Position numbers and translations under genes: made by a program
Shown here: positions 1 to 64,000 of the stretch, one piece after another
Layout: each line of letters opens with the position of its first letter
Numbering within the stretch: position 1 is the first letter of the stretch
Notes under the pieces: generated by a model
What the model was told of the DNA's origin: nothing
What the model saw: only the letters and a program-made list of their open reading frames with translations
Databases searched by the model: none
Assembly (NCBI RefSeq): GCF_014337925.2
Contig: NZ_CP143423.1
Location: forward strand, 1,022,501 to 1,086,500
Direction: 5' to 3'
Length of the DNA: 64,000 bases
Source: Roseobacter fucihabitans
GTDB lineage: Bacteria > Pseudomonadota > Alphaproteobacteria > Rhodobacterales > Rhodobacteraceae

Positions 1-2
1 AG

Positions 3-953
3 GTGGTCGCGATGTTTGAGGCGGAGACCGGACATACGGTTGAGGTCACCAAATCCAACAACGAGGAAATGATTGCCAAGCTGCGCGCCACCAACGGCGG
101 CGGCTTTGATCTGGCACAGCCGAGCCAGGACCGGGTCGCGGGGGCGCAGGCGGAATTCGGCATCTACAAGCCGATTGATCTGTCCAAGATCGACACCAGC
201 CTTTTCATCCCCTCCATGATGCAGGCGACGCAGATCAACACCTCCTTTGAGGGCGAGGTTTACGGCGTGCCGCATGTTTGGGGCACCAGCGGTCTGGTGG
301 TGAATACCGCCGAGGCGGGCGGCGTGCAGGATTATCTGGATCTCTGCGGGCCAGATGTTGCGGGCAAGGTTTCCTATCGCCTGAAGCGCCCAACGCTGAT
401 CGGGTTCGCCTTTTCCATGGGTCTTGACCCCTTTGCCGCCTACGGCGATGCGGATGCCTATAAAGAGGTGCTGGATCAGGTTGAGGCCAAGCTTGTCGCG
501 TGCAAATCCAATGTGAAAACCTATTGGGATGGTGGCGATGAGATCAAGAACCTGCTGCGCTCGGGCGAGGTCACGGCCTCCATGGCATGGGATACCGGCG
601 GGTGGCAGCTGAATGATGACAATGCCGACATCACATTTGTGGCACCGAAATCCGGTGCTTTGGGTTGGATCGACACCTTTGTGATCCCGTCGCGGGGGCG
701 TGCGGATGATGCGGCCTATGATTGGATCAACTTCGTCATGCGCCCGGACATCGCGGCCATGATCACCAACACGGCGGGCAATTTCACCGCATCCCAAGGC
801 GGCGATGCCGGCGTGGATGACGCGCTTAAGTTAAAGTATCAGGCGAGCTTCCCCGCAGAAGCCATTGATAACATTAAATGGTACCCCGCTGTGCCTGCGG
901 GTCTTGAAGCCCTCGAAGGGGCCGCATTGGACCGGATTAACGCGGCTAAATAA
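3..953 (+). CDS. ABC transporter substrate-binding protein, PotD-like (5' partial)
   Basis: This is a periplasmic solute-binding protein of the spermidine/putrescine (PotD) class, which captures substrate and hands it to the PotABC-like complex encoded just downstream. The reading frame is open to the window edge, so the signal peptide and first tens of residues are missing and the GTG at 3 is probably not the start. The 316 visible residues show class-typical stretches such as YGVPHVWGTSGLVVN and KSGALGWIDTFVIP. A strong hairpin terminator follows before the ATPase gene, so this gene probably makes more message than the rest of the operon. Polyamine is a family-based guess; other cationic or amino compounds are possible. 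Confidence 0.88.
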   Translation: MVAMFEAETGHTVEVTKSNNEEMIAKLRATNGGGFDLAQPSQDRVAGAQAEFGIYKPIDLSKIDTSLFIPSMMQATQINTSFEGEVYGVPHVWGTSGLVVNTAEAGGVQDYLDLCGPDVAGKVSYRLKRPTLIGFAFSMGLDPFAAYGDADAYKEVLDQVEAKLVACKSNVKTYWDGGDEIKNLLRSGEVTASMAWDTGGWQLNDDNADITFVAPKSGALGWIDTFVIPSRGRADDAAYDWINFVMRPDIAAMITNTAGNFTASQGGDAGVDDALKLKYQASFPAEAIDNIKWYPAVPAGLEALEGAALDRINAAK

Positions 954-972
954 GTTCCTACACCACGACCTA

Positions 973-1004
973 TGGAGCGCGGATCTCGCGCTCCATTCTT
1001 TTTT
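973..1004 (+). terminator. Intra-operon terminator/attenuator after the binding-protein gene
   Basis: A perfect 9-bp stem (TGGAGCGCG, 973-981, with CGCGCTCCA, 987-995) closes a 5-nt loop and is followed by TTCTTTTTT. It sits between the binding-protein gene and its ATPase gene, where partial termination would give excess binding protein over membrane components. Confidence 0.8.
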
Positions 1005-1021
1005 GCGAAAGACGATACGAT

Positions 1022-2125
1022 ATGTCCGATATCCCTGATCTCGAATGCCGCGCGCTCTGCAAGAGTTATAATGATTTTCAAGCGGTTAAGGACGTAAGTT
1101 TCAGCGTTCCCAAGGGGACGTTCTTCTCCATCCTCGGACCTTCTGGATGCGGCAAGACCACGCTGCTGCGCATGATCGCTGGGTTTCAGGAGGCGACCGG
1201 GGGGGATTTGCTGATCAAGGGCAAATCCATGCTGGATGTGCCGCCCAACAAACGCCCCGTATCCATGGTGTTTCAACATCTCGCCCTGTTCCCGATGATG
1301 AACATCGGCGCAAACGTCGGCTTTGGTCTGCGCCAACGCGGGGTGAACAAGAGTGACATCCAGGTCCAAGTCGAGCGCGTGTTGGAGCGCGTCGGGCTGG
1401 GCGGTGTCGCGGAGCGGCCTGTTGACTCCCTCTCCGGCGGGCAGAAACAGCGCGTGGCGATTGCCCGCTGTATGGTGCTGGAACCGGATGTGTTGCTACT
1501 GGATGAACCGCTGGGCGCGCTGGATCTCAAGCTGCGCGAACACATGAAGGTGGAACTGAAAAAGCTGCAATCTGAATTCAACACGACCTTTGTTTATATC
1601 ACCCATGATCAATCCGAAGCGCTGGTGATGAGCGATCAGATCGCCGTCATGAATCACGGTCGCTTTGAGCAGATCGGCACGGCCAAAGAGCTGTATTATC
1701 AACCGGATACCGCCTTTGTTGCCGGGTTCGTCGGCGAGGCGAACACGCATACCGCCAGGGTGGAAAGCGCCAATGGCGAGGCGCTGCATCTCGTGACGCC
1801 GGATGGTTTGCATCTGCGCGGTGTGGACGCGGGTGACAGGCTTGCCAAAGGCGACAGGGCCCAGATTTTCGTGCGCCCAGAAGCCATACGCCTATCGCGC
1901 AGCGTCGCGGATCTCGCAGGCCTGCAAAACACCGGCAAGGGTCGTGTGGAAAGCGTGTTGTTCAACGGGGCCAACAGCCAATTGATCCTGCGCGATGGCG
2001 CGAATGGTGCTGAAATGAGCGTCGCCCTGCCACAAACCGCCGAATTCCGCGATCTGGCCAAAGGCGATGACATCCATTTCGGCTGGGCACCCGATCAGAC
2101 GCGTTGCTACCGGCAGGTGTCCTGA
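1022..2125 (+). CDS. ABC transporter ATP-binding protein, PotA-like
   Basis: This 367-residue cytoplasmic ATPase powers the importer formed with the two permeases downstream. It has Walker A GPSGCGKTT at about residues 39-47, signature LSGGQKQR, Walker B VLLLDEPLGALD and an H-loop in ITHDQSEAL. A C-terminal TOBE-type regulatory domain of about 120 residues is typical of PotA/CysA/MalK-type importers. The next gene begins three bases after the stop, so translation is likely coupled. Domain order and length are normal. Confidence 0.93.
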   Translation: MSDIPDLECRALCKSYNDFQAVKDVSFSVPKGTFFSILGPSGCGKTTLLRMIAGFQEATGGDLLIKGKSMLDVPPNKRPVSMVFQHLALFPMMNIGANVGFGLRQRGVNKSDIQVQVERVLERVGLGGVAERPVDSLSGGQKQRVAIARCMVLEPDVLLLDEPLGALDLKLREHMKVELKKLQSEFNTTFVYITHDQSEALVMSDQIAVMNHGRFEQIGTAKELYYQPDTAFVAGFVGEANTHTARVESANGEALHLVTPDGLHLRGVDAGDRLAKGDRAQIFVRPEAIRLSRSVADLAGLQNTGKGRVESVLFNGANSQLILRDGANGAEMSVALPQTAEFRDLAKGDDIHFGWAPDQTRCYRQVS

Positions 2126-2127
2126 AG

Positions 2128-2991
2128 ATGCGCTCGGACACATCCAAACTTGGGTTCATCCTGCTGCTCGCGCCCTTGCTGATCTGGCTTTTGACGCTGA
2201 TCATCCTGCCCCATGTCGGCATGTTCATTGTGTCCTTGCGCGAAAAGGTCGGCATCCGCGAATATGAGACCGGCTTCGCCAATTACGCGGTGTTTTTCAA
2301 CGAACCGCTCTATTGGAACACCTTTGCGCGCACGGCCTATATGTCGATCACCGCGACTTTTCTGACGCTGCTGATCGGCTTTCCAATCGCCTATTATATC
2401 GCGAAACTGACCCGCGGGCGCACCAAGACTACGCTCTTCCTGATGTGCCTCATCCCGTTTTGGGTGAGCGAACTGGTGCGCACTTTTGGCTGGATGATCC
2501 TGTTGCGCGAAACCGGGGTGGTTTCATCGTTCTTACAATATGCCGGCCTGACCTCTGCCCCCATCGAATTCCTCTACAATGACGCGGCGATCATGACGGG
2601 GCTGGTTTATACGTCGATGCTCTTCATGGTGGTGCCGCTGGTCACGACGCTTGACAGTCTGGATGACAGCCTGATCGAGGCGGGCTATGATCTCGGCGGT
2701 TCCAGCCTGTCGATCCTGCGTGAAATCGTTATCCCACATGCCATGCCGGGGATCGTGTCGGGCTGCATCGTGGTGTTTATGCTGTCTTTGGGCAATTACC
2801 TCACGCCGATCCTTTTGGGCGGCAAGGACAGCCTGTGGTTCACCGGGCTGATCTACAGCCAGTTCATCACGCGGTTTAACTGGGAGCTTGGCTCCGCCTT
2901 CGGCTTCCTGCTGCTCGGCCTTTCCTCGCTGATCGTCTTTCTGGCGCTGAAACTCTCCGGGCAATCGCTTGGCAAGACGATGGGGCGCTGA
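2128..2991 (+). CDS. ABC transporter permease, PotB-like
   Basis: This is an inner-membrane permease of about 287 residues with roughly six hydrophobic segments. The cytoplasmic EAA loop is visible as EAGYDLGGSSLSILREIVIP, the site that docks to the ATPase. I place the start at ATG 2128, right after the ATPase stop; a TTG 24 bases upstream would overlap that gene and adds nothing hydrophobic. It pairs with the PotC-like permease that follows. Confidence 0.9.
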   Translation: MRSDTSKLGFILLLAPLLIWLLTLIILPHVGMFIVSLREKVGIREYETGFANYAVFFNEPLYWNTFARTAYMSITATFLTLLIGFPIAYYIAKLTRGRTKTTLFLMCLIPFWVSELVRTFGWMILLRETGVVSSFLQYAGLTSAPIEFLYNDAAIMTGLVYTSMLFMVVPLVTTLDSLDDSLIEAGYDLGGSSLSILREIVIPHAMPGIVSGCIVVFMLSLGNYLTPILLGGKDSLWFTGLIYSQFITRFNWELGSAFGFLLLGLSSLIVFLALKLSGQSLGKTMGR

Positions 2992-2992
2992 G

Positions 2993-3844
2993 ATGATCAC
3001 AACCATCCCGCAATCTACCGCATTTCGCTGGACTTACCGCGCTTATGTGACGTTGTTTTTCATCTATCTGGCCCTGCCGCTGGTGACGGTCTGCGTCTTT
3101 GCCTTCAACGACAGCGTCTTCCCCTCGCTGCCCTGGGACGGCTTCACATGGGATTGGTTTTTCGGCACCGAAACGCCGCGTATCGGTGTCTTTCATGAAC
3201 GCCCCATTCTGCGGTCCATCGTGACATCCGGCGTGGTGGCGTTCTGGGTGTCGGGCCTGTCGGTGATCGTCGGCACCTGCAACGCATTCCTGTTCGTGCG
3301 CCATGATTTCAGGGGCAAAAACCTCCTCTACATCCTGATGCTCCTGCCGCTGATCATTCCGGGCATCATTCTCGGCATCTCGATCCTGGTCTTCTCCAGC
3401 AGCATCGCGAACACGCTGGAAGAGGCCACAGGTCTTTGGTTTGACGGGCTGCGGCCCGGTTTGATCCTTGTCGTGCTGGGGCAGTTCTCCTTTATCACCA
3501 CCTTCGCCACGCTGGTCATTTCCGCACGATTGCAGAAGTTTGATTCCAGCCTGGAGGAAGCCGCGCTCAACCTTGGGGCCTCCAAATGGGGCGCGATCCG
3601 TCAGGTGACATTGCCCTTCCTGTTTCCGGCGATGCTGGCGGCGGCGGTGGTCGCGGTGCTGATGAGTTTCGAGAATTTCAACACCACGCTGATGCTGGTG
3701 GGTTCGGATGCGCCGCTGACGGTGACGATGTTTGATCGGCTCAAGCTAGGCTCGACGCCGGTGCTGAATGCGGTATCGCTTTTGTTGATTGTGGTGTCGG
3801 CGGTGCTGGGGCTGTTGTCGTTGCTCTTGAAACGCGAAGATTAA
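2993..3844 (+). CDS. ABC transporter permease, PotC-like
   Basis: This is the second permease of the importer, about 283 residues with about six membrane segments. Its EAA motif is LEEAALNLGASKWGAIRQVT. It starts at ATG 2993, one base after the stop of the preceding permease, so the two are translationally linked. It completes a binding protein-ATPase-permease-permease operon in the D-A-B-C order common in alphaproteobacteria. Confidence 0.9.
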   Translation: MITTIPQSTAFRWTYRAYVTLFFIYLALPLVTVCVFAFNDSVFPSLPWDGFTWDWFFGTETPRIGVFHERPILRSIVTSGVVAFWVSGLSVIVGTCNAFLFVRHDFRGKNLLYILMLLPLIIPGIILGISILVFSSSIANTLEEATGLWFDGLRPGLILVVLGQFSFITTFATLVISARLQKFDSSLEEAALNLGASKWGAIRQVTLPFLFPAMLAAAVVAVLMSFENFNTTLMLVGSDAPLTVTMFDRLKLGSTPVLNAVSLLLIVVSAVLGLLSLLLKRED

Positions 3845-3973
3845 AACGGCTGGCAAGTGACCTTGTAAACTTGCCAATGCCGTTCAACGTGGCATAGTTC
3901 CCCGGACGCGCTAACTTGACAGCAACACGCCACGCGGCAGTTTGAAACGTTCCAGAAAAGGACACAGTACCCC

Positions 3974-5503
3974 ATGCGAACCACGGTCACCTCCTTGTTT
4001 TCAGATCACCCCGCCGACGCGCCCGCCTTTGGAGCGCCGGAGCGCGCTTGGATGAGCTATGGGGGCTTGCGCGCATTATCCGCGGAAGTCACCGCGTCGC
4101 TACAGGGTATGGGGATCGGCAAGGGCGATAGGGTTGCCATCGTGCTGCCCAATGGGCCGGAAATGGCGGCGGCCTTTGTGACCGTGGCGCAGGTGGCGAC
4201 CACGGCGCCGCTGAACCCGGCTTACCGCGAAGAAGAATACGAATTTTATCTCTCCGACCTCAGGGCCAAGGCCCTTTTGGTCACAGCCGATTATGACGGC
4301 CCGGCCCTGAGTGCCGCGCAGAAATCGGGCATGGCAATCATCCGTTTGCATGTTCCAGAAGGCGCGCCTGCGGGGTATTTCACGTTGAGTTCAGACGCTA
4401 TGGGCAGCGCGGCACCGGACGCGGTGACGGCGGATGACATCGCGTTGATCCTGCATACCTCCGGCACCACATCGCGCCCCAAGATCGTGCCGCTTTTGCA
4501 CTCCAACGTGGCTGCTTCTGCCGAACATATCCGCGCGTCGTTGGAATTAACCGCCGATGACCGCTGCATGAACGTCATGCCGTTGTTTCACATCCACGGG
4601 CTGATTGCCGCCGTCACGGCGTCTTTGGCAGCGGGGGGGTCGATCTGGTGCGCGCCGGGCTTTGACGCCCTGCGGTTTTTCGGCTGGATGAAAGAGGCCA
4701 GGCCGACCTGGTACACCGCCGTGCCGACCATGCATCAGGCGATCCTGAGCCGTGCCAAACGCAATGCCGATATCATCGCCGACACGAAACTGCGCTTTTT
4801 GCGCTCCTCCTCGGCCTCCTTGCCCGCACAGGTCATGGTCGCGCTGAACGACACCTTCGGCGCGCCCGTCGTTGAGGGCTACGGCATGACCGAGGCCGCG
4901 CATCAGATGGCCTCCAACCCGATTGGTGCAGGCAAACAGAAACCCGGCGCGGTGGGCGTTGAGGCTGGCCCGAAAGTGCGCATCGCCCATGAGATCGAAA
5001 ATCGTCTGATGGAAGGCACCGGTGAGGTTGTCATTTCCGGCCCCAATGTGACGCCGGGATATGAGGGCAACCCGGAGGCCAATGAGAAGAACTTCTTCAT
5101 GGATCAGGGGCAGCGCTGGTTTCGTACCGGCGATCAGGGGGCCTTTGACGCGGATGGCTATTTGATCCTGACGGGCCGCTTGAAGGAAATCATCAACCGG
5201 GGTGGCGAAAAGATCAGCCCGCTGGAGGTGGACGGCGTACTCTTGGATCATCCCGATATCGCGCAGGTCGTGACCTTTGCCGTGCCGCACCCCAAGCTCG
5301 GCGAAGAGGTTGCCGCCGCCGTTGTACTGAGCGAGGGGAGTGAGGCCAGTGAGCAGGATATACGCGCCTTTGCCGCTACGCGGATGGCTGATTTCAAGGT
5401 GCCGCGCAAGGTGATCATCATGGATGAAATTCCCAAGGGTGCCACGGGCAAGATGCAACGCATTGGTCTGGCCGAAAAGCTCGGACTGGTGGAGAAGGCC
5501 TGA
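3974..5503 (+). CDS. AMP-dependent acyl-CoA synthetase/ligase (oxalyl-CoA synthetase-like)
   Basis: This 509-residue adenylate-forming enzyme activates a carboxylate with ATP and transfers it to CoA. The motifs are in order: the phosphate-binding loop LHTSGTTSRPK, GYGMTEAAHQM, the adenosine-binding WFRTGDQGAF, the hinge GRLKEIINRGGEKISPLE and the C-terminal lysine in PKGATGKMQR. Compact length and loop sequence recall the Pcs60/AAE3 group, some of which make oxalyl-CoA, but the substrate cannot be read from sequence. A PanE-like reductase gene starts one base after its stop, so the two are probably co-transcribed. Confidence 0.85.
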   Translation: MRTTVTSLFSDHPADAPAFGAPERAWMSYGGLRALSAEVTASLQGMGIGKGDRVAIVLPNGPEMAAAFVTVAQVATTAPLNPAYREEEYEFYLSDLRAKALLVTADYDGPALSAAQKSGMAIIRLHVPEGAPAGYFTLSSDAMGSAAPDAVTADDIALILHTSGTTSRPKIVPLLHSNVAASAEHIRASLELTADDRCMNVMPLFHIHGLIAAVTASLAAGGSIWCAPGFDALRFFGWMKEARPTWYTAVPTMHQAILSRAKRNADIIADTKLRFLRSSSASLPAQVMVALNDTFGAPVVEGYGMTEAAHQMASNPIGAGKQKPGAVGVEAGPKVRIAHEIENRLMEGTGEVVISGPNVTPGYEGNPEANEKNFFMDQGQRWFRTGDQGAFDADGYLILTGRLKEIINRGGEKISPLEVDGVLLDHPDIAQVVTFAVPHPKLGEEVAAAVVLSEGSEASEQDIRAFAATRMADFKVPRKVIIMDEIPKGATGKMQRIGLAEKLGLVEKA

Positions 5504-5504
5504 T

Positions 5505-6488
5505 ATGAAGATCTGCATTTTCGGAGCGGGCGCGATTGGCGGCTATATGGGTGTGAAACTGGCGCAGGCGGGGGCGGATGTATCGCTGGTCGCGCGCGGC
5601 CCACATCTGGCGGCGATGAAGGACAAGGGGCTAACCCTGATCGAGGAGGGCGGCGTTGAAAGCACTGTCAAGGTCACGGCCAGCGAGGACCCCGCCGATC
5701 TGGGGCCACAGGATTACGTGATCGTCACGCTTAAGGCGCATTCCGTGCCACCCGTTGTGGACCGGATGCAGCCGCTTCTGGGCGATCACACCACGGTGGT
5801 CAGCGGCGTAAACGGCGTGCCGTGGTGGTATTTTCACAAGAGCGGCGGAGACCTCGAAGGCACGCGCCTGCAGACGGTCGATCCCGGCAATGCGCAGTGG
5901 AACGGCTTTGGCCCGGACCGCGTGCTGGGCTGCGTGGTCTATCCGGCGGCAGAGGTTTCCGAGCCTGGCACCATCCGCCATATCGAGGGCAACCGCTTTT
6001 CGCTGGGTGAACCGGATGGCTCCAAATCCGAACGCGCCGTGGCATTGTCCAAGGCCCTGATGGCCGCGGGCCTCAAGGCCCCGGTGCGTCCGCGGTTGCG
6101 CGATGAAATCTGGGTAAAACTCTGGGGCAACCTGTCGTTCAACCCAATCTCGGCGCTGACCCATGCGACGCTGGATGTGCTGTGCACCGACGAAGGCACT
6201 CGTGCCGTGGCGCGCGGCATGATGCTGGAAGCGCAGGAGATTGCCGAGAAATTGGGCGTCAAGTTCCCCATTGATGTGGAGCGCCGGATTGATGGTGGGG
6301 CCGCCGTGGGCGCGCATCGCACCTCCATGTTGCAGGATCTGGACGCAGGGCGCCCGATGGAGATCGACGCGCTGGTCGGGTCGGTGCAGGAGTTGGGGCG
6401 CATCACCGAAACGGCGACGCCGACCATTGATACGGTGCTGGCGCTGACCAAGCTGCGCGCGCGATCGGCGGGTCTTTACGGGGGCTGA
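5505..6488 (+). CDS. 2-dehydropantoate 2-reductase family protein (PanE/ApbA-like)
   Basis: This is an NAD(P)H-dependent ketoacid reductase of 327 residues. The N-terminal Rossmann fold opens with FGAGAIGGYMG. The C-terminal helical domain carries the family lysine region EIWVKLWGNLSFNP, and ALTHATLD follows. I chose ATG 5505 because the Rossmann motif begins immediately after it; an upstream ATG in the same frame lies inside the ligase gene. Pantothenate synthesis is the classic role, but linkage to an acyl-CoA synthetase suggests another 2-oxo or hydroxy acid substrate. Confidence 0.82.
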   Translation: MKICIFGAGAIGGYMGVKLAQAGADVSLVARGPHLAAMKDKGLTLIEEGGVESTVKVTASEDPADLGPQDYVIVTLKAHSVPPVVDRMQPLLGDHTTVVSGVNGVPWWYFHKSGGDLEGTRLQTVDPGNAQWNGFGPDRVLGCVVYPAAEVSEPGTIRHIEGNRFSLGEPDGSKSERAVALSKALMAAGLKAPVRPRLRDEIWVKLWGNLSFNPISALTHATLDVLCTDEGTRAVARGMMLEAQEIAEKLGVKFPIDVERRIDGGAAVGAHRTSMLQDLDAGRPMEIDALVGSVQELGRITETATPTIDTVLALTKLRARSAGLYGG

Positions 6489-6573
6489 GACCTGCGTCAG
6501 GTCCGCGCAGCCTGCCTTGCGCTGCGCAGAAACTGCGCCATGTCTGAAGAAGATAGAGGTTGCAGGACGCACA

Positions 6574-7248
6574 ATGGTATTGAAGATTTCCAATCTGGCA
6601 AAACGCTATGAAACGGGCGCTGACCCGGTTGAGGTGCTGCGCGATGTCTCCTTTGAGATGGCGGCAGGCGACACCTTGGCCTTGGAGGGCGAATCCGGCA
6701 GCGGCAAAAGCACATTGCTGCATCTGGTGGCGGGGCTGGACCGTGCCAGCGCCGGACAGATCGAGGTGGAAGGCGTTGATATCACCGGGTTCACCGATAC
6801 GCAGTCGGCGCGCCTGCGCCGTGAAAGCGTGGGGCTGATCTTTCAGCAATTCAACCTGATCCCCAGCCTGAATGTGCAAAGCAATATCGCCTTTCACGCC
6901 CGTCTGTCGGGTCGATATGATCCGCATTGGGCCGATGAATTAACGGATAAAATCGGGCTGCGGGATCATCTGAACAAATACCCCGAAGCCCTATCGGGTG
7001 GGCAACAGCAACGCGTGGCGATTGCGCGGGCTTTGGCGGCGCGGTCCAAATTGCTGCTGGCGGATGAGCCGACGGGCAATCTGGATGAAACCACGGCGGA
7101 TGCGGTTCTGGCATTGATGCTGGAAAGTGCCGCACAGACGCATACCGCCATCCTCATGGTGACCCATTCGACCCGGCAAGCCGCGCGCATGCGCCGCCGG
7201 CTTACCCTGTCGCGCGGGACGATCCTGGCGGAGCCGCCCAGCGTATGA
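6574..7248 (+). CDS. ABC transporter ATP-binding protein, LolD/MacB type
   Basis: This 224-residue ATPase has Walker A GESGSGKST, signature LSGGQQQR and Walker B LLADEPTGNLD. The TGNLD ending is typical of LolD/FtsE/MacB ATPases that work with FtsX-fold permeases. Such pairs drive periplasmic lipoprotein or substrate extraction rather than transport through the membrane. The 3' end overlaps the permease start by four bases. The start at ATG 6574 fits the usual MVLKI-like beginning of the family. Confidence 0.9.
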   Translation: MVLKISNLAKRYETGADPVEVLRDVSFEMAAGDTLALEGESGSGKSTLLHLVAGLDRASAGQIEVEGVDITGFTDTQSARLRRESVGLIFQQFNLIPSLNVQSNIAFHARLSGRYDPHWADELTDKIGLRDHLNKYPEALSGGQQQRVAIARALAARSKLLLADEPTGNLDETTADAVLALMLESAAQTHTAILMVTHSTRQAARMRRRLTLSRGTILAEPPSV

Positions 7249-9626
7249 CACGGTACGGCATCATCGCATTGCTGTCCCATTGGCGAAAAAACCCCTGGCA
7301 GATGGTGACATTGATTGCCGGGCTTGCGCTTGCGACGGCGCTTTGGTCTGGTGTGCAGGCGATCAACTCTGAGGCCCGCGCCAGTTACGACACCGCAGCA
7401 CAGGTGCTGTTGAATGCCGATCTGGGCCAGATCGAGCGCCGCGACGGCGCGCCCCTGACCACTGCCGACTATGTCGGCCTGCGACGTCTTGGCTGGCAGG
7501 TCAGCCCGGTGATCGAAGGGGATTTCCCGGCTGACGGCGGGACGATAACCCTGCTCGGGGTGGAGCCCATGACCCTGCCGCAGGCGGTGATGGCGGCCAA
7601 TCGCGCGCCGGAGACCGACAACGGCCAGGACCCGGTTTTCCAGCGTGATGGCCTCGTGGTGCACCCGGATGATATGGCGTTGTTCCAGAACGCGCCGGTG
7701 TCGATCCAATCCGATCCGCAACGCACCCCTGGCACCGCCATTGGGGATATCGCGACGGTGCACCGGCTGCTTGAACGCCCCGGCGACATCACGCGGCTGA
7801 TTGTGGCGCCGCGCCAGCCGATCACGCTGGCACCGTTGCCGGAGCAATTCCGCATGACGCCGCCCAGCGGGCAAAACGATGTGGCCCGGCTGACCGAGAG
7901 CTTTCATCTCAACCTCACGGCTTTTGGCTTGCTGTCCTTTGCCGTGGGGATTTTCATTGTCTACGGGGCTGTGGGGCTGGCGTTTGAGCAACGCCGCGCC
8001 GTGTTTCGCACGTTGCGCGCGCTGGGGCTGCCGCTGCGGCGTCTGATGCTCTTGCTGGCGCTGGAGTTGGGGGTCTTTGCGCTGATCGCCGGGGCGCTTG
8101 GCGTGGCGCTGGGATACGGGATCGCGGCGGCCTTGCTGCCGGATGTGGCGGCGACGCTGCGCGGTCTTTACGGTGCCGATATTTCCGGCCAGTTGCGACT
8201 GCGCCCCGCCTGGTGGCTCTCGGGGCTGGGCATGGCGCTGGCCGGTACGGCGGTTGCGGCAGCCGGGGCTCTTTTCAAACTCGCACGCCTGCCGCTGTTG
8301 TCCTTCAACCACCCGCGCGCGATGAGCATGCATGCCGCAGGGGCCGCACGCTGGCTGGCGCTCGCGGCGCTGGCATTGTTGTCGATCGGCACCGCTGCGG
8401 CCTTTCTGGGCGAGGGGCTCTTTGCAGGTTTCACCCTCTTGGCCTGTCTGTTGCTCGGTGCGGCCTTCCTGTTGCCGATTGTGCTCAACACGGTGCTGAC
8501 CCTGGCAGCGCAGCGGCGCGGCGGGCCGGTGCGTGAGTGGTTCTGGGCGGACAGCCGCCAGCAATTGCCAGGGCTTTCGATGGCGCTCATGGCCTTGATG
8601 CTGGCGATGGCGACGAACATTGGGGTCTCCACCATGGTGTCGAGCTTTCGGCTCACCTTCACCGGCTATCTGGACCAGCGTCTCGTTTCCGAGCTTTACC
8701 TGAACACGGCGTCACCGGCGGAGGCCGCAACGATTACCGATTACCTGCGCAGTCAGGGCGTCACGGTTTTGCCTATTATCTGGCAGGATGTGCGGATCGG
8801 TGGTTTGCCCGCAGAGGTCTACGGCATCCTCGATGATCCCACCTACCGCGACAATTGGCCGGTGCTGGAGGCGCTGCCGCAGGCCTGGGACAGGCTGGCC
8901 GGGGGCGAGGGCGCTTTTATCAATGAACAGTTGGCGCGCCGAAACGACTGGCATGCGGGGGATCACTTGCCGGACGGCGATTTGATCCTCGGAATCTACA
9001 GCGATTATGGCAATTCCGCTGGCCAGGTGGTGATCTCAAAGCTCCGGTTCGACGCCCGATATCCCGGCCTGAGCGCGCAACGGTTTGGGTTGCGCACATC
9101 CGACCCCGACGCCTTGGCGACGCAATTGCGCGCCCGTTTCGACCTTGGCGAGGAGGCGCTGATCAATCAGGCGGCGCTGAAGGCGTTCTCGCTTGCGGTC
9201 TTTGAACGCACCTTTTCCGTCACGGCGGCGCTCAATCTGCTCACCCTCTCTGTCGCTGGGCTCGCGCTGCTGATCAGCCTGCTGACGCTCGCCAGCCTGC
9301 GCTTGCCGCAACTTGCCCCTGTCTGGGCGCTTGGGCTGACACGGCGGCGTCTGGCGGGGCTTGAGGTTTTGCGCGCGCTCTGTCTGGCGGCGCTGACAGG
9401 GGTGCTGGCGGTGCCGCTGGGTCTGGCGCTTGCCTGGGTCTTGCTGGCGGTGGTCAATGTCGAAGCCTTCGGGTGGCGTTTGCCGATGTTCCTCTTTCCC
9501 TGGGATTACGTGAAACTGGGTGCGCTGATGCTCCTGGCGGCTTTTGGGGCCGCGCTTTGGCCCGCAATTAAATTGGCGCGCACCCCTCCTGATCATCTTC
9601 TGAAAGTCTTTAGCAATGAACGTTAA
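7245..9626 (+). CDS. FtsX-like ABC transporter permease
   Basis: This 793-residue inner-membrane protein has one N-terminal membrane segment, a large periplasmic domain (about residues 45-220), and then two blocks of hydrophobic helices separated by a second periplasmic region. That layout is the duplicated FtsX architecture of transporters such as YbbP. Its ATPase is the overlapping gene upstream. The next gene starts inside its last codons (ATG 9616) and encodes a secreted lipocalin-like protein, which is probably the functional partner of this exporter. Confidence 0.88.
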   Translation: MTRYGIIALLSHWRKNPWQMVTLIAGLALATALWSGVQAINSEARASYDTAAQVLLNADLGQIERRDGAPLTTADYVGLRRLGWQVSPVIEGDFPADGGTITLLGVEPMTLPQAVMAANRAPETDNGQDPVFQRDGLVVHPDDMALFQNAPVSIQSDPQRTPGTAIGDIATVHRLLERPGDITRLIVAPRQPITLAPLPEQFRMTPPSGQNDVARLTESFHLNLTAFGLLSFAVGIFIVYGAVGLAFEQRRAVFRTLRALGLPLRRLMLLLALELGVFALIAGALGVALGYGIAAALLPDVAATLRGLYGADISGQLRLRPAWWLSGLGMALAGTAVAAAGALFKLARLPLLSFNHPRAMSMHAAGAARWLALAALALLSIGTAAAFLGEGLFAGFTLLACLLLGAAFLLPIVLNTVLTLAAQRRGGPVREWFWADSRQQLPGLSMALMALMLAMATNIGVSTMVSSFRLTFTGYLDQRLVSELYLNTASPAEAATITDYLRSQGVTVLPIIWQDVRIGGLPAEVYGILDDPTYRDNWPVLEALPQAWDRLAGGEGAFINEQLARRNDWHAGDHLPDGDLILGIYSDYGNSAGQVVISKLRFDARYPGLSAQRFGLRTSDPDALATQLRARFDLGEEALINQAALKAFSLAVFERTFSVTAALNLLTLSVAGLALLISLLTLASLRLPQLAPVWALGLTRRRLAGLEVLRALCLAALTGVLAVPLGLALAWVLLAVVNVEAFGWRLPMFLFPWDYVKLGALMLLAAFGAALWPAIKLARTPPDHLLKVFSNER

Positions 9627-10665
9627 GGCACTCTTCGTAATTTTGTTCTTGTGGCTTATCTCCGCGCTGGGCGCGCTCGCTCAGAGCTTTGCCGGGCTTG
9701 GGGGGGACGCCGAAGGGTTCGATCTGCCTCAGCGCGGCACCGTTTTCGAGTTCCCCGCAGATCACGGCGCGCATCCAGGGTACCGCATCGAGTGGTGGTA
9801 TTTGACGGCCAACCTGCGCGACGCAGAGGGCACAGAATATGGGCTCCAATGGACGCTGTTTCGCAGCGCGCTGGAACCGTTGGAACGTCCCGGTTGGGAC
9901 AGCCCACAGCTCTGGCTCGCCCATGCTGCTGTGACGACGCCCTCCGCGCATTACGTCGCGGAACGGCGTGCGCGCGGCGGGATCGGGCAGGCGGGTGTGA
10001 TCGCGGACCCCTTTGAGGCCTGGATAGACGATTGGGTCTTTGCGGGGGCGGATATGGCGCAGATGAGCTTGCGGGCCTCTGGCACGGATTTTGCCTATGA
10101 CATGGCGCTTGAGGCGCAGGGGCCGTTGGTTTTTCATGGCGACCGGGGCTATTCGCAAAAATCCGCTTCCGGGCGCGCCAGCTATTACTATTCCCAGCCG
10201 TTTTTTGATATTTCGGGTATTCTGACCCTGCCGGATGGGCCGGTGCAGGTAAGCGGGCAGGCTTGGCTGGATCGCGAATGGGCCTCCCAGCCACTTGGCG
10301 CCTCGCAGGTAAGTTGGGATTGGTTTTCCATGGGTTTTGAGGGGGGCGCGCGTCTGATGGGCTTCACATTGCGCGACACCGAAGGGGGCAGCTATACGGC
10401 GGCCACATGGATTGAGCGGGACGGGACCGCGACCCCCTTTCCCGATGGCGCGTTTTCGGCCGAGCCGCTGGTGCAAAGCGACGTGGCCGGGCGCAAAATT
10501 CCGACCAGTTGGCGCGCCACCCTGCCCGACAAGGGGGTGGATGTGACTGTGGAGGCGCTGAACCCGCAGGCCTGGATGGAGACCTCCATTCCCTATTGGG
10601 AGGGGCCGGTGCGCATTTCAGGCACGCATCGCGGGCGGGGATATCTGGAGATGACGGGGTATTGA
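9616..10665 (+). CDS. Secreted lipocalin-like / CrtC-AttH family protein
   Basis: This 349-residue protein has an N-terminal signal peptide (hydrophobic core about residues 5-20, cleavage after ALA). The body resembles the AttH/CrtC fold, a double lipocalin-like barrel: HPGYRIEWWYLTANL near the front, and later SYYYSQPFFDISG and WLDREWASQPL. Proteins of this group hydrate carotenoid-like lipids or are secreted hydrolases of unknown substrate. Ordering after a LolD/FtsX pair is a recurrent arrangement, suggesting the three work together on an envelope lipid. The 11-base overlap with the permease implies coupled translation. Confidence 0.82.
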   Translation: MNVKALFVILFLWLISALGALAQSFAGLGGDAEGFDLPQRGTVFEFPADHGAHPGYRIEWWYLTANLRDAEGTEYGLQWTLFRSALEPLERPGWDSPQLWLAHAAVTTPSAHYVAERRARGGIGQAGVIADPFEAWIDDWVFAGADMAQMSLRASGTDFAYDMALEAQGPLVFHGDRGYSQKSASGRASYYYSQPFFDISGILTLPDGPVQVSGQAWLDREWASQPLGASQVSWDWFSMGFEGGARLMGFTLRDTEGGSYTAATWIERDGTATPFPDGAFSAEPLVQSDVAGRKIPTSWRATLPDKGVDVTVEALNPQAWMETSIPYWEGPVRISGTHRGRGYLEMTGY

Positions 10666-10753
10666 GCGCGGCCCTTGCGTCATTGCAGCACGGGTCTCTT
10701 TTCGCGGTGCCGCGCCTGGCCTATACTGAAATCTGCGACAAAAAGGAAAACAC

Positions 10754-12965
10754 ATGGTGCCTCGTTCCGGCACGCTGACACGACGCGGGTTTATCATCGC
10801 CGGGATGGCCATCGCAGGGGGGGCGTCGCCTTTGGCAGCTTTCGTGTGATGACGCCCCATGCCAATCCCTTGCTGGAGGGGCTGGGGTCTGAGGACGTCA
10901 GCTTTAACGCTTACGTGCGGATCAAACCCCATGTCGATCTTGGGCAGGGGGCGGCCTCGATGCAGGCCAGTTTGATTGCAGAAGAGCTTGATGTCGCGTT
11001 TGGCCAGTTTCAGATTGAACAGGCGCGCGCTGATCCCGCCTATTACAACACCGCCCTGGCGGATGAGGCGGTGCCGTTTATGTCAAATGATACCGGTATG
11101 GCGGCGCAAACCCTGCGAGATGTGATGGGCGCGGCCTTCAAGCTGGCGGGCATTCAGGTCACGGGCGCATCCACGTCGGTGCCCGATAGTTTTCACAAGC
11201 TGCGCGTGGCCCGGGCGGTGGCGCGCGCGACGCTGAAAGCGTCGGCCGCTGCGCAAAGCGGGATTGCGGTTGAGCGTCTGCGCACGGCGCAAGGCCAGGT
11301 CACTTTTCTCGATACCACAGAGATTTCTTATACCGAATTGGGATAGGCTGCGGCGAAGATTGAACCAATTTTCAAGGTAATGATACGTCCGGCAAGCGAT
11401 TGGAAAGTAATTGGCAAGATACTGCAAAAATTATATATTTTTGCAAAGTCAACGGGTTTGCAAAGCTATGAAATAGATTTGCAAATAGACGGAATGTTGC
11501 TGGCGGCTGTGCGCTGCAACCCGTGCAAGGGTGGTGCCCTGTTGCATTCCGATACCAATACCGCACTGACCCTGCGCGGGGTAAAGCGGATCGTTCCGGT
11601 GACAAACGGTGTTGCGGTCATTGCAGAAAACAGCTGGTATGCGATGCAGGCCCTGGACGCGGTGATCTTTGAGTGGGGTGACGCGCCTTATCCCGATAAT
11701 CAGGAGGCCCATTGGGCGGCGGTTGCGCAGTCATTTACCGCCGAAAATCTGGACCGGGTCTGGCGCGATGATGGCGACGTTACATCCATACTGAAGACCG
11801 GCCAGGACATCGACGTGGAATATCGCGCGCCCTATGTGGCGCACCAGCTGCTTGAACCATTATCCGCAGTCGTACGCGTGACGGAACGGAGCGCCGATGT
11901 TTGGGCAGCGCATCAGATGCGGCGCTTTGTGCAGCAGCGGGTGGCCGAAACGGCCGGGCTAAAGCCGCAGCAAGTGCGGTTTCACAACCAATTTGCCGGA
12001 GGCAGCTTCGGGCACCGGTTGGAGTTCGACAATATCGACCGGGCCACCGAAGTGGCGATGCAGATGAAAGGGATCCCGGTCAAGCTGATCTTCAGCCGCG
12101 AAGAAGATTTCGCGCAGGATTACCCGCGCCAGATCGCAATGGCGCGGGCGCAGGGACGCGCGCAGGGCGGGCAGGTCGAAACGCTTGATTTGCACATCGC
12201 CCCCCCTTCCGCCACGCGCAGCCAGATGGGGCGGGTCGGCTTGCCTATGCCGGGACCAGATGTGCAACTTGAGGCGGGCGCCTGGAATGCACCCTATGGC
12301 CTCGCGCATTTCAGGGTGTCCGCCTATACGGTGCCGGAATTGCGCCCGACCAGTTCATAGCGCTGGGTCGGCGCGCCCACGGCGGGGTTCTTTGGCGAAT
12401 GCGCTTTGGATGAGGTGATCCATGCCGCCGGGGCCGATCCGCTGTTGGAACGCCTGCGTCTGGTCAATGATCCAGGCGCGAAGGCAGTGTTGCAGGCCGT
12501 CGCCGAAATGTCGGGTCGGGGTGCGCCTCTGCCAGCAGGACGCGGGCGCTTGTGACCTCTTTCGAGGTGCCTGTGGCGCAGGTCATTGAGGTGACCCAAA
12601 CCGGCGAGGCCATCCGCATTGACCGCGTTTTTCTGGCCGCCGATGTGGGTCTTGTCGTGGATCCGGTCAATTTCGAAAATCAGGTCCAGGGTGGTGTGAT
12701 CTGGGGGTTGGGTCATGCGATCAACTGCGAAATCACAATTCAAGACGGGCGTGCCGGGCAGAGCAATTACCACGCCATCGAGGTGGTGCGGTTTTATCAG
12801 CCCCCCGAAATCATCGTCAGGGCCATTGAAGGGGGCGGAAAAATCCGTGGTATCGGCGAGCCGCCCGTTCCGCCCGCAGCCCCGGCGCTGGCGAATGCGA
12901 TCTTTGCCGCGACCGGCAGGCGCATCCGGGAAATGCCTCTTAACCGGCATATTGATTTCATCTGA
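10754..12965 (+). pseudogene. Molybdopterin-binding large subunit of a xanthine dehydrogenase/IorB-type hydroxylase, disrupted
   Basis: The pieces together cover the whole family length (about 737 codons) but carry at least four lesions. A twin-arginine signal (RRGFIIAGMAIAGG) loses frame in a run of seven G at 10,816-10,822. A TAG interrupts at 11,344. A TAG replaces the Trp of PTSSWRSVG at 12,358. The frame shifts again near 12,540. Conserved segments include NQFAGGSFGHRLEFD and DPVNFENQVQGGVIWGLGHA. No 2Fe-2S partner subunit lies nearby, which fits a redundant, decaying gene. The reading-frame fragments are 10,754-10,849, 10,848-11,346, 11,380-12,360 and 12,552-12,965. Confidence 0.85.
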
Positions 12966-13055
12966 TGTGGGCCTTTTGCAAAGCACCCTATTAATGCTAT
13001 CGCGGTGAAGACCGCGCGGCATGCTGTGGCGGCGCAGACAGGAGAGCACAGGCAT

Positions 13056-14204
13056 ATGGATTTTTCGGCAAGCGAAGAACAAAACGCAATTTTCGACATG
13101 GCCTATGCCTTTGGGCAGGAGCATATCGCCCCGTTTGCGCGCGCGTGGGAAGCGCAGGGCACCATCCCAAAAGAGCTCTGGTCCAAAACGGCTGAGTTGG
13201 GGCTTGGTGGCATCTATGTCAGCGAGGAATATGGCGGCTCGGGGCTCAGCCGTCTGGACGCGACGCTGGTGTTTGAAGCGCTTTCCATGGCCTGTCCCGC
13301 GGTCGCCTCGTTCCTGTCGATCCACAACATGTGTGGCGGCATGATCGACAAGTTTGGCAGTGAAGAAAGCAAGACCAAATGGTTGCCGCAACTCTGCGCC
13401 ATGGAGAAGATTTTTTCCTATTGCCTGACCGAGCCCGGTTCGGGATCGGACGCCTCAGCCCTGCGCACACGGGCGCAGCGAAGCAACGAAGGATACATAT
13501 TGAACGGCACCAAGGCTTTCATTTCGGGCGGGGGCTATTCGGATGCTTACCTCAGCATGGTGCGCACTGGGGAGGACGGCCCCAAGGGTATTTCGGCGAT
13601 GATCATCGAGGCTGGGTGTGACGGGCTGTCTTTCGGGGCCTTGGAGGAGAAAATGGGCTGGCGCGCACAGCCCACGGCGCAGGTGCAGTTTGATGCCTGC
13701 AAGGTGGCGTTTGAAAATCTGGTCGGGGAGGAAGGTCGCGGCTTTGCCTATGCGATGGCCGGGCTTGATGGCGGGCGGTTGAATATCGCGGCCTCTGCAC
13801 TTGGTGGGGCGCAATTCGCGCTGGATGCGGCACTTGGGTATGCACGCGAGCGCAAGGCATTTGGTAAATCCATTGACCAGTTTCAATCGCTGCAATTCAA
13901 ACTGGCGGATATGGAGGTCAAATTACAGGCGGCCCGTGTGTTCCTGCATCAGGCGGCCTGGAAGTTGGATAAGGGCGCTGTGGATGCGACGAAATTCTGC
14001 GCCATGGCCAAGGTTTTCGTGACCGATGTCGCCTTTGAGGTGGCAAATGATGCGCTGCAAATCCACGGCGGATATGGGTATCTGGCGGATTATGGTATCG
14101 AAAAAATCGTCCGGGACCTGCGGGTTCATCAAATCCTCGAGGGCACAAATGAGATCATGCGCCTGATCGTATCGCGCCAGCTCATTTTGGATCACGCGTC
14201 CTGA
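13056..14204 (+). CDS. Acyl-CoA dehydrogenase (isobutyryl/short-chain type)
   Basis: This is a 382-residue flavoprotein that oxidizes an acyl-CoA to the 2-enoyl-CoA and passes electrons to ETF. The FAD/substrate motif YCLTEPGSGSDAS is near residue 125, the helical C-terminal domain has FGKSIDQFQSLQFKLADME, and the family-typical LEGTNEIMR with its glutamate is near the end. The start ATG 13,056 has a GGAGAG ribosome site. Length and motifs resemble the isobutyryl-CoA dehydrogenases of valine breakdown, but no other valine genes adjoin it, so the chain-length preference is uncertain. Confidence 0.88.
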   Translation: MDFSASEEQNAIFDMAYAFGQEHIAPFARAWEAQGTIPKELWSKTAELGLGGIYVSEEYGGSGLSRLDATLVFEALSMACPAVASFLSIHNMCGGMIDKFGSEESKTKWLPQLCAMEKIFSYCLTEPGSGSDASALRTRAQRSNEGYILNGTKAFISGGGYSDAYLSMVRTGEDGPKGISAMIIEAGCDGLSFGALEEKMGWRAQPTAQVQFDACKVAFENLVGEEGRGFAYAMAGLDGGRLNIAASALGGAQFALDAALGYARERKAFGKSIDQFQSLQFKLADMEVKLQAARVFLHQAAWKLDKGAVDATKFCAMAKVFVTDVAFEVANDALQIHGGYGYLADYGIEKIVRDLRVHQILEGTNEIMRLIVSRQLILDHAS

Positions 14205-14334
14205 ACGCTGCCGCTGCGCGTAAAAATCCCTCCTGCCTTAAGCCTCGCTTCATATTTTTTTGCGATACCCTTTGCCAGACATATTTAGTCGGCGGCGTGT
14301 CGATTTTTTTGAACTATTGGCACGGGAAATCAAT

Positions 14335-15441
14335 ATGGCAGTGAGTTTTTCACACGATTCACAAATAGGCGGCGATTCTCCCAAAAGGGTCTTGATCGTG
14401 GACGATTCGCGGGTCATGCGCGCTTGGTTGCGAACCGTTATATCCGGTGATCCGCGTCTCGAAGTTGTGGGGGAAGCGGAGGATGCGGTGCATGCGCGAG
14501 ATTTTCTCATGGCCCACCCTGCGGATGTCCTGACGCTCGACATCGAGATGCCGGGCATGAGCGGTCTTGATTTTCTGACGCGCCTGATGCGTGCGCGGCC
14601 CATGCCGGTCGTGATGATGTCAAGCCTGACGGCGGCGGGGAGTGATGCGGCAATCCAGGCGCTATCGCGCGGGGCTATTGATTGCATGGTCAAACCGTCC
14701 AAGAGTTTTGGAGAAGAATTGACAGCAGATATTTGCGAACGCGTTTACCACGCCGCCTGTACGCGTCCCTCACAATTGCAGACGCGCTTGCAGGCGAGCG
14801 GTGTCGCTGCATCCATACCGGCTGCACAAGCGCGCAATGCCGCCCCCTGTCGGAATGGGTCAATCATTTTGATCGGAGCCTCCACCGGCGGTGTGGCTGC
14901 GCTTGAAACCGTCTTGCCGGCGTTGGACCCAGACGGTCCACCCGTCGTGATAGTGCAGCATATGCCTGGAAATTTTCTGGTTAGTTTCTCAGAGAGGTTA
15001 AACAGGCAGATGCATCAGCGTGTCTATTTGGCCAATGAGGAAACGCCTTTGAGCCGGGGCGACATCGTTCTTGCGCCCGGCAATGATCGACACACGCAAT
15101 TGTTGCGGCGAGGGGGGATTTGGGGGGTTAAGTTTGCGCCCAATGATCCACCTGCGCTGCATTGTCCGGCTGTGAATATGTTGTTCTCCTCCGCAGTGGG
15201 GGAGGCAAAGCATGTAACGGCAGCACTCCTTACGGGGTTGGGTCAAGATGGGGCCGAAGGGCTTTTGGCGCTTGCAGAGGCAGGCGCTTCAACCTTCGGA
15301 CAAGATGAAGGCACTTGCGTGATTTATGGCATGCCACGTGCTGCAAAAGCGATTGGTGCTGTGCAGCGCGAGCTTGCGCTGGACAAAATTGGTCATGCCG
15401 TCAAAGAAAGCGCTGCAAAGCGCGGCAGAATGAAACGATAG
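14335..15441 (+). CDS. cheB: Chemotaxis response regulator protein-glutamate methylesterase CheB
   Basis: CheB removes methyl groups from chemoreceptors to reset adaptation. The N-terminal receiver domain has the acidic pair Asp23-Asp24 and the phospho-acceptor Asp69 in [12 protein letters not shown]. The C-terminal esterase shows the catalytic Ser in [10 protein letters not shown], His in [10 protein letters not shown] and Asp in [12 protein letters not shown] prefer ATG 14,335 because it gives a normal N-terminus; a TTG at 14,260 would add 25 residues. cheD follows 19 bases later, so this is a cheBD adaptation pair. No kinase or receptor genes are in the window. Confidence 0.92.
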
Positions 15442-15460
15442 GGCGAAGAGGCTGAAATTG

Positions 15461-15979
15461 ATGCAAAACTCACGTCATCATATTACGCAAGGCGAGCAGG
15501 CAGTTAGCAATGATCCGGACTTCGTGATCAGCACCTTGCTGGGGTCATGTGTGTCATGTTGTTTATGGGACCCTGACTCTCAAGTTGGTGGTATGAACCA
15601 CATGCTGCTGACCACCAGTTCAGCGGAAAACGGTGTGTGCAATCTTGTCGGTATCAACGCTATGGAGCTGTTAATAAACGAAATTCAGAAAAAAGGCGGT
15701 CAAAGGAACAGGCTGCGCGCAAAGGCCTTCGGGGGCGCGCAAATGGTGTCTGGCTTGAGTGAGATTGGCAGGCAGAACAGCGAATTTATTCTCCGTTTTC
15801 TTCAACAGGAGGGCATTCAATGTGAAGGGCATTCGTTGGGGGGGGAAACTGCGCGCCACATCATGTTTTGGCCTGCTAGCGGTCGCGTAATGCTCAAAAT
15901 TCGCAGCGATGCACCCACCGAGACCATCTCGCAAGTTAAAGCGCCTGCTACTGCGGGTAATGATCTAGAGTTGTTTTAG
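15461..15979 (+). CDS. cheD: Chemoreceptor glutamine deamidase CheD
   Basis: CheD converts specific receptor glutamines to glutamates. The papain-like core is visible: the catalytic cysteine in STLLGSCVSC and the histidine in GGMNHMLL, with the conserved KAFGGAQM later. At 172 residues from ATG 15,461 it is of normal length. It follows cheB closely in the same direction. The rest of the chemotaxis machinery must be elsewhere in the genome. It is the last backbone gene before the mobile island. Confidence 0.92.
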   Translation: MQNSRHHITQGEQAVSNDPDFVISTLLGSCVSCCLWDPDSQVGGMNHMLLTTSSAENGVCNLVGINAMELLINEIQKKGGQRNRLRAKAFGGAQMVSGLSEIGRQNSEFILRFLQQEGIQCEGHSLGGETARHIMFWPASGRVMLKIRSDAPTETISQVKAPATAGNDLELF

Positions 15980-16102
15980 TATCCACTTATTGGTCTAAAC
16001 CCTCTGTGATATTTGGATTTTCAGAGAATAACTGAGCACTTAAAGCGTTTTGCATTTAATCTGAGGCATACTGGCGATCATCCGCATCAACCTATTGGGC
16101 TA

Positions 16103-16735
16103 TTACTGACTAGCATTCAATTCGCGGGCCACACTTCGGAATTGGTCTAGTGCAGCTTCAAGGTTTTCGACGATCTCCGCTGCCAACACATCCGGCTCTG
16201 GAATGTTCTCTATGTCTTCAAGGCTATCGTCTTTCAACCAAAATAAGTCTAGGTTGAGCTTATCTCTTGCCGCCAATTCTTGATAATCAAACTTCTGGAA
16301 GCGTTCCGTTTCCTTGCGGTCTCGATAGCACTGGACGAACTCGTCGAAATCCCCCTTAGACAGCCGCTTTGTTTTCAAAGTTTTATGAATGTTTGTGCGA
16401 TAGCCATAGACCCAAAGTGCCTTGGTCTGAACATCACGGGATGCAGGACGTTTGTCGAAAAACAAGACGTTTGCTTTGACCCCAGGACTATACCAAATAC
16501 CTGTTGGAAGCCTTAGGAGCGTGTGAAAGTTGAACCCCTCCAAGAGCCGTTTGCGGATACCTTCACCAGCCCTTCCGGCCTCAAACAGGACATTGTCAGG
16601 CAGCACCACACCGGCACGGCCATTGGTTTCCATGACGGTCATGATGTGCTGCAAGAAGTTGAACTGCTTGTTCGAAGTGGTGAACTTGAAATCGTCACGT
16701 TCAAAGTCCTGATGCGCGACACGGTCACGATCTCG
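16103..16735 (-). pseudogene. hsdM: Type I restriction-modification methylase HsdM, C-terminal fragment
   Basis: The minus strand encodes the C-terminal part of an N6-adenine DNA methylase: TSNKQFNFLQHI, GRAGVVLPDNVLFE, LLRLPTGIWYSPGVKANVLF and a normal C-terminus. Homology can be read from about 16,735, but the only ATG-initiated piece starts at 16,654. The catalytic DPACGTGG part lies about 1.5 kb upstream on the same strand (18,007-18,448), separated by unrelated DNA. No hsdS or hsdR is present. The fragment is very unlikely to give an active methylase. Confidence 0.8.
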
Positions 16736-17451
16736 GTCGTCACAACAAAGGTGTCATGGTCGTCAATAACGCAATCAGGTTCGCCAGCGACTTCAATCTG
16801 TTGTTGCATGTATGTTCGGATGCCACCTTTGCGTCGGCACCAACATCTGCCCAGACCATTCCTTTCATCCTCACAAAGGCAAAATTCGATCTCATCGGGT
16901 CGGAGAGGTGACATGTTGATCAACGGAAGATATCGACCGACTGGCCGTAGGACGTCCAATTCAGGCTTATCCTCAGGTTTTTCGTAAGTGATCTTTCGGA
17001 AGACAGGTTCAAGCAACTCGATTTCTCGCTTCGCGGGAGACCAATGACTTGCATCAAGCCCTTCGAGAAGTTCATCTTCCATCCAAGCAACAAATGCATT
17101 GGCTTTGATAGGGTTGAAGTTCTTCGTCTTGCCATCGGCAAAGACCATGATTGCCCTAGGGCTGATGAAAGAGCCACGATTACGGCGGCCATCGGTGAAC
17201 CTGAAAGAGGTGTCTTTGACCTTGATGATGTCAGGATGGTCAAGCCTCTTTAAGCTCCGACCAGTATTACCGGTTTCGTTGGTGTTCGTGCCAAGCAGTT
17301 CAACAACATCAGATGCAGGGAACCAGATGTTTCCATTGGTCTTGATGAAATCGACAGTTTTGTCGCTATCAAAATCATTGTAGATGGCAACATCATGTTC
17401 ATAATCATCAGTGAACAAGGCAGCACCACCATCATCGACACTGTTGTCCAT
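16736..17451 (-). CDS. Bro-N domain protein, antirepressor-like, 3' end altered
   Basis: This is a phage-type Bro-N protein: GNIWFPASDVVELLG, SLKRLDHPDIIKV and ISPRAIMVFADG cover roughly residues 30-140. Such proteins usually act as DNA-binding antirepressors in prophages and mobile elements. ATG 17,451 has a good AAAGGA site nine bases upstream. The last part (CLCEDERNGLGRCWCRRKGG and after) is not recognised. The open frame runs on to 16,639, but its last 30 or so residues are only the wrong-frame reading of hsdM, so the end given here is approximate. Confidence 0.6.
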
Positions 17452-17891
17452 GTTCGGTCCTTTCTTAAACTATAAGGGTAATGACGGGTATTTTTTGACG
17501 GGTATCTCGATCAGCGTCAGCGCCAGTGGGTCTTCGCCGATGGCAGGGCGGACTATCGGAGGTCTGTGTCAACTTGCGAAAACTACAGACTACACCCCTT
17601 GGCAGACATGCGCTCTCACACACCCTCCCCAGCAACCGTTAATGTCCCCTCAAAGAGGCCGTGAAAGAACTGCCAGAAGTAAACATCACGGGCCTGCCCC
17701 AAGAACTGAACCGTCATCGCTAGCCACAGCGTTGGGTATCCAGCCCGGTTCCCTCGCGGGGCCACTCAGGTTCGGTTCTTTAGGGCTAGTATGAGGGTTA
17801 TTGTGCTAAACCGCCTTTCTCTATAAGTGCCTTGATGCCCTCGTCGCCCTTTCGTCAGGGCTATGGTGGGGGTTATTGGTTACAAGCGGTC
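17452..17891. other. Intergenic 440 bp with two direct repeats
   Basis: No convincing gene is present. Two imperfect direct repeats of about 27 bp occur at 17,777-17,803 and 17,851-17,878, both reading roughly GGGCTA-N5-6-GGGTTATTG. They lie between the resolvase tail and the Bro-N gene and could be regulator or replication-protein sites, but nothing decides this. Confidence 0.4.
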
Positions 17892-18011
17892 TCAAGTCGC
17901 TGCTGTTGTCCCATTGAGAATGCGATAGACCGATTGCCTGCTAATACCCAGCCGTCTGGCGATCTCCGCTGGACCGACGCCTTCCTCTCGAAGCTGCCGG
18001 ACTTTAATGCA
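17892..18011 (-). pseudogene. Serine resolvase/invertase, C-terminal helix-turn-helix fragment
   Basis: About 39 codons on the minus strand encode the DNA-binding tail of a Tn3-type resolvase: REEGVGPAEIARRLGISRQS then VYRILNG and a stop. The catalytic domain is absent. The fragment starts exactly where homology to HsdM stops (NLYLHGVGNDSSPV), so a transposon-derived sequence joined here and split hsdM. It is too short for most gene callers. Confidence 0.7.
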
Positions 18012-18448
18012 CCGGACTGCTATCGTTCCCGACACCGTGAAGATATAGGTTCATCGCGGCCAACCTGACCACCTCATCGACGATATCGACGCCATTAAAG
18101 GTGGTGGTCCGAAGCGCCCTGAGCTTTTCGCGATCTTGGCTTTGTCCCTTCATGTGATCGTAGGCTGAAAGCAGAAAGCCGCCGGTGCCGCACGCAGGGT
18201 CACTGACGGTTTCGCCAATCTTGGGGTCTACACATTTGACGATTGTTTCGATAACGGGTCGGGGTGTGAAGTATTGGCCTGCACCGGATTTCACCTCGGA
18301 TGCGTTGCGCTCCAACAGGCCCTCGTAAATCTCGCCCTTCACATCGACGCCGATGCCTATCCAAGGCCCTTCCTTGTCGATCAGGGACACCACACGGGTC
18401 AGCTTGGCGGGGTCGCTCAGTTTGTTCTGAGACTTGCCGCATTTCAAG
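18007..18448 (-). pseudogene. hsdM: Type I restriction-modification methylase HsdM, middle fragment with catalytic motif I
   Basis: The minus strand encodes KGEIYEGLLERNASEVKSG, AGQYFTPRP and the AdoMet-binding DPACGTGGFLLSAYDHM, the central part of HsdM. The N-terminal third is missing: homology begins at GKSQNKLSDPAKL, just where the plus-strand relaxase fossil begins. The downstream part is displaced to 16,103-16,735. So the gene has been cut at both sides, on one by the relaxase DNA and on the other by a resolvase tail. Confidence 0.8.
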
Positions 18449-20227
18449 CGCAAGCTGATGGCGGTATCGCGAGAATTGTATCTGGAGCATAGCTGGGACA
18501 TGCCCCGCGGGTTTGACGATAGACAGCAGCGCGACCCCAATCGCTTCACCCATGCGGAGGCCGGGCAAGCCAAACGGGCCAAACGGGATACCGTCGCGCT
18601 CAAGAAAATGTTTCGGGCGTGCTGGGATGGCGCTGACAATCAGCAAGCCTTTGCAGCAGCACTTGCCGATCAGGGATATGCCCTCGCCCGGGGCAATCGG
18701 CGGGGGCTTGTCGCGGTTGATGCCGATGGCAAGGTCTGGTCGCTATCACGGTGGTGTGGCGTCAAGCCAAGGGCGCTGGCGCAGAAGATCACAGACATTG
18801 AGCAATTGCCTGCGGTGGATGCGGCGCGGGCGTTGGCACAGGCATTGCCCGCGCAGGCTCCCCGACCTCAAACCGATTCAAAGATCAAAGTGCTTGCCGC
18901 GTTGGTCGCGCAGCAACGTGGCGAACGGGCCGACCTTGTTTCGCAGCAAAAGCTGGATGAAGCCACGCGGGTGGCGCAGCAGCCCAAGGGGTTGCAGATC
19001 GCTTTCATGAAAATGACGGGGCGCTTTGACGCCCATGTCGACCGCTGTGCGCGGCAAGCGGCTGCGACGCAGGCAGCGGCGCAACTGGCACAACAGGATT
19101 TGATTGATCGCCACCTTACCGAGCGCCGGGCACTCATGCCCGCACCTGCTCATAAGCCCACGCAGCAACGTCTGGAGATCAAGGCCGAGCCAACAGGGCT
19201 GACAAGAGAGCGTTTGATTGCACACCCAACACTGATTTTAGACGAGCTGTCCAAAACACGTGCGGCTTTTACGCGGACGGACACGTTGCGCGCGCTGTCG
19301 CAGTGGATCGACGATCCGCAGACCTTGAGCAAACTTGCCGACGGGGCACTAAAGTCATCCGAGGCCGTTCGCCTGTCGAGCGACAAACACCCTGTCTATA
19401 CGACGATTGACTATCAAAAAGCCGAGACACAATTGCATCAATCTGCGGCTGCACTCCGTGCAGACAAGACGTCTCCGGTGATGTCATCGCACATTACCAC
19501 TGCTTTAGCAGCCAAGACCCGAGAAATGCGCCGTGCTTTTGGCTGGGCGCTTAGCGCAGAGCAAGAGGCCGCTGTTCGTCATGTGACCGGGCCAGAACGG
19601 CTCGCCAATGTGGAAGGCCTCGCAGGTGCGGGCAAAAGCACCATGCTGGAAACCGCAACCGATGCCTGGCGCAAAAAAGGCGTCACCGTTCACGGCGCGG
19701 CCCTCGCTGGCAAAGCAGCGGATGGATTGCAGGAGGCCTCTGGCATCCAAAGCCGCACACTCGCGTCTTTGGAATTGTCATGGGAGAACGGACAAGCCCC
19801 GATCAAGGCAGGCGACGTGCTGGTGATTGATGAGGCGGGCATGATTGGCACGCGGCAAATGGTGCGGATTACAACCAAGATCAGCGAAATAGGTGCGAAG
19901 CTGGTTCTCGTTGGCGATCCCGAACAACTGCAACCAATTGAGGCAGGGACGCCGTTCAGGGACGTCACCCAAGCACATGGCGCAGCAAAGCTGACCGAAG
20001 TGCGGCGTCAAACGCAAGACTGGCAACGCACAGCGACACAAGACTTGGCGCGTGGCGATACGGCAAAAGCTGTTGATACCTACCGACAGGCAGGTGCGGT
20101 TTCCGAACATCTCAAACAGGATGAAGCAATTGAGGCGTTGGCCGAACGATTTGCCATGGATGCGCGTCTCGGACGATGCAAACAGTCGCCTCATCGCCAT
20201 CCGGGTCGACCAGACAGATCAATATAA
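18434..20227 (+). pseudogene. Relaxase-TraA helicase fusion, truncated at both ends
   Basis: This 597-codon frame lacks the relaxase catalytic front. It starts at LPHFKRKLMAVSRELYLEHS, which aligns with about residue 125 of the intact relaxase at 23,440 (LPHFKNKLTNLSRELYLDHG). Its C-terminal half is a TraA/RecD-like helicase with Walker A NVEGLAGAGKSTML and Walker B DVLVIDEAGMIGTRQM. After residue 580 the frame is lost; the continuation (SDDANSRLIAIRVDQTDQYK) is in another frame to 20,396, and the later helicase motifs are missing. It is a deletion derivative of a conjugative plasmid gene. Confidence 0.75.
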
Positions 20228-20407
20228 GGACCTCCGCGACGTGTGTCAGGAGCGGGCGAAACGCGAAAGCCAAGAGCGCGCAGCGCACGCCCGCGAAGTC
20301 CGCCCGACGCCTCTGCGTGACACCTTTGCCACCACCAATCAAATCTCGCCACACGAGGCGCAAACCAGGGGCCGCTCTGGCCCCTCCCGATCCTGAAAGG
20401 ACAGACA

Positions 20408-21007
20408 ATGATTATAGACGACAAACTGCAAGCTGCCCGCGAGAGCTTCTCGGGCAAGAGCATGACCGAAAGCCAGGTGAAAGAAGCCGTTGTCATCGTT
20501 GATATCTTGCATGCGGAGATCCATAACAGCGGTTCGTTCATCGAAAAGCTCACCGATTACGCCCACGCCTTCGCCCGCAACGAGCGGTTTGATGCGATGC
20601 GCGCGGAGAAGATCATCCGTGACGTCTATATCGCGACGCGTGGCCAGTCGATGAACCAGACCCGTGAAGGGTTGGCGGCTGCGAAAGACAACCTGCCGGT
20701 GATTGCCAAAACGCGGGCGCTCGATTGCGCCAAGAGCATCGGGGCCTTGATCGAGGCCGCACCAACGCAACCCGTCTACAAGGCCTACGACCGCGCGGCG
20801 GTGACGCTGTCGGCGGAGTTTGGCATCACGCAGGTGGCGGCGAAGGAGATGATGCAGGAGGCGTTCAAGCAGCATCACGGCAAAGAGCTCTATGCCCACG
20901 GAAAGGCGTTGGAGGAGAAATTCCACACACCTGTGCGCGAAGCTGCCCGGCAGGCCCAAAACGCAGAGCAGCAGCCCGCTCGCAGTCAAGCACAGTCCTA
21001 TTCCTGA
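20408..21007 (+). CDS. Hypothetical mobilization-region protein
   Basis: This 199-residue, soluble, probably all-helical protein is not one I recognise. It is acidic at the start and ends in a Gln/Ala/Ser-rich tail (NAEQQPARSQAQSYS). A ribosome site AAAGGA precedes ATG 20,408. It directly follows the relaxase/helicase fossil in the same direction, where conjugation accessory proteins often sit. Intact length and normal codon use suggest it is still functional, or was until recently. Confidence 0.55.
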   Translation: MIIDDKLQAARESFSGKSMTESQVKEAVVIVDILHAEIHNSGSFIEKLTDYAHAFARNERFDAMRAEKIIRDVYIATRGQSMNQTREGLAAAKDNLPVIAKTRALDCAKSIGALIEAAPTQPVYKAYDRAAVTLSAEFGITQVAAKEMMQEAFKQHHGKELYAHGKALEEKFHTPVREAARQAQNAEQQPARSQAQSYS

Positions 21008-21068
21008 TCCGTAACCCTCTGGAAATAGGAAATAAACCCTAGACAGAACTCAAAATTTGAGACACCTT

Positions 21069-21083
21069 GTTCCGCCTATGTTC
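21069..21083 (+). promoter_or_regulatory. LexA (SOS) box upstream of recombinase module 1
   Basis: The sequence GTTC-CGCCTAT-GTTC matches the alphaproteobacterial LexA operator GTTC-N7-GTTC exactly. It lies 34 bases before the GTG of the small partner gene and overlaps a likely -10 region. The second recombinase module carries the same box in the equivalent place. Confidence 0.75.
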
Positions 21084-21116
21084 TCGCAAAGGAGGAACAA
21101 AACGAAAGGAACACCC

Positions 21117-21389
21117 GTGAAAGACACCACCGAACCACCAAAAACCAATCCCCCGAGCATCCATCTCAATCTCGAGGATTGGTTGCCATATTTTGAGGCC
21201 AGCGGCTTAACCGAAGCCGAAAAAGTCGAAACCATCGAGACGCTCTGGAACATCGCGATGGGCTTTGTCGATCTCGGCTGGACGCTGAATGTTGACGCAG
21301 AAAACACGGGACAAAGCTTCGATCTGACCGCCGCCTTGCGCGCGGCTGTGCTATACTCACAGGAAAACGAAGAACAGGAGGCGCTATGA
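21117..21389 (+). CDS. Small conserved partner protein of a serine recombinase (module 1)
   Basis: This acidic 90-residue protein has the core LNLEDWLPYFEASGL, TEAEKVETIETLWNIAMGF, then VDLGW. The same core occurs in the partner protein of module 2 at 38,067, so the family is real, though I know no named domain. GTG 21,117 is chosen for the AAAGGA site upstream. Its stop overlaps the recombinase start (ATGA, 21,386-21,389), which predicts coupled translation. Lying between an SOS box and the recombinase, it could modulate recombinase activity or direction; that is inference. Confidence 0.65.
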   Translation: MKDTTEPPKTNPPSIHLNLEDWLPYFEASGLTEAEKVETIETLWNIAMGFVDLGWTLNVDAENTGQSFDLTAALRAAVLYSQENEEQEAL

Positions 21390-22948
21390 ACACACCCAAA
21401 GCCATAATCTATTGTCGTGTATCGTCGAAAGGGCAGGAAACCGACGGTCACGGATTGGAGTCTCAGGAAACCCGTTGCCGTCAATACGCCAAGGCCAAAG
21501 GATACGATGTCGCCGCCGTCTTTCCCGACACGATGACAGGGGGTGGTAGCTTCATGAAGCGCCCCGGCATGGTGGCTTTGCTGTCGTTTCTCGACGCCCA
21601 GCCCAACGAGAAATTCGTCATCATCTTTGATGATCTAAAACGCTTTGCCCGCGACCGCGAATTCCATTTCCGTCTGCGCCAGGCTTTCCGTGATCGGCAG
21701 GCGCGGCTGGAATGCCTGAACTTCTCGTTTGACGAGACGCCCGAGGGTGAGTTCGTGGAAACCATATTTGCAGCGCAGGGCCAGCTGGAGCGTAAACAAA
21801 ACGCCCGTCAGGTCTCGCAGAAGATGAAAGCGCGGATGCAATCTGGATATTTTGTCCACCGTGCGCCCGTCGGATATCGGTATGAGGCCCAGAAAGGACG
21901 CGGCAAAATCCTGGTGCCGAACGCGCCGCTGTCTGACATCATTCGCGAAGCCTTTGAAGGCTACGCGTCGGGGCGCTTTCAGACACAGGCGGAAGTGAAA
22001 CGGTTCTTTGAAGGGTTTACCTACTTCCCGCATCTGAAAAAGGGGCGGCTCACCCAGCAACGGGTGACCGACATCCTGACCCATCCGATCTACACCGGAC
22101 ATATCTGTTCTGAAAATTACGGGATCAACTGGTTGAAAGGGCAGCATGATCCACTGATCTCGCTGGAGACCTTCGACAAGGTGCAGGAGCGTCGCGCTGG
22201 CAAGGTCAAAGCGCCGAAACGTAAAAACATCGGAGACACCTTTGCGCTGCGTGGCATTGCCTGCTGTGCCGCGTGTGACGTGCCGCTGCGCTCGTCCTTC
22301 ACACGCGGCAATGGCGGCCAATACGCATATTATCTATGCCAAACAAAGGGCTGTGAGGCCTACGGCAAGTCGATCAAACGCGACAAGATCGAAGGCGACG
22401 TGGGCGAGATCATCAAAACGCTGCAACCGAATCCAAGCGCGATCCGCATGATGACCGACATGTTCCGTCAAATTTGGGAAGCACGACGTGCACAGGCCGC
22501 GTCTGCAAAGACCGAGGCTAAGAAAGAGCTGTCCCGCATTGATAAACGCATCGACGCACTGCTGGGTCGTATCGTGAACGCGCAAAGCGACGCGATTGTG
22601 CCCGTCTATGAAGGCGAGATCGTCGCGCTGGAGCGTGGCAAGGCGATTTTGGCCGAACAAATGCAAAAACAAGCCGAGCCGAAGGGGAGTTTTGAGGAAA
22701 AACTAGAACCAGCGATCATGTTTCTCGCAAGCCCTTGGAAAATCTGGGAAACGCCCGGTAGCGCACAGGTCAACCTGCGTCGTTTGGTGCTAAAACTGGC
22801 CCTTAAAACCCGTATCAAATACTGCCGAAATGATGGAGCTAGAACCCCGGAAATAGCGTTTCCGTTCAAATCTTTAGGGGTAGTTTCAGACCCTAAGGTC
22901 TGTTTTGGTGCGCTCGAACAGTTCTTGTTCGAACTCAATTGTGCCTGA
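21386..22948 (+). CDS. Large serine recombinase (module 1)
   Basis: This 520-residue site-specific recombinase has an N-terminal resolvase catalytic domain with YCRVSSKGQ (nucleophile Ser13) and FDDLKRFARDREF. A recombinase domain follows (about 160-270), then a zinc ribbon (GIACCAACDVPLRS and YYLCQTKGCEAYGK), and a coiled-coil region near residues 370-440. Such enzymes integrate and excise elements at short att sites. An AGGAGG site precedes the ATG, which overlaps the partner gene. A terminator-like hairpin (22,887-22,906) lies inside the last codons, suggesting the C-terminus was extended or rearranged. Confidence 0.9.
   Translation: MNTPKAIIYCRVSSKGQETDGHGLESQETRCRQYAKAKGYDVAAVFPDTMTGGGSFMKRPGMVALLSFLDAQPNEKFVIIFDDLKRFARDREFHFRLRQAFRDRQARLECLNFSFDETPEGEFVETIFAAQGQLERKQNARQVSQKMKARMQSGYFVHRAPVGYRYEAQKGRGKILVPNAPLSDIIREAFEGYASGRFQTQAEVKRFFEGFTYFPHLKKGRLTQQRVTDILTHPIYTGHICSENYGINWLKGQHDPLISLETFDKVQERRAGKVKAPKRKNIGDTFALRGIACCAACDVPLRSSFTRGNGGQYAYYLCQTKGCEAYGKSIKRDKIEGDVGEIIKTLQPNPSAIRMMTDMFRQIWEARRAQAASAKTEAKKELSRIDKRIDALLGRIVNAQSDAIVPVYEGEIVALERGKAILAEQMQKQAEPKGSFEEKLEPAIMFLASPWKIWETPGSAQVNLRRLVLKLALKTRIKYCRNDGARTPEIAFPFKSLGVVSDPKVCFGALEQFLFELNCA
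22887..22906 (+). terminator. Hairpin with T-run in the end of the recombinase gene
   Basis: CAGACC and GGTCTG form a perfect 6-bp stem around CTAA, followed by TTTT. It lies 42 bases before the recombinase stop. It could end transcription of module 1 and separate it from the mobilization genes. Confidence 0.55.
22914..22932. repeat. Inverted repeat ahead of the mobilization genes
   Basis: Perfect 7-bp arms TCGAACA and TGTTCGA flank GTTCT. The repeat lies about 155 bp before mobC, where an origin of transfer or a MobC operator would be expected. No nic-site consensus could be assigned. Confidence 0.4.
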
Positions 22949-23090
22949 ATTCTCCGACTGCGCAAACACTGAGATTGATCCATCCACAGCCCCCACTTTC
23001 GACAAAACAGAAGAGATTTTCAGAGAGCTGGAACGTTGGCATGACATCCTCAAGCCTCATGCGGATGCTTTGCGAGGGCCACGCCCATGA
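22941..23090 (+). CDS. Possible small ORF coupled to mobC
   Basis: A 49-codon frame from GTG 22,941 ends in the ATGA that starts mobC, the same overlap style used elsewhere in this island. The peptide is acidic in its middle (KTEEIFRELERWHDIL). It overlaps the last codons of the recombinase, and no ribosome site is obvious. It may be a coupling leader rather than a functional protein. Confidence 0.3.
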   Translation: MPEFSDCANTEIDPSTAPTFDKTEEIFRELERWHDILKPHADALRGPRP

Positions 23091-23443
23091 GCCGTCCAGC
23101 CCCGTTTTCCATTCGTTTTTCTGAGGACGAACGCCAGCAGCTTGAATCTCAGGCCGGTTCGATGCCACTGGCGTCATATATTAAGTCCGTGGTTTTGGCT
23201 GATGAGGCCCCTAAATACCGCAAGCGATCAAAGTCGCCTGTGGTGGAGCAACAGCTCTTGGCCGAGGTTCTTGCGCGGTTGGGTGCGACGCGGTCGGCCA
23301 GCAATCTCAACCAGATCGCCAAAGCCATCAACCAAGGGACGCTCTATGTCGATGAGGAACTTGCGGCTGATTTGAATCAGGCCTGCGCCGAAGTGGCATG
23401 GATGCGCGCGACACTGATGCAAGCCTTGGGGATCAAGTCATGA
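23087..23443 (+). CDS. MobC-like mobilization accessory protein
   Basis: This basic 118-residue protein begins with a ribbon-helix-helix-like segment (FSIRFSEDERQQLESQAG) and contains ASNLNQIAKAINQGTLYVDE, the usual MobC signature region. MobC binds oriT and helps the relaxase open the DNA. The relaxase ATG overlaps its stop codon (ATGA), which is typical of mobCA operons. The gene is intact and of normal length. Confidence 0.8.
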   Translation: MSRPAPFSIRFSEDERQQLESQAGSMPLASYIKSVVLADEAPKYRKRSKSPVVEQQLLAEVLARLGATRSASNLNQIAKAINQGTLYVDEELAADLNQACAEVAWMRATLMQALGIKS

Positions 23444-24735
23444 TCCTTAAAGGCTCCCAGCGGGCTGGTGCAAAGGCATTGGCTGATCATCTGATGAATG
23501 ATCGGGATAATGACCATGTCACCGTTTTGGAAATGAGCGGCTTCATGGCCGATGATCTGCATGGCGCTCTGTCAGAGGCGCATGCGATTTCAAAAGCGAC
23601 GCAGTGCAAGCAGTTCCTATTTTCGCTCAGTCTTAGCCCACCTCAAGATCATATTGGATCAGAACAAGATTTTCTTGATGCGGCGGATCGCGCAGAAAAG
23701 GCGCTCGGCCTGACTGGCCAGCCCCGCGCCATCATCATGCATGAAAAAGAAGGACGGCGGCATGCGCATGTTGTCTGGTCCCGCATCGATGGTGATGCGC
23801 TGAAAGCAATCAATCTACCCCATTTCAAGAACAAGCTGACCAACCTGTCACGGGAACTCTATCTCGATCATGGTTGGGCGTTGCCGGAAGGGTTGCAAAC
23901 CAATGGTGGCAAAAGCCCTCTCAATTTCTCACTGGCGGAATGGCAGCAAGCCAAACGCATTGGTCTTGATCCCCGCGAGATCAAACAAGTGTTTCGTGAT
24001 GCGTGGGAGAGATCGGATAGTTTAAAAGCGCTCGGCAATGCCATGGAAGAACGCGGGTATTTTTTAGCCAAAGGAGATCGGCGCGGTTTTGTCGCCGTCG
24101 ATATGCACGGCGCAATTTATTCGCTGCCAAAGTGGATCGGCGAAAAGACAAAAGCTGTCACGCAAAAGCTTGGATCACCTGATGGCTTGTCATCGGTGTC
24201 TGATGTCAGGGCCGATATCAAATCCCGCGTGACGGACCAGTTTAAATCCTACATTGCAGAAACAAGCGCCAAGCATCGTCGTGATGCGCAGCCACTTGTG
24301 GATCAAAAAGCAGAGCTAACCTCCAAGCATCGTGCTGAGCGCAAAGCCTTGAAGGACGGCCAAGACAAACGCTGGAAGGAAGAAACCCAAGCCAGACTGT
24401 CGCGTCTCAATGGTGGCTTGCGTGGCCTGTTTGATCGGATCACCGGCAAGAGCAGCAAGATAAAACGGCAAATCGAAGCTGAGGCTTATCAGGCAGCGCG
24501 GCGTGATCAGGCGCAACGGGATGGTCTGGTCGTGGCTCAGTCCAAGGATCGCAATGTACTGCAAAAGCAATTCATGGCTTTACGCAACAAGCAACAAGAA
24601 GATCGCAAAATCCTCGCCTGTTCTATCGGGCAATTCATGGCGCAGCGTAAACGCAACCAAGCCAGAGACTTGCAGAAAGGTCCTGATCCGGCACGAACTC
24701 GGCGTCGATCACGCGGCCCTGATTTCTCGCTCTAA
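23440..24735 (+). CDS. Relaxase/mobilization nuclease (MobA/VirD2 type)
   Basis: This 431-residue protein should nick oriT and stay linked to the strand during transfer. The N-terminal domain carries the histidine motif GRRHAHVVWSRID near residue 108, preceded by AIIMHEKE. The rest is basic and helical, with an Arg-rich end (ARTRRRSRGPDFSL). I set the start at ATG 23,440, overlapping the mobC stop; the longer frame from 23,398 lies within mobC. It lacks the helicase part seen in the 18,434 fossil. A VirD4 gene follows, so the element can probably be mobilized but has no mating-pair genes of its own here. Confidence 0.8.
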   Translation: MILKGSQRAGAKALADHLMNDRDNDHVTVLEMSGFMADDLHGALSEAHAISKATQCKQFLFSLSLSPPQDHIGSEQDFLDAADRAEKALGLTGQPRAIIMHEKEGRRHAHVVWSRIDGDALKAINLPHFKNKLTNLSRELYLDHGWALPEGLQTNGGKSPLNFSLAEWQQAKRIGLDPREIKQVFRDAWERSDSLKALGNAMEERGYFLAKGDRRGFVAVDMHGAIYSLPKWIGEKTKAVTQKLGSPDGLSSVSDVRADIKSRVTDQFKSYIAETSAKHRRDAQPLVDQKAELTSKHRAERKALKDGQDKRWKEETQARLSRLNGGLRGLFDRITGKSSKIKRQIEAEAYQAARRDQAQRDGLVVAQSKDRNVLQKQFMALRNKQQEDRKILACSIGQFMAQRKRNQARDLQKGPDPARTRRRSRGPDFSL

Positions 24736-24800
24736 ATCGATTACCCGTTTTAACCTCCGCTATACCCACGCGCGGTAGTACCGAATTTTCCTAATCAATT

Positions 24801-24833
24801 GGCACTTGCAACCTTTCTCAAAGGAGAAGTGCC
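24801..24833 (+). promoter_or_regulatory. Hairpin sequestering the ribosome site of the coupling-protein gene
   Basis: GGCACTT (24,801-24,807) pairs with AAGTGCC (24,827-24,833), and an inner CCTTT pairs with AAAGG around CTC. The ribosome site AAGGAG (24,821-24,826) is held largely within the stem, and the ATG follows directly. Such a fold would keep translation low unless it is melted. Confidence 0.6.
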
Positions 24834-26621
24834 ATGAAATGGCAAACACTAAAAGCAGCCCTTCCGGCTGTTCTGATCGCGGCGTGTGTCGCGCCGCATC
24901 CTGCTCTCGCGCAAAACCTCTTTGGCGGTGGGAATAACTATAACTACTATAATGACTACGTCTTCGAAATGACCATGGCGCGGATTATCATGATGACGCT
25001 TTCGGTCGGCTCTGGCTTTTGCCTCGGCTGGTTTCTTTCGCCCCAAGCCAAAGAGCTGCGCCGTATTATCCTGCTGTGCATGGCGGGAGTGGTCGTTCTG
25101 TTGGCCGTCTTCAACAATGATGTGCTGGGCTGGGGTGCAGCTTGGATCGTGTCCTTCGTTGGGTTCTTCGCAGCCCTTGGCTATTGGATCGGGCGTGGTG
25201 TCCAAGCCATGCTGCAAACACCAACCACTTTTGGGTCCAGCGAATGGGCAACCATCGAGCATATGAAAGAGAAAGGCCTGCTTGGTGCTGATGGGATCAT
25301 CTTAGGTTCGGTCATCGAGGATGCCGTCGAAAAGGTGTTTTCCTATAAAGGAGATCGGCACTTGCTGACCTCTGCCCCAACCCGCTCGGGCAAAGGTGTC
25401 TCCCACATCATCGTCAATCTGCTCTGCTATCTCGGCTCAATGCTGGTGATCGATCCCAAGGGTGAGAATGCCCGCATCACAGCCAAAGCCCGCCGCGCCA
25501 TGGGGCAAACAGTTCACTGCGTTGATCCATGGCATATCTCAGGGGAAGTGGTTTCCCGCTTTAACCCGCTGGACTGGATTGATCTGGGAGATGTGGATGC
25601 CACCGAAAACGCGATGCTGCTGGCCGATGCCTTGGTCCAAAAAGACAGCCATGGCGATAGTTTCTGGGCAGAAGAAGCCAAAGCTCTGTTGCAAGGCTTG
25701 ATCCTGTTGGTGGCCTTTGATGAGGCCTATCAAGGGCGGCGTCACTTGGGAACTGTGCGGGATTTGCTGCTGCTCAGTGGCGATGAGCTGGAAGCCCTGT
25801 TTCAGCAAATGGCGAACTCCCCACACCACATCATCGCCAGCACGGGATCACGCAGTTTGCAAAAGGAAGCCAAGCTGATGGCCAATGTCTTGGCCTCGGC
25901 GCAAGCAGAAACCCACATGCTGGATTCTGCACGGCTACGTGAAAGCCTGTCAGCATCGGACTTCACCTTCGAAGACCTGAAGAAGATGCCGATGACTATC
26001 TATCTGATCCTGCCATCAGATCGACTAGGTGCGTTTGGACGGTTCCTGCGTCTGCTGGTGCAGCAAGCCATCACGGTCAACGCGCGCAACATCGAAGACA
26101 AACCCAAAAAGCCGGTGTTGTTCATTCTTGATGAGATGCCTACCTTGGGGCGTCTGACCATGGTCGAGCAAGCCTATGGTCTGATGGCGGGGTTCGGAAT
26201 CCAGCTTTGGGGCATAACCCAGGACCTTTGCCAACTGCGCAAAGTTTACGGCGAAGATTATGAAAGCTTCATCGGCAACTCTGGGGCTGTGGCGTATTTT
26301 GGATCGCCGGATAAGACCTCCGCTGAATACTTCTCGGACATGTGCGGTGTGACAACTGTGTGGAATTTCAGCACGGCGATTGCGTCGGCCTTCAGCTCAA
26401 GCTCTGGTGCGGGTGGAGGTTCAAGCAGCAACTCCACCACCAATACCGATAATCGGGCGGCAACGCAGCGCAAGCTGGCCTATCCCGATGAGCTGATGCG
26501 CCTGCGTGAAGGCCAGCAGCTAATCCTGATCGAAAATACCAACCCGATCATGGCCAAGAAAATCAAGTGGTATGAAGACCCTGAGATGAGCCTCAAAGGC
26601 GTCAACACCCACAAGGGCTGA
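24834..26621 (+). CDS. Type IV coupling protein, VirD4/TraG family
   Basis: This 595-residue inner-membrane ATPase links the relaxase-DNA complex to a type IV secretion channel. N-terminal hydrophobic segments occur at about residues 5-26, 50-68, 80-96 and 102-122. The motor domain has Walker A SAPTRSGKGVSHI and Walker B VLFILDEMPTLGRL. A Ser/Gly-rich stretch near residue 525 (SSSSGAGGGSSSNS) is a low-complexity linker. No mating-pair formation genes accompany it, so transfer would use another element's channel. Confidence 0.9.
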   Translation: MKWQTLKAALPAVLIAACVAPHPALAQNLFGGGNNYNYYNDYVFEMTMARIIMMTLSVGSGFCLGWFLSPQAKELRRIILLCMAGVVVLLAVFNNDVLGWGAAWIVSFVGFFAALGYWIGRGVQAMLQTPTTFGSSEWATIEHMKEKGLLGADGIILGSVIEDAVEKVFSYKGDRHLLTSAPTRSGKGVSHIIVNLLCYLGSMLVIDPKGENARITAKARRAMGQTVHCVDPWHISGEVVSRFNPLDWIDLGDVDATENAMLLADALVQKDSHGDSFWAEEAKALLQGLILLVAFDEAYQGRRHLGTVRDLLLLSGDELEALFQQMANSPHHIIASTGSRSLQKEAKLMANVLASAQAETHMLDSARLRESLSASDFTFEDLKKMPMTIYLILPSDRLGAFGRFLRLLVQQAITVNARNIEDKPKKPVLFILDEMPTLGRLTMVEQAYGLMAGFGIQLWGITQDLCQLRKVYGEDYESFIGNSGAVAYFGSPDKTSAEYFSDMCGVTTVWNFSTAIASAFSSSSGAGGGSSSNSTTNTDNRAATQRKLAYPDELMRLREGQQLILIENTNPIMAKKIKWYEDPEMSLKGVNTHKG

Positions 26622-26637
26622 TTATCTGAACACCAAC

Positions 26638-26665
26638 GGCGGGGCGTTATTGCCCCGCCATTTTT
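26638..26665 (+). terminator. Rho-independent terminator after the coupling-protein gene
   Basis: A perfect 8-bp stem (GGCGGGGC with GCCCCGCC) around GTTATT is followed by ATTTTT. It closes the mobC-relaxase-coupling protein transcription unit. Confidence 0.88.
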
Positions 26666-26709
26666 GCATCTCCCCCATCATCGCAATCAGCATCCAATGA
26701 GGTACGCCC

Positions 26710-27309
26710 ATGGCTGACAAGAAACCCGAAAAAATCGAATTCAGGAAGAACCAGACCAGCGACAAGATCACGTTTCGCAACACCAAAATAGAAGACCGCC
26801 AAATCACCAATCCCGATGGCTCACCACTTCGGGATAAGAACAACGCACAATTCAAACCAAAGCCGCCGCAGGGTGTCACACGGCCTGCGCCTAATCTGGC
26901 CCCTCCCGGCATGTCAGGGATCAAGACGGGGCTAAGGCAGTCGCCGCAACAGCCACAGCGGCAAGCAGAGCCTTCAACGCAAGCGGGCATTTCAATCAAC
27001 GGTGATCAACGCGACAAAAGCCAGTGGATCGATGGCAAAATTCTCACAATGAAGGGCTATGAGTTCCAAGCCAAGATGTCTGACGAACAGTCAAAGCTCG
27101 GTATCGATGGCGGTAAAATATCAAAGCTGGATGTGCGCAAAGACGGTGATTTGGTCATGCGCTATGATCGTGGCTGGGACAAAGACCCGCAAACACCCGA
27201 ACAAAAGGAAGCCCTGCAACGTATCCGCAACGGTTTGGATGACAGCCCGCAAAAACAGTTCAAAGGGTTTGATAAGGGCGCGGATAAAGATCACGGGCTG
27301 GATCGATAA
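26710..27309 (+). CDS. Hypothetical protein with disordered front and small C-terminal domain
   Basis: This 199-residue hydrophilic protein is about half low complexity: residues 1-100 are rich in Lys, Asn, Pro and Gln. A compact part follows with GYEFQAKMSDEQSKLGIDGG and KISKLDVRKDGDLVMRYDRG. I recognise this as a recurring small fold of plasmid proteins but cannot name a function. It has its own upstream region after a strong terminator, and a hairpin (27,346-27,373) closes it. Confidence 0.55.
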   Translation: MADKKPEKIEFRKNQTSDKITFRNTKIEDRQITNPDGSPLRDKNNAQFKPKPPQGVTRPAPNLAPPGMSGIKTGLRQSPQQPQRQAEPSTQAGISINGDQRDKSQWIDGKILTMKGYEFQAKMSDEQSKLGIDGGKISKLDVRKDGDLVMRYDRGWDKDPQTPEQKEALQRIRNGLDDSPQKQFKGFDKGADKDHGLDR

Positions 27310-27345
27310 CGGCAACGACCACGGTCTAGGATTATGATCTTATGG

Positions 27346-27373
27346 CAGGATAGCGTCGCGAAATGCTATCCTG
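27346..27373 (+). terminator. Hairpin after the 26,710 gene
   Basis: Perfect 9-bp arms CAGGATAGC and GCTATCCTG enclose a 10-nt loop and precede TTTAT. The right arm includes the ATG at 27,363, which argues for the next gene starting at 27,381. Confidence 0.65.
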
Positions 27374-27380
27374 TTTATAC

Positions 27381-27716
27381 ATGAACCACCAAGAATACAT
27401 CACACATCTGCGCACCAGAACACCAAGCGCCCCGAATTTTGATGTCATTGGACGCGCCTACAAAAACGCTCAGGGCATCGATGAAATCATTTTTCTGCAT
27501 AGTTGCTATTGGGACTATGTCGCGTGGCTGGAAGACACCACAGACATCAAGTTCGCCGAGTGGGTCGTCCATTGCGACAACAACCCAAGCGAGGGCCACA
27601 CGCTTTCACATCTGCTGATGCATTGGCTATGGACCGATGAATGCAATCGCTTCCGTGAAGGCCTGCCAACGCCTTATCCGTATCCGCCTATGGGGTATGA
27701 GGGGTGGGCAAACTAA
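27381..27716 (+). CDS. Hypothetical protein, aromatic-rich
   Basis: This protein of about 111 residues is unusually rich in Trp, Tyr and His (YWDYVAWLEDTTDIKFAEW; HLLMHWLWTDECNRFREG). I do not recognise it. The start at 27,381 is chosen because the earlier ATG at 27,363 lies in the terminator stem of the previous gene. It has no signal peptide or membrane segment. It stands alone between mobilization genes and the exported-protein set. Confidence 0.5.
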   Translation: MNHQEYITHLRTRTPSAPNFDVIGRAYKNAQGIDEIIFLHSCYWDYVAWLEDTTDIKFAEWVVHCDNNPSEGHTLSHLLMHWLWTDECNRFREGLPTPYPYPPMGYEGWAN

Positions 27717-27844
27717 GGCGCTGTGCATCAAAAGAGATGGGGGTTTTCACAGAAGTTCCGTGTGATATAAAACTTGAAGTGTCAGCTATTTCATTTTAAA
27801 AGCAAGGTCTTGTCGTATTTTTGGACTTGGGGTATCATCATACA

Positions 27845-28270
27845 ATGTTTTTCAAACCGCATAATTTTTTGGCATTAATATCTTTTGTAATTTTGGTTTC
27901 TTGCGATACTGAAGCAACAGAAGTGACTACTGAGGGCACATCGAAGGAGCCTCTGCATTTCTCTAAATCTGCAGAAGTCGTAATTTCAGCGGCTGCTAAT
28001 GAATATTCCCTTTGTATCGCAGATGCGTTCGTTGAGATCAGTGAAGAACGGTTTGAGGAGGGAAAGCTTCCGAGTTTAGCTAAAAAGCTTTATATTGAAA
28101 AATGCGAAAGCAAAAAAGCTCTGTTTAAAAGCGAAGTTGAAGCGGCGGCAATAAAACATCCTAACACATCAAAAACAAGAAGTATCGCTGATTTTTCAGA
28201 GAGCTTTGCAAAATCTATCGAAGATAGAACATTCCAAATTCTTTACGATGAAATTCAGCCGCCCAGTTGA
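27845..28270 (+). CDS. Small lipoprotein, function unknown
   Basis: This protein of about 141 residues has a lipoprotein signal peptide: a hydrophobic core FLALISFVILVSC ending at the lipobox cysteine. The mature part is helical and charged with two further cysteines (YSLCIADAF, YIEKCESKK). The codons are clearly more AT-rich than in neighbouring backbone genes, a sign of transfer. Its 3' end faces the 28,275 gene, four bases apart. Role unknown; it could be an envelope-exposed accessory or immunity factor. Confidence 0.6.
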   Translation: MFFKPHNFLALISFVILVSCDTEATEVTTEGTSKEPLHFSKSAEVVISAAANEYSLCIADAFVEISEERFEEGKLPSLAKKLYIEKCESKKALFKSEVEAAAIKHPNTSKTRSIADFSESFAKSIEDRTFQILYDEIQPPS

Positions 28271-28274
28271 AATC

Positions 28275-28820
28275 TTAATAGAATGCATTTGGAATGGGAG
28301 GGCCAAATACAGTTTTTTGCCTGTCTATAAAAGTGTCTAGCTGCTCTCTTAACAAGTTTTCCTCAACTCTTATCGCTCGGTTGGTTTCTATTTTATTTTT
28401 GATTTCAGGAAGTCTGTTTCTTATCTGCTGTTCTAAATTGGATGTAATTCGCTCCTTTGTGTAGTTGGCCCAGTCATTTCCCAAGCTACTCGCCACATAC
28501 GGCGAAACCAGATCGGTAGAAATTCCGGCTACAGCGCTAGTATTCCTATCTGCTATTCGGCCCGGTCCTATAATTGTCAGCACGTCAACTGCAACTTCAA
28601 TCAACGGAAGAACTAATTTCCCCCGATTGCGAACTTCATCGTTAATCTCATTTTCCATAGCACCCAAGATATTCCGCACCAGTATTTCATCGTTTATAGT
28701 AGCAGCCTGAGATTCTTTCCCATATTGATCTGGGTCGAACAAAGCATCGCCCTGACCATCGCTGGCAGATGCAAATGATCCAGATAAAACTAGTGACATT
28801 GCTAGCATTTGCGCTTTCAT
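28275..28820 (-). CDS. Exported helical protein, function unknown
   Basis: This 181-residue protein has a signal peptide (MKAQMLAMSLVLSGSFASA). The mature part is predicted helical, with a hydrophobic helix LVLPLIEVAVDVLTIIGPG and a basic, charged C-terminal half. It follows the 28,831 lipoprotein hydrolase on the same strand with a 10-base gap, so the two form an operon. The region is AT-rich and not seen in ordinary backbone. I recognise no domain. Confidence 0.6.
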   Translation of the reverse strand: MKAQMLAMSLVLSGSFASASDGQGDALFDPDQYGKESQAATINDEILVRNILGAMENEINDEVRNRGKLVLPLIEVAVDVLTIIGPGRIADRNTSAVAGISTDLVSPYVASSLGNDWANYTKERITSNLEQQIRNRLPEIKNKIETNRAIRVEENLLREQLDTFIDRQKTVFGPPIPNAFY

Positions 28821-28830
28821 GACTTGATCC

Positions 28831-29985
28831 TCACCCTAGCTTTCTTGGATTTCCGGCAACGATTTCACCTTGGAACAGTATGTTGCCTTCCTCATCAGTT
28901 GCGTAATAGACGTCTGATTGAGGTCTTTTGTACAGAGCAACGCACCCATCCCCTAGCAGCTTCGACCTTGTACAAATCGCAGTCCCCTTAAAGCTGTAAG
29001 AGCTTTTTTCAGACCGCCCTTTGTTATAGCCTGAGCGGGCTTCTGTGATGACCGAATCGTTAGCCGGGAAGAACATGTTTAGCGTATCTCCGAACGCATT
29101 TCCCGCTAAAGTATTCCCAACAAAATTGCTTGTGAAGGTGGTTTCGTTCACACGAACATAGCCATTGTTCTGAAGATCTTGTTCGTTGCGAATGAGGTTT
29201 TTGATGGGAGGTGTTTTACACGAGAACGAAGAAGCATTCGAGGAAAGATACTTATCAAAACAGTCCGTGTAGACAAAATCAAATGCCTGCAACCAAGCTG
29301 ACCCATGTCCAACAAATCCAGCAGGTCGATCTACAACAGTTACATTGGGGTAAGTCTGCGCAGCCACTGCATTGGTAACGTTTTCGGTGTAAAACTCGTC
29401 TTCTTTAAAAGTGAAAATAATACCGGGCACCACACTTTCTTTCGTGTGACCCACTATTCTTTTCATGTTTTCTTCCCAAGCTGGCCCACTGTATTTCTCT
29501 GCTAGTCCACAACAGGCCGGTGCAATGGAAACAAACTTGTCAAACTCAGCTTCGTCAGAAGCCAGAAGTATATTCCAAGAGCCAAAAGATTGCCCAGTCA
29601 AAACAACCTTCTTGTAGCCGTTAGAACGCGCGTTTTTAGAAATGACGTTCATGCTGTCAGCAAGTGCTTGCCGATATCTATTTTGACGAAACGGGATTGG
29701 CGGATTAGCGCGGTACACATCCCAGCCCCGCTTGTTCAACGAAATCAGGTAGGGCTGAACAATATTATCATCTTCTGGCGTCGGTCCTTCATCACTATGC
29801 CCTCCGAAGTAGTAGATGACACCTTTCGCCAGTGCTGGGCCAGCATTCTTTGCTTGGAAGGCTGTCACGACCTCAAATTCGATATTGGAGGATGTTTCAG
29901 TGACCGTACTTACCTGGGGTTTCAAGGGTGTCTCAGAGCAGGCGGCCAAAACAGCAAACGCGCCCAATATCTTAAAAAATCGCAT
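28831..29985 (-). CDS. Lipoprotein with an alpha/beta-hydrolase fold
   Basis: This 384-residue protein has a lipoprotein signal (FFKILGAFAVLAAC), so it is membrane-anchored in the periplasm or outer membrane. The nucleophile elbow GQSFGSWN is near residue 133 (Ser in G-x-S-x-G), with a later histidine in FVGHGSAW as the possible catalytic base, giving an esterase-like core. About 110 C-terminal residues form an extra domain with paired cysteines. It leads a two-gene minus-strand unit. The substrate is unknown; a role in attacking or protecting the envelope is speculation. Confidence 0.62.
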   Translation of the reverse strand: MRFFKILGAFAVLAACSETPLKPQVSTVTETSSNIEFEVVTAFQAKNAGPALAKGVIYYFGGHSDEGPTPEDDNIVQPYLISLNKRGWDVYRANPPIPFRQNRYRQALADSMNVISKNARSNGYKKVVLTGQSFGSWNILLASDEAEFDKFVSIAPACCGLAEKYSGPAWEENMKRIVGHTKESVVPGIIFTFKEDEFYTENVTNAVAAQTYPNVTVVDRPAGFVGHGSAWLQAFDFVYTDCFDKYLSSNASSFSCKTPPIKNLIRNEQDLQNNGYVRVNETTFTSNFVGNTLAGNAFGDTLNMFFPANDSVITEARSGYNKGRSEKSSYSFKGTAICTRSKLLGDGCVALYKRPQSDVYYATDEEGNILFQGEIVAGNPRKLG

Positions 29986-30104
29986 GATTAGTCTCGTCTA
30001 AAATGGCGTTAGCCTGTTGGTAACATTAAGATCAAGGTTCTGGGAACCCTTCCTCAATAGGCAAACTACGATTTTCTGTCGTTGGGCGTAGTAATCAGGC
30101 AGTC

Positions 30105-30611
30105 TTAGGCCGCGCGATAGATCAGATAGTCGCCTGCGATTTCAGCTTCCGTATAATCCATCGCCAGATCGCGGGCGATAGCCTCATAATCAATGTAGTG
30201 AATTAGGTGGTCAGGGATGTCGCCGAAAAGCCCCTCGGCGACGAACTCTTCGGCAAGGTCCTTCATGTTTCGGGCTTGATAGATGTCGATGTCAAAATCT
30301 GAAGGTGCGACGGTTTCAGGGTCAAAATTGTATCCGACCTCTCCAACGGCGATTATGAACACCTGTTTGTCGTGGGTATCCCAAGTTCCAACCGCCTTAA
30401 AATACGGCCCGATATTGGCTTGGTTGATCCCCCATGCTTTTGCCAGATCACAATCTATGTGATCCCCATCAATGAACTGGATTTCAAACTCTTCGACGGG
30501 TTCGCCGTAGTCGTTTAGGGCCTTCGCTGCCTTGGTTCTGAACTCTTCGGCGCTGGTAAAGTAGAACCCGCTGGCAGCTAAATCATAGGGTTGTGTGTGT
30601 AATTGTGTCAT
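30105..30611 (-). CDS. ardA: Antirestriction protein ArdA
   Basis: This 168-residue, strongly acidic protein (more than a quarter Asp/Glu) resembles ArdA, which mimics B-form DNA and blocks type I restriction enzymes when a plasmid enters a new cell. The C-terminal segment HYIDYEAIARDLAMDYTEAE is the most diagnostic part. A long noncoding, hairpin-rich interval (30,612-31,253) precedes it on its own strand. Presence of ardA beside a broken type I methylase fits an element that moves between hosts. Confidence 0.72.
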   Translation of the reverse strand: MTQLHTQPYDLAASGFYFTSAEEFRTKAAKALNDYGEPVEEFEIQFIDGDHIDCDLAKAWGINQANIGPYFKAVGTWDTHDKQVFIIAVGEVGYNFDPETVAPSDFDIDIYQARNMKDLAEEFVAEGLFGDIPDHLIHYIDYEAIARDLAMDYTEAEIAGDYLIYRAA

Positions 30612-31253
30612 CTGTTTTTCCTCTCATTCTGACGTGTTGCGCATGCAACCGTCTGGCCTCCGCCGAGGAACGGGGGTGCAAGGATCAAAGGCGCGTCGCG
30701 CGGTTGCGGGAACCGCAGAGCCGAGAAGAGACGCGGGACCAGAGCCACGCGCAAGCTGCAACGGATGTGAAGCGAGCATGGCGAGGACCCACCCTTTGAG
30801 CCGCGCTCGGGGCAGTCGCCCCAAGCAGCGATCCAACGGGCTGATCCGCTTGGTCTCCATGGCATGGTCTGGGGTCTTGGGGGCAGGAACGCCCTCAAGG
30901 TGATGGGTGCAGGGAGAGTGAAATCTCCTTGCTCGGGTTCAGCGTCGATACGGTGACGGCATTCAATCCGCGCAGGGTGGGTCTATGGGGTGTTGGGGAG
31001 AGATGATATCTCCCCGACGAGGGATCAAACACCGAAATGTTTGCATGGTCATGGGAAGGCTCAACGCCGCCTCATGACCATTGGCTTTGGGGGATAAAAC
31101 GGGGGAGCGCAGCAGTCCCCCTTTTCAAGTGGTGTGGTACTACCACACACATCTTGCGATTACTCTGAAATCGGAAGGTGCCCAAATGGGTCGCAGCGCT
31201 AACGGGTCAGCATGACCCACATCTCGCGATGAACGCAAAGCTCTCAACTTTCT
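30612..31253. ncRNA. Hairpin-rich noncoding region upstream of ardA
   Basis: No plausible protein is encoded here, although several spurious Arg-rich frames cross it. At least five perfect hairpins can be read: 30,636-30,649, 30,700-30,716 (GCGGTT/AACCGC), 30,809-30,822 (GGGGC/GCCCC), 30,995-31,015 (GGGGAGA/TCTCCCC) and 31,101-31,125 (GGGGGA/TCCCCC then TTTT). A near-palindrome, GTGTGGTA-C-TACCACAC, lies at 31,132-31,148. It may be a structured RNA, or a single-strand promoter that fires when the transferred strand enters the recipient. Neither is proven. Confidence 0.45.
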
Positions 31254-32315
31254 TTGAGTGATCCCTTTTTGACATTGGCAAAATCCGGTCACAGTGACCA
31301 AATGCACTCTATGCCTCAAGGTCAACAGTTCCAGCTTAAACACGCGTTCGATACGGCGTTTGCCCAATACCAAGAAACGATGGGTGAGCCGTTTCCCGTG
31401 GTGCCTGATTTCGAGCGCGTCGAGGATTCTGATTTCTGGGCTGTCGCCGATATGGACGGCGATATGTTCCGCATTCGAGTTAGCACTGGGGCGGTTGATA
31501 TGACCACTGCACTTTGGGAACATGTCCTTGCTGATGAGGGCCTTCAAGGCGGCATAGGTCTACCGTTATCGGCAACCGCCGACGAGATGATACACCTGAG
31601 CCTCGTGTGGCTGATGCTGCACGAACTGCATCATTATCAAATGGGGCATTTCGAAATTACGGGACGGTTGTGCTTGACAGAAGCGAACGTGCCTCAAGCC
31701 TATGGCGTTGTTTCTCGCGCGCCAGTTGCGCCTCCCGTTCTGGCAGGCCTCGATGAAGACGACCTTCCTAAAGTAGAACCCTGCCTCGAATTGCAGGCCG
31801 ACCACAACGCCATCGAGATGTTGCTGGATGCCTATTCAGCAGATGAATTGCCTGCCTTGCGGGCGCGGGCAACGGCGATCTCGGGCATGATAATGTTGAT
31901 CGAATGTGAGGATACCAAGAGAGACCACGCGCACTCTTCGCACCCCAAAGCGGCCACCCGCATCTTTCAACTCTTGGGCCATGTTATTGAAATGCCCATG
32001 ATCCAAGCAACGCTTGCGCAGCACCATCCCAAATTGGAAATTGATCGCAACATCCCATCCTATGAAGAACAAAGCGCCTTTAATCGAGAGGTCGCCATTC
32101 CGACGTTTCTGGACACTATGACTCTCGCCATGGTTGCCAAGGCTGAAACCATACGCGACGACCTCGGCGAACCACAGGACTTCTTCCAAGATATACAAAT
32201 CGCCAAACTGGCTGCCCTTGAACATCTTGACGCCCTCGCAACTGCGGGTGCCATTCAATGGGCGGATTTGATGACCCTCAATTCAAGAATACTGCGATTA
32301 TTGGAAATTCGATAA
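31254..32315 (+). CDS. HExxH metallopeptidase-like protein
   Basis: This cytoplasmic protein of up to 353 residues carries the zinc motif LMLHELHHYQMGHF (His123, Glu124, His127). A downstream acidic ELQADHNAIEML could give the third ligand, the pattern of gluzincin-like peptidases. The rest is helical with no membrane segment. The start is uncertain: TTG 31,254 gives the longest form, while ATG 31,302 follows a TTGACA element (31,269) and a GGTCAC-A-GTGACC palindrome (31,287-31,299). It lies beside the TrlF-like ATPase and could be a toxin-like effector or a regulator-cleaving protease. Confidence 0.55.
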   Translation: MSDPFLTLAKSGHSDQMHSMPQGQQFQLKHAFDTAFAQYQETMGEPFPVVPDFERVEDSDFWAVADMDGDMFRIRVSTGAVDMTTALWEHVLADEGLQGGIGLPLSATADEMIHLSLVWLMLHELHHYQMGHFEITGRLCLTEANVPQAYGVVSRAPVAPPVLAGLDEDDLPKVEPCLELQADHNAIEMLLDAYSADELPALRARATAISGMIMLIECEDTKRDHAHSSHPKAATRIFQLLGHVIEMPMIQATLAQHHPKLEIDRNIPSYEEQSAFNREVAIPTFLDTMTLAMVAKAETIRDDLGEPQDFFQDIQIAKLAALEHLDALATAGAIQWADLMTLNSRILRLLEIR

Positions 32316-32457
32316 AGAACTCAAGGAAGGTGAAGCGGTCTTTGCAGGCCGCTCGATGGGTGCCTACTTTCGGAAGCATCCCGATCTATGTCGAAACATT
32401 CTGTCTGAATTTCGCAGTCGATTTGCGCTCCAGCCTAAATCGTCGATCTATCTATAA
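32281..32457 (+). pseudogene. Small coding-like remnant after the metallopeptidase gene
   Basis: A 58-codon frame overlapping the end of the metallopeptidase gene looks protein-like (YWKFDKELKEGEAVFAGRSM then GAYFRKHPDLCRNIL) but has no start codon with a ribosome site. It may be the true C-terminus of the preceding protein after a frameshift, or the tail of a deleted gene. Confidence 0.3.
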
Positions 32458-32501
32458 GGGCAGCTAGGGCTAGTAGGTAAGTCGCGAATTACGTAACGCC
32501 T

Positions 32502-35222
32502 TTAAAACCCATATTTTGTTCGGCGAGTGGAAAAAGCCTGCTCGCCACCCTCCAAAAGCTCCTTTATCAGCTCTTGCACTTCGCCCTTGTCGATAGAACC
32601 ACACAGTTCGTGGTCAACTTTCGTCCGATCGTTGCCATCCTCTACGACTGGTGTAAGTCCTATGATCTGTTCTGCATCGCCCAATACTGGGATGTTCGGA
32701 TTGTGGCTAGAAAACAGGAACTGACGGTGTTTCTTGGCAACACGCATCTTCTTGACCACGTGTCCCGCGATAAACTGATTGTCCAAGTCGTCTTCCGGTT
32801 GATCGATGATCAACGGCGCATCCGACTCTAACAACAATAGCATGAGAACTGCGGTTGCCTTTTGACCGGCAGACAAGCGATCAAGTGCCTTCCAGTTTTG
32901 TGTTCCATTGCGCCCAACGTTAAGTTCAATGACTGCTTCTGGTGGAATCCGAGTTTCCTCCACCAGCAACGCCAATTTTTCACCACCTGCGGCCACTTTC
33001 TGGGAAGCCGAATCTGTGAAGCCAAACTCGTCGCTCAACGCTGGAGCACCTTTACGGATCGTCGCCGCCAGTTTTGACGGTGATAGATCGCGAAGCTCTT
33101 CGAGCTTCGTCAGTGCCTGACTGATCTGCCCATCAGTACCATCTCTTAAGACTTGTTCAAGCGGTCCCAAATCGGAACTCGGTCGAACGCTCGCTCGCAC
33201 TGTTCCAGAGAGCTTCTTGCCTACTTTTTTTGCCGCCTTCTCAAGGTCACGATAGGCTTTGCGGTCAGCTTTTTCCCACTCATCAACTATGCTCTGGCGG
33301 GTTTTTCGTTCAATCTCTATATCCATAAGGGCCTGTTCTTTTTGGCCTTGCTTGGGGGTTAGTTTGGCAACTTGGTTTTTAACCGTCAGATAGGCGTCAG
33401 GGTCAAAACCTTCTCCCTCCAACTCCTTTTTGAGAGACTTGTATTGCTCGTCGATGGCATCAGCCTTTGGTTGCCATTCAGAACGTATCGCGGTCAAGTC
33501 TTTGAACGCCTTTTGGACCGCCTCAGTTAGCAAGCTTGCCGCGCGTAGCTTGGCGTCGTGTAGGTCCTGCGCAATTACCTGAACTTTCAACAGTTCGACC
33601 CGATGCGGCAGCTTAGACTCTTCCTCTGGCGGAAGTACTGCGGAGGCCTGTTTTTTGTCCGGTTTCATACGCTCTGCGATTTGATCAAATTCCGTTACGG
33701 TGTTGGTGAATTCATCCAGAATCCTCTGTTCCTGCTGTACCAATGCCTGCTCGTCCAGACGCGTTGCAAGTTCGGTCTCTTCGAAACGCTTGAGTTGCTC
33801 TTTGAGCCCCGGCAAAGCGGCAAGTGAGAGATCGAGACCAGCGATCCTGTCTTCGAGTTCCAAGATCGCTTTCCGGGAAACCCGAAAACGTTCTCTGATA
33901 CTGTCAGTGTTTGCAGTCCCTGTGTTGTCTTCACTCACAAAGCGGCCCAATAATTCAGCAAGCTGACCTTTATCTCTAGTTATCTCGGAAATTTCATGTT
34001 GGCCGTAGATTTCCAAGTCGGGAATTAGTGTGGTGGGTTTCAAGCCTTCTACGATCTCTCCCAGCTGATTTTTAACGCGAGCGTCTTGCCCGTATGCACG
34101 TTCAATCAAGTAATACCCGGGTGATGGACTGGGCGAGAAGATCAAAACCGAAACCGCCGACTTCGATCCTAAAAGATGCTTGACCATCGAGTTGTGACTT
34201 TTGGCGGCATCCGCGCCAAGCGGGGAGATGTCGAAAACAAAACGCAAGCTCTCGACAATCGTGGACTTACCAGCTCCGCGACCTCCTATCATCACATTCA
34301 AACCGGAGTTCAATGCAACGTACTGCCCATCTAGCAGTCCCCCATCCCAAGCAACGGCAACGATTTTCGTGAATTCAGGCGGGGTATCGTCAGAATTAAG
34401 CATTATACGGCTTTCACCGTCTAGAAAGGCTTGTCGCAAACCCTCTATAGAGACGTTGGTCATTTTTAGAAACGTTGAACTACCCGGGTTCGCAAAATTT
34501 TCCGGCGCAGAAATGTCTGATGCGTTTACAAAACTGAGAGGACGATCTCGCTTGTAAGCACCATTCTTATTGAGACAAATTTTCTGGTGTTCGGGTGGCA
34601 CATCGCCAAGTGGGCCGGGGATAGCTGCAGCCAAGTGTAATGGAGATTTCCACGCGTTCATCCTTGTTTGGCCAGAAAGCTCGCTCAGCAAGCCGCTACT
34701 GTGTGTCACGTGCGCCGAAATGGTAATACCGCCACGCTCGTGAACTAGTTCAAGAAGCTCTTCAAACCCCTTGCGTGAGATCGGCGATGGGTCGTCCCGG
34801 TTCCGAATATCACAAGCACCCACATTCTCATTCATATCAGACACAATAGTTCCGGGTGGAAAGAGACATAGGATATGCACCCCCTCTGCTGAGTTTGCTT
34901 CAAATCCTGGAAACACGGTTATATTAGCTGCTTCCAGTTTCAGCCTGAGTTTTTCAGACTCATCGAAGCGGAAGTGATCGGTTAGCGCGACAACTTGCAC
35001 ACCGCTCTTTAGGCACGCATTGACCATCGCATCGTTGTATTCGTCTTCTATTGTGAAAGCGTGCTTTTTGGAATGTCGCGCTCCATAAGCGAAGGGATTC
35101 ACCTGAAACGCACACTTCACGTACTGACTGCCATTCGGGGCAGTTAAAGCACTTTTTATGCCTTCTGGCGTAGCTCCGTGAGCAGCAAGGGTTGCGAGAG
35201 TTGGATCAAAATCATTTTTCAT
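32502..35222 (-). CDS. PHP domain-ABC ATPase protein, TrlF-like
   Basis: This 906-residue protein joins an N-terminal PHP-type metal phosphoesterase (ALTDHFRFDES near 80, PGFEAN near 107, ISAHVTHSSG near 170) to an SMC/RecN-like ATPase. Walker A GGRGAGKS is at 313-320, a long coiled coil covers about 450-690, and near the C-terminus come the signature LSAGQKATAVL, Walker B PLIIDQPEDDLDNQ and the H-loop SSHNPNIP. It resembles the TrlF family and related PHP-SMC proteins found among defence genes. A nuclease acting on foreign DNA or RNA under ATP control is plausible. It stands alone on its strand beside the TauD-like/HEPN pair. Confidence 0.72.
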   Translation of the reverse strand: MKNDFDPTLATLAAHGATPEGIKSALTAPNGSQYVKCAFQVNPFAYGARHSKKHAFTIEDEYNDAMVNACLKSGVQVVALTDHFRFDESEKLRLKLEAANITVFPGFEANSAEGVHILCLFPPGTIVSDMNENVGACDIRNRDDPSPISRKGFEELLELVHERGGITISAHVTHSSGLLSELSGQTRMNAWKSPLHLAAAIPGPLGDVPPEHQKICLNKNGAYKRDRPLSFVNASDISAPENFANPGSSTFLKMTNVSIEGLRQAFLDGESRIMLNSDDTPPEFTKIVAVAWDGGLLDGQYVALNSGLNVMIGGRGAGKSTIVESLRFVFDISPLGADAAKSHNSMVKHLLGSKSAVSVLIFSPSPSPGYYLIERAYGQDARVKNQLGEIVEGLKPTTLIPDLEIYGQHEISEITRDKGQLAELLGRFVSEDNTGTANTDSIRERFRVSRKAILELEDRIAGLDLSLAALPGLKEQLKRFEETELATRLDEQALVQQEQRILDEFTNTVTEFDQIAERMKPDKKQASAVLPPEEESKLPHRVELLKVQVIAQDLHDAKLRAASLLTEAVQKAFKDLTAIRSEWQPKADAIDEQYKSLKKELEGEGFDPDAYLTVKNQVAKLTPKQGQKEQALMDIEIERKTRQSIVDEWEKADRKAYRDLEKAAKKVGKKLSGTVRASVRPSSDLGPLEQVLRDGTDGQISQALTKLEELRDLSPSKLAATIRKGAPALSDEFGFTDSASQKVAAGGEKLALLVEETRIPPEAVIELNVGRNGTQNWKALDRLSAGQKATAVLMLLLLESDAPLIIDQPEDDLDNQFIAGHVVKKMRVAKKHRQFLFSSHNPNIPVLGDAEQIIGLTPVVEDGNDRTKVDHELCGSIDKGEVQELIKELLEGGEQAFSTRRTKYGF

Positions 35223-35452
35223 TTTAATAGTTTAGACCATTTTTGCGTCGAGAGCTATAAATCTGGATCAAAGGCGTATAGGTAAGCGTGATGTAAATTC
35301 AGAAGCTGAAGGTAATGATTCACAGTACAACTCAGCAACAGTGAACGGTGCGCTCAGAATACGCTATTTTCTGTGGCCCGCTTAAGAAATCCAAATGGAG
35401 CATTTAACCTCACCCTTGTAATCAAACAACGACTCAAACAGAATTTACGATT

Positions 35453-36121
35453 ATGGTGAACATTGAAACAATCCGCTCTGCTCTCAATACTAAGGGCTAC
35501 TTTTTTGCAACTGAAGCATTGCAAAGTCATGAAAATCTTCTCCACGATCAAATTGAAAAGCTTTCTAAGTCACTCGGAACTCCGAGGCGAGGGCGACACG
35601 GTAAACTAATTGAGGAATTGACTCCAAAATCTGAAAGGGAAGCTCCAACAAATTCTCTCAGTAAGAAATTTGGTATTGGTCGATTCCCCTTCCACATTGA
35701 TTCTGCACACCATCTCACGCCTTCAAGATATCTAGTTTTTGGATGTATGGAGGCGAAGGGGGAAGTTGCCTCGACGTTACTAATTCATGCCAAGAACATT
35801 GAGCTGGACAGAGTTCAAAGAGATGCTCTTAAGACAGGTATTTTTCTTGTAAAAAACGGGCGAAACTCATTTTATGCCAGTATTGAGCCAAGAAATTCCA
35901 AATTTATCAGGTGGGACCCCGGATGCATGTTTCCAAAGGATAATCATGCTCGGATTGCAGCGGACGCGATTTCGCGATGGCCAAATCCAAAATCGTCCAA
36001 GACCATAAATTGGTCACGTGGCTCGCTGCTTGTAATCGACAACTGGACTATGCTTCACGCGCGCGGAGTTGTTAGTGACCACCACGGTCATAGGTCATTA
36101 TTGAGGGCTACTATCGCATGA
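35453..36121 (+). CDS. TauD/TfdA-like Fe(II)/2-oxoglutarate oxygenase
   Basis: This 222-residue protein, shorter than the usual 280, shows the facial triad: His81 and Asp83 in FPFHIDSAHHLTP and distal His202 in LLVIDNWTMLHARG, followed by arginines (Arg214, Arg218) that bind 2-oxoglutarate. The next gene begins in its stop codon (ATGA) and encodes a HEPN-like protein, so the two form a unit. AT-rich codons contrast with the backbone. TauD relatives normally oxidize small molecules; pairing with a HEPN protein instead suggests modification of a nucleotide, RNA or protein. That role is inference. Confidence 0.68.
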   Translation: MVNIETIRSALNTKGYFFATEALQSHENLLHDQIEKLSKSLGTPRRGRHGKLIEELTPKSEREAPTNSLSKKFGIGRFPFHIDSAHHLTPSRYLVFGCMEAKGEVASTLLIHAKNIELDRVQRDALKTGIFLVKNGRNSFYASIEPRNSKFIRWDPGCMFPKDNHARIAADAISRWPNPKSSKTINWSRGSLLVIDNWTMLHARGVVSDHHGHRSLLRATIA

Positions 36122-37059
36122 CAATGATTATCACGGCTGCTCTTGATAAAGATGCCTTGCTGGCAAAATCACAACTGTATGTTAGAAAGTCACTGTTGAG
36201 AAAATCTGAAGGTGATTTAGAAGAATATCAGTTGTGGGCTTCCTTAGCATTAGAATTACTTGGCAAATCAGCCCTCGCGAATATTCATCCATCATTGATA
36301 GCTGATCCATTGCACTACCAGTCATTGTTCGCTGCATCAGGGATAAAAGCTTCAACCGATATCAAAACCATTACAGCTAAAACACTGTTCGAAAGGCTTG
36401 GTCATTTAGTCAAACCATTTGACCAGAAGGTGAAGGAATTCTGCAACCAAGTAGCAAATCGAAGAAATGCCGAACTGCATTCTGGCGATGCGCCCTTTGC
36501 CGCTACCCGGGCAGACCTTTGGGAAGCGGAATACTGGTATGCGGTTGATACGATTCTGAAATTCATGGACGAAACGTTAGAAGGTTGGCTCGGCGCAGAT
36601 GATGCAGCAACCCCTCAAGAAATCTTAAGCAACGCTCTTGATGCAAAGCGGCAGTCCGTTGAAATGCGTATAGAAAAGACACGTGAAGCGTTTGAATCAA
36701 AGAAACGCGGAGACAGAGAAAAGGCGCTAAAAATCGCTGAACAGGCCACAATTGACAGCTATCCAGCGCTTTTTTTAGACTTTTACGATGCCAGTTGGGA
36801 GTGCGAGTGCCCTTCATGCGCTGGAAAAGCATACGTCATTGGCGAGATGGTGGAAGAAGAGGTAATTGACACATCGCCTGAAGAATACGTTGTTTGGGAA
36901 ACAGTAGAGAGATGGTATCGTGGGGATAAGTTTAAATGTCCGACATGTGAGCTTAAAATTGATGGGTACGACGAATTGGAGTTCGCAGAGTTGCTAACAG
37001 AGCATTCTGATACAGACGAACGTGAGATGGAATATGAACCAGACTATGGAAATGATTAA
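36118..37059 (+). CDS. HEPN-like protein with C-terminal zinc ribbon
   Basis: This 313-residue protein has an all-helical N-terminal domain (about 10-160) with SLALELLGKSALA and the HEPN ribonuclease signature R-x4-H in NRRNAELHSG (Arg116, His121). A charged helix follows (170-215), then two CxxC knuckles, CECPSC (229-234) and CPTC (274-277), making a zinc ribbon, and a very acidic tail. HEPN proteins often cut RNA in toxin-antitoxin and anti-phage systems. The ATGA overlap with the oxygenase gene indicates coupled expression. It is probably the effector of the pair; this is inferred. Confidence 0.65.
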   Translation: MTMIITAALDKDALLAKSQLYVRKSLLRKSEGDLEEYQLWASLALELLGKSALANIHPSLIADPLHYQSLFAASGIKASTDIKTITAKTLFERLGHLVKPFDQKVKEFCNQVANRRNAELHSGDAPFAATRADLWEAEYWYAVDTILKFMDETLEGWLGADDAATPQEILSNALDAKRQSVEMRIEKTREAFESKKRGDREKALKIAEQATIDSYPALFLDFYDASWECECPSCAGKAYVIGEMVEEEVIDTSPEEYVVWETVERWYRGDKFKCPTCELKIDGYDELEFAELLTEHSDTDEREMEYEPDYGND

Positions 37060-37093
37060 GGTTGCCCCCTCATATCCGTCAAACCTTTTTGTG

Positions 37094-37897
37094 TTAGCTC
37101 ACAAACCTCACAGTGATTATGAATACACATGCCTCACCGTACGACGTTTGTGCAATATCCTTCATGCTAATAGGGGCCGTATTATTGGGTGAGACCACAA
37201 ACACGTATTGATGCTGTCCCGTGTCTTGCAGTTCTTCCAATTCAATTAGTTTGCCAGCATCATCTCGCGGCAGAAATTGTGCTCCCTCGCTGACCAAAGC
37301 CCTCAGCCGCCTTTCGTCGGCCCCAAGCGGCAACGGATGCCAATCGCTCTTACACTTTTCAAAAGCAACGACGACGCCGTCATGAGGGCTATCCAGTTCA
37401 AAGCAAAAGCACTGTCCCAATTGCAATGTTTCAACTGTTTTTGGCGCACTCTTGGTGCGGCTGAGGATGCCCATTTCGCGCTTCATGGGAATGATGCGCA
37501 GCCCCGCCTTTTTCGCATGCTGTTCCACGAATAGTTCCCAAACGGATTTAGGATTCACCTGAAACAAAGTTGGCGAAGCATTTTGCGCGACATCAAAGTG
37601 GTTTTGTTCCAACCAACGGTGAATCATCATGGCGCGGCCTGCGGCAATATTGCCGCGTCGAAAGTTGGATATATAGTCAGTGCCCAGTGTGGCTGTCTCG
37701 CCAAAGGCTTGATCCATCAGAATATCAATATGCTCACCTGTTACGTCAGAAACAGCGCGCAAAGCACGATAGAGAGCTTTACTCGGTTCGGTCCGTTCTT
37801 GACGACTGGCTTTCATCCAATCGAACTCATCAGGATTTTCAACAATTTCTTTCGTCATCCAGTTACCCGTTCTGACCCGCTCTATACCTCGGGTCAT
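37094..37897 (-). CDS. Hypothetical protein, possible regulator
   Basis: This protein of up to 267 residues (or about 254 from the ATG at 37,858) is not recognised. The N-terminal 90 residues form a helical domain (FDWMKASRQERTEPSKALYR; TDYISNFRRGNIAAGRAMMI) that could bind DNA. The C-terminal half is a beta-rich domain. It is divergent from recombinase module 2, and the LexA box at 37,983-37,997 lies between them, so the two may share regulation. Its 3' end faces the HEPN gene. Confidence 0.5.
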   Translation of the reverse strand: MTRGIERVRTGNWMTKEIVENPDEFDWMKASRQERTEPSKALYRALRAVSDVTGEHIDILMDQAFGETATLGTDYISNFRRGNIAAGRAMMIHRWLEQNHFDVAQNASPTLFQVNPKSVWELFVEQHAKKAGLRIIPMKREMGILSRTKSAPKTVETLQLGQCFCFELDSPHDGVVVAFEKCKSDWHPLPLGADERRLRALVSEGAQFLPRDDAGKLIELEELQDTGQHQYVFVVSPNNTAPISMKDIAQTSYGEACVFIITVRFVS

Positions 37898-37954
37898 AGC
37901 TTTTCTGGCACTCTATTCTGTCCCTGCGCTTGGGCGCAAAGACAAAATAACGCT

Positions 37955-37982
37955 TTGGAAAATAGGACTTTTATCCTATAAT
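37955..37982 (+). promoter_or_regulatory. Promoter of recombinase module 2
   Basis: A -35 element TTGGAA (37,955-37,960) and a perfect -10 TATAAT (37,977-37,982) are separated by 16 bases. An inverted repeat ATAGGA/TCCTAT fills the spacer. The LexA box follows immediately, in the position to block transcription start. Confidence 0.72.
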
Positions 37983-37997
37983 GTTCACTTTATGTTC
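37983..37997 (+). promoter_or_regulatory. LexA (SOS) box upstream of recombinase module 2
   Basis: GTTC-ACTTTAT-GTTC is an exact alphaproteobacterial LexA operator. It abuts the TATAAT box and lies 69 bases before the small partner gene, matching the arrangement of module 1 at 21,069. Confidence 0.8.
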
Positions 37998-38066
37998 TTG
38001 CGCGTGGTGCGTGAAGAAAGGAGGGATCAACAAAGCAAGCCTGCAAAAGGCAGAAAGGAAACGGTC

Positions 38067-38363
38067 ATGACCGATTTACCCCCCAACTTTAATCCTGAGA
38101 CGGCACCGCCGACACTCTCCATTGATTGGGACGCCTATCTGCCGTTCTTTGAAGACGAGGATATATCAGAGGACGAAAAGCATCAGCTAATCGAGGCCCT
38201 CTGGTCTATTGCCGTCAGCTTTGTTGATCTTGGCTTTGGTGTTCACCCTGTTCAACAGGTCTGTGGACAAGCAGACGATCCTCTCAGCGAAACGCCTCCT
38301 GATCTGCTATCCTTATGGATGAGCGAACAGGCAGAACAGGAGGACATATGGCGGGATCAGTAA
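38067..38363 (+). CDS. Small conserved partner protein of a serine recombinase (module 2)
   Basis: This acidic 98-residue protein shares the core of the module 1 partner: LSIDWDAYLPFFEDEDI, SEDEKHQLIEALWSIAVSF, VDLGF. The conserved positions are a Trp, LP-aromatic-FE, an E-x-EK pair, IE-x-LW-x-IA and FVDLG. ATG 38,067 has an AGGAA site. The recombinase ATG lies 16 bases inside its 3' end. Conservation of both sequence and position in two otherwise divergent modules implies a shared job with the recombinase. Confidence 0.68.
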   Translation: MTDLPPNFNPETAPPTLSIDWDAYLPFFEDEDISEDEKHQLIEALWSIAVSFVDLGFGVHPVQQVCGQADDPLSETPPDLLSLWMSEQAEQEDIWRDQ

Positions 38364-39904
38364 ACCAACAACGGGCGGTGATTTACTGCCGTGTCTCTGG
38401 TGCAAAGCAGGTCCGTGAAGGTGATGGGCTTGCGAGCCAAGAAACCCGATGCCGTGAATACGCTAAGTATAAAAGCTATGATGTTGTGGACGTGTTCACC
38501 GATGATGTGAGTGGTAAGGCCACGACGCGGGTTGGGATGCAAAGCATGCTTGGCTATCTGCATATGAATGCCAGCAAGGGCAGTGAAATTGTCGTCATCA
38601 TTGATGACATCAGCCGTCTAGCAAGAGGGCTGAACGCCCACCTAGAACTGCGTCAGTCCTTGGCTGGCGCAGGCGGCAAGCTGGAAAGCCCATCGATTGA
38701 GTTTGGTGAAGACAGTGACTCGGTACTGGTCGAAAACCTTCTGGCCTCGGTTGCCCAACACCAACGTGAAAAGAATGGTGAGCAAACCAGCAACCGCATG
38801 AAAGGCCGCATGATGAATGGCTATAGCGTCTTCTGTTCACCTGTTGGCTATCGCTATCAGCGGCGCAATGGCCATGGCAAACTGTTGGTGCGTGTTGAAC
38901 CCGTCGCTTCCATCATTCGAGACGTTATGGAAGGCTATGCTTCTGGGCGGTTTGCAAGCATGGCGGAAGTGACGCGCTACCTTGAACAACAGCCTGCCTT
39001 TCCAAAGATCGGCGGAACCATCCGCCAGCAGGTGGTGACGGATATGTTCAACCGCGTTCTCTATGCAGGATATATTGAACATGAACCGTGGGGCATCACG
39101 CGTCGTAAGGGCCACCATGAGCCTATTGTCTCGCTTGAGGTCTATGAGCGCATCCAAACCCGTAAGGCAGATCGTAAGCTTGCCCCAGCCCGTGCGGATA
39201 TCAATCAGGACTTCCCTTTGCGCGGAGCGGTGAATTGCGCCTGCTGTGATGCTCCCATGACATCCTGCTGGTCCAAAAGCGGTACAGGTAAGCGTTACCC
39301 CTATTATTGGTGCCAGACCAAGACCTGCGACATGTATCGCAAGAGCATCCGTGCAGAAAAAATCGACGCGGCGTTTGCAGAGGTCATGCAATCGCTGGAA
39401 CCCTCTCAAGGCATGATCGCCGTTTTTAAGACCATGTTGAAAAATGCGTGGAACCAAAGGTTGGCACATGCTGACGCCCAAAAAGGCGATCTCGAACGTG
39501 ACATCGCGCAAATCGACAAACAACTGGACGGGTTGCTGGTCAGGATTGTCGAAACAGACAAACCAAGCGTGATCGCGGCCTATGAAAAGAAGATCGAAAA
39601 ACTGGAGACAGATAAGATGTTATTGGCAGATAAAATGGATCAAAACGGTCAACCTAAGCATACCCTCGATGAGATTTTCGAACTTTCTATGCAGTTCCTC
39701 GCAAACCCTTGGAATATATGGAAGAACGGCAACCTCACACTCAAGAAAACAGTGTTGAGAATGGCATTCAAGGCACCATTGGCATACGATAAGAATAAAG
39801 GATTTCGAACTCCGCAAACCTCTGTAATATTTAGGTTTTTGGATGATCTTACTGAAAAATGTAAAATGGTGCCCCCACACGGACTCGAACCGCGGACCTA
39901 TTGA
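38348..39904 (+). CDS. Large serine recombinase (module 2), at tRNA-Thr
   Basis: This 518-residue recombinase has the same architecture as that of module 1: YCRVSGAKQ with nucleophile Ser17, FIDDISRLARGL-like helix region IIDDISRLARGLNAHLE, a recombinase domain, the zinc ribbon VNCACCDAPMTSC and YYWCQTKTCDMYRK, and a C-terminal coiled coil. AGGAGG precedes ATG 38,348. The final codons (MVPPHGLEPRTY) are the antisense reading of the tRNA-Thr gene, so the true element boundary lies at or near the tRNA 3' end. It is the probable integrase of the island's right end. Confidence 0.9.
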   Translation: MAGSVNQQRAVIYCRVSGAKQVREGDGLASQETRCREYAKYKSYDVVDVFTDDVSGKATTRVGMQSMLGYLHMNASKGSEIVVIIDDISRLARGLNAHLELRQSLAGAGGKLESPSIEFGEDSDSVLVENLLASVAQHQREKNGEQTSNRMKGRMMNGYSVFCSPVGYRYQRRNGHGKLLVRVEPVASIIRDVMEGYASGRFASMAEVTRYLEQQPAFPKIGGTIRQQVVTDMFNRVLYAGYIEHEPWGITRRKGHHEPIVSLEVYERIQTRKADRKLAPARADINQDFPLRGAVNCACCDAPMTSCWSKSGTGKRYPYYWCQTKTCDMYRKSIRAEKIDAAFAEVMQSLEPSQGMIAVFKTMLKNAWNQRLAHADAQKGDLERDIAQIDKQLDGLLVRIVETDKPSVIAAYEKKIEKLETDKMLLADKMDQNGQPKHTLDEIFELSMQFLANPWNIWKNGNLTLKKTVLRMAFKAPLAYDKNKGFRTPQTSVIFRFLDDLTEKCKMVPPHGLEPRTY

Positions 39905-39942
39905 TTACAAATCAATTGCTCTACCAGCTGAGCTATAGGGGC
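39867..39942 (-). tRNA. tRNA-Thr (anticodon UGU)
   Basis: The 76-base cloverleaf on the minus strand is complete. The acceptor stem GCCCCTA pairs with TGGGGGC, the D arm is GCTCAGCTGGTAGAGC, the anticodon loop TTTGTAA gives UGU, and the T loop is TTCGAGT. CCA is encoded. The 3' end overlaps the recombinase stop codon region on the other strand, marking this gene as the integration target. Confidence 0.95.
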
Positions 39943-40159
39943 TTTGCCGGTCATCTATTCAGTTTGGCCACATCGCGCAAGAGGAGAAATTGCGAAACTG
40001 TATCAAATTTTGCGTCCTTGCGAGATGGGTTCCTCGAATTGGAATTTGGGCACGCCCGAGCTGACACTGGCAATGCCTAGGCTGGTGAGGAGCTGGAGAA
40101 ACCGGCGCAATAATGTAAGTTGAAACTCTTTGGAGATCATTGGTGTTCATTAAGCTTGC

Positions 40160-41254
40160 CTAAAGGTCCACAGCGCGCCTGGTGCTGGCAGAAAGTTGCG
40201 CGGCCATGCCCATCTCCACGGCCCAAAGACCATCTTCAAACGAAACTTCGGGGCGCGCGCCTGGCGTTTGGACCAGTTCAAGAAAACCCCTGTGTTGATA
40301 GAATGTCGCGCCGTTATGATCACCTGCGGCGAGCAAGGTCTGATCGACAGGGATTTCAAGGATCGTTGGCCGTTTGGGCGTGCGCGGGCTGATTTCCACA
40401 ACAGGTATCGGAGGGGGGCCCAGATCACCGGGCCAGAACCGCGTGGGGCCGGGCACGAAAGCTTCGATCTTGCCCGCGACACCAACAGCGGAAAGGGTCT
40501 CCTGAAACCGCGCACCTTCTGCGAACATGCAAAGTTCAAGCATCGCGCGCTGCCCCCCTTCGAAATCGACGATAACATAGCCGTTGTCGATAATGTCCGG
40601 CACCGCACCTCCATAGCATTCATCAAGGTGGTTCACCGATTGCGCAGCACTGGCCATAATGCGGATCGGTTTGCTACCCATCACCAGGCGCATCAGATCA
40701 AAGAAGTGGCAGCATTTTTCGACAAAAGTCCCCCCCGTCTGATCGTTGAAGCGGTTCCAGTTGTCCACCTTTTGCAGAAAGGGGAAGCGGTGCTCCCGAA
40801 TGCTCAACATCCGCACCCCGCCGGTGATGTCCGGCGCGCGTTTGAGCAGTTCTGCAATGGGCGGCATATAGCGATATTCCATCGCCACCCAGATCGGTGC
40901 GGGGTAGGTGGCGGCGACGTTTTTCAGACGGGGAATGTCTGCCGGATCTGTCAGGAGCGGCTTTTCCACGAGCAGTGGCAGGGGACGTTTGGCGGCGATT
41001 TCGAGCATTTGTTCGGCGTGGCGAAAATTCGGGCTGGTGATTACCAGGCAATCCAATGCGTCCTGTGCCAGCAGATCCTCCAGGGTGTTCACGAAACGGG
41101 CCTGCGGGGCAAGGCGACGGGCAATCTCGCGCATGGCGGCGTCGGGTTCGAAGATCACCGTGACCGCCGTTTTCGGCAGCAGCGCGATGTTTTTCAGATG
41201 CTCCTGGCCCATCATACCGCAGCCGATCAGGCCGTATCTTGTCGTTTTATTCAT
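40160..41254 (-). CDS. Gfo/Idh/MocA family oxidoreductase
   Basis: This 364-residue NAD(P)-dependent enzyme has the Rossmann motif YGLIGCGMMGQEHL, the family lysine in LLVEKPLLTDP, and a C-terminal beta-sheet domain with GGTFVEKCCHFFDLMRL. Members reduce or oxidize sugars and inositols, and some are NAD-dependent glycosidases. It lies just downstream of a GntR regulator on the same strand, divergent from the monooxygenase operon, so it probably belongs to the same pathway, perhaps releasing a sugar from its glycoside. Confidence 0.85.
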   Translation of the reverse strand: MNKTTRYGLIGCGMMGQEHLKNIALLPKTAVTVIFEPDAAMREIARRLAPQARFVNTLEDLLAQDALDCLVITSPNFRHAEQMLEIAAKRPLPLLVEKPLLTDPADIPRLKNVAATYPAPIWVAMEYRYMPPIAELLKRAPDITGGVRMLSIREHRFPFLQKVDNWNRFNDQTGGTFVEKCCHFFDLMRLVMGSKPIRIMASAAQSVNHLDECYGGAVPDIIDNGYVIVDFEGGQRAMLELCMFAEGARFQETLSAVGVAGKIEAFVPGPTRFWPGDLGPPPIPVVEISPRTPKRPTILEIPVDQTLLAAGDHNGATFYQHRGFLELVQTPGARPEVSFEDGLWAVEMGMAAQLSASTRRAVDL

Positions 41255-41265
41255 ACTCTCGATCC

Positions 41266-41973
41266 CTATTTCAACCGCTGTACATAGACGGATTTTGTCG
41301 TGTCAAACCACGTGCGTGAAAACTCTATGGCCGTGGGTTGATCCGCCCAGCTGAACCGTTCGATATAGCCGCAGGCCGTTCGGGGGTGTCCGAAATCAAG
41401 CGGTGTCCATGCGGGCAGGGCGCTGATGCTGACGCGATCTTCGGCGCGCGTGATCCAGAAATGCAATTGCTTGAGATAGGTCTGGTAGAGGGAATCGGAC
41501 AGATCCGCGGTATCCAAAACGCCGACGGCGGCGTCGAGCCAGATTTCTTCCACGGCGATTGCTACATCATTGAGATAGCGGCGTCGCCGGATACGGGTGG
41601 CGCTTGAACTGTGGCCAAACGCCGGTAAACCCCTTGGTTTTTGCATGACATGCAGGCCTAACACTTCAGCGCTCGGCAACCCACCACCCGAGAGCAGTTC
41701 CAGTCGAAACATTGGATAGGCCCCCGCGGCGGCGGCCGATTTGCGAATGTAGTTGCCCGACCCCTGCACGCGCCGCAGCAAGCCTTTATTTTCCAGCGCT
41801 GCAAGGGCTTTGCGCAGCGTCCCGATGGAGGTGCCCAATGTCGCGGCCATCTCGCGCTCGGGCGGCAGGCGTTCCCCATCCAGCAAACGCCCCGCATCGA
41901 TGTCGCGCGCCAGCAACTCGCTCAATTGCACGTATTTCGGAAGCGCATTGGCATTTTGTGATGATCTGACCAT
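41266..41973 (-). CDS. GntR family transcriptional regulator (HutC/UTRA type)
   Basis: This 235-residue regulator has an N-terminal winged helix (LPPEREMAATLGTSIGTLRK, residues 35-54, then LLRRVQGSGNYI) and a C-terminal UTRA-like ligand domain. It lies between the divergent oxidoreductase and monooxygenase operons and most likely represses both until a sugar-like inducer binds. The 101-base intergenic space to the monooxygenase gene must hold its operator; I could not fix the site. Confidence 0.88.
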   Translation of the reverse strand: MVRSSQNANALPKYVQLSELLARDIDAGRLLDGERLPPEREMAATLGTSIGTLRKALAALENKGLLRRVQGSGNYIRKSAAAAGAYPMFRLELLSGGGLPSAEVLGLHVMQKPRGLPAFGHSSSATRIRRRRYLNDVAIAVEEIWLDAAVGVLDTADLSDSLYQTYLKQLHFWITRAEDRVSISALPAWTPLDFGHPRTACGYIERFSWADQPTAIEFSRTWFDTTKSVYVQRLK

Positions 41974-42074
41974 GGGGCGTGGGACCGGGTTTGCGGAATT
42001 GATACACTATTGATCTACCACCTTGTGGATGCTATTCAAGAGGAAATGGGTGCAGACCGCACAAAGGGAAACAG

Positions 42075-43229
42075 ATGACGATTGTACCGGTGACCTCAGC
42101 GGATTTGGATGCGGCCGAGGTGTCATGGTTTTCCGCACTTTGTTCTGATGACTATCGGTTTCTGGGTGTGCCGGAGGGTGATTTGCGCTCCTCCTGGAAA
42201 CACTGCTCGGATATCGTGAAGACCGCCGAGGCGCAGGGGTTTCGCAACATTCTGTGCCCCTCCTCCTATCAGGTCGGGCAGGACACTTTGAGTTTTGTTG
42301 CGGGCTGCGCGCCGATCACGGATAAGATCAACCTGCTCGCCGCCGTGCGTTGCGGCGAGATGCAACCGATCATGCTGGCGCGCACCATCGCGACGCTGGA
42401 TCACATGCTCGAGGGGCGTCTGACGGTCAATATCATCAGTTCGGACTTCCCTGGCGAAAAAGCGGAGAGCAATTTTCGCTATCAGCGCTCGCGCGAAGTG
42501 GTGGAGATCCTCAAACAAGCCTGGACGCGCGATGAGATCGACCATCAGGGCGAGGTCTATCAATTTGACAAGGTCACGGCGGACCCGGCGCGCCCTTATC
42601 AGACGGGTGGGCCGCTGTTGTATTTCGGGGGCTATTCCCCGGCGGCGCTGGATTTATGCGCCGAGCATTGCGATGTTTACCTGATGTGGCCCGAGCCCAA
42701 GGACCAGATCGCAGGCCGGATGCAGGCTGTGCATCAACGCGCCGCCGAAAAAGGCCGCACGTTGGATTACGGTCTGCGCGTGCATATGATTGTGCGCGAT
42801 AGCGAGGCCGAGGCCAAGGAATATGCGGAATATATCGTCTCCAAGCTGGACGATGAACATGGCCGCAAAATCCGCGAGCGGGCGCTGGATGCGACCTCTC
42901 TGGGTGTGTCGCATCAGGCGAAAAACCGCGATATTGCCGATGAATTCGGCTATGTCGAACCGCACCTGTGGACTGGGGTGGGGCGTGCGCGTTCGGGCTG
43001 TGGGGCGGCGCTTGTCGGCTCTGCGGATCAGGTCCTGTCTGAGATCGAAGCATACCAGAAAATGGGTATCCGCGCGTTTATCTTCTCGGGCTATCCGCAT
43101 ATCGAGGAGGCCGAACATTTTGGCCGCCTGGTGATGCCGCATCTGAAAACCTGCTCCCTGCCGCAGGCCTATGGGCGGGTGCCAGGCGCGCCGCCCCAAA
43201 CCCCTCTTGCCGCCGGAGACCGCCGCTGA
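42075..43229 (+). CDS. LLM-class flavin-dependent monooxygenase (SsuD/SmoC-like)
   Basis: This 384-residue TIM-barrel enzyme of the bacterial luciferase superfamily resembles alkanesulfonate monooxygenases: LAAVRCGEMQPIMLARTIAT, RLTVNIISSDFPGEK, QTGGPLLYFGGYSPAALDLC and GVGRARSGCGAALVGS. Such enzymes use reduced FMN and oxygen to split a carbon-sulfur bond. A flavin reductase and an aldo/keto reductase are encoded in the same operon, and the aldo/keto reductase start overlaps its stop. This set matches the sulfoquinovose monooxygenase route, but other sulfonates remain possible. Confidence 0.82.
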   Translation: MTIVPVTSADLDAAEVSWFSALCSDDYRFLGVPEGDLRSSWKHCSDIVKTAEAQGFRNILCPSSYQVGQDTLSFVAGCAPITDKINLLAAVRCGEMQPIMLARTIATLDHMLEGRLTVNIISSDFPGEKAESNFRYQRSREVVEILKQAWTRDEIDHQGEVYQFDKVTADPARPYQTGGPLLYFGGYSPAALDLCAEHCDVYLMWPEPKDQIAGRMQAVHQRAAEKGRTLDYGLRVHMIVRDSEAEAKEYAEYIVSKLDDEHGRKIRERALDATSLGVSHQAKNRDIADEFGYVEPHLWTGVGRARSGCGAALVGSADQVLSEIEAYQKMGIRAFIFSGYPHIEEAEHFGRLVMPHLKTCSLPQAYGRVPGAPPQTPLAAGDRR

Positions 43230-44119
43230 TGGACCGCATTGCCCTTTCCGATACATTGACCGTCAGCCGCGTCATTTATGGCATGTGGCGGCTGGCTGAT
43301 GATGGAAATACCGCGCCGGCTCACGTGCGCGCCAAGATTGACGCCTGCCTTGCGCAGGGCATTACCACGATGGATCAGGCCGATATCTACGGGGGCTATG
43401 CCGCCGAAGAAGTGCTGGGCACCTGCCTCAAGCAAAGCCCCGGTCTGCGCGATGAGCTGGAGATCGTGACCAAATGCGACATCGTGGCCCCGATGGGGAA
43501 ATACAGCGATCGACGGGTGAAATATTACGATACCTCTGCGGCGCATATTGAGGCCTCGGTGGGGGCCTCGCTGAGCCATATGGGGATTGAGCAGATTGAT
43601 CTGTTGCTTATCCACCGCCCCGATCCGATGATGGATGCCGCCGAGACCGGGGGCGCGTTGGACGGGCTGATCCAAAGCGGTAAGATCCGCGCCGCGGGTG
43701 TGTCGAATTTCCGTCCCTGGGATTGGGATTTGTTGCAATCGGCGATGAGCAACCGGCTGGTGACCAACCAGATCGAACTGTCGCTGGCCGCGCGCGACAG
43801 CTTTACCAATGGCGATCTGGCCCATCTACAACAACATCGGATCAATCCAATGGCCTGGTCGCCGCTGGGAGGGGGTAGTTTGATGACAGAAAACAGCGCC
43901 GTCACGGCCAAGATGGATGACATCGCGGCGGCGCAGGGCGTGGACCGCGCGGCCATCGCCGTGGCCTGGCTGCTCGCCCATCCTGCTGGCATTTTACCGG
44001 TGATGGGCACGAATAATCTGTCGCGCATCGCCCGTTGCAGCGATGCGTTGAAAGTCGAGATCGACAGGCAGACCTGGTTCGAACTCTATGAGGCTGCAAA
44101 CGGGCATGAGGTCGCATGA
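43229..44119 (+). CDS. Aldo/keto reductase (YdhF-like)
   Basis: This 296-residue NADPH-dependent reductase has ITTMDQADIYGGYAAEEVLG with the catalytic Asp and Tyr, Lys in IVTKCDIVAP, His in DLLLIHRPDPMM, and the cofactor site NQIELSLAARDSF. It starts on the last base of the monooxygenase stop codon. In sulfo-SMO clusters an aldo/keto reductase converts 6-oxoglucose, the monooxygenase product, to glucose; the same role is plausible here. Confidence 0.85.
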   Translation: MDRIALSDTLTVSRVIYGMWRLADDGNTAPAHVRAKIDACLAQGITTMDQADIYGGYAAEEVLGTCLKQSPGLRDELEIVTKCDIVAPMGKYSDRRVKYYDTSAAHIEASVGASLSHMGIEQIDLLLIHRPDPMMDAAETGGALDGLIQSGKIRAAGVSNFRPWDWDLLQSAMSNRLVTNQIELSLAARDSFTNGDLAHLQQHRINPMAWSPLGGGSLMTENSAVTAKMDDIAAAQGVDRAAIAVAWLLAHPAGILPVMGTNNLSRIARCSDALKVEIDRQTWFELYEAANGHEVA

Positions 44120-44643
44120 TGGCAGATGGAACACGGCAGATCGGCCAGATGCACAGCTTTGCACCCGGCCCACAGACGCAACGCCCGTTTCGCGACGCGC
44201 TGGGGCAATTCGCCACCGGCGTCACCATCGTGACCGCGCAAACCGCGCAGGGGCCCATCGGGATGACCGCCAACTCCTTTTCCAGCATTTCGCTGGAGCC
44301 GCCGTTGGTGATGTGGAGCCCGGCGAAAGCCTCCAGCCGCTATGCGCATTTTATCCAGGCACAGCATTTCGCCATCCATGTCATGGCATATGAGCATGAA
44401 GACACCGTGTTGAAATTTGCGAAATCCGGGCAGGCCTTTGAGGGTCTGGACGTCGAGATAAATGCACAGGGTGTCCCAATTTTGAACGACTGTCTGGCGC
44501 GGTTTGAATGCGCTACCCACCGGGTCCATGATGCGGGCGATCATTCGATCGTTCTGGGCCGGGTCTTGTCGGCGGCTTCCCGGGAGGGGGAGGCGCTGAT
44601 TTTTTGCCAGGGCCGATTCAGGCAGTTTGACAAACAGGCCTAA
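44116..44643 (+). CDS. NAD(P)H:flavin oxidoreductase (HpaC/SmoA-like)
   Basis: This 175-residue protein of the flavin reductase-like domain family contains FRDALGQFATGVTIVTAQT, IGMTANSFSSISLEPPLVM and HFAIHVMAYEHED. It makes reduced FMN for a two-component monooxygenase, presumably the LLM enzyme two genes upstream. Its start overlaps the aldo/keto reductase stop (ATGA). ATG 44,119 is an alternative start giving one residue less. Confidence 0.88.
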   Translation: MMADGTRQIGQMHSFAPGPQTQRPFRDALGQFATGVTIVTAQTAQGPIGMTANSFSSISLEPPLVMWSPAKASSRYAHFIQAQHFAIHVMAYEHEDTVLKFAKSGQAFEGLDVEINAQGVPILNDCLARFECATHRVHDAGDHSIVLGRVLSAASREGEALIFCQGRFRQFDKQA

Positions 44644-44723
44644 AAGGCCAACCAATGAAGGGTACGGGGAAAACCCGTGCGCAGTGATCCGGAATAACCG
44701 GACACAAGGGAGGAGGCTCCGAT

Positions 44724-45314
44724 ATGGGAGCATTGCTGGCGGTGATGACACCGCTCCGGCTGGCCAATGAGGTGCTGCTGACGCTTGGGCGTGCCATTGG
44801 CGTATTTGCAGTGGCCGCGATGGTCGTGGCGATCCTGGTGCAGGTCTTCTTTCGATATGCGCTGAACAATGCGTTGCCCTGGCCGGATGAGGCCGCGCGC
44901 TTTTGCATGATGTGGATGACCGGGCTGATGGCCCCGACGGCGTTTCGCCGCGGTGGGTTCGTGGCCATCGACACGCTGGTGCGCTTGCTGCCTGCGCGCT
45001 TGGGCGCAGTGATCACGCTGCTTTTGCTCTTTCTAAGCCTCGGCGTCTTGATCGTCGCGGTACAGATCGGATGGTCCGAAGTCACCGGATTTGCCGGGCG
45101 CTTTGCCACGGCGTCGCTCTTTGTCCCGATGGATTTCGGCTTTGAAACCTGGCTTCGGGTGCCGCGCAGCTGGATGATGGCCTCGCTTTTGGTTGGCATC
45201 GTGCTGCTGATTTCGGTGAATGTCGAATTGATCCTGCGCGCGATAGTGACGATGATGGGCGGTGAAGACCGCCTTCCCGCGATTGCGCTGTCTGAACAAG
45301 TGGGAGCCGAATGA
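44724..45314 (+). CDS. TRAP transporter small permease (DctQ type)
   Basis: This 196-residue membrane protein has four hydrophobic segments and the family features QVFFRYALNNALPWPDEAAR and GLMAPTAFRRGGFVAID. It forms the small subunit of a TRAP importer with the next gene, whose ATG overlaps its stop. A GGGAGG site precedes it. TRAP systems carry acidic solutes such as carboxylates, sugar acids and sulfonates. Confidence 0.9.
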   Translation: MGALLAVMTPLRLANEVLLTLGRAIGVFAVAAMVVAILVQVFFRYALNNALPWPDEAARFCMMWMTGLMAPTAFRRGGFVAIDTLVRLLPARLGAVITLLLLFLSLGVLIVAVQIGWSEVTGFAGRFATASLFVPMDFGFETWLRVPRSWMMASLLVGIVLLISVNVELILRAIVTMMGGEDRLPAIALSEQVGAE

Positions 45315-46603
45315 TGCTGGTCTGGTTCCTCCCGCTCTTCCTGATCTTCCTGTTGATCGGTCTGCCGGTGTTTTTTGGCCTTCTGGCCGCCCCTGGTATT
45401 TTGCTCTGGCTGAATGGTCAGGAAAAAGACATCACGCTGCTTTACCGTAACGTTTACAATGGGATGGATAGCTTTCCCTTGATGGCGATCCCCTTCTTCA
45501 TGCTCGCGGGCGAGTTGATGAACAAGGGCGGCATCACCATGCGGCTGGTGGAATTTGCCCAGGCCATGATGGGGCATTTTCGCGGCGGGCTGGCGCATGT
45601 GAACATCCTCTCCTCCATGCTCTTTGCGGGGCTATCGGGCTCTGCTGTGGCAGATACATCCGCACTTGGCTCCATGCTGATCCCGGCGATGGAAAAACAG
45701 GGCTACACGCGTAAATTTGCCGCCGCCATCACCGCTGCAAGCTCGGTGATCGGTCCGATTATCCCGCCTTCGGGGATCATGATTATCTATGCCTATGTGA
45801 TGGGCGAAAGCGTTGCGGCATTGTTTTTGGCGGGTATTGTGCCGGGCATCATGGTCGGCCTCGGCCTGATGCTGATGGTCAAATTACAGGCGGATAAATA
45901 CGACTTCCCCGTGGCCACGCAGAAACATACCTGGGGCGAGCGCGGGCAGGCGAGCCTCAAGGCGTTCTTTCCACTGCTGACGCCCGTGATCATTCTGGGC
46001 GGTATCCTGGTGGGTGTCTTCACCCCGACGGAAGCCGCCGCCGTTGCCGTGGCCTATGCGCTGGTCATCGGCCTATTCGTGATGCGCACATTGAAATTCC
46101 GCGATTTGCCGGAGGTTCTGAACCGCGCCGGCATCACATCTGCCGTGGTGCTCTTGCTGGTCGGTGCCGCCATGGCTTTCAAGACCGTGGTCAGCCTCAG
46201 CCATGCGCCCGAAGCCATGGCCGAATTCGTGCTCAGCCTGACAAGCAATCCGCTGATCCTGCTGTTCCTGATCAACCTGTTGCTGTTCGTGGTCGGCATG
46301 TTTCTGGACGCGGGGCCGGCGATCATCATTCTGGGGCCGATCCTGGGGCCGATCTTTGTCAGCCTTGGCGTCGATCCAATCCATTTCGCGATCATCATGA
46401 GCGTTAATCTGACCGTGGGGCTTGCGACACCGCCGATGGGGTTGGTGCTTTTTGTCGCCTCCTCGGTCTCAGGCGAACGCGTCGAGGCCATTTCCAAGGC
46501 GATCCTGCCGTTTCTGGCGGTGGAGATCGCGGTCATATTCCTGATCACATATATCCCCGCCATATCCATGACCATTCCGCGACTGACGGGCTTTGCAAAT
46601 TAA
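45311..46603 (+). CDS. TRAP transporter large permease (DctM type)
   Basis: This 430-residue transporter subunit has about twelve hydrophobic segments. Family motifs include FPLMAIPFFMLAGELMNKGG, SSMLFAGLSGSAVADTSALG, IGPIIPPSGIMIIYAY and GLATPPMGLVLF. It performs sodium-driven uptake with the DctQ-like and DctP-like partners. It overlaps the upstream gene by four bases; the binding protein follows after 25 bases. Confidence 0.93.
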   Translation: MMLVWFLPLFLIFLLIGLPVFFGLLAAPGILLWLNGQEKDITLLYRNVYNGMDSFPLMAIPFFMLAGELMNKGGITMRLVEFAQAMMGHFRGGLAHVNILSSMLFAGLSGSAVADTSALGSMLIPAMEKQGYTRKFAAAITAASSVIGPIIPPSGIMIIYAYVMGESVAALFLAGIVPGIMVGLGLMLMVKLQADKYDFPVATQKHTWGERGQASLKAFFPLLTPVIILGGILVGVFTPTEAAAVAVAYALVIGLFVMRTLKFRDLPEVLNRAGITSAVVLLLVGAAMAFKTVVSLSHAPEAMAEFVLSLTSNPLILLFLINLLLFVVGMFLDAGPAIIILGPILGPIFVSLGVDPIHFAIIMSVNLTVGLATPPMGLVLFVASSVSGERVEAISKAILPFLAVEIAVIFLITYIPAISMTIPRLTGFAN

Positions 46604-46628
46604 TGACAACTCAACGGGAGAGAGCTTA

Positions 46629-47687
46629 ATGCTTGGAAACACACTGAAAACCTTGACCCTTGCCGCCTTTCTGGCGGGCACTGCGATGGCGGCGACCGCA
46701 GCGGATTTCAAAATCCGCGCCACGGCGAATTCGAATGAGAACGACGAAGACTATGATGGTCTGGTTGTCTTCAAGAACTACGTCGAGGCCGCCTCCAACG
46801 GTGCCATCGAAGTGGAGCTTTTCATCGGTACGCAGCTGTGCGGTAACGGTGCGGAATGCCTGCAAGGCGTGGCGGATGGGACAATTGATATTTATGTGTC
46901 GACCTCCGGCGGCGCATCTGGGATTTTCCCATATGTTCAGGTGCTTGACCTGCCGTACCTGATGGCGGATGACCGGATTGCCGAAACCGTGCTGTCGGGC
47001 GATTTCACCCGCAAGATGCGCGCGATGGCACTCGAGGATTCCGGTGACACGATCCGTCTGATGACCATCGGCAACACCGGCGGCTGGCGCAATTTTGCCA
47101 ATACTAAACGCCGCGTTGCGGAACCTGCCGATATGGCAGGGTTGAAGATCCGCACCGTGGTCGCCGATCTGCCGCAGGAGTTGGTCAAGGCATTGGGTGC
47201 CGCCCCGACGCCGATCCCGTGGCCGGAACTCTTTACCTCCTTCCAGACCGGTGTGGTTGAAGGCTCCAAGAACGGGATCACCGACATCATGAGCATGAAA
47301 TTCCCCGATGCGGGTCTGAAATACGTGACGCTGGACGGGCATGCCTATATGGGCGCGCTGTGGTGGATGAATAACGCCAGATTCCTGGAAATGCCCGAGG
47401 ATATGCGCCGCGTTGTGGTCGATGGGTTCTATGCGCTGCAACAAGCAACTTTTGCCTCGCCCAAGCGCAAATCCATCGAGGCTTACGAGCAGTTCGTGGC
47501 CGAAGGCGGGGACCTCTATGTGCCCACACCAGAGCAGAAAGCGGCCTTCAAAGAGGGCGCGGCCCCTGTGTTTGACTGGTTCAAGGCCAACGTCGGACGC
47601 GGCGAGGAAATCTTCGATGCGCTCTCGACCGCTGTTGCCGAGGCCGAAGCCGAGGTGGGCGAAGCCCGTAACGCTGACCTCAACTGA
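46629..47687 (+). CDS. TRAP transporter substrate-binding protein (DctP type)
   Basis: This 352-residue periplasmic protein has a signal peptide (LAAFLAGTAMAATAA). The DctP signature GLKIRTVVADLPQELVKALG carries the ligand-binding arginine, and GAAPTPIPWPELFTSFQTGV follows. ATG 46,629 is chosen for its GGGAGAG site and because the signal peptide begins there. The presumed substrate is that of the monooxygenase operon upstream. A hairpin at 47,698-47,720 follows. Confidence 0.92.
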   Translation: MLGNTLKTLTLAAFLAGTAMAATAADFKIRATANSNENDEDYDGLVVFKNYVEAASNGAIEVELFIGTQLCGNGAECLQGVADGTIDIYVSTSGGASGIFPYVQVLDLPYLMADDRIAETVLSGDFTRKMRAMALEDSGDTIRLMTIGNTGGWRNFANTKRRVAEPADMAGLKIRTVVADLPQELVKALGAAPTPIPWPELFTSFQTGVVEGSKNGITDIMSMKFPDAGLKYVTLDGHAYMGALWWMNNARFLEMPEDMRRVVVDGFYALQQATFASPKRKSIEAYEQFVAEGGDLYVPTPEQKAAFKEGAAPVFDWFKANVGRGEEIFDALSTAVAEAEAEVGEARNADLN

Positions 47688-47697
47688 TCCGCATGAA

Positions 47698-47720
47698 GAG
47701 GGCCCGCCCAATGGGCCCTC
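47698..47720 (+). terminator. Terminator-like hairpin after the TRAP operon
   Basis: A perfect 8-bp stem (GAGGGCCC with GGGCCCTC) encloses GCCCAAT. The following bases are pyrimidine-rich but not a pure T-run, so efficiency is uncertain. Confidence 0.6.
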
Positions 47721-47805
47721 TCCTCCGCTTCATTGTTCCAAAAATATGCCCTGCGGCGAGGGTTAATCCAAATGCAACGCATATGCAGGCACTTCTTGGG
47801 TCATA

Positions 47806-48238
47806 TTAACGGAATGGATACATCCAGACCTTGTAATCAGCGACCAGAACATGCGCTTTTTCGATCTCCTCCGGCGTCATTTTCTTGTCGACCTCTTCAA
47901 GGCTGATCACGGCGTCGGGATCACCGCCAATCGCCGAGAGCGTATACCACTTATAAGCGCGCACCAGGTCCGGGCTGGGCAATCCGCGCCCGACCTCATA
48001 ATACCACCCGACACCGGATTGCGCGCCCGGATGACCCTTCATCGCCGAACGCAGATACCACTCGAAGGCGCGCACGTCATCGCGCGCCACCCCAAGCCCC
48101 ATCGTATAGATGACGCCAATCAATTCCTCCGCATCCGCATTGCTCGAGCGCGCGGCGGGCCACAGCGCGGCGTAGGCCTCCTCGAATTGCCCGGCCTCCA
48201 TCATGTCACGCGCCTCTTCGGTTTGGGTGCCGCCGCAT
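47806..48238 (-). pseudogene. Sel1-repeat lipoprotein, signal peptide lost to an IS insertion
   Basis: The minus strand encodes Sel1-like helical repeats (AEELIGVIYTMGLGVARDD; GAQSGVGWYYEVGRGLPSPD) of the kind that mediate protein contacts in the envelope. Before the first ATG the frame reads GCGGTQTEEARDMMEAG, which looks like a lipoprotein beginning at its lipobox cysteine. The upstream signal peptide is missing because IS3 sequence begins at about 48,240. The remaining 132-residue frame from 48,204 could still be made but would not be exported. Confidence 0.6.
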
Positions 48239-48239
48239 C

Positions 48240-48918
48240 CACGTGATGATTGCGCGGGAGGGCTTTGAGGTGAACCACAAGAAAGTGCGGCGCATCTATC
48301 GTGAAGAGAGAAGCTTCAGGTGTGTCGCAGGGGTGGCAGGAAGCGCGCGTTGGGAACGAGGAAGCCAATGGCATTGCCCAACGGACCGAACCAGCATTGG
48401 TCGTTGGATTTCGTGTCTGACGCGCTGACAGATGGACGTCGGTTTCGCATTTTGGCAGTTGTCGATGGCTTCAGCCGCGAGAACTTGGTGCTGGTGGCCG
48501 ACACGTCGCTGTCTGGTCAACGGTCGCGCGTGAACTGGATCAGATCATTACTGAACGCGGCATGCCAACGACGATTGTATCGGACAACGGTACCGAGTTC
48601 ACCAGCATGGCGATCCTCTCAAATGGGTTCAGGATACCGGCATTGACTGGCACTATATCGCGCCCGGAAGGCCCCGGCAGAACGGTTTCATTGAAAGCTT
48701 CAACGGCAAGCTGCGCCCCTCTCGTGCATGTAAACATGCACTGCCGGGCAGTGGATGAATGCCTCAACGAAACGCTGTTTGGTGCTTTAGGCGATGCTCG
48801 CAAAACGCTCGAGGAATGGCAGGAGGATTACAACTGGCAAAGACCACATTCAGGCTCGGGCAACCTGACCCCGATGGAATTCTCGCACAGAAAGGCGATG
48901 GACAAAATGGCCGCCTAA
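48240..48918 (+). pseudogene. IS3-family transposase orfB remnant (copy 1)
   Basis: Pieces in three frames rebuild an IS3-type DDE transposase: [81 protein letters not shown]. Frame breaks occur near 48,315, 48,515, 48,620 and 48,717. The last is a clean 37-bp insertion of a palindromic element (48,717-48,753) between the codons for GKLR and DECLNE. The 5' part of the IS is absent. It abuts the decapitated Sel1 gene. Confidence 0.82.
48717..48753 (+). repeat. Palindromic miniature element, copy A (37 bp)
   Basis: Starts CCCTCTCGTG, has the hairpin TGCATGT-AA-ACATGCA, and ends CTGCCGGGCAGTG. It interrupts the IS3 transposase between the codons for GKLR and DECLNE, so its borders are fixed to within a base or two. 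Confidence 0.75.
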
Positions 48919-48957
48919 CGCCAAAGATCTAACCCAAAGGATTCCGCGCAAAGCCGG

Positions 48958-49758
48958 ATGAGACTTGGGGATCAGGGCAAGGTTGCTGCAGCTCTCTTCA
49001 GAAATTGGCAGAAAATTGCTGAATCCAATCGACTCTTTTTACAAGCAACACGCGTTTTCCCTTTCTCGGCTGCAAGTATTACTGGTCTTACGAATGGGGG
49101 ATATAACCGGAGGCTGAGAGAGTTTCTGCGGGTAGAGAATATAGGCGATGAGGAAGCGGGCGTGTCGAGCCATATGATAAGAAAGCTCTATGCCAACTTT
49201 GCTTACATTACGGATCCGCGCCTTGTCGAAGTGCTGCGTGTTCAATACGGCCATTCATCGTTGGCGATGACCTATCAGTACACCCACAATCCTAAACAGC
49301 TTGACGCAGTAGGTGAAGTCGAGCGTGCTTTGACGCTGCGACGAATGAAAGAGCTTATACATGGTGAACCGGTCGCTGGTAGAGCTGCTTCTGCACTTGC
49401 CATAGATAACGAATTCCAGCAGTTGAAGGCCGTAACGAAAGATGGCGGCCAACAAATTTGGATCGAAACCGAAAAATGGATTCAGAAACACGACCTGCGC
49501 TTTCACGAATGTTCTCATGGAGGATGTTTAAATGTTGCTCCATCCGAGATGCGTTGCAAAGAACTAAACGATACGCCGGAGTACTTGGATGATCATGAAC
49601 CTGATCTAAGCAATCGCTCAGCGGGAACATGCATCGGCTGCAAAAATTTCATCATGATGAGCTCACACAGAGCTTTCTGGATCGAACGATATCGAGTGGG
49701 TAAGCAATTCATGGAGAGAGTTGGTCTTACTTTTCCGACCAGTTTGCAGCCTTGTTAA
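48958..49758 (+). pseudogene. Tyrosine recombinase C-terminal fragment with cysteine-rich tail
   Basis: The 266-codon frame has the back half of a phage-type integrase: SSHMIRKLYANFAY with a catalytic Arg, then VQYGHSSLAMTYQYTHNPKQ with the His region and the Tyr nucleophile. The N-terminal half, including the first catalytic Arg, is missing; IS DNA precedes it. Unusually, about 130 residues follow the nucleophile, including cysteine pairs (HECSHGGCLN, GTCIGCKNF) that may bind zinc. A full-length relative would be an accessory-type recombinase; this copy should be inactive. Confidence 0.65.
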
Positions 49759-50004
49759 GATGGATCAGGGTTTCATTTAGGCTGCCAATCTCATTGGTTC
49801 TGTTTTGCTGACATAGGCCTCATTGGGGGTCAATATGCCGCGGGTCGAATGTGGGCGCTCAGAGTTGTAATAGGTCAGCCATTTGCTGATCCCCGCCCGC
49901 ATTTCTGAACCCGCCTCAAAGGCGTTCAGGTAGACGCATTCGTATTTCAGTGATCGCCAAAGCCTTTCAATCATGCGATTGTCCCGCCAGGCAGCTTTGC
50001 CATC

Positions 50005-50043
50005 TATTACCGTCAGTGCATTGCGTAGCAATGTCACGAGAGG
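50005..50043 (-). repeat. Palindromic miniature element, copy C (39 bp)
   Basis: On the minus strand it reads CCTCTCGTGA, hairpin CATTGC-TAC-GCAATG, then CACTGACGG and a divergent end. It adds 13 codons in frame inside the transposase core, between Met and Asp of a conserved SMDGK-type motif. Confidence 0.7.
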
Positions 50044-50520
50044 CATGCTGATCTTGATCTTTGCATCCGTGAGCACGTCGATCCAAGCACCACTGGTAAA
50101 TTGGCTGCCTTGGTCCGTATTAAATATCTCTGGCCTGCCGTGCTTTGCCAGTGCCTCTTTCAAGGCTTCAACGCAGAAGTCCGCGTCCATGCTGTTGGAC
50201 AACCGCCAAGCAAGGGCTTTGCGACTGTACCAATCCATGATTGCCACCAGATACAGAAAGCCACGCCGCATCGGGATGTAGGTAATGTCAGCACACCATA
50301 CCTGGTTCGGGCGGTCGATCACGGCTTTCCTAAGCAAATACGGCCAGATCTTATGCTGGGGATGTTTCTTGCTCGTGTTGGGTTCCTGATAGATCGGGAC
50401 CAAACGCATGAGCCGCATGAGAGGGCGCACGCAATGGCGACCGCATTTGTGGTTGTTGCGTTGCATGCACCGCGCCATTTGACGTGACCCCTACCATGGC
50501 GTTTCGAGGAATTGCTTATC

Positions 50521-50561
50521 CCCTCTCGGGATCATGCTTCGCATAACCCTGCCGGGCAGTG
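50521..50561 (+). repeat. Palindromic miniature element, copy B (41 bp)
   Basis: Reads CCCTCTCGGG, hairpin ATGC-TTC-GCAT, and ends CTGCCGGGCAGTG. Removing it restores the transposase codons for EIIDKQFLETPW exactly, so the insertion is clean. Its 41 bp shift the frame. Confidence 0.75.
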
Positions 50562-50724
50562 AATGATTTCCATGAACCGTAGGTTCTCAGCGCTCTCCCC
50601 CTTCGGTTCATAGTACAAGTGGGATCGGGTCAGCGTCAGCAGCTTGCATTGACGGCGTACACTCAGCTTGTGCTCCTTACTCACCATTTTTGCCTCGCGT
50701 CCCGAGCAACTGATGCGAGGCATC

Positions 50725-50765
50725 CACTGCCCGACAGGCGCATGCGCAGCATGCTGCCGGGAGGG
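50725..50765 (-). repeat. Palindromic miniature element, copy D (41 bp)
   Basis: On the minus strand it reads CCCTCCCGG, hairpin GCATGC-TGC-GCATGC, and ends CTGTCGGGCAGTG followed by GATG. It lies at the border between the IS3 copy 2 start and the IS256 fragment. Confidence 0.7.
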
Positions 50766-50981
50766 GGCAATGACGTCGCAGTGCCCATCGACATTTCGCG
50801 TGACCGCGATGACAGTTTCGAACCAGAACTAATCCAGAAGGGTCAAACCCGGATCGACGGGATGGATGACAAGATTATCGGGCTCAATGCCGCCGGGTTG
50901 TCGACCCGCGATATTCGCGCCCACCTTGAAGAAGTTTATGGCTTGAAGGTTATGCCTCAGATTAAATACAAAACGCTTTAG
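50766..50981 (+). pseudogene. IS256 (Mutator)-family transposase fragment
   Basis: About 65 codons resemble the early part of IS256-type transposases: NDVAVPIDISRDRDDSFEPE, then KIIGLNAAGLSTRDIRAHLE and VYGLKVMPQ. The frame then runs into unrelated sequence and stops at 50,981. The catalytic core is absent. Palindromic element D sits directly before it. Confidence 0.75.
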
Positions 50982-51277
50982 TGCGAGAGTGCAACCTATG
51001 GCAGTTTGGTCGCCACAAACTTTGGCCCATTGGTAAAGAAGATCATCTTGAATGGCCACAGGCGTCTGGTGTGTTGCTAAACGACAAGAAGATGCGCCGC
51101 GCGTTTAAGAACAGTCAAAATAATGGGGTTCAAAAGATGGTTCCGCGCGAAGGATAGGAGGTCTCGTTTATTGAATCTGCCCATGAGCCGTACTGTTAGG
51201 GCGCGGACTATTGCGCGTGGGAGATACAAAGGAATTGGGAAATGGGTGAAGGTCACTTCTATACGGTCATAAAAAAT
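50982..51277. other. Noncoding stretch with a weak basic ORF
   Basis: No firm gene is present. A 49-codon plus-strand frame (ATG 51,123 to TAA 51,272) would give a very basic peptide (MGFKRWFRAKDRRSRLLNLP then MSRTVRARTIARGRYK). It has no clear ribosome site and ends against the terminator of the convergent pdh operon. The rest is probably decayed IS sequence. Confidence 0.3.
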
Positions 51278-51302
51278 CGCCACAGGAAATTCACCTGTGG
51301 CG
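51271..51302 (-). terminator. Rho-independent terminator of the pdh operon
   Basis: Minus-strand arms CGCCACAGG and CCTGTGGCG (9 bp) surround a 7-nt loop and are followed by a T-run (the A-run at 51,271-51,276 on the plus strand). It lies about 160 bases after the pdhC stop. The interval 51,303-51,463 shows no gene. Confidence 0.85.
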
Positions 51303-51463
51303 CGTAGGCACGAAGCACCAACATTGAATTTGCAGCCCGCCACATTTACCAAGTTATCCGATCAACACAGACCGCTCTAACCCTATTTAGTGATTACTCC
51401 TCAATGCGACGGTGATCGCCGTGGCATCACGGTACTGTTTAGCCAGGTCTCAGAAGTGCCATT

Positions 51464-52759
51464 TCAAGCCAGCATCACCATCGGGTTCTCAAGATTATCT
51501 TTGATGGATTGCAGCAGTTGAGCACCCAGCGCACCGTCAATCACACGGTGGTCGACTGACAGGGTGACGGACATAACGGTCGCTATTCCCAATTCTCCAT
51601 CTTTGCTAACAACCGGCTTTTTGATACCGGCACCGACGGCCAAAATGGCACCATGCGGTGGGTTGATCACGGCGTCGAAGTTATCCACGCCAAACATCCC
51701 AAGATTGGAAATCGCGAAGCTGCCGCCCTGGTATTCGTGGGGTGCAAGCTTCTTGTCCCGTGCGCGTGCGGCCAGATCCTTCATCTCCGATGACAGCGCG
51801 GAAAGCGACTTCATCTCTGCATCCTTGAGAACGGGCGTGAAAAGCCCCCCCTCAATAGCCACCGCGACGGCGACGTCGGACGGCGTGAGTTTCAAAATGC
51901 GATCACCGGCCCACACCGCATTCGCATCCGGCACGGCCTGAAGCGCGAGTGCACACGCCTTGATTATAAAATCATTCACCGACAGTTTGATGCCGCGACC
52001 CTCAAGCTGCTTGTTGAGATCGCTCCGAAACTTAAGCAAGGCATCCAGCTCGATGTCCCGACGCAGGTAAAAATGCGGTATGGATTGTTTGGCTTCGGTC
52101 AGACGTGCGGCAATCGTTTTGCGCATACCGTTGAGGGTCACTTCCTCGAAGGCGCGCCCCTCATACATCGCCATGACCGCGTCCGCGGCTGGGCCTTTTG
52201 ACACGTCCGGTTTGCTTTGCGCGGCAGGTGCGGGCGCATCAACCGTTGGTTTGGACGGTGTTTTCTGCACGCCTTCCAGGTCGGCTTTCACGATACGCCC
52301 ATGGGGGCCGGACCCTTTGAGCGTTGCAAGGTCCAGACCTTTCTCAGCGGCAATCCGGCGCGCCAGGGGGGAGGCAAAAACACGCGCGCCGTCTTTGCCT
52401 TGCGGTGCTGGCGCAGAGGCGGAGGGGGTGGGCGCGGCGGGTTCGGCCTGTTTCTGAGGCGCCTCCTTCGCAGTCGGCGCAGCCGCAGATGTGCTCTCTA
52501 TGTCATCGGCTGTTTCGCCATCTTCCAGCAGGACGGCGATGGCCGTGTTCACCTTCACGCCTTCACTACCCTCGGCGATCAGGATCTTGCCGATGACGCC
52601 TTCATCGACGGCTTCGAATTCCATTGTCGCCTTGTCGGTTTCGATCTCGGCCATGATGTCGCCGGAGGAAACCGTGTCTCCCTCCTTCACATGCCATTTG
52701 GCCAAAGTACCTTCTTCCATGGTGGGGCTCAGGGCGGGCATCAGAATTTCTGTGGGCAT
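51464..52759 (-). CDS. pdhC: Pyruvate dehydrogenase E2, dihydrolipoamide acetyltransferase
   Basis: This 431-residue E2 core subunit transfers acetyl groups from E1 to CoA. It has one N-terminal lipoyl domain with the lipoylated lysine in [13 protein letters not shown] (Lys43), an Ala/Pro-rich linker, a peripheral-subunit-binding domain ([18 protein letters not shown]) and a catalytic acetyltransferase domain ending with [16 protein letters not shown] (catalytic His). It is the last gene of pdhA-pdhB-pdhC. Its lipoyl domain is nearly identical to that on E1-beta. Confidence 0.95.
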
Positions 52760-52771
52760 CTTGCGCGCTCC

Positions 52772-54142
52772 TTATTTATAGGTGACTTGTTTCACGGCGG
52801 CGATGACCTCATCCGTGGTCACCAGCGCCAGTTTTTCAAGATTTGCGGCATAGGGCATGGGAACGTCCTTGCCAGTGCAATTGATGACGGGCGCATCCAG
52901 ATAGTCGAAGGCCTCCTGCATGATCACCGAACTGATATAGCTGCCCACGGAACCCTGCGGCCAGCCCTCCTCAACGGTCACGCAGCGGTTGGTTTTCATC
53001 ACCGATTTGATGATCGTCCCGGTGTCCATCGGGCGGAGTGTGCGCAGATCGACGACCTCGGCAGAAATCCCTTCCTCTGCCAGCTTTTCGGCGGCCGCCA
53101 GCGCATATTGCATGCCGATCCCGAAGCTGACGATGGTCACATCGTCTCCCTCGCGCCAGATCCGAGCTTTGCCAAATGGCACCGTATAATCGTCGATATC
53201 GGGCACATCGAATGTGCGCCCATAGAGAATTTCATTTTCCAGAAAAATCACCGGGTTGGGATCGCGGATCGCAGTTTTCATCAACCCTTTGTAATCTGAC
53301 GCGGAGTAGGGCATCGCCACTTTAAGGCCGGGGATCTGCATGAACCAGGCCGCGTAATCCTGGCTGTGTTGGGCACCAACACGCGCCGCAGCGCCGTTGG
53401 GTCCGCGAAACACCATGGGCGCGCCCATTTGACCGCCCGACATATAGAGCGTTTTGGCCGCGGAGTTGATGATCTGATCCATCGCCTGCATGGCAAAGTT
53501 GAAGGTCATAAATTCAACGATGGGGCGCAATCCACCAAAGGCCGCACCGGTCGCGATGCCGGCAAACCCATGTTCAGTGATGGGGGTGTCGATCACGCGT
53601 TTTTCGCCGAATTCGTCCAACATGCCTTGGGAGATTTTATAGGCCCCCTGATATTCCGCGACTTCCTCGCCCATCAGAAATACGGAATCGTCGCGGCGCA
53701 TTTCTTCGGACATGCCGTCGCGCAGGGCTTCACGCACCGTTTGCTGTTTCAGCGTGGTGCCTTCGGGCCAATCCGGAGAGCTGTCGGTTTCGGGCGCCTC
53801 GGCGGCCCCTGAAGGGGACACCTCACCGCCCGCGTCGGCTGCTGGAGCAGCCTCCGGTGCCGCAGCAGGTGTTGTATTTCCAATCGCAGAGGCGTCTTCG
53901 CCCTCTTCCAGCAGGATCGCGATGGCGGCGTTCACTTTCACGCCTTCTGTGCCTTCCTCGATGAGGATCTTGCCAATGATGCCTTCGTCGACGGCTTCGA
54001 ATTCCATCGTGGCCTTGTCGGTTTCGATCTCGGCCATGATGTCACCGGAGGAGACAGTGTCGCCCTCCTTCACGAGCCATTTGGCCAGCGTGCCTTCTTC
54101 CATGGTGGGCGAGAGGGCGGGCATGAGAATTTCAGTTGCCAT
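52772..54142 (-). CDS. pdhB: Pyruvate dehydrogenase E1 beta subunit with N-terminal lipoyl domain
   Basis: This 456-residue protein is about 130 residues longer than a typical E1-beta because it carries a lipoyl domain (residues 1-80, lysine in [11 protein letters not shown]) and an Ala/Pro-rich linker before the transketolase-like domain. The latter includes [38 protein letters not shown] and [16 protein letters not shown]. This fusion is a known alphaproteobacterial trait. It forms the E1 heterotetramer with pdhA, whose stop lies three bases upstream. Confidence 0.95.
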
Positions 54143-54145
54143 GGA

Positions 54146-55150
54146 TCAAGCCTCCCCTGCTTGCGCATAAATATCGGTCCAAAGTTCCTCCAGCGCCGGT
54201 TCGGGCGAGGTCTTGGCAAACTCGGCGCTCTCGTTCACGATTTCCTTGATCTCTTTGTCGATCGCCTTGAGATCCTCCTCTGAGGCGTGTTTGCCCGTCA
54301 GCAGAAGGGAGCGCACATTCTCAATCGGATCGCGTTCGTCGCGCATTTTCTGAACCTCTTCGCGGGTTCGGTATTTGGCCGGATCCGACATGGAATGTCC
54401 GCGATACCGGTAGGTTTTGATTTCCAGAATATACGGGCCTTTGCCCGCGCGGCAGGTCTCGACCGCCTTTTGGCCCGCCGCCTTCACGGCCAGAACATCC
54501 ATGCCGTCAACCTCTTCGCCCTTTATTCCGTAAGCGGCACCGCGTTCCCAATAGCTTGGGGAATGTGTGGAGCGTTTGGTCGACGTGCCCATCGCATATT
54601 GGTTGTTCTCGATCACGAAAATGACGGGCAGGTTCCAGATTTCGGCCATGTTGTAAGCCTCATAGACCTGTCCCTGGTTCGCCGCACCATCGCCGAAATA
54701 GGCAAAGGTGACGTTGTCATTGCCCTTGTATTTGTCAGAAAACGCCAGACCGGCACCCAGCGGTACCTGTGCTGCCACAATGCCATGTCCGCCGTAGAAA
54801 TGTTTCTCCTTGGAGAACATATGCATGGAGCCACCCTTGCCCTTGGAATAGCCACCCTCGCGCCCGGTCAATTCGGCCATCACGCCCTTGGGGTCCATGC
54901 CGCAGGCCAGCATGTGCCCGTGATCGCGGTAGGACGTCACGCGCTTGTCGCCTTCTTTGGCCGCCGCTTCGAGACCGACGACAACCGCTTCCTGGCCGAT
55001 GTAGAGGTGGCAAAAACCGCCGATCAAACCCATGCCGTAAAGCTGTCCGGCTTTTTCTTCAAATCGCCGGATCAAGAGCATATCGCGGTAAAAGGCCGTT
55101 AACTCCTCCGCAGATACATTTGGGGTTTTGGTGGATTTTCGCGGTGCCAT
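54146..55150 (-). CDS. pdhA: Pyruvate dehydrogenase E1 alpha subunit
   Basis: This 334-residue thiamine-diphosphate enzyme decarboxylates pyruvate. The ThDP motif is GDGAANQGQVYEAYNMAEIW and ENNQYAMGTST, and the phosphorylation-loop region YRYRGHSMSDPAKYRTREEV is present. It is the first gene of the operon and is followed almost without gap by pdhB and pdhC. The dihydrolipoamide dehydrogenase gene is not in the window. Confidence 0.95.
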   Translation of the reverse strand: MAPRKSTKTPNVSAEELTAFYRDMLLIRRFEEKAGQLYGMGLIGGFCHLYIGQEAVVVGLEAAAKEGDKRVTSYRDHGHMLACGMDPKGVMAELTGREGGYSKGKGGSMHMFSKEKHFYGGHGIVAAQVPLGAGLAFSDKYKGNDNVTFAYFGDGAANQGQVYEAYNMAEIWNLPVIFVIENNQYAMGTSTKRSTHSPSYWERGAAYGIKGEEVDGMDVLAVKAAGQKAVETCRAGKGPYILEIKTYRYRGHSMSDPAKYRTREEVQKMRDERDPIENVRSLLLTGKHASEEDLKAIDKEIKEIVNESAEFAKTSPEPALEELWTDIYAQAGEA

Positions 55151-55296
55151 CAGAGCGGTTCTCCCTCGTCACGCCCGATGTCGGGCAGATAGTTTAGCGT
55201 TAAACTATTTAATATCGGATTCGCACGGCTAATGCGAGAGGCAATATGGCATATGGTTTTGATGCTTGTTAAGGTACTGCTTTAGATACGAAAACA

Positions 55297-55596
55297 CTAT
55301 CTGATGACGATTTCATCGGCGCGGATTAAACCCAGAACGGAGCGCGCCTGCTCGTCGAGTAAATCAAGATCGAGAAAGCCATCCGACAAGCGCCGCGTCA
55401 GGTTTTCCATCCGGGCCACCTGCGCTTTTACCTCTGAGAGCTGTCCGCGAAGCGCCTCCGCTTCGGCCACGATTTCTGCACGGCGGAACAGTCCAAAATC
55501 ACCCTGCACGGCCGCGAATGTGAAATACGTGGCCAGCCCCATGGCCAAGGCAAAAAACATGAAAGTGCCCAGAGCGGGCCGGGGGGTGCGGGTCAT
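55297..55596 (-). CDS. Septum formation initiator family protein (FtsB/DivIC-like)
   Basis: This 99-residue protein has one membrane segment (about residues 9-28, FMFFALAMGLATYFTFAAV) followed by a coiled coil (AEIVAEAEALRGQLSEVKAQ) and a short conserved end (LLDEQARSVLGLIRADEIVI). This is the FtsB layout; FtsB acts with FtsL and FtsQ at the division septum. It stands between pgk and pdhA on the same strand, the usual position in Rhodobacterales. Confidence 0.85.
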   Translation of the reverse strand: MTRTPRPALGTFMFFALAMGLATYFTFAAVQGDFGLFRRAEIVAEAEALRGQLSEVKAQVARMENLTRRLSDGFLDLDLLDEQARSVLGLIRADEIVIR

Positions 55597-55731
55597 CTGT
55601 CATTGCCTCATGCTCGCCTCTTACCGGGCGTGTGCGCAGTATGGCACAGGCAATCCCGCATGGGAATCCCCTTTGATTGGGGTTGTCCTGTTGCGCAGCA
55701 GGACAGAATTCGTTCCGTAAATCGCAGGCGA

Positions 55732-56919
55732 TCAGGACATTAACGCAACGACCCCAGGTAGCTCCTTACCTTCCATCCATTCCAAGAACGCGCCGCCCGC
55801 GGTCGAGATATAGGTGAACCCATCCGCCGCATTTGCCTGGTTCAAAGCGGCGACCGTATCCCCGCCCCCGGCAACCGAAATCAGAGATCCCGCCTGTGTC
55901 AGGCGCGCGGCCTCCGCTGCGGCCGCATTGGTTCCTTGATCGAAGGGCGCGATTTCAAAAGCACCAAGCGGGCCGTTCCAGATCAGGGTTTTCAGATCGG
56001 CAAAACTGCCCAATACGATTTTTACGCTGAGCGGTCCGGCATCCAGCACCATTTGATCCGCCTCCAGAACCGTTTCGGGCCCGAGTGGGACGATCTCATG
56101 TGCGGCCCCCGTCTTGAAGTCCCGCGCGACCAGACCGTCGACGGGCAGAATAATACGGCACCCGGTCTCATCGGCGCGCGCCATGATGGATTTGGCGGTA
56201 TCCATGAAATCCGGTTCCTGGAGCGATGCCCCTAATTGCGCACCTTGCGCGGCCAGAAATGTATTGGCCATGCCGCCGCCGATCACCAGGACGTCAAGGC
56301 GCGCGACCAGATTTTCCAAAAGCGCGATTTTGCTGGAGACCTTGGCACCGCCAACGACGGCACCGACGGGGCGTTGCGGGTGAGAGAGCGCCTTTTCCAG
56401 CGCCGAGAGTTCGGCTTGCATCAAGCGCCCGGCACAGGACGGCAGCAGGTGCGCAACCCCTTCGGTTGAGGCATGGGCGCGGTGGGCGGCGGAAAACGCA
56501 TCGTTACAATAGATATCTCCGAGGCTTGCCAGAAAGCGTGACATAGTCGGATCATTTGCCTCCTCACCTGCGGCGAAGCGCGTGTTTTCCAGCAATACGA
56601 CGGAGCCGGCAGGCAGTGCTTTTAACGCCGCCGGATCAGGGCGCTCGACAAAAACGACCTCCTGTCCAAGCGCTTTTTCAAGGCTGGGCAGGGTCACACG
56701 CAGCGACATTTCGGGGATATATTTTCCCTTGGGGCGGCCAAAATGGGCCATGAGAACGGGCGTACCACCGCCGGAAAGGATATCCTTGATCGTTGGGACA
56801 ATTCGGTCGATCCGGGTGGTGTCGCTGACCACACCGGCCTCAACGGGGACATTAATATCCACGCGGACCAGGACACGTTTGCCCGAAAGATCCATGTCAT
56901 CCAGTGTTTTCCAACCCAT
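55732..56919 (-). CDS. pgk: Phosphoglycerate kinase
   Basis: This 395-residue glycolytic enzyme interconverts 1,3-bisphosphoglycerate and 3-phosphoglycerate. Visible sites include [47 protein letters not shown] and the nucleotide loop region [12 protein letters not shown] start at ATG 56,919, preceded by a GAAGGA site, because the family begins [11 protein letters not shown]; a frame reaching 57,006 would add 29 atypical residues. It is divergent from the cyclophilin genes. Confidence 0.95.
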
Positions 56920-57046
56920 CTCTTGATCCTTCGCTGTATCCTGCGCCTGTGTTTTGCGCTTATCAGCCCAGAGGTCAATGGACTTGCTTGGCAATTGTGT
57001 CGCCACGCCTTAGGTAAACGTCAAACAGTTAACGAAGGAGCGCCCA

Positions 57047-57553
57047 ATGGCCGAAATCAAAGACCCCGAAAACACGATCCTGCTGGAATTGAACGGGGGC
57101 ACCGTTACGATTCAATTGCTGCCGGATGTCGCGCCCCAACATGTTGCACGGATGAAGGAGCTGACGCGTTCGGGACAATATGACAACGTTGCGTTTCACC
57201 GTGTCATTGATGGGTTCATGGCGCAAACGGGTGACGTGGAACACGGCGACATGGAAGATGATTTCAACCTGCGCATGGCGGGAACCGGCGGATCGGATTT
57301 GCCGAATGTTCCCGCTGAGTTTTCCAAGATCCCACATGCGCGTGGTTCGATCGGGGCGGCGCGGTCGCAAAACCCGGACTCCGCCAATAGCCAGTTTTTC
57401 ATCAATTTTAAGGATAATGATTTCCTGAACGGGCAATACACCGTGTACGGGCAGGTGATCGAGGGCATGGAGCACGTCGACGCCATCACCAAAGGTGAGC
57501 CGCCCGCAGAGCCGGACCGGATCATCTCGATGAAGGTGGCGGCTGATGTATAA
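57047..57553 (+). CDS. Cyclophilin-type peptidyl-prolyl isomerase, cytoplasmic
   Basis: This 168-residue protein without a signal peptide catalyses proline isomerization. It has the cyclophilin core VAFHRVIDGFMAQTGDVEHG, then GSIGAARSQNPDSANSQFFI and FLNGQYTVYGQVIEGMEHVD. A second, exported cyclophilin gene overlaps its last eight bases. The two are diverged duplicates, one for each compartment. Confidence 0.93.
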   Translation: MAEIKDPENTILLELNGGTVTIQLLPDVAPQHVARMKELTRSGQYDNVAFHRVIDGFMAQTGDVEHGDMEDDFNLRMAGTGGSDLPNVPAEFSKIPHARGSIGAARSQNPDSANSQFFINFKDNDFLNGQYTVYGQVIEGMEHVDAITKGEPPAEPDRIISMKVAADV

Positions 57554-58091
57554 AGCTGCTGTGGCATCTGTGATGCTGGCCGGACCCGCTTTGGCCAGCG
57601 GCATCGAAATCGAGGTGGCGGGGGAGGCCAATGGCACGATTGTCATCGATCTTCTCGAAGATGTGGCACCTGGACACGCCGCCCGCATCACGGCGCTTGC
57701 GACGGAAGGTGCTTATGACGGTGTTGTATTTCACCGCGTCATCGAAGGTTTCATGGCGCAAACCGGTGATGTACAGCATGGCAAGACCGGCGGGGATATG
57801 CGACGTGCGGGAACGGGCGGTTCTGATCAACCCGATCTGGCGGCTGAATTCTCGGATGTACCGTTTGATCGCGGCGTTGTCGGCATGGCACGTTCACAGA
57901 GCCCCGACAGCGCCAACAGCCAGTTTTTCATCATGTTTGACGAAGGCTACTTTTTGAACGGTCAATATACAGTTGTAGGCCGTGTGACGGAGGGGCTTGA
58001 GGTTCTGGATGCTATCAAGCTGGGAGCGGGACCAAATGGGGCCGTTATTGGCGCGCCCGACCGAATGGAAAGAGTGACCGCGACCGATTAA
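57546..58091 (+). CDS. Cyclophilin-type peptidyl-prolyl isomerase, exported
   Basis: This 181-residue protein begins with a short signal peptide (MYKAAVASVMLAGPALASG), so it acts in the periplasm. The core VVFHRVIEGFMAQTGDVQHG and SPDSANSQFFIMFDEGYFLN matches the gene upstream closely. The start ATG overlaps the upstream gene, and a strong terminator follows, defining a two-gene transcript. Confidence 0.92.
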   Translation: MYKAAVASVMLAGPALASGIEIEVAGEANGTIVIDLLEDVAPGHAARITALATEGAYDGVVFHRVIEGFMAQTGDVQHGKTGGDMRRAGTGGSDQPDLAAEFSDVPFDRGVVGMARSQSPDSANSQFFIMFDEGYFLNGQYTVVGRVTEGLEVLDAIKLGAGPNGAVIGAPDRMERVTATD

Positions 58092-58097
58092 ACAAAG

Positions 58098-58136
58098 GAC
58101 TAAGGGGCAATCATTAGAGCACCCTTAGTCTTTTTT
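58098..58136 (+). terminator. Rho-independent terminator after the cyclophilin pair
   Basis: GACTAAGGG (58,098-58,106) pairs with CCCTTAGTC (58,122-58,130) over a 15-nt loop, followed by six T. Confidence 0.85.
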
Positions 58137-58166
58137 CGCTTCGATGATCAAAATTAGCGTATCGCT

Positions 58167-58763
58167 TTAAGTCCTGCGGCGGCGCGCAAAAGCCAAGCCT
58201 GCAAGACCAGTCATCAGCAAGACCGCACCGGCTGGCAAAGGAATTGCGCTTACTTTTTCAGCTTTGATGTCCCAGACGGCACGCTCGTCCTTCGTGGACC
58301 TGAAATTCCCGTGGATTGGATCCAAATCAAATGAGACGAGACCCGTCAGGTTGCCCAGTTTCAGGACACCGTTCGTGCCAAGGTCAGTATAGACATTGTT
58401 CATTCCAAAACGACCGTCAAACTCAACCGGAACATTGTAATTCGCGAAGGCATCCCAACGAAACACCACGTTATATGTATCAGTGCCAAAATCCATCGCC
58501 CATTTGTCGGTAAATCGCGAACCAGAGAAATTTGCTCGATGTGCAACAAAGCCGAAGATGTGAGTGTTGCCGACGATTTCGAGCAGCGGATCTCCGCCCG
58601 TTTCGTCAAAGTCTCGCAATTGTGTCGCCGTTATGGGGCCATTTGAGCGCGCTTTGGCGCTTTCATCATAGACACCGGCGACATTTCCGATCGTTGTAGC
58701 GGCTGCAGGAAGTACCAAAGCAACCGTTATCCCCAAAGCGGGTAGAATTTTCATTAACAACAT
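58167..58763 (-). CDS. PEP-CTERM-like (VPLPA type) exported protein
   Basis: This 198-residue protein has a signal peptide (IPALGITVALVLPAAAT). Its C-terminal sorting tag is IPLPAGAVLLMTGLAGLAFA followed by an RRRRT basic end, the form recognised by exosortase-type enzymes in Rhodobacterales. The body is a beta-rich secreted domain of unknown role, with GNTHIFGFVAHRANFSG and VVFRWDAFANYNVPVEFDG. It stands alone; no exosortase gene is in the window. Confidence 0.82.
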   Translation of the reverse strand: MLLMKILPALGITVALVLPAAATTIGNVAGVYDESAKARSNGPITATQLRDFDETGGDPLLEIVGNTHIFGFVAHRANFSGSRFTDKWAMDFGTDTYNVVFRWDAFANYNVPVEFDGRFGMNNVYTDLGTNGVLKLGNLTGLVSFDLDPIHGNFRSTKDERAVWDIKAEKVSAIPLPAGAVLLMTGLAGLAFARRRRT

Positions 58764-58967
58764 AACTATTCCTCAACACACATCGCTCCAAATAAATACG
58801 TTACGCTAAGAATCATTGCAATAAACTTGAGCTAAAAACCTCATATCGCCGTCACATTCTACTCTGGGTAGCGCTCGTTCTCAAAAATGACCTCTGATTC
58901 AACAGAAGTTTACGTGCTGAGTGGCCAAATTGGCTAAGGTGATTCTCGAGATACAGACATCCGGCGC

Positions 58968-58991
58968 AAAAAAAACGCCGCATCCGCGGCG
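58968..58991 (-). terminator. Rho-independent terminator of the bactofilin/M23 operon
   Basis: On the minus strand a 6-bp stem (CGCCGC/GCGGCG) around a 4-nt loop is followed by eight T. It lies 27 bases after the bactofilin stop. Confidence 0.85.
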
Positions 58992-59017
58992 CTTTCTGAC
59001 AATTTGCGAAGGAATAA

Positions 59018-59518
59018 TTAGGACGCGGGGTTGGCCTTCGCTGCCGGCGCGGTCTTTGCGCCAGGGTTGAGCGGATCGTCTTGGCGTTGCACGGAGCCCT
59101 CAAAATGGGCACCCGATTCGATTGCAATCGTCTTGTGGATAATGTCCCCTTCAACGCGGGCAGTCGACGTCAGTCGAACTTTCAAGCCGCGTACGCGACC
59201 GACGATGCGACCATTAACCACCACATCATCCGCGACAACTTCACCCTTGATCGTGGCGGTTTCACCGATTGTCAAAAGATGCGCGCGGATGTCGCCCTCG
59301 ACCGTCCCTTCGACATTGATGTCCCCGGTGGTTTTCATGTTACCGGTCACGTGCAGGTCGGCTGACAGCACAGACGCTGGCGGCTTGGCCTTCGGAGGGC
59401 TCGCCTTATACTCGTTCGGAGCCGGTGACGCCGGCGCGGAAGAAGAGGGAGGCTTTGTCGCCGGGTTCGGTTCAGCCGGTTTCTGGCCTGGTTCGTTGAT
59501 TTTGCTCTTAGAAAACAT
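59018..59518 (-). CDS. Bactofilin (polymer-forming cytoskeletal protein)
   Basis: This 166-residue protein has a Pro/Ala-rich front (residues 1-50) and a central right-handed beta-helix of short repeats (GNMKTTGDINVEGTVEGDIR, GEVVADDVVVNGRIVGRVRG, VEGDIIHKTIAIESGAHFEG). Bactofilins polymerize without nucleotides at the membrane and organize cell-wall enzymes. Its start overlaps the end of the M23 peptidase gene, the classic bactofilin-peptidase pairing. Confidence 0.9.
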   Translation of the reverse strand: MFSKSKINEPGQKPAEPNPATKPPSSSAPASPAPNEYKASPPKAKPPASVLSADLHVTGNMKTTGDINVEGTVEGDIRAHLLTIGETATIKGEVVADDVVVNGRIVGRVRGLKVRLTSTARVEGDIIHKTIAIESGAHFEGSVQRQDDPLNPGAKTAPAAKANPAS

Positions 59519-60839
59519 CTTTTGCAGCCTTGATATAGATCATTGGGTTTACAGCTTTCCCACCGACACGCACCTCGTAGTGGAGATGCACGCCAGTCAC
59601 CCGTCCAGATGCTCCCATATCACCAATATGATCTCCACGCGAGACCCTTTGCCCAACTTTAACGCGAATTTTTGAAAGATGTGCAAATCGGGTCTCAATT
59701 CCGAAATCATGTTTGATTTTTATGAGACGTCCGTAGCCGGATTGCCAACCGGCGTGGATGACGGTTCCATCCGCCGTGGCAAAGAGATCCGTGCCCGCGG
59801 GAGCGGCAAAATCGACCCCACGGTGCATCCGGCGACCGCCAGTTTTGGGGTCGCGGCGAAAGCCGAAGTCGCTGGTAAAGCGAAAGGCCGACTTCACGGG
59901 AAGCGCGAAGGGTGCCCGCTCCGCAGCGATACGGTAGAGATTAAGCGTATCCATCTGTTCCAGCAGCCGGTTGGCGCGTGTGAAATCCGCAGATAACTCT
60001 TCTCCACGGCTCGAAAAAGACAATGGTGTCAGCGGTCCGCCCTGACCGGAATACCCACGCCGGACCTGGTCCAGAATACGTTGGGGGGGCATGCCTGCGG
60101 CTTTGAACATCTTGTCCAGGGGCGCGACTGAAACCGTCAGCGCCTCTTCAAGCTGGCGGAAAATCTGATCGTTGTTTTCCTGCATCAGCGCGATTTCGAG
60201 TTTCAAGTCATCCGCACGATCCATTGCGGCCCGGGCATCCGCGACAACCGCATCACGTTCTTCGGCGGTGCGTGCCAGCGCCTCCGCGAGAAAATCGACC
60301 GGAGCGAGCGTTTCTTGGGTCTCAGCAAGGCCGCGCGCCGCTTCATCACCGCTTTCTGCCTGTAGCAGGGCGAGGTGCTGTCGCGCCGCTTCGCGGTCTT
60401 TCATGGTGCTGCGTAGGGTTGTCTGCATGACTTCAATGCCGGTCTCAAGCTCGTGACGGCGGGTTTCTGATTCCAGTAATTCCGACTGCATCGCCGAAAT
60501 CTGGTCAAGGGCCGCATTGAACCGCTCCTGTGCCGCGAGCGCCTCGGCGGCGCGCCCATCGCGTTGCGCGGAGAGGTCATTCAAGCGCGCCTGATAGGTT
60601 TGAACATCCCGCTTGGCCTGATCGCGAAAATTGCCGGACCCAATACTATCCATCAAGAGTACGGCCGTTGCGACAATCGTCCAGGCGACAAGTAACGACG
60701 CACCAGTCACGGCAATCAACTGGGTTTCCGGGCGCAGGCGAATAAATCTTGTATCGACGTCTGACTTCAAAAACACCCGGCGTTCAGGGAAATGCCGTTC
60801 CAGCATGCCATGAAATTTGATCGCCATCCGTGTCCGCAC
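59508..60839 (-). CDS. M23 family metallopeptidase, membrane-anchored
   Basis: This 443-residue protein has one membrane segment (about residues 40-62), a long periplasmic coiled coil (75-250) and a C-terminal LytM domain. Zinc ligands lie in GGRRMHRGVDFAAPAG and in GVHLHYEVRVGG. It should cut peptidoglycan cross-bridges and be positioned by the bactofilin encoded next to it. The ATG at 60,827 (MAIKFHGML) is a possible later start. Confidence 0.88.
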   Translation of the reverse strand: MRTRMAIKFHGMLERHFPERRVFLKSDVDTRFIRLRPETQLIAVTGASLLVAWTIVATAVLLMDSIGSGNFRDQAKRDVQTYQARLNDLSAQRDGRAAEALAAQERFNAALDQISAMQSELLESETRRHELETGIEVMQTTLRSTMKDREAARQHLALLQAESGDEAARGLAETQETLAPVDFLAEALARTAEERDAVVADARAAMDRADDLKLEIALMQENNDQIFRQLEEALTVSVAPLDKMFKAAGMPPQRILDQVRRGYSGQGGPLTPLSFSSRGEELSADFTRANRLLEQMDTLNLYRIAAERAPFALPVKSAFRFTSDFGFRRDPKTGGRRMHRGVDFAAPAGTDLFATADGTVIHAGWQSGYGRLIKIKHDFGIETRFAHLSKIRVKVGQRVSRGDHIGDMGASGRVTGVHLHYEVRVGGKAVNPMIYIKAAKDVF

Positions 60840-61771
60840 AAAGCCGCCTCATTGCCTGTTTCTTCAAAGTGTCCGTTTCTTATCATGACTAACACTTTGC
60901 AAATAAGTGCTTAATCTTCGGAACTTTTCTGAGCAAGCCTGTTTCATCACCGGTTTGCAACTTCGCGTTGAAATGTTGCAAATCGGCAAAAAACTGCCTG
61001 TTTGTGCGTAAAGCCGCCTGCTTTTAAAGGCCTGTGAGAGTGCTGCGACGTTTTGCCCAGAGGCAGAATTTGCGCAAAGGCAATGTCCAGAGATCGTTAA
61101 CCTGCGCGCGCAGCCGACAAGACGCAACGATACCCGATCGTATTAAACGCGGTGCCGCGCAAGGCGATCCGGATCGTCCAGATGCGCCGGGTCAGGGGCG
61201 TCGCGCTGGCCACGCACCGCACCTTAGCGCGCGATACACTTTCTGACATGCCAATGTGTCTTACGGCGACATTCAGCCAGAAATTTGTGATCAAAGAAAT
61301 GCAAACTCATGAAGGGCGGCCCCCAAATTGCGCCCCTACGCTTCTGGATCACCGAAATAGGCTGACCATTGGTTAAAAACCGATGCCGCCACGCTCTTCG
61401 ATGGCGGCAAATTTATTGGACCCAGCGCCCTGTCCAATCGCCTGCCATAGCCCAAAAGGCGATGATCCTCATGGAAAATTCGGTCAAACCGCGCCTGATG
61501 CTGAGTGAGGAGGGGGGCAATCAAGGGTGGTGACCTGCTCAGAAAGCCCTGCGCAACGAGCGAATTGCCGCAAAAGAGGGCGAAACTCTGCTTCACAGTT
61601 TCACGGCATCGGACCTATTCGGCCTGCGCGAGGCAATCAAACGGATGCGTCGGGGGCCGCAATTTGGTGGTTAAGTGAGCAGTCGCGGCTTTGATCTCTG
61701 CGATCATATCCGATCCAGGGGTCTTGGCGCATTTTCAGCGCCTGTGTCATGCTGAGACCCGCCTATCCGGG
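60840..61771. other. Intergenic 0.9 kb without a convincing gene
   Basis: Only short frames occur on either strand. One minus-strand frame around 61,336-61,596 and plus-strand pieces near 61,540-61,672 (RNERIAAKEGETLLHSFTAS, then DLFGLREAIKRMRRG) look faintly protein-like and may be remnants. No RNA gene or repeat family was seen. Confidence 0.4.
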
Positions 61772-61800
61772 GGGGCAGTGCGCCTGACACGCACTGCCCC
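61772..61800 (-). terminator. Hairpin downstream of the LLM oxidoreductase
   Basis: An 11-bp perfect stem (GGGGCAGTGCG/CGCACTGCCCC) encloses seven bases, eight bases after the stop of the minus-strand gene. There is no T-run. Confidence 0.65.
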
Positions 61801-61807
61801 TTTGTGG

Positions 61808-62998
61808 CTATTCTGCGGGTTCACTGGCCTTGTGGCTGCGTGTTTCCTTTTCGGCGGCATAGTTATCCTGCGCCGTTTCCACCGCCTTGGCGTGAATCTC
61901 TGCCAGTTCCGGGCGCATCTTCTGCGCACGCATGGCCGCATTCATCGTAGAGAGGTGATGGCCCTGGAAATGCGGGAAGACCTCGCGCGCGATCAACTCA
62001 TAACTGCGCCGGGTTGCGTCAAAATTGGCCCAGTTATGCGCCAGCATCAGATAGGCACCAAAGCCTCCGTTGCTCTGTTTCCACAGCCGGTCGATCTGGG
62101 CGCGGCACATCTCGGGCGTACCGATCGCACCAAAGCCGCTGTCGTTGATGAAATCGATCATCTCCTTGGCGTTCTGGCCGGGCATGGACATCTGCGGAAA
62201 GGCCGCGATTTCCTGGAAATAATTGAACCAATGCTCAATGCCATATTCAACATCGCGCCGTGCCTGCTCCATGGTTTCGGCGATATGGCACAGCCCGACA
62301 AGGCGCCATTTGGAACGGTCCGGCGTGTGGCCGTAATGTTTGGATTCCTCCTCGATCACATCCCAATGCAGCGCCAGCGCATCAAAGCCCGCAGCCGTGG
62401 TCGCGCCAATCGAAATCATGCCGGTGCCATATTTACCGGCTAATTTCGGCCCGGTCGGCGAGGCCACAGCGGCGGTGGCCAGATCAAAGTTCGAATAGGG
62501 CCGCAGGTGCAGGCGCGCGTCCTTGAGGGTCCAGCGGTCGTTTTCGAAATTCACCGGCTCCTCAGAGCGCAACAGCCGCGTGATCACATCAAGCCCATCC
62601 GCCAGCAACCCGCGCGTGTCCTTTTGCGACAGCCCGATCATGGCCGCATCCGTGGGCAGCGAGCCCGGCCCCAGCCCCAACATCACGCGGCCGCGCGTCA
62701 GATGATCAAGCTGCACGATCTTTTCGGCGACCCAGAGCGGGTTGTGATAGCTGACCGACACCACCCCGGTGCCCAGCTTGATGCGCCGCGTGCGAGGTGC
62801 GGAGGTCGCGATCATGATCTCCGGGCTGGCCGAAATTTCCGAGCCCGCAGAGTGGTGTTCGCCAAACCAAACCTCGTCATAATCGCACCGGTCCAGCCAT
62901 TCGACCAGTTCGAGGTCCTGTTCAAGTGCCAGTGTCGGATTGATGCCCGGTTTATGAAACGGGGCTAAAAATATGCCAAAACGCATACGGTCTGTCAT
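61808..62998 (-). CDS. LLM-class flavin-dependent oxidoreductase (limonene monooxygenase-like)
   Basis: This 396-residue luciferase-superfamily enzyme starts MTDRMRFGIFLAPFHKPG. It contains YDEVWFGEHHSAGSEISASP, LGTGVVSVSYHNPLWVAEKI and GRVMLGLGPGSLPTDAAMIG. ATG 62,998 is chosen because the barrel begins there; the much longer open frame to 63,715 lies antisense to the next gene. It probably oxygenates a hydrophobic or cyclic substrate with reduced flavin from a reductase encoded elsewhere. Substrate unknown. Confidence 0.87.
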   Translation of the reverse strand: MTDRMRFGIFLAPFHKPGINPTLALEQDLELVEWLDRCDYDEVWFGEHHSAGSEISASPEIMIATSAPRTRRIKLGTGVVSVSYHNPLWVAEKIVQLDHLTRGRVMLGLGPGSLPTDAAMIGLSQKDTRGLLADGLDVITRLLRSEEPVNFENDRWTLKDARLHLRPYSNFDLATAAVASPTGPKLAGKYGTGMISIGATTAAGFDALALHWDVIEEESKHYGHTPDRSKWRLVGLCHIAETMEQARRDVEYGIEHWFNYFQEIAAFPQMSMPGQNAKEMIDFINDSGFGAIGTPEMCRAQIDRLWKQSNGGFGAYLMLAHNWANFDATRRSYELIAREVFPHFQGHHLSTMNAAMRAQKMRPELAEIHAKAVETAQDNYAAEKETRSHKASEPAE

Positions 62999-63224
62999 CT
63001 GATAAATCCTCCCTTGGCCAAGGCACAGCGCGCTTGGCTTTGGCCAGCCTAACCCAAGCGTGTATTTCGACCAATTCAAATCTACGCGCAGGGGGCCGCC
63101 TCTCTGGGCGCACAGGAGAAAGGCGCGTTGCCGCTTGCGGCGCAGACGCGATGCGTGTTGACGGTATTGCCGCAATCGGTCATTCGAGCGCATAAGCCAG
63201 CCCGGATCGCCACGCGGAGACACC

Positions 63225-64000
63225 ATGCAGATCGACATCGCGACCGATACCCGTACCAATACCCTCGGGAGCCTGTGGATGGTCGGTGCGATGGCGGCCT
63301 TCGCGCTTGAAGATTCGCTGATCAAACTGGCGGCGCAAACCCTTGAAGTCGGACAGATACTGGTCCTCTTCGGTCTGGGGGGCGCACTTATCTTTGCGGG
63401 AATCGCGCGGATGCAACGGGATCGGCTGTGCACGGCGGATGCGATCTCTCCTGCGATGCGCCTGCGCGTGGGGTTCGAAATCACCGGGCGGTTGTTCTTT
63501 GCGCTGGCGATCACGCTGACGCCGCTGTCCTCGGCCACCGTTATTTTACAGGCCACGCCGCTGGTTGTGGTTGCCGGGGCGGCGATGGTTTTTGGCGAGA
63601 AAGTGGGCCCGCGCCGTTGGATCGCAATCGGTATCGGACTTTTGGGGGTCCTGGTGATTGTGCAGCCGGGCTCGGACAGCTTTTCCTTACTCTCGCTTCT
63701 GGCTGTGATCGCCATGTTTGGCTTTGCCGGGCGGGATCTGGCCAGTCGGGCGGCACCGCGCGCGCTGAGCGCGTCGGTTCTGGGGTTTTACGGGTTTTTG
63801 TCGGTCGTTATGGCGGGCGTTTTCTATACGCTATGGGCGGGGCAGACATTCGAGCCCCTGAGCGGCGGCGCGGCGCTCTATCTTATGGGCGCGACCTTTG
63901 CGGGGGTGCTCGCCTATACCAGCCTGATGAAAGCGATGCGGATGGGGCAGGTCTCAGCGGTAACGCCGTTTCGCTACACGCGACTGCTCTTCGGCATTGG
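63225..64000 (+). CDS. DMT-superfamily transporter, EamA type (3' partial)
   Basis: The open frame from ATG 63,225 runs off the window end after 258 codons. It has about eight hydrophobic segments and the EamA features GRLFFALAITLTPLSSATVI, LLGVLVIVQPGS and LAYTSLMKAMRMGQVSAVTP. It is divergent from the LLM oxidoreductase. Members export amino acids, nucleosides or metabolites; the substrate is unknown. Confidence 0.87.
   Translation, partial: MQIDIATDTRTNTLGSLWMVGAMAAFALEDSLIKLAAQTLEVGQILVLFGLGGALIFAGIARMQRDRLCTADAISPAMRLRVGFEITGRLFFALAITLTPLSSATVILQATPLVVVAGAAMVFGEKVGPRRWIAIGIGLLGVLVIVQPGSDSFSLLSLLAVIAMFGFAGRDLASRAAPRALSASVLGFYGFLSVVMAGVFYTLWAGQTFEPLSGGAALYLMGATFAGVLAYTSLMKAMRMGQVSAVTPFRYTRLLFGI

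What the first reader, a model, noticed from the sequence alone, without database searches (positions are those of the whole stretch)
48717..50765. Four copies of a 37-41 bp palindromic miniature element in and beside IS remnants
Seen: copies A (48,717-48,753), B (50,521-50,561), C (50,005-50,043, minus) and D (50,725-50,765, minus) share CCCTCTCG-like starts, a central hairpin and CTGCCGGGCAGTG ends. Removing A, B or C restores transposase codons exactly. Inferred: a small mobile palindrome, comparable in style to Rickettsia palindromic elements or REPINs.
Basis: seen in the sequence. Interest (0 to 1): 0.85.

Follow-up and report, generated by a model that had tools for sequence, protein, structure and literature searches.

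The report
Tiny hairpins nested in transposase genes
Marine bacteria of the Rhodobacter group carry a family of roughly 40-letter hairpin-shaped DNA inserts that sit almost only inside the genes of other jumping DNA, which they interrupt exactly, and the means by which they move and keep to those genes is not known.

Summary
A, B, C and D belong to one family of hairpin elements (36-46 nt; CCCTCTC-stem-loop-stem-TGCCGGGCARTG). The own genome gives 148 covariance-model matches at E<=1; 77 of 198 family genomes, each listed as a different genus, have at least one. Stems covary. Nine of ten insertions in three IS elements align with uninterrupted homologues: exact, both orientations, no target duplication; 141 of 287 sites have an empty homologous site among fetched loci. 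The downstream target is GATG-like. Surroundings are IS-like: 89 of 95 own sites match foreign element-bearing or IS regions, against 7 of 150 control windows; Pfam names nearly all transposases. REP tags are absent; Y1 transposases are in only 19 of 198 genomes. Identical elements occur at unrelated sites, so the palindrome itself moves. Best reading: a non-autonomous hairpin element inserted from single strands in IS200/IS605 style by an unidentified enzyme, then multiplied and spread inside IS elements. Why it keeps to IS elements is open. Five literature searches showed no earlier description.

The parts
48717..48753 (+). Element A, 37 nt, in the sense orientation inside an IS3-family transposase gene (GKLR|DECL)
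   Evidence: the same 37-nt element beside the same IS sequence in L101 (two), L102, L113, L120, L144, L145, some of them truncated
50005..50043 (-). Element C, 39 nt, sense orientation inside an IS3-family transposase gene (ISM|DGK)
   Evidence: 39-nt gap against element-free homologues L161 and L162 (seen on L117)
50521..50561 (+). Element B, 41 nt, antisense inside the same transposase gene (MEII|DKQF)
   Evidence: 41-nt gap against L161 and L162 (seen on L117)
50725..50765 (-). Element D, 41 nt, sense, inside the same IS; this IS copy is truncated just outside it
   Evidence: site seen whole in L117:2922-2962; empty in L161 and L162
48218..48982 (+). Truncated copy of the IS3-family element that carries A; it also has two frameshifts (own reading)
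   Evidence: repeat matches 48218-48979/48982; longer form in L102:2381-3682
49717..50768 (-). Truncated copy of the IS3-family element that carries B, C and D; 100% identical to parts of L117, L123, L140
   Evidence: homologous to IS3 elements of Roseovarius and Phaeobacter plasmids

Best explanation
A-D belong to a Rhodobacterales-wide family of non-autonomous mobile hairpins of 36-46 nt. SHOWN: conserved ends, covarying stem, exact insertion without target duplication next to a GATG-like target (5'-CATC|element when read the other way), both orientations, identical copies at unrelated sites, and near confinement to IS transposase genes. INFERRED: an enzyme that recognises the hairpin in single-stranded DNA (an HUH/Y1-like enzyme, working like IS200/IS605) joins it 3' of the short target; the enzyme need not be in each genome, because once in an IS the hairpin is copied and carried between genomes with the IS. 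The transposase gene is interrupted, so such IS copies probably move with a transposase supplied in trans. Confinement to IS elements would come partly from this hitch-hiking and, I think, partly from a preference of the insertion process.
For: Covariation on 15 sequences: 7 of 12 pairs changed on both sides; 0 of 500 shuffles reach four of the five measures, 92 of 500 reach the fifth, further pair types. Empty sites: 9 of 10 inserts in three IS elements; 141 of 287 sites. No flanking repeats beyond chance among 270 sites. Target preference over 272 sites: G .73, A .70, T .60, G .63. IS location. Target-like sites are no rarer in two host genes of the window (57 in 2.7 kb; pyruvate dehydrogenase by own reading) than in six transposase genes (99 in about 7.3 kb), so the target word does not explain the IS location. 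Identical elements at unrelated sites: 6 pairs listed, 5 after leaving out one pair of fragments of one IS. Element-bearing IS elements are often present in several near-identical copies.
Against: No cognate enzyme was found. PF01797 is in 19 of 198 genomes and elements are in 77; 64 of the 77 have no Y1 match. PF04986 (Y2) is in 21 of 198. I saw no larger relative with the same ends and a gene inside, but looked for one only around the own Y1 genes. DNA folds are modest (z -2.6, -2.1, -1.7, -0.8). Eight inserts sit in one 1.8 kb IS21 piece with few other lesions, which undirected insertion plus hitch-hiking explains poorly.
Confidence: 0.5

Rival explanations
1. Insertion is directed at IS or repeated DNA: the element homes to IS elements (a hyperparasite), or the host uses it to silence them.
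For: 89 of 95 own and 77 of 92 foreign element regions are IS-like by homology against 7 of 150 and 4 of 84 controls, although target words are no rarer in host genes. Eight inserts in one IS21 piece. The same 41-nt element at the same site in three IS copies of one genome whose synonymous divergence is 0.46-1.03. Three pairs of identical elements at homologous sites with unlike flanks in the own genome, one of them A's element in L101 and L113.
Against: No directing machinery found. No match between the variable stem and the target flanks in 267 sites. Amplification and transfer of IS elements enrich for IS-borne copies anyway.
Confidence: 0.25
2. The inserts are phenotypically silent: removed from mRNA, or bypassed by ribosomes, so the transposase still works (an intron-like or byp-like element).
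For: Removal restores frames: 46 of 191 foreign sites have coding on both sides in one frame against 10 and 13 with one or two more bases removed; own sites 16 of 106 against 7 and 2. IS1182: three copies match the whole 1645-base query and two more all but its ends, at a rounded 100%, both inserts included; the next best is 81% over 532 bases (40 of 88 candidates scored); 478 codons are open after removal. Weak sense bias, 41 to 21.
Against: Both orientations are common, for example four of five antisense in L107 and both antisense in the Dinoroseobacter IS. Several multi-copy carriers have other killing lesions. Empty homologues up to 96.7% identical mean that purifying selection can predate the insertions.
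Confidence: 0.1
3. Members of the REP/REPIN group moved by RAYT transposases, with an unusual location.
For: Size, hairpin, imperfect palindrome; four of five own Y1 proteins have a distant likeness to the RAYT model, below its cut-off.
Against: No GTAG or GTGG in the terminal 8 nt of 270 elements; Y1 absent from most genomes with elements; not extragenic.
Confidence: 0.08
4. Local duplication or recombination of IS remnants, no mobile element.
For: Many copies do ride on copied IS elements; some sit at deletion joints formed between two elements.
Against: 95 flank-defined sites in the fetched own loci, some of them joints or truncations, exact empty sites, and identical elements at unrelated sites.
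Confidence: 0.03

Closest known systems
IS200/IS605-family minimal derivatives (single-strand, hairpin-recognising Y1 transposition; family knowledge recalled)
   Same: Hairpin, exact insertion, no target duplication, short target on one side
   Different: No cognate Y1 found; Y1 absent from most genomes that hold elements; one hairpin rather than two ends; almost only in IS elements
REP / REPIN (GTAG-tagged) and CGTC-tagged palindromic repeats (PMC3733652; abstract passages, other passages and section 6 seen)
   Same: Short palindromes in many copies (the paper gives 20-40 bp); it reports that CGTC repeats lack a dedicated transposase and predominate in Alphaproteobacteria
   Different: No GTAG tag; CGTC is only one of several flanking target words (GACG downstream in 21 of 270 sites); location in IS genes rather than mainly extragenic
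Rickettsia palindromic elements (recalled; RPE-4 and RPE-6 are equated with CGTC repeats in PMC3733652)
   Same: Palindromic insertion into coding sequence
   Different: RPEs are described as kept in frame in host proteins (recalled); here lengths break frame freely and the genes are transposases
Mobile translational bypass elements (byps) of yeast mitochondria (recalled)
   Same: About 40 nt, exact insertions into genes
   Different: Both orientations here; matching take-off and landing codons were not tested formally and none was noticed
MITEs of DDE transposons (recalled)
   Same: Short, non-autonomous, multi-copy
   Different: No target duplication

Membership tests
REP/REPIN with RAYT | GTAG (or GTGG) tag at one end | tested here: not met
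   0 of 270 elements within the terminal 8 nt
REP/REPIN with RAYT | Cognate RAYT transposase in the genome | tested here: not met
   Own Y1 proteins are NF033573 (IS200); NF047646 below cut-off in 4 and unmatched in 1 of the 5 scanned; PF01797 in 19 of 198 genomes
REP/REPIN with RAYT | Mostly extragenic | tested here: not met
IS200/IS605-type non-autonomous element | Hairpin with conserved structure | tested here: met
   the structure was read from the same 15 sequences; DNA fold support modest
IS200/IS605-type non-autonomous element | Insertion without target duplication | tested here: met
IS200/IS605-type non-autonomous element | Short specific target beside one end | tested here: met
   (0.84, 0.75, 0.56, 0.52 bits at four downstream positions)
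IS200/IS605-type non-autonomous element | Ends shared with an autonomous Y1 element | tested here: not met
   Own genome only: no model match at E <= 1 in L146, L157, L159, L160; motif scan of seven Y1 loci; in L104, L142, L143 an element interrupts the Y1 gene. Not tested in other genomes
Rickettsia palindromic element | In-frame insert kept in host protein-coding genes | tested here: not met
   Lengths fall in all three frame classes; genes are transposases
CGTC-tagged repeats | Terminal CGTC, TGTC or CCTC | tested here: inconclusive
   CGTC in the terminal 8 nt of 1 of 270; the variants TGTC and CCTC were not counted, and CCTC is part of this element's CCCTCTC end
CGTC-tagged repeats | 8-9 bp stem beginning with AT, and CCA tail | not tested
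   not compared formally; figure 2 of the paper is not held
Intron or translational bypass element | One orientation relative to the gene | tested here: not met
   41 sense and 21 antisense; antisense pair in Dinoroseobacter
Intron or translational bypass element | Removed from RNA or skipped | not testable with these tools
   needs RNA or protein data
MITE of a DDE transposon | Target site duplication | tested here: not met

The most novel reading that the evidence does not exclude
A dedicated process inserts these hairpins specifically into IS transposase genes across many IS families: either a hyperparasite of transposons that homes from IS to IS, or a host system that silences repeated mobile DNA by peppering it with hairpins, reaching eight in one IS piece.
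Probability: 0.25. Interest if true: 0.92.

Novelty: new variant of a known kind. Interest (0 to 1): 0.62.

Why it matters
It describes a very small mobile element, common in an ecologically important order, with clean empty and filled sites, clear target rules, and confinement to other transposons. That makes testable who moves short palindromes when no RAYT is present, and whether cells or selfish elements target IS elements specifically. It also warns that many Rhodobacterales transposase pseudogenes are broken by one recognisable insert.

Tried and rejected
Guide hypothesis (variable stem matching the target flanks): no consistent excess over permuted pairing in 267 sites; the largest departure is right-flank 4-mers within 12 bases, 236 against 194 (sd 13), which vanishes for 5- and 6-mers. 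Y1 and Y2 transposases as the obvious mover: only weak association with element presence (elements in 13 of 19 genomes with Y1 against 64 of 179 without, p 0.011; 13 of 21 with Y2 against 64 of 177, p 0.03), and an IS427-like query is associated too (56 of 113 against 21 of 85, p 0.0004), so IS load alone could explain it. Six-frame longest-ORF test of frame restoration was uninformative (longest with exact removal in 116 of 297 sites, with 1 or 2 further bases removed in 88 and 93) because spurious ORFs are long in GC-rich DNA; replaced by a codon-usage test. Purifying selection in element-bearing genes (dN/dS 0.069 for istB, saturated dS for istA; 0.04-0.2 for IS427-like) was at first read as function despite the insert; I withdrew that because empty homologues are often close and because three diverged copies with one identical element speak for recent repeated insertion. 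Sequence-only model R2 was built and not used. At gathering thresholds Rfam gives one match in the window, a tRNA. Papers: five searches; of PMC3733652 I saw passages and section 6, other papers as search listings only; none of this showed a description of the element.

Limits and dropped rows: 5 of the 216 model matches (E 0.73 or more) were dropped; 60 of 141 foreign and 57 of 106 own sites gave no coding fragment and were not scanned; those calls do not say how many members matched nothing, and one search shows 25 of 33 families; one search stopped at 120 stretches and listed 80; one search scored 150 of 3760 candidates, only 33 per genome, so its per-genome numbers are lower bounds (the own genome shows 33 there). 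The 191 foreign sites come from the GTDB loci, 29 unnamed-genome loci and 10 viral-collection loci. In one search, 92 of the 120 GTDB loci had a usable element region and 84 a control; 5 element regions and 5 control regions also matched a control region of another locus.

Full report
OBSERVATION. The four palindromes are present at the stated places. A is 37 nt, C 39, B and D 41. They are not four local copies: a gapped pattern of the two conserved ends matches 40 times in the own genome against 5 for the reversed control, and the 3' end with up to three mismatches 206 times against 23. A covariance model (R1) built from 15 sequences gives 148 matches in the genome at E <= 1 (150 of 3760 candidates were scored) and 216 in the fetched stretches plus window, of which I kept 211; by their flanks these are 95 distinct sites, some of them truncations or deletion joints. 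Of the 141 matches on contig C1, 140 lie in the stretches fetched, as do the 7 on C2; the one outside, at 31451, sits in the same IS630-like surroundings as L114.

ANATOMY. In the orientation of A the element reads CCC-TCTC-[stem, often with a bulged A, 3-4 nt loop]-TGCC-GGG-CARTG. The stem varies and covaries: 96.7% of cells pair, 7 of 12 pairs have changes on both sides, none is kept through a change on one side only, and no shuffle of 500 reaches the covariation score; one measure, the number of further pair types, is reached by 92 of 500; sliding the partners lowers pairing to 32-42%. I read the structure from these same sequences, so pairing as such is partly built in; the double changes are not. 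The lack of one-sided G-U steps would suit a hairpin of DNA rather than RNA (inference). Among 270 distinct sites found by a regular expression, lengths run from 36 to 46, with 41 commonest.

INSERTION. Element-free homologues on named plasmids (Roseovarius L161, Phaeobacter L162, Yoonia L163, Thioclava L164, Rhodobacteraceae SC52 L165, Phaeobacter L166) show the empty sites. In three IS elements of the own genome 9 of 10 inserts align as clean gaps, in both orientations; the tenth (L107:3635) sits at a deletion of IS sequence. Over all fetched loci, 141 of 287 sites have an empty homologous site, the closest at 96.7% identity over 61 nt. There is no direct repeat at the ends beyond chance (19, 2, 2, 0 for lengths 2-5; expected 16.9, 4.2, 1.1, 0.3). 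The element's 3' end is followed by a GATG-like word (G .73, A .70, T .60, G .63) and its 5' end preceded by C in .62 of 272 sites. Read from the other strand this is 5'-CATC|element, as in IS200/IS605 insertions, where the element goes in 3' of a short target word (recalled knowledge of that family).

WHERE THEY SIT. In both data sets the surroundings are IS transposase genes. Foreign loci came mainly from an exact pattern scan of one genome per species that stopped at 120 stretches; by the 80 titles listed nearly all are Rhodobacterales, the exceptions being two stretches of one Vreelandella contig, one Labrenzia and one Planctomicrobium record, and two named only Alphaproteobacteria (taxonomy recalled; the other 40 titles were not shown). 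Of 141 sites in these loci, 81 gave a coding fragment beside the element; the 76 different fragments hit rve, DDE_Tnp_1, Mutator, IS66, IS110, IS21, IS91 and IS240 families, with RelE and TraG-D_C (one member each) as the only clearly non-IS families among the 25 shown of 33. Own fragments (43 different, from 49 of 106 sites) gave the same picture; one fragment that hit a solute-binding protein also ends in a Mutator transposase, and one site lies in a phage-integrase-like gene. By homology alone: 77 of 92 foreign element regions share a gene family with another element region against 4 of 84 control regions from the same contigs, and 89 of 95 own sites match foreign element-bearing or plasmid IS regions against 7 of 150 control windows. 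Target-like sites are no rarer in two host genes of the window than in six transposase genes, so the short target does not explain this.

MOBILITY OF THE PALINDROME ITSELF. Identical elements occur at unrelated sites of the own genome: six pairs, one of which is two fragments of one IS and is left out. In genome G134 three IS427-like copies with synonymous divergence of 0.46 to 1.03 carry one identical 41-nt element at one site; the own genome has three pairs of identical elements at homologous sites with unlike flanks, one being A's element in L101 and L113. I read G134 as repeated recent insertion at one site or spread between IS copies, not as an old shared insertion. Yet some shared sites (L107, L109, L121) have slightly different elements and may be old.

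DISTRIBUTION AND THE MISSING ENZYME. 77 of 198 same-family genomes, each listed as a different genus, have an R1 match at E <= 0.01; at most 33 candidates per genome were scored. Y1_Tnp is in 19 of the 198, and 64 of the 77 element-holding genomes have none. Y2_Tnp is in 21. The five own Y1 proteins scanned are IS200-type, not RAYT, and in three copies of one of them an element interrupts the gene. Either the mover is something else, or elements persist and spread in IS elements without it.

WHAT HAPPENS TO THE HOST IS. Carriers are often multi-copy: IS1182 with both inserts in three copies matching the whole query and two more matching all but its ends, with no element-free full copy found; three copies in G035, whose 86,208-base contig has the length of D. 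shibae pDSHI04, NC_009958.1; the IS3 of L107 with all five inserts in five loci and in truncated form in four more. Some carriers are otherwise open (IS1182, 478 codons after removal; istB with five inserts, though with a 12-nt deletion and a second palindromic insert near its start). Others are plainly dead (L107 lacks the end of the catalytic core; frameshifts in A's IS; a stop in L117 and in the D. shibae IS). So transposition in trans must be allowed for, and multiplicity does not prove that interrupted genes work. Exact removal joins coding frames more often than removal of one or two more bases (46 against 10 and 13 of 191 foreign sites; 16 against 7 and 2 of 106 own), as expected of exact insertion into genes.

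MECHANISM AND RIVALS. Shown: mobile, exact, hairpin, target word, nearly IS-confined. Inferred: single-strand hairpin recognition by an HUH-like enzyme; hitch-hiking in IS elements. The point that hitch-hiking explains poorly is density: eight inserts in a 1.8 kb IS21 piece with few other lesions, while in the own genome only one or two of the 95 sites lie outside recognisable IS genes. That keeps open a process directed at IS or repeated DNA. An intron-like or bypass function is unlikely given both orientations, though a weak sense bias (41 to 21, p 0.015; by flank fragments 74 to 56, p 0.14, to 39 to 22, p 0.04) is unexplained by target words, which are equally common on both strands.

COMPARISON. 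REP and REPIN membership fails on tag, RAYT and location; RPE fails on frame and gene class; MITE fails on target duplication; CGTC repeats are unresolved on the tag variants and not compared on stem and tail. It works most like a minimal IS200/IS605 derivative, but no such parent was found in the own genome. No earlier description was seen in five searches of the held library.

Noticed in passing
L147, about 4020-4063: A second kind of palindromic insert (GCGCACCTTTGGTGCG and CTCGCCAAGGGCGAG arms) breaks istB near its start in the IS21 piece with eight elements; it may be another small element family.
   Followed up: no
L145:2427-2467; L107:3635-3675; L126:2627-2667: Hybrid elements whose two flanks come from different sites: recombination between two elements seems to delete the IS stretch between them and make short non-autonomous IS forms.
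   Followed up: partly
L104:2467-2507 (also L142, L143): An IS200-type Y1 transposase gene is itself interrupted by an element in three identical copies of a repeated unit of about 2 kb; a 410-base part of the unit recurs in L159.
   Followed up: partly
window 48958-49758: Open frame of 266 aa between the two IS remnants looks like the C-terminal part of a tyrosine recombinase (own reading, not searched).
   Followed up: no
L303-L305, about 0.5 kb into the IS: IS427-like copies keep a run of A followed by G at the junction of their two reading frames, a likely programmed frameshift site (own reading; family name recalled).
   Followed up: no
L176 and L232 (Vreelandella neptunia contig): Elements in a gammaproteobacterial record; transfer or contamination not resolved.
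   Followed up: no
L106, L109, L111, L115, L126, L133, L154: Short IS630-like units of about 760 bp, 90-99% alike, each with one diverged element: an apparently amplified non-autonomous IS form.
   Followed up: no
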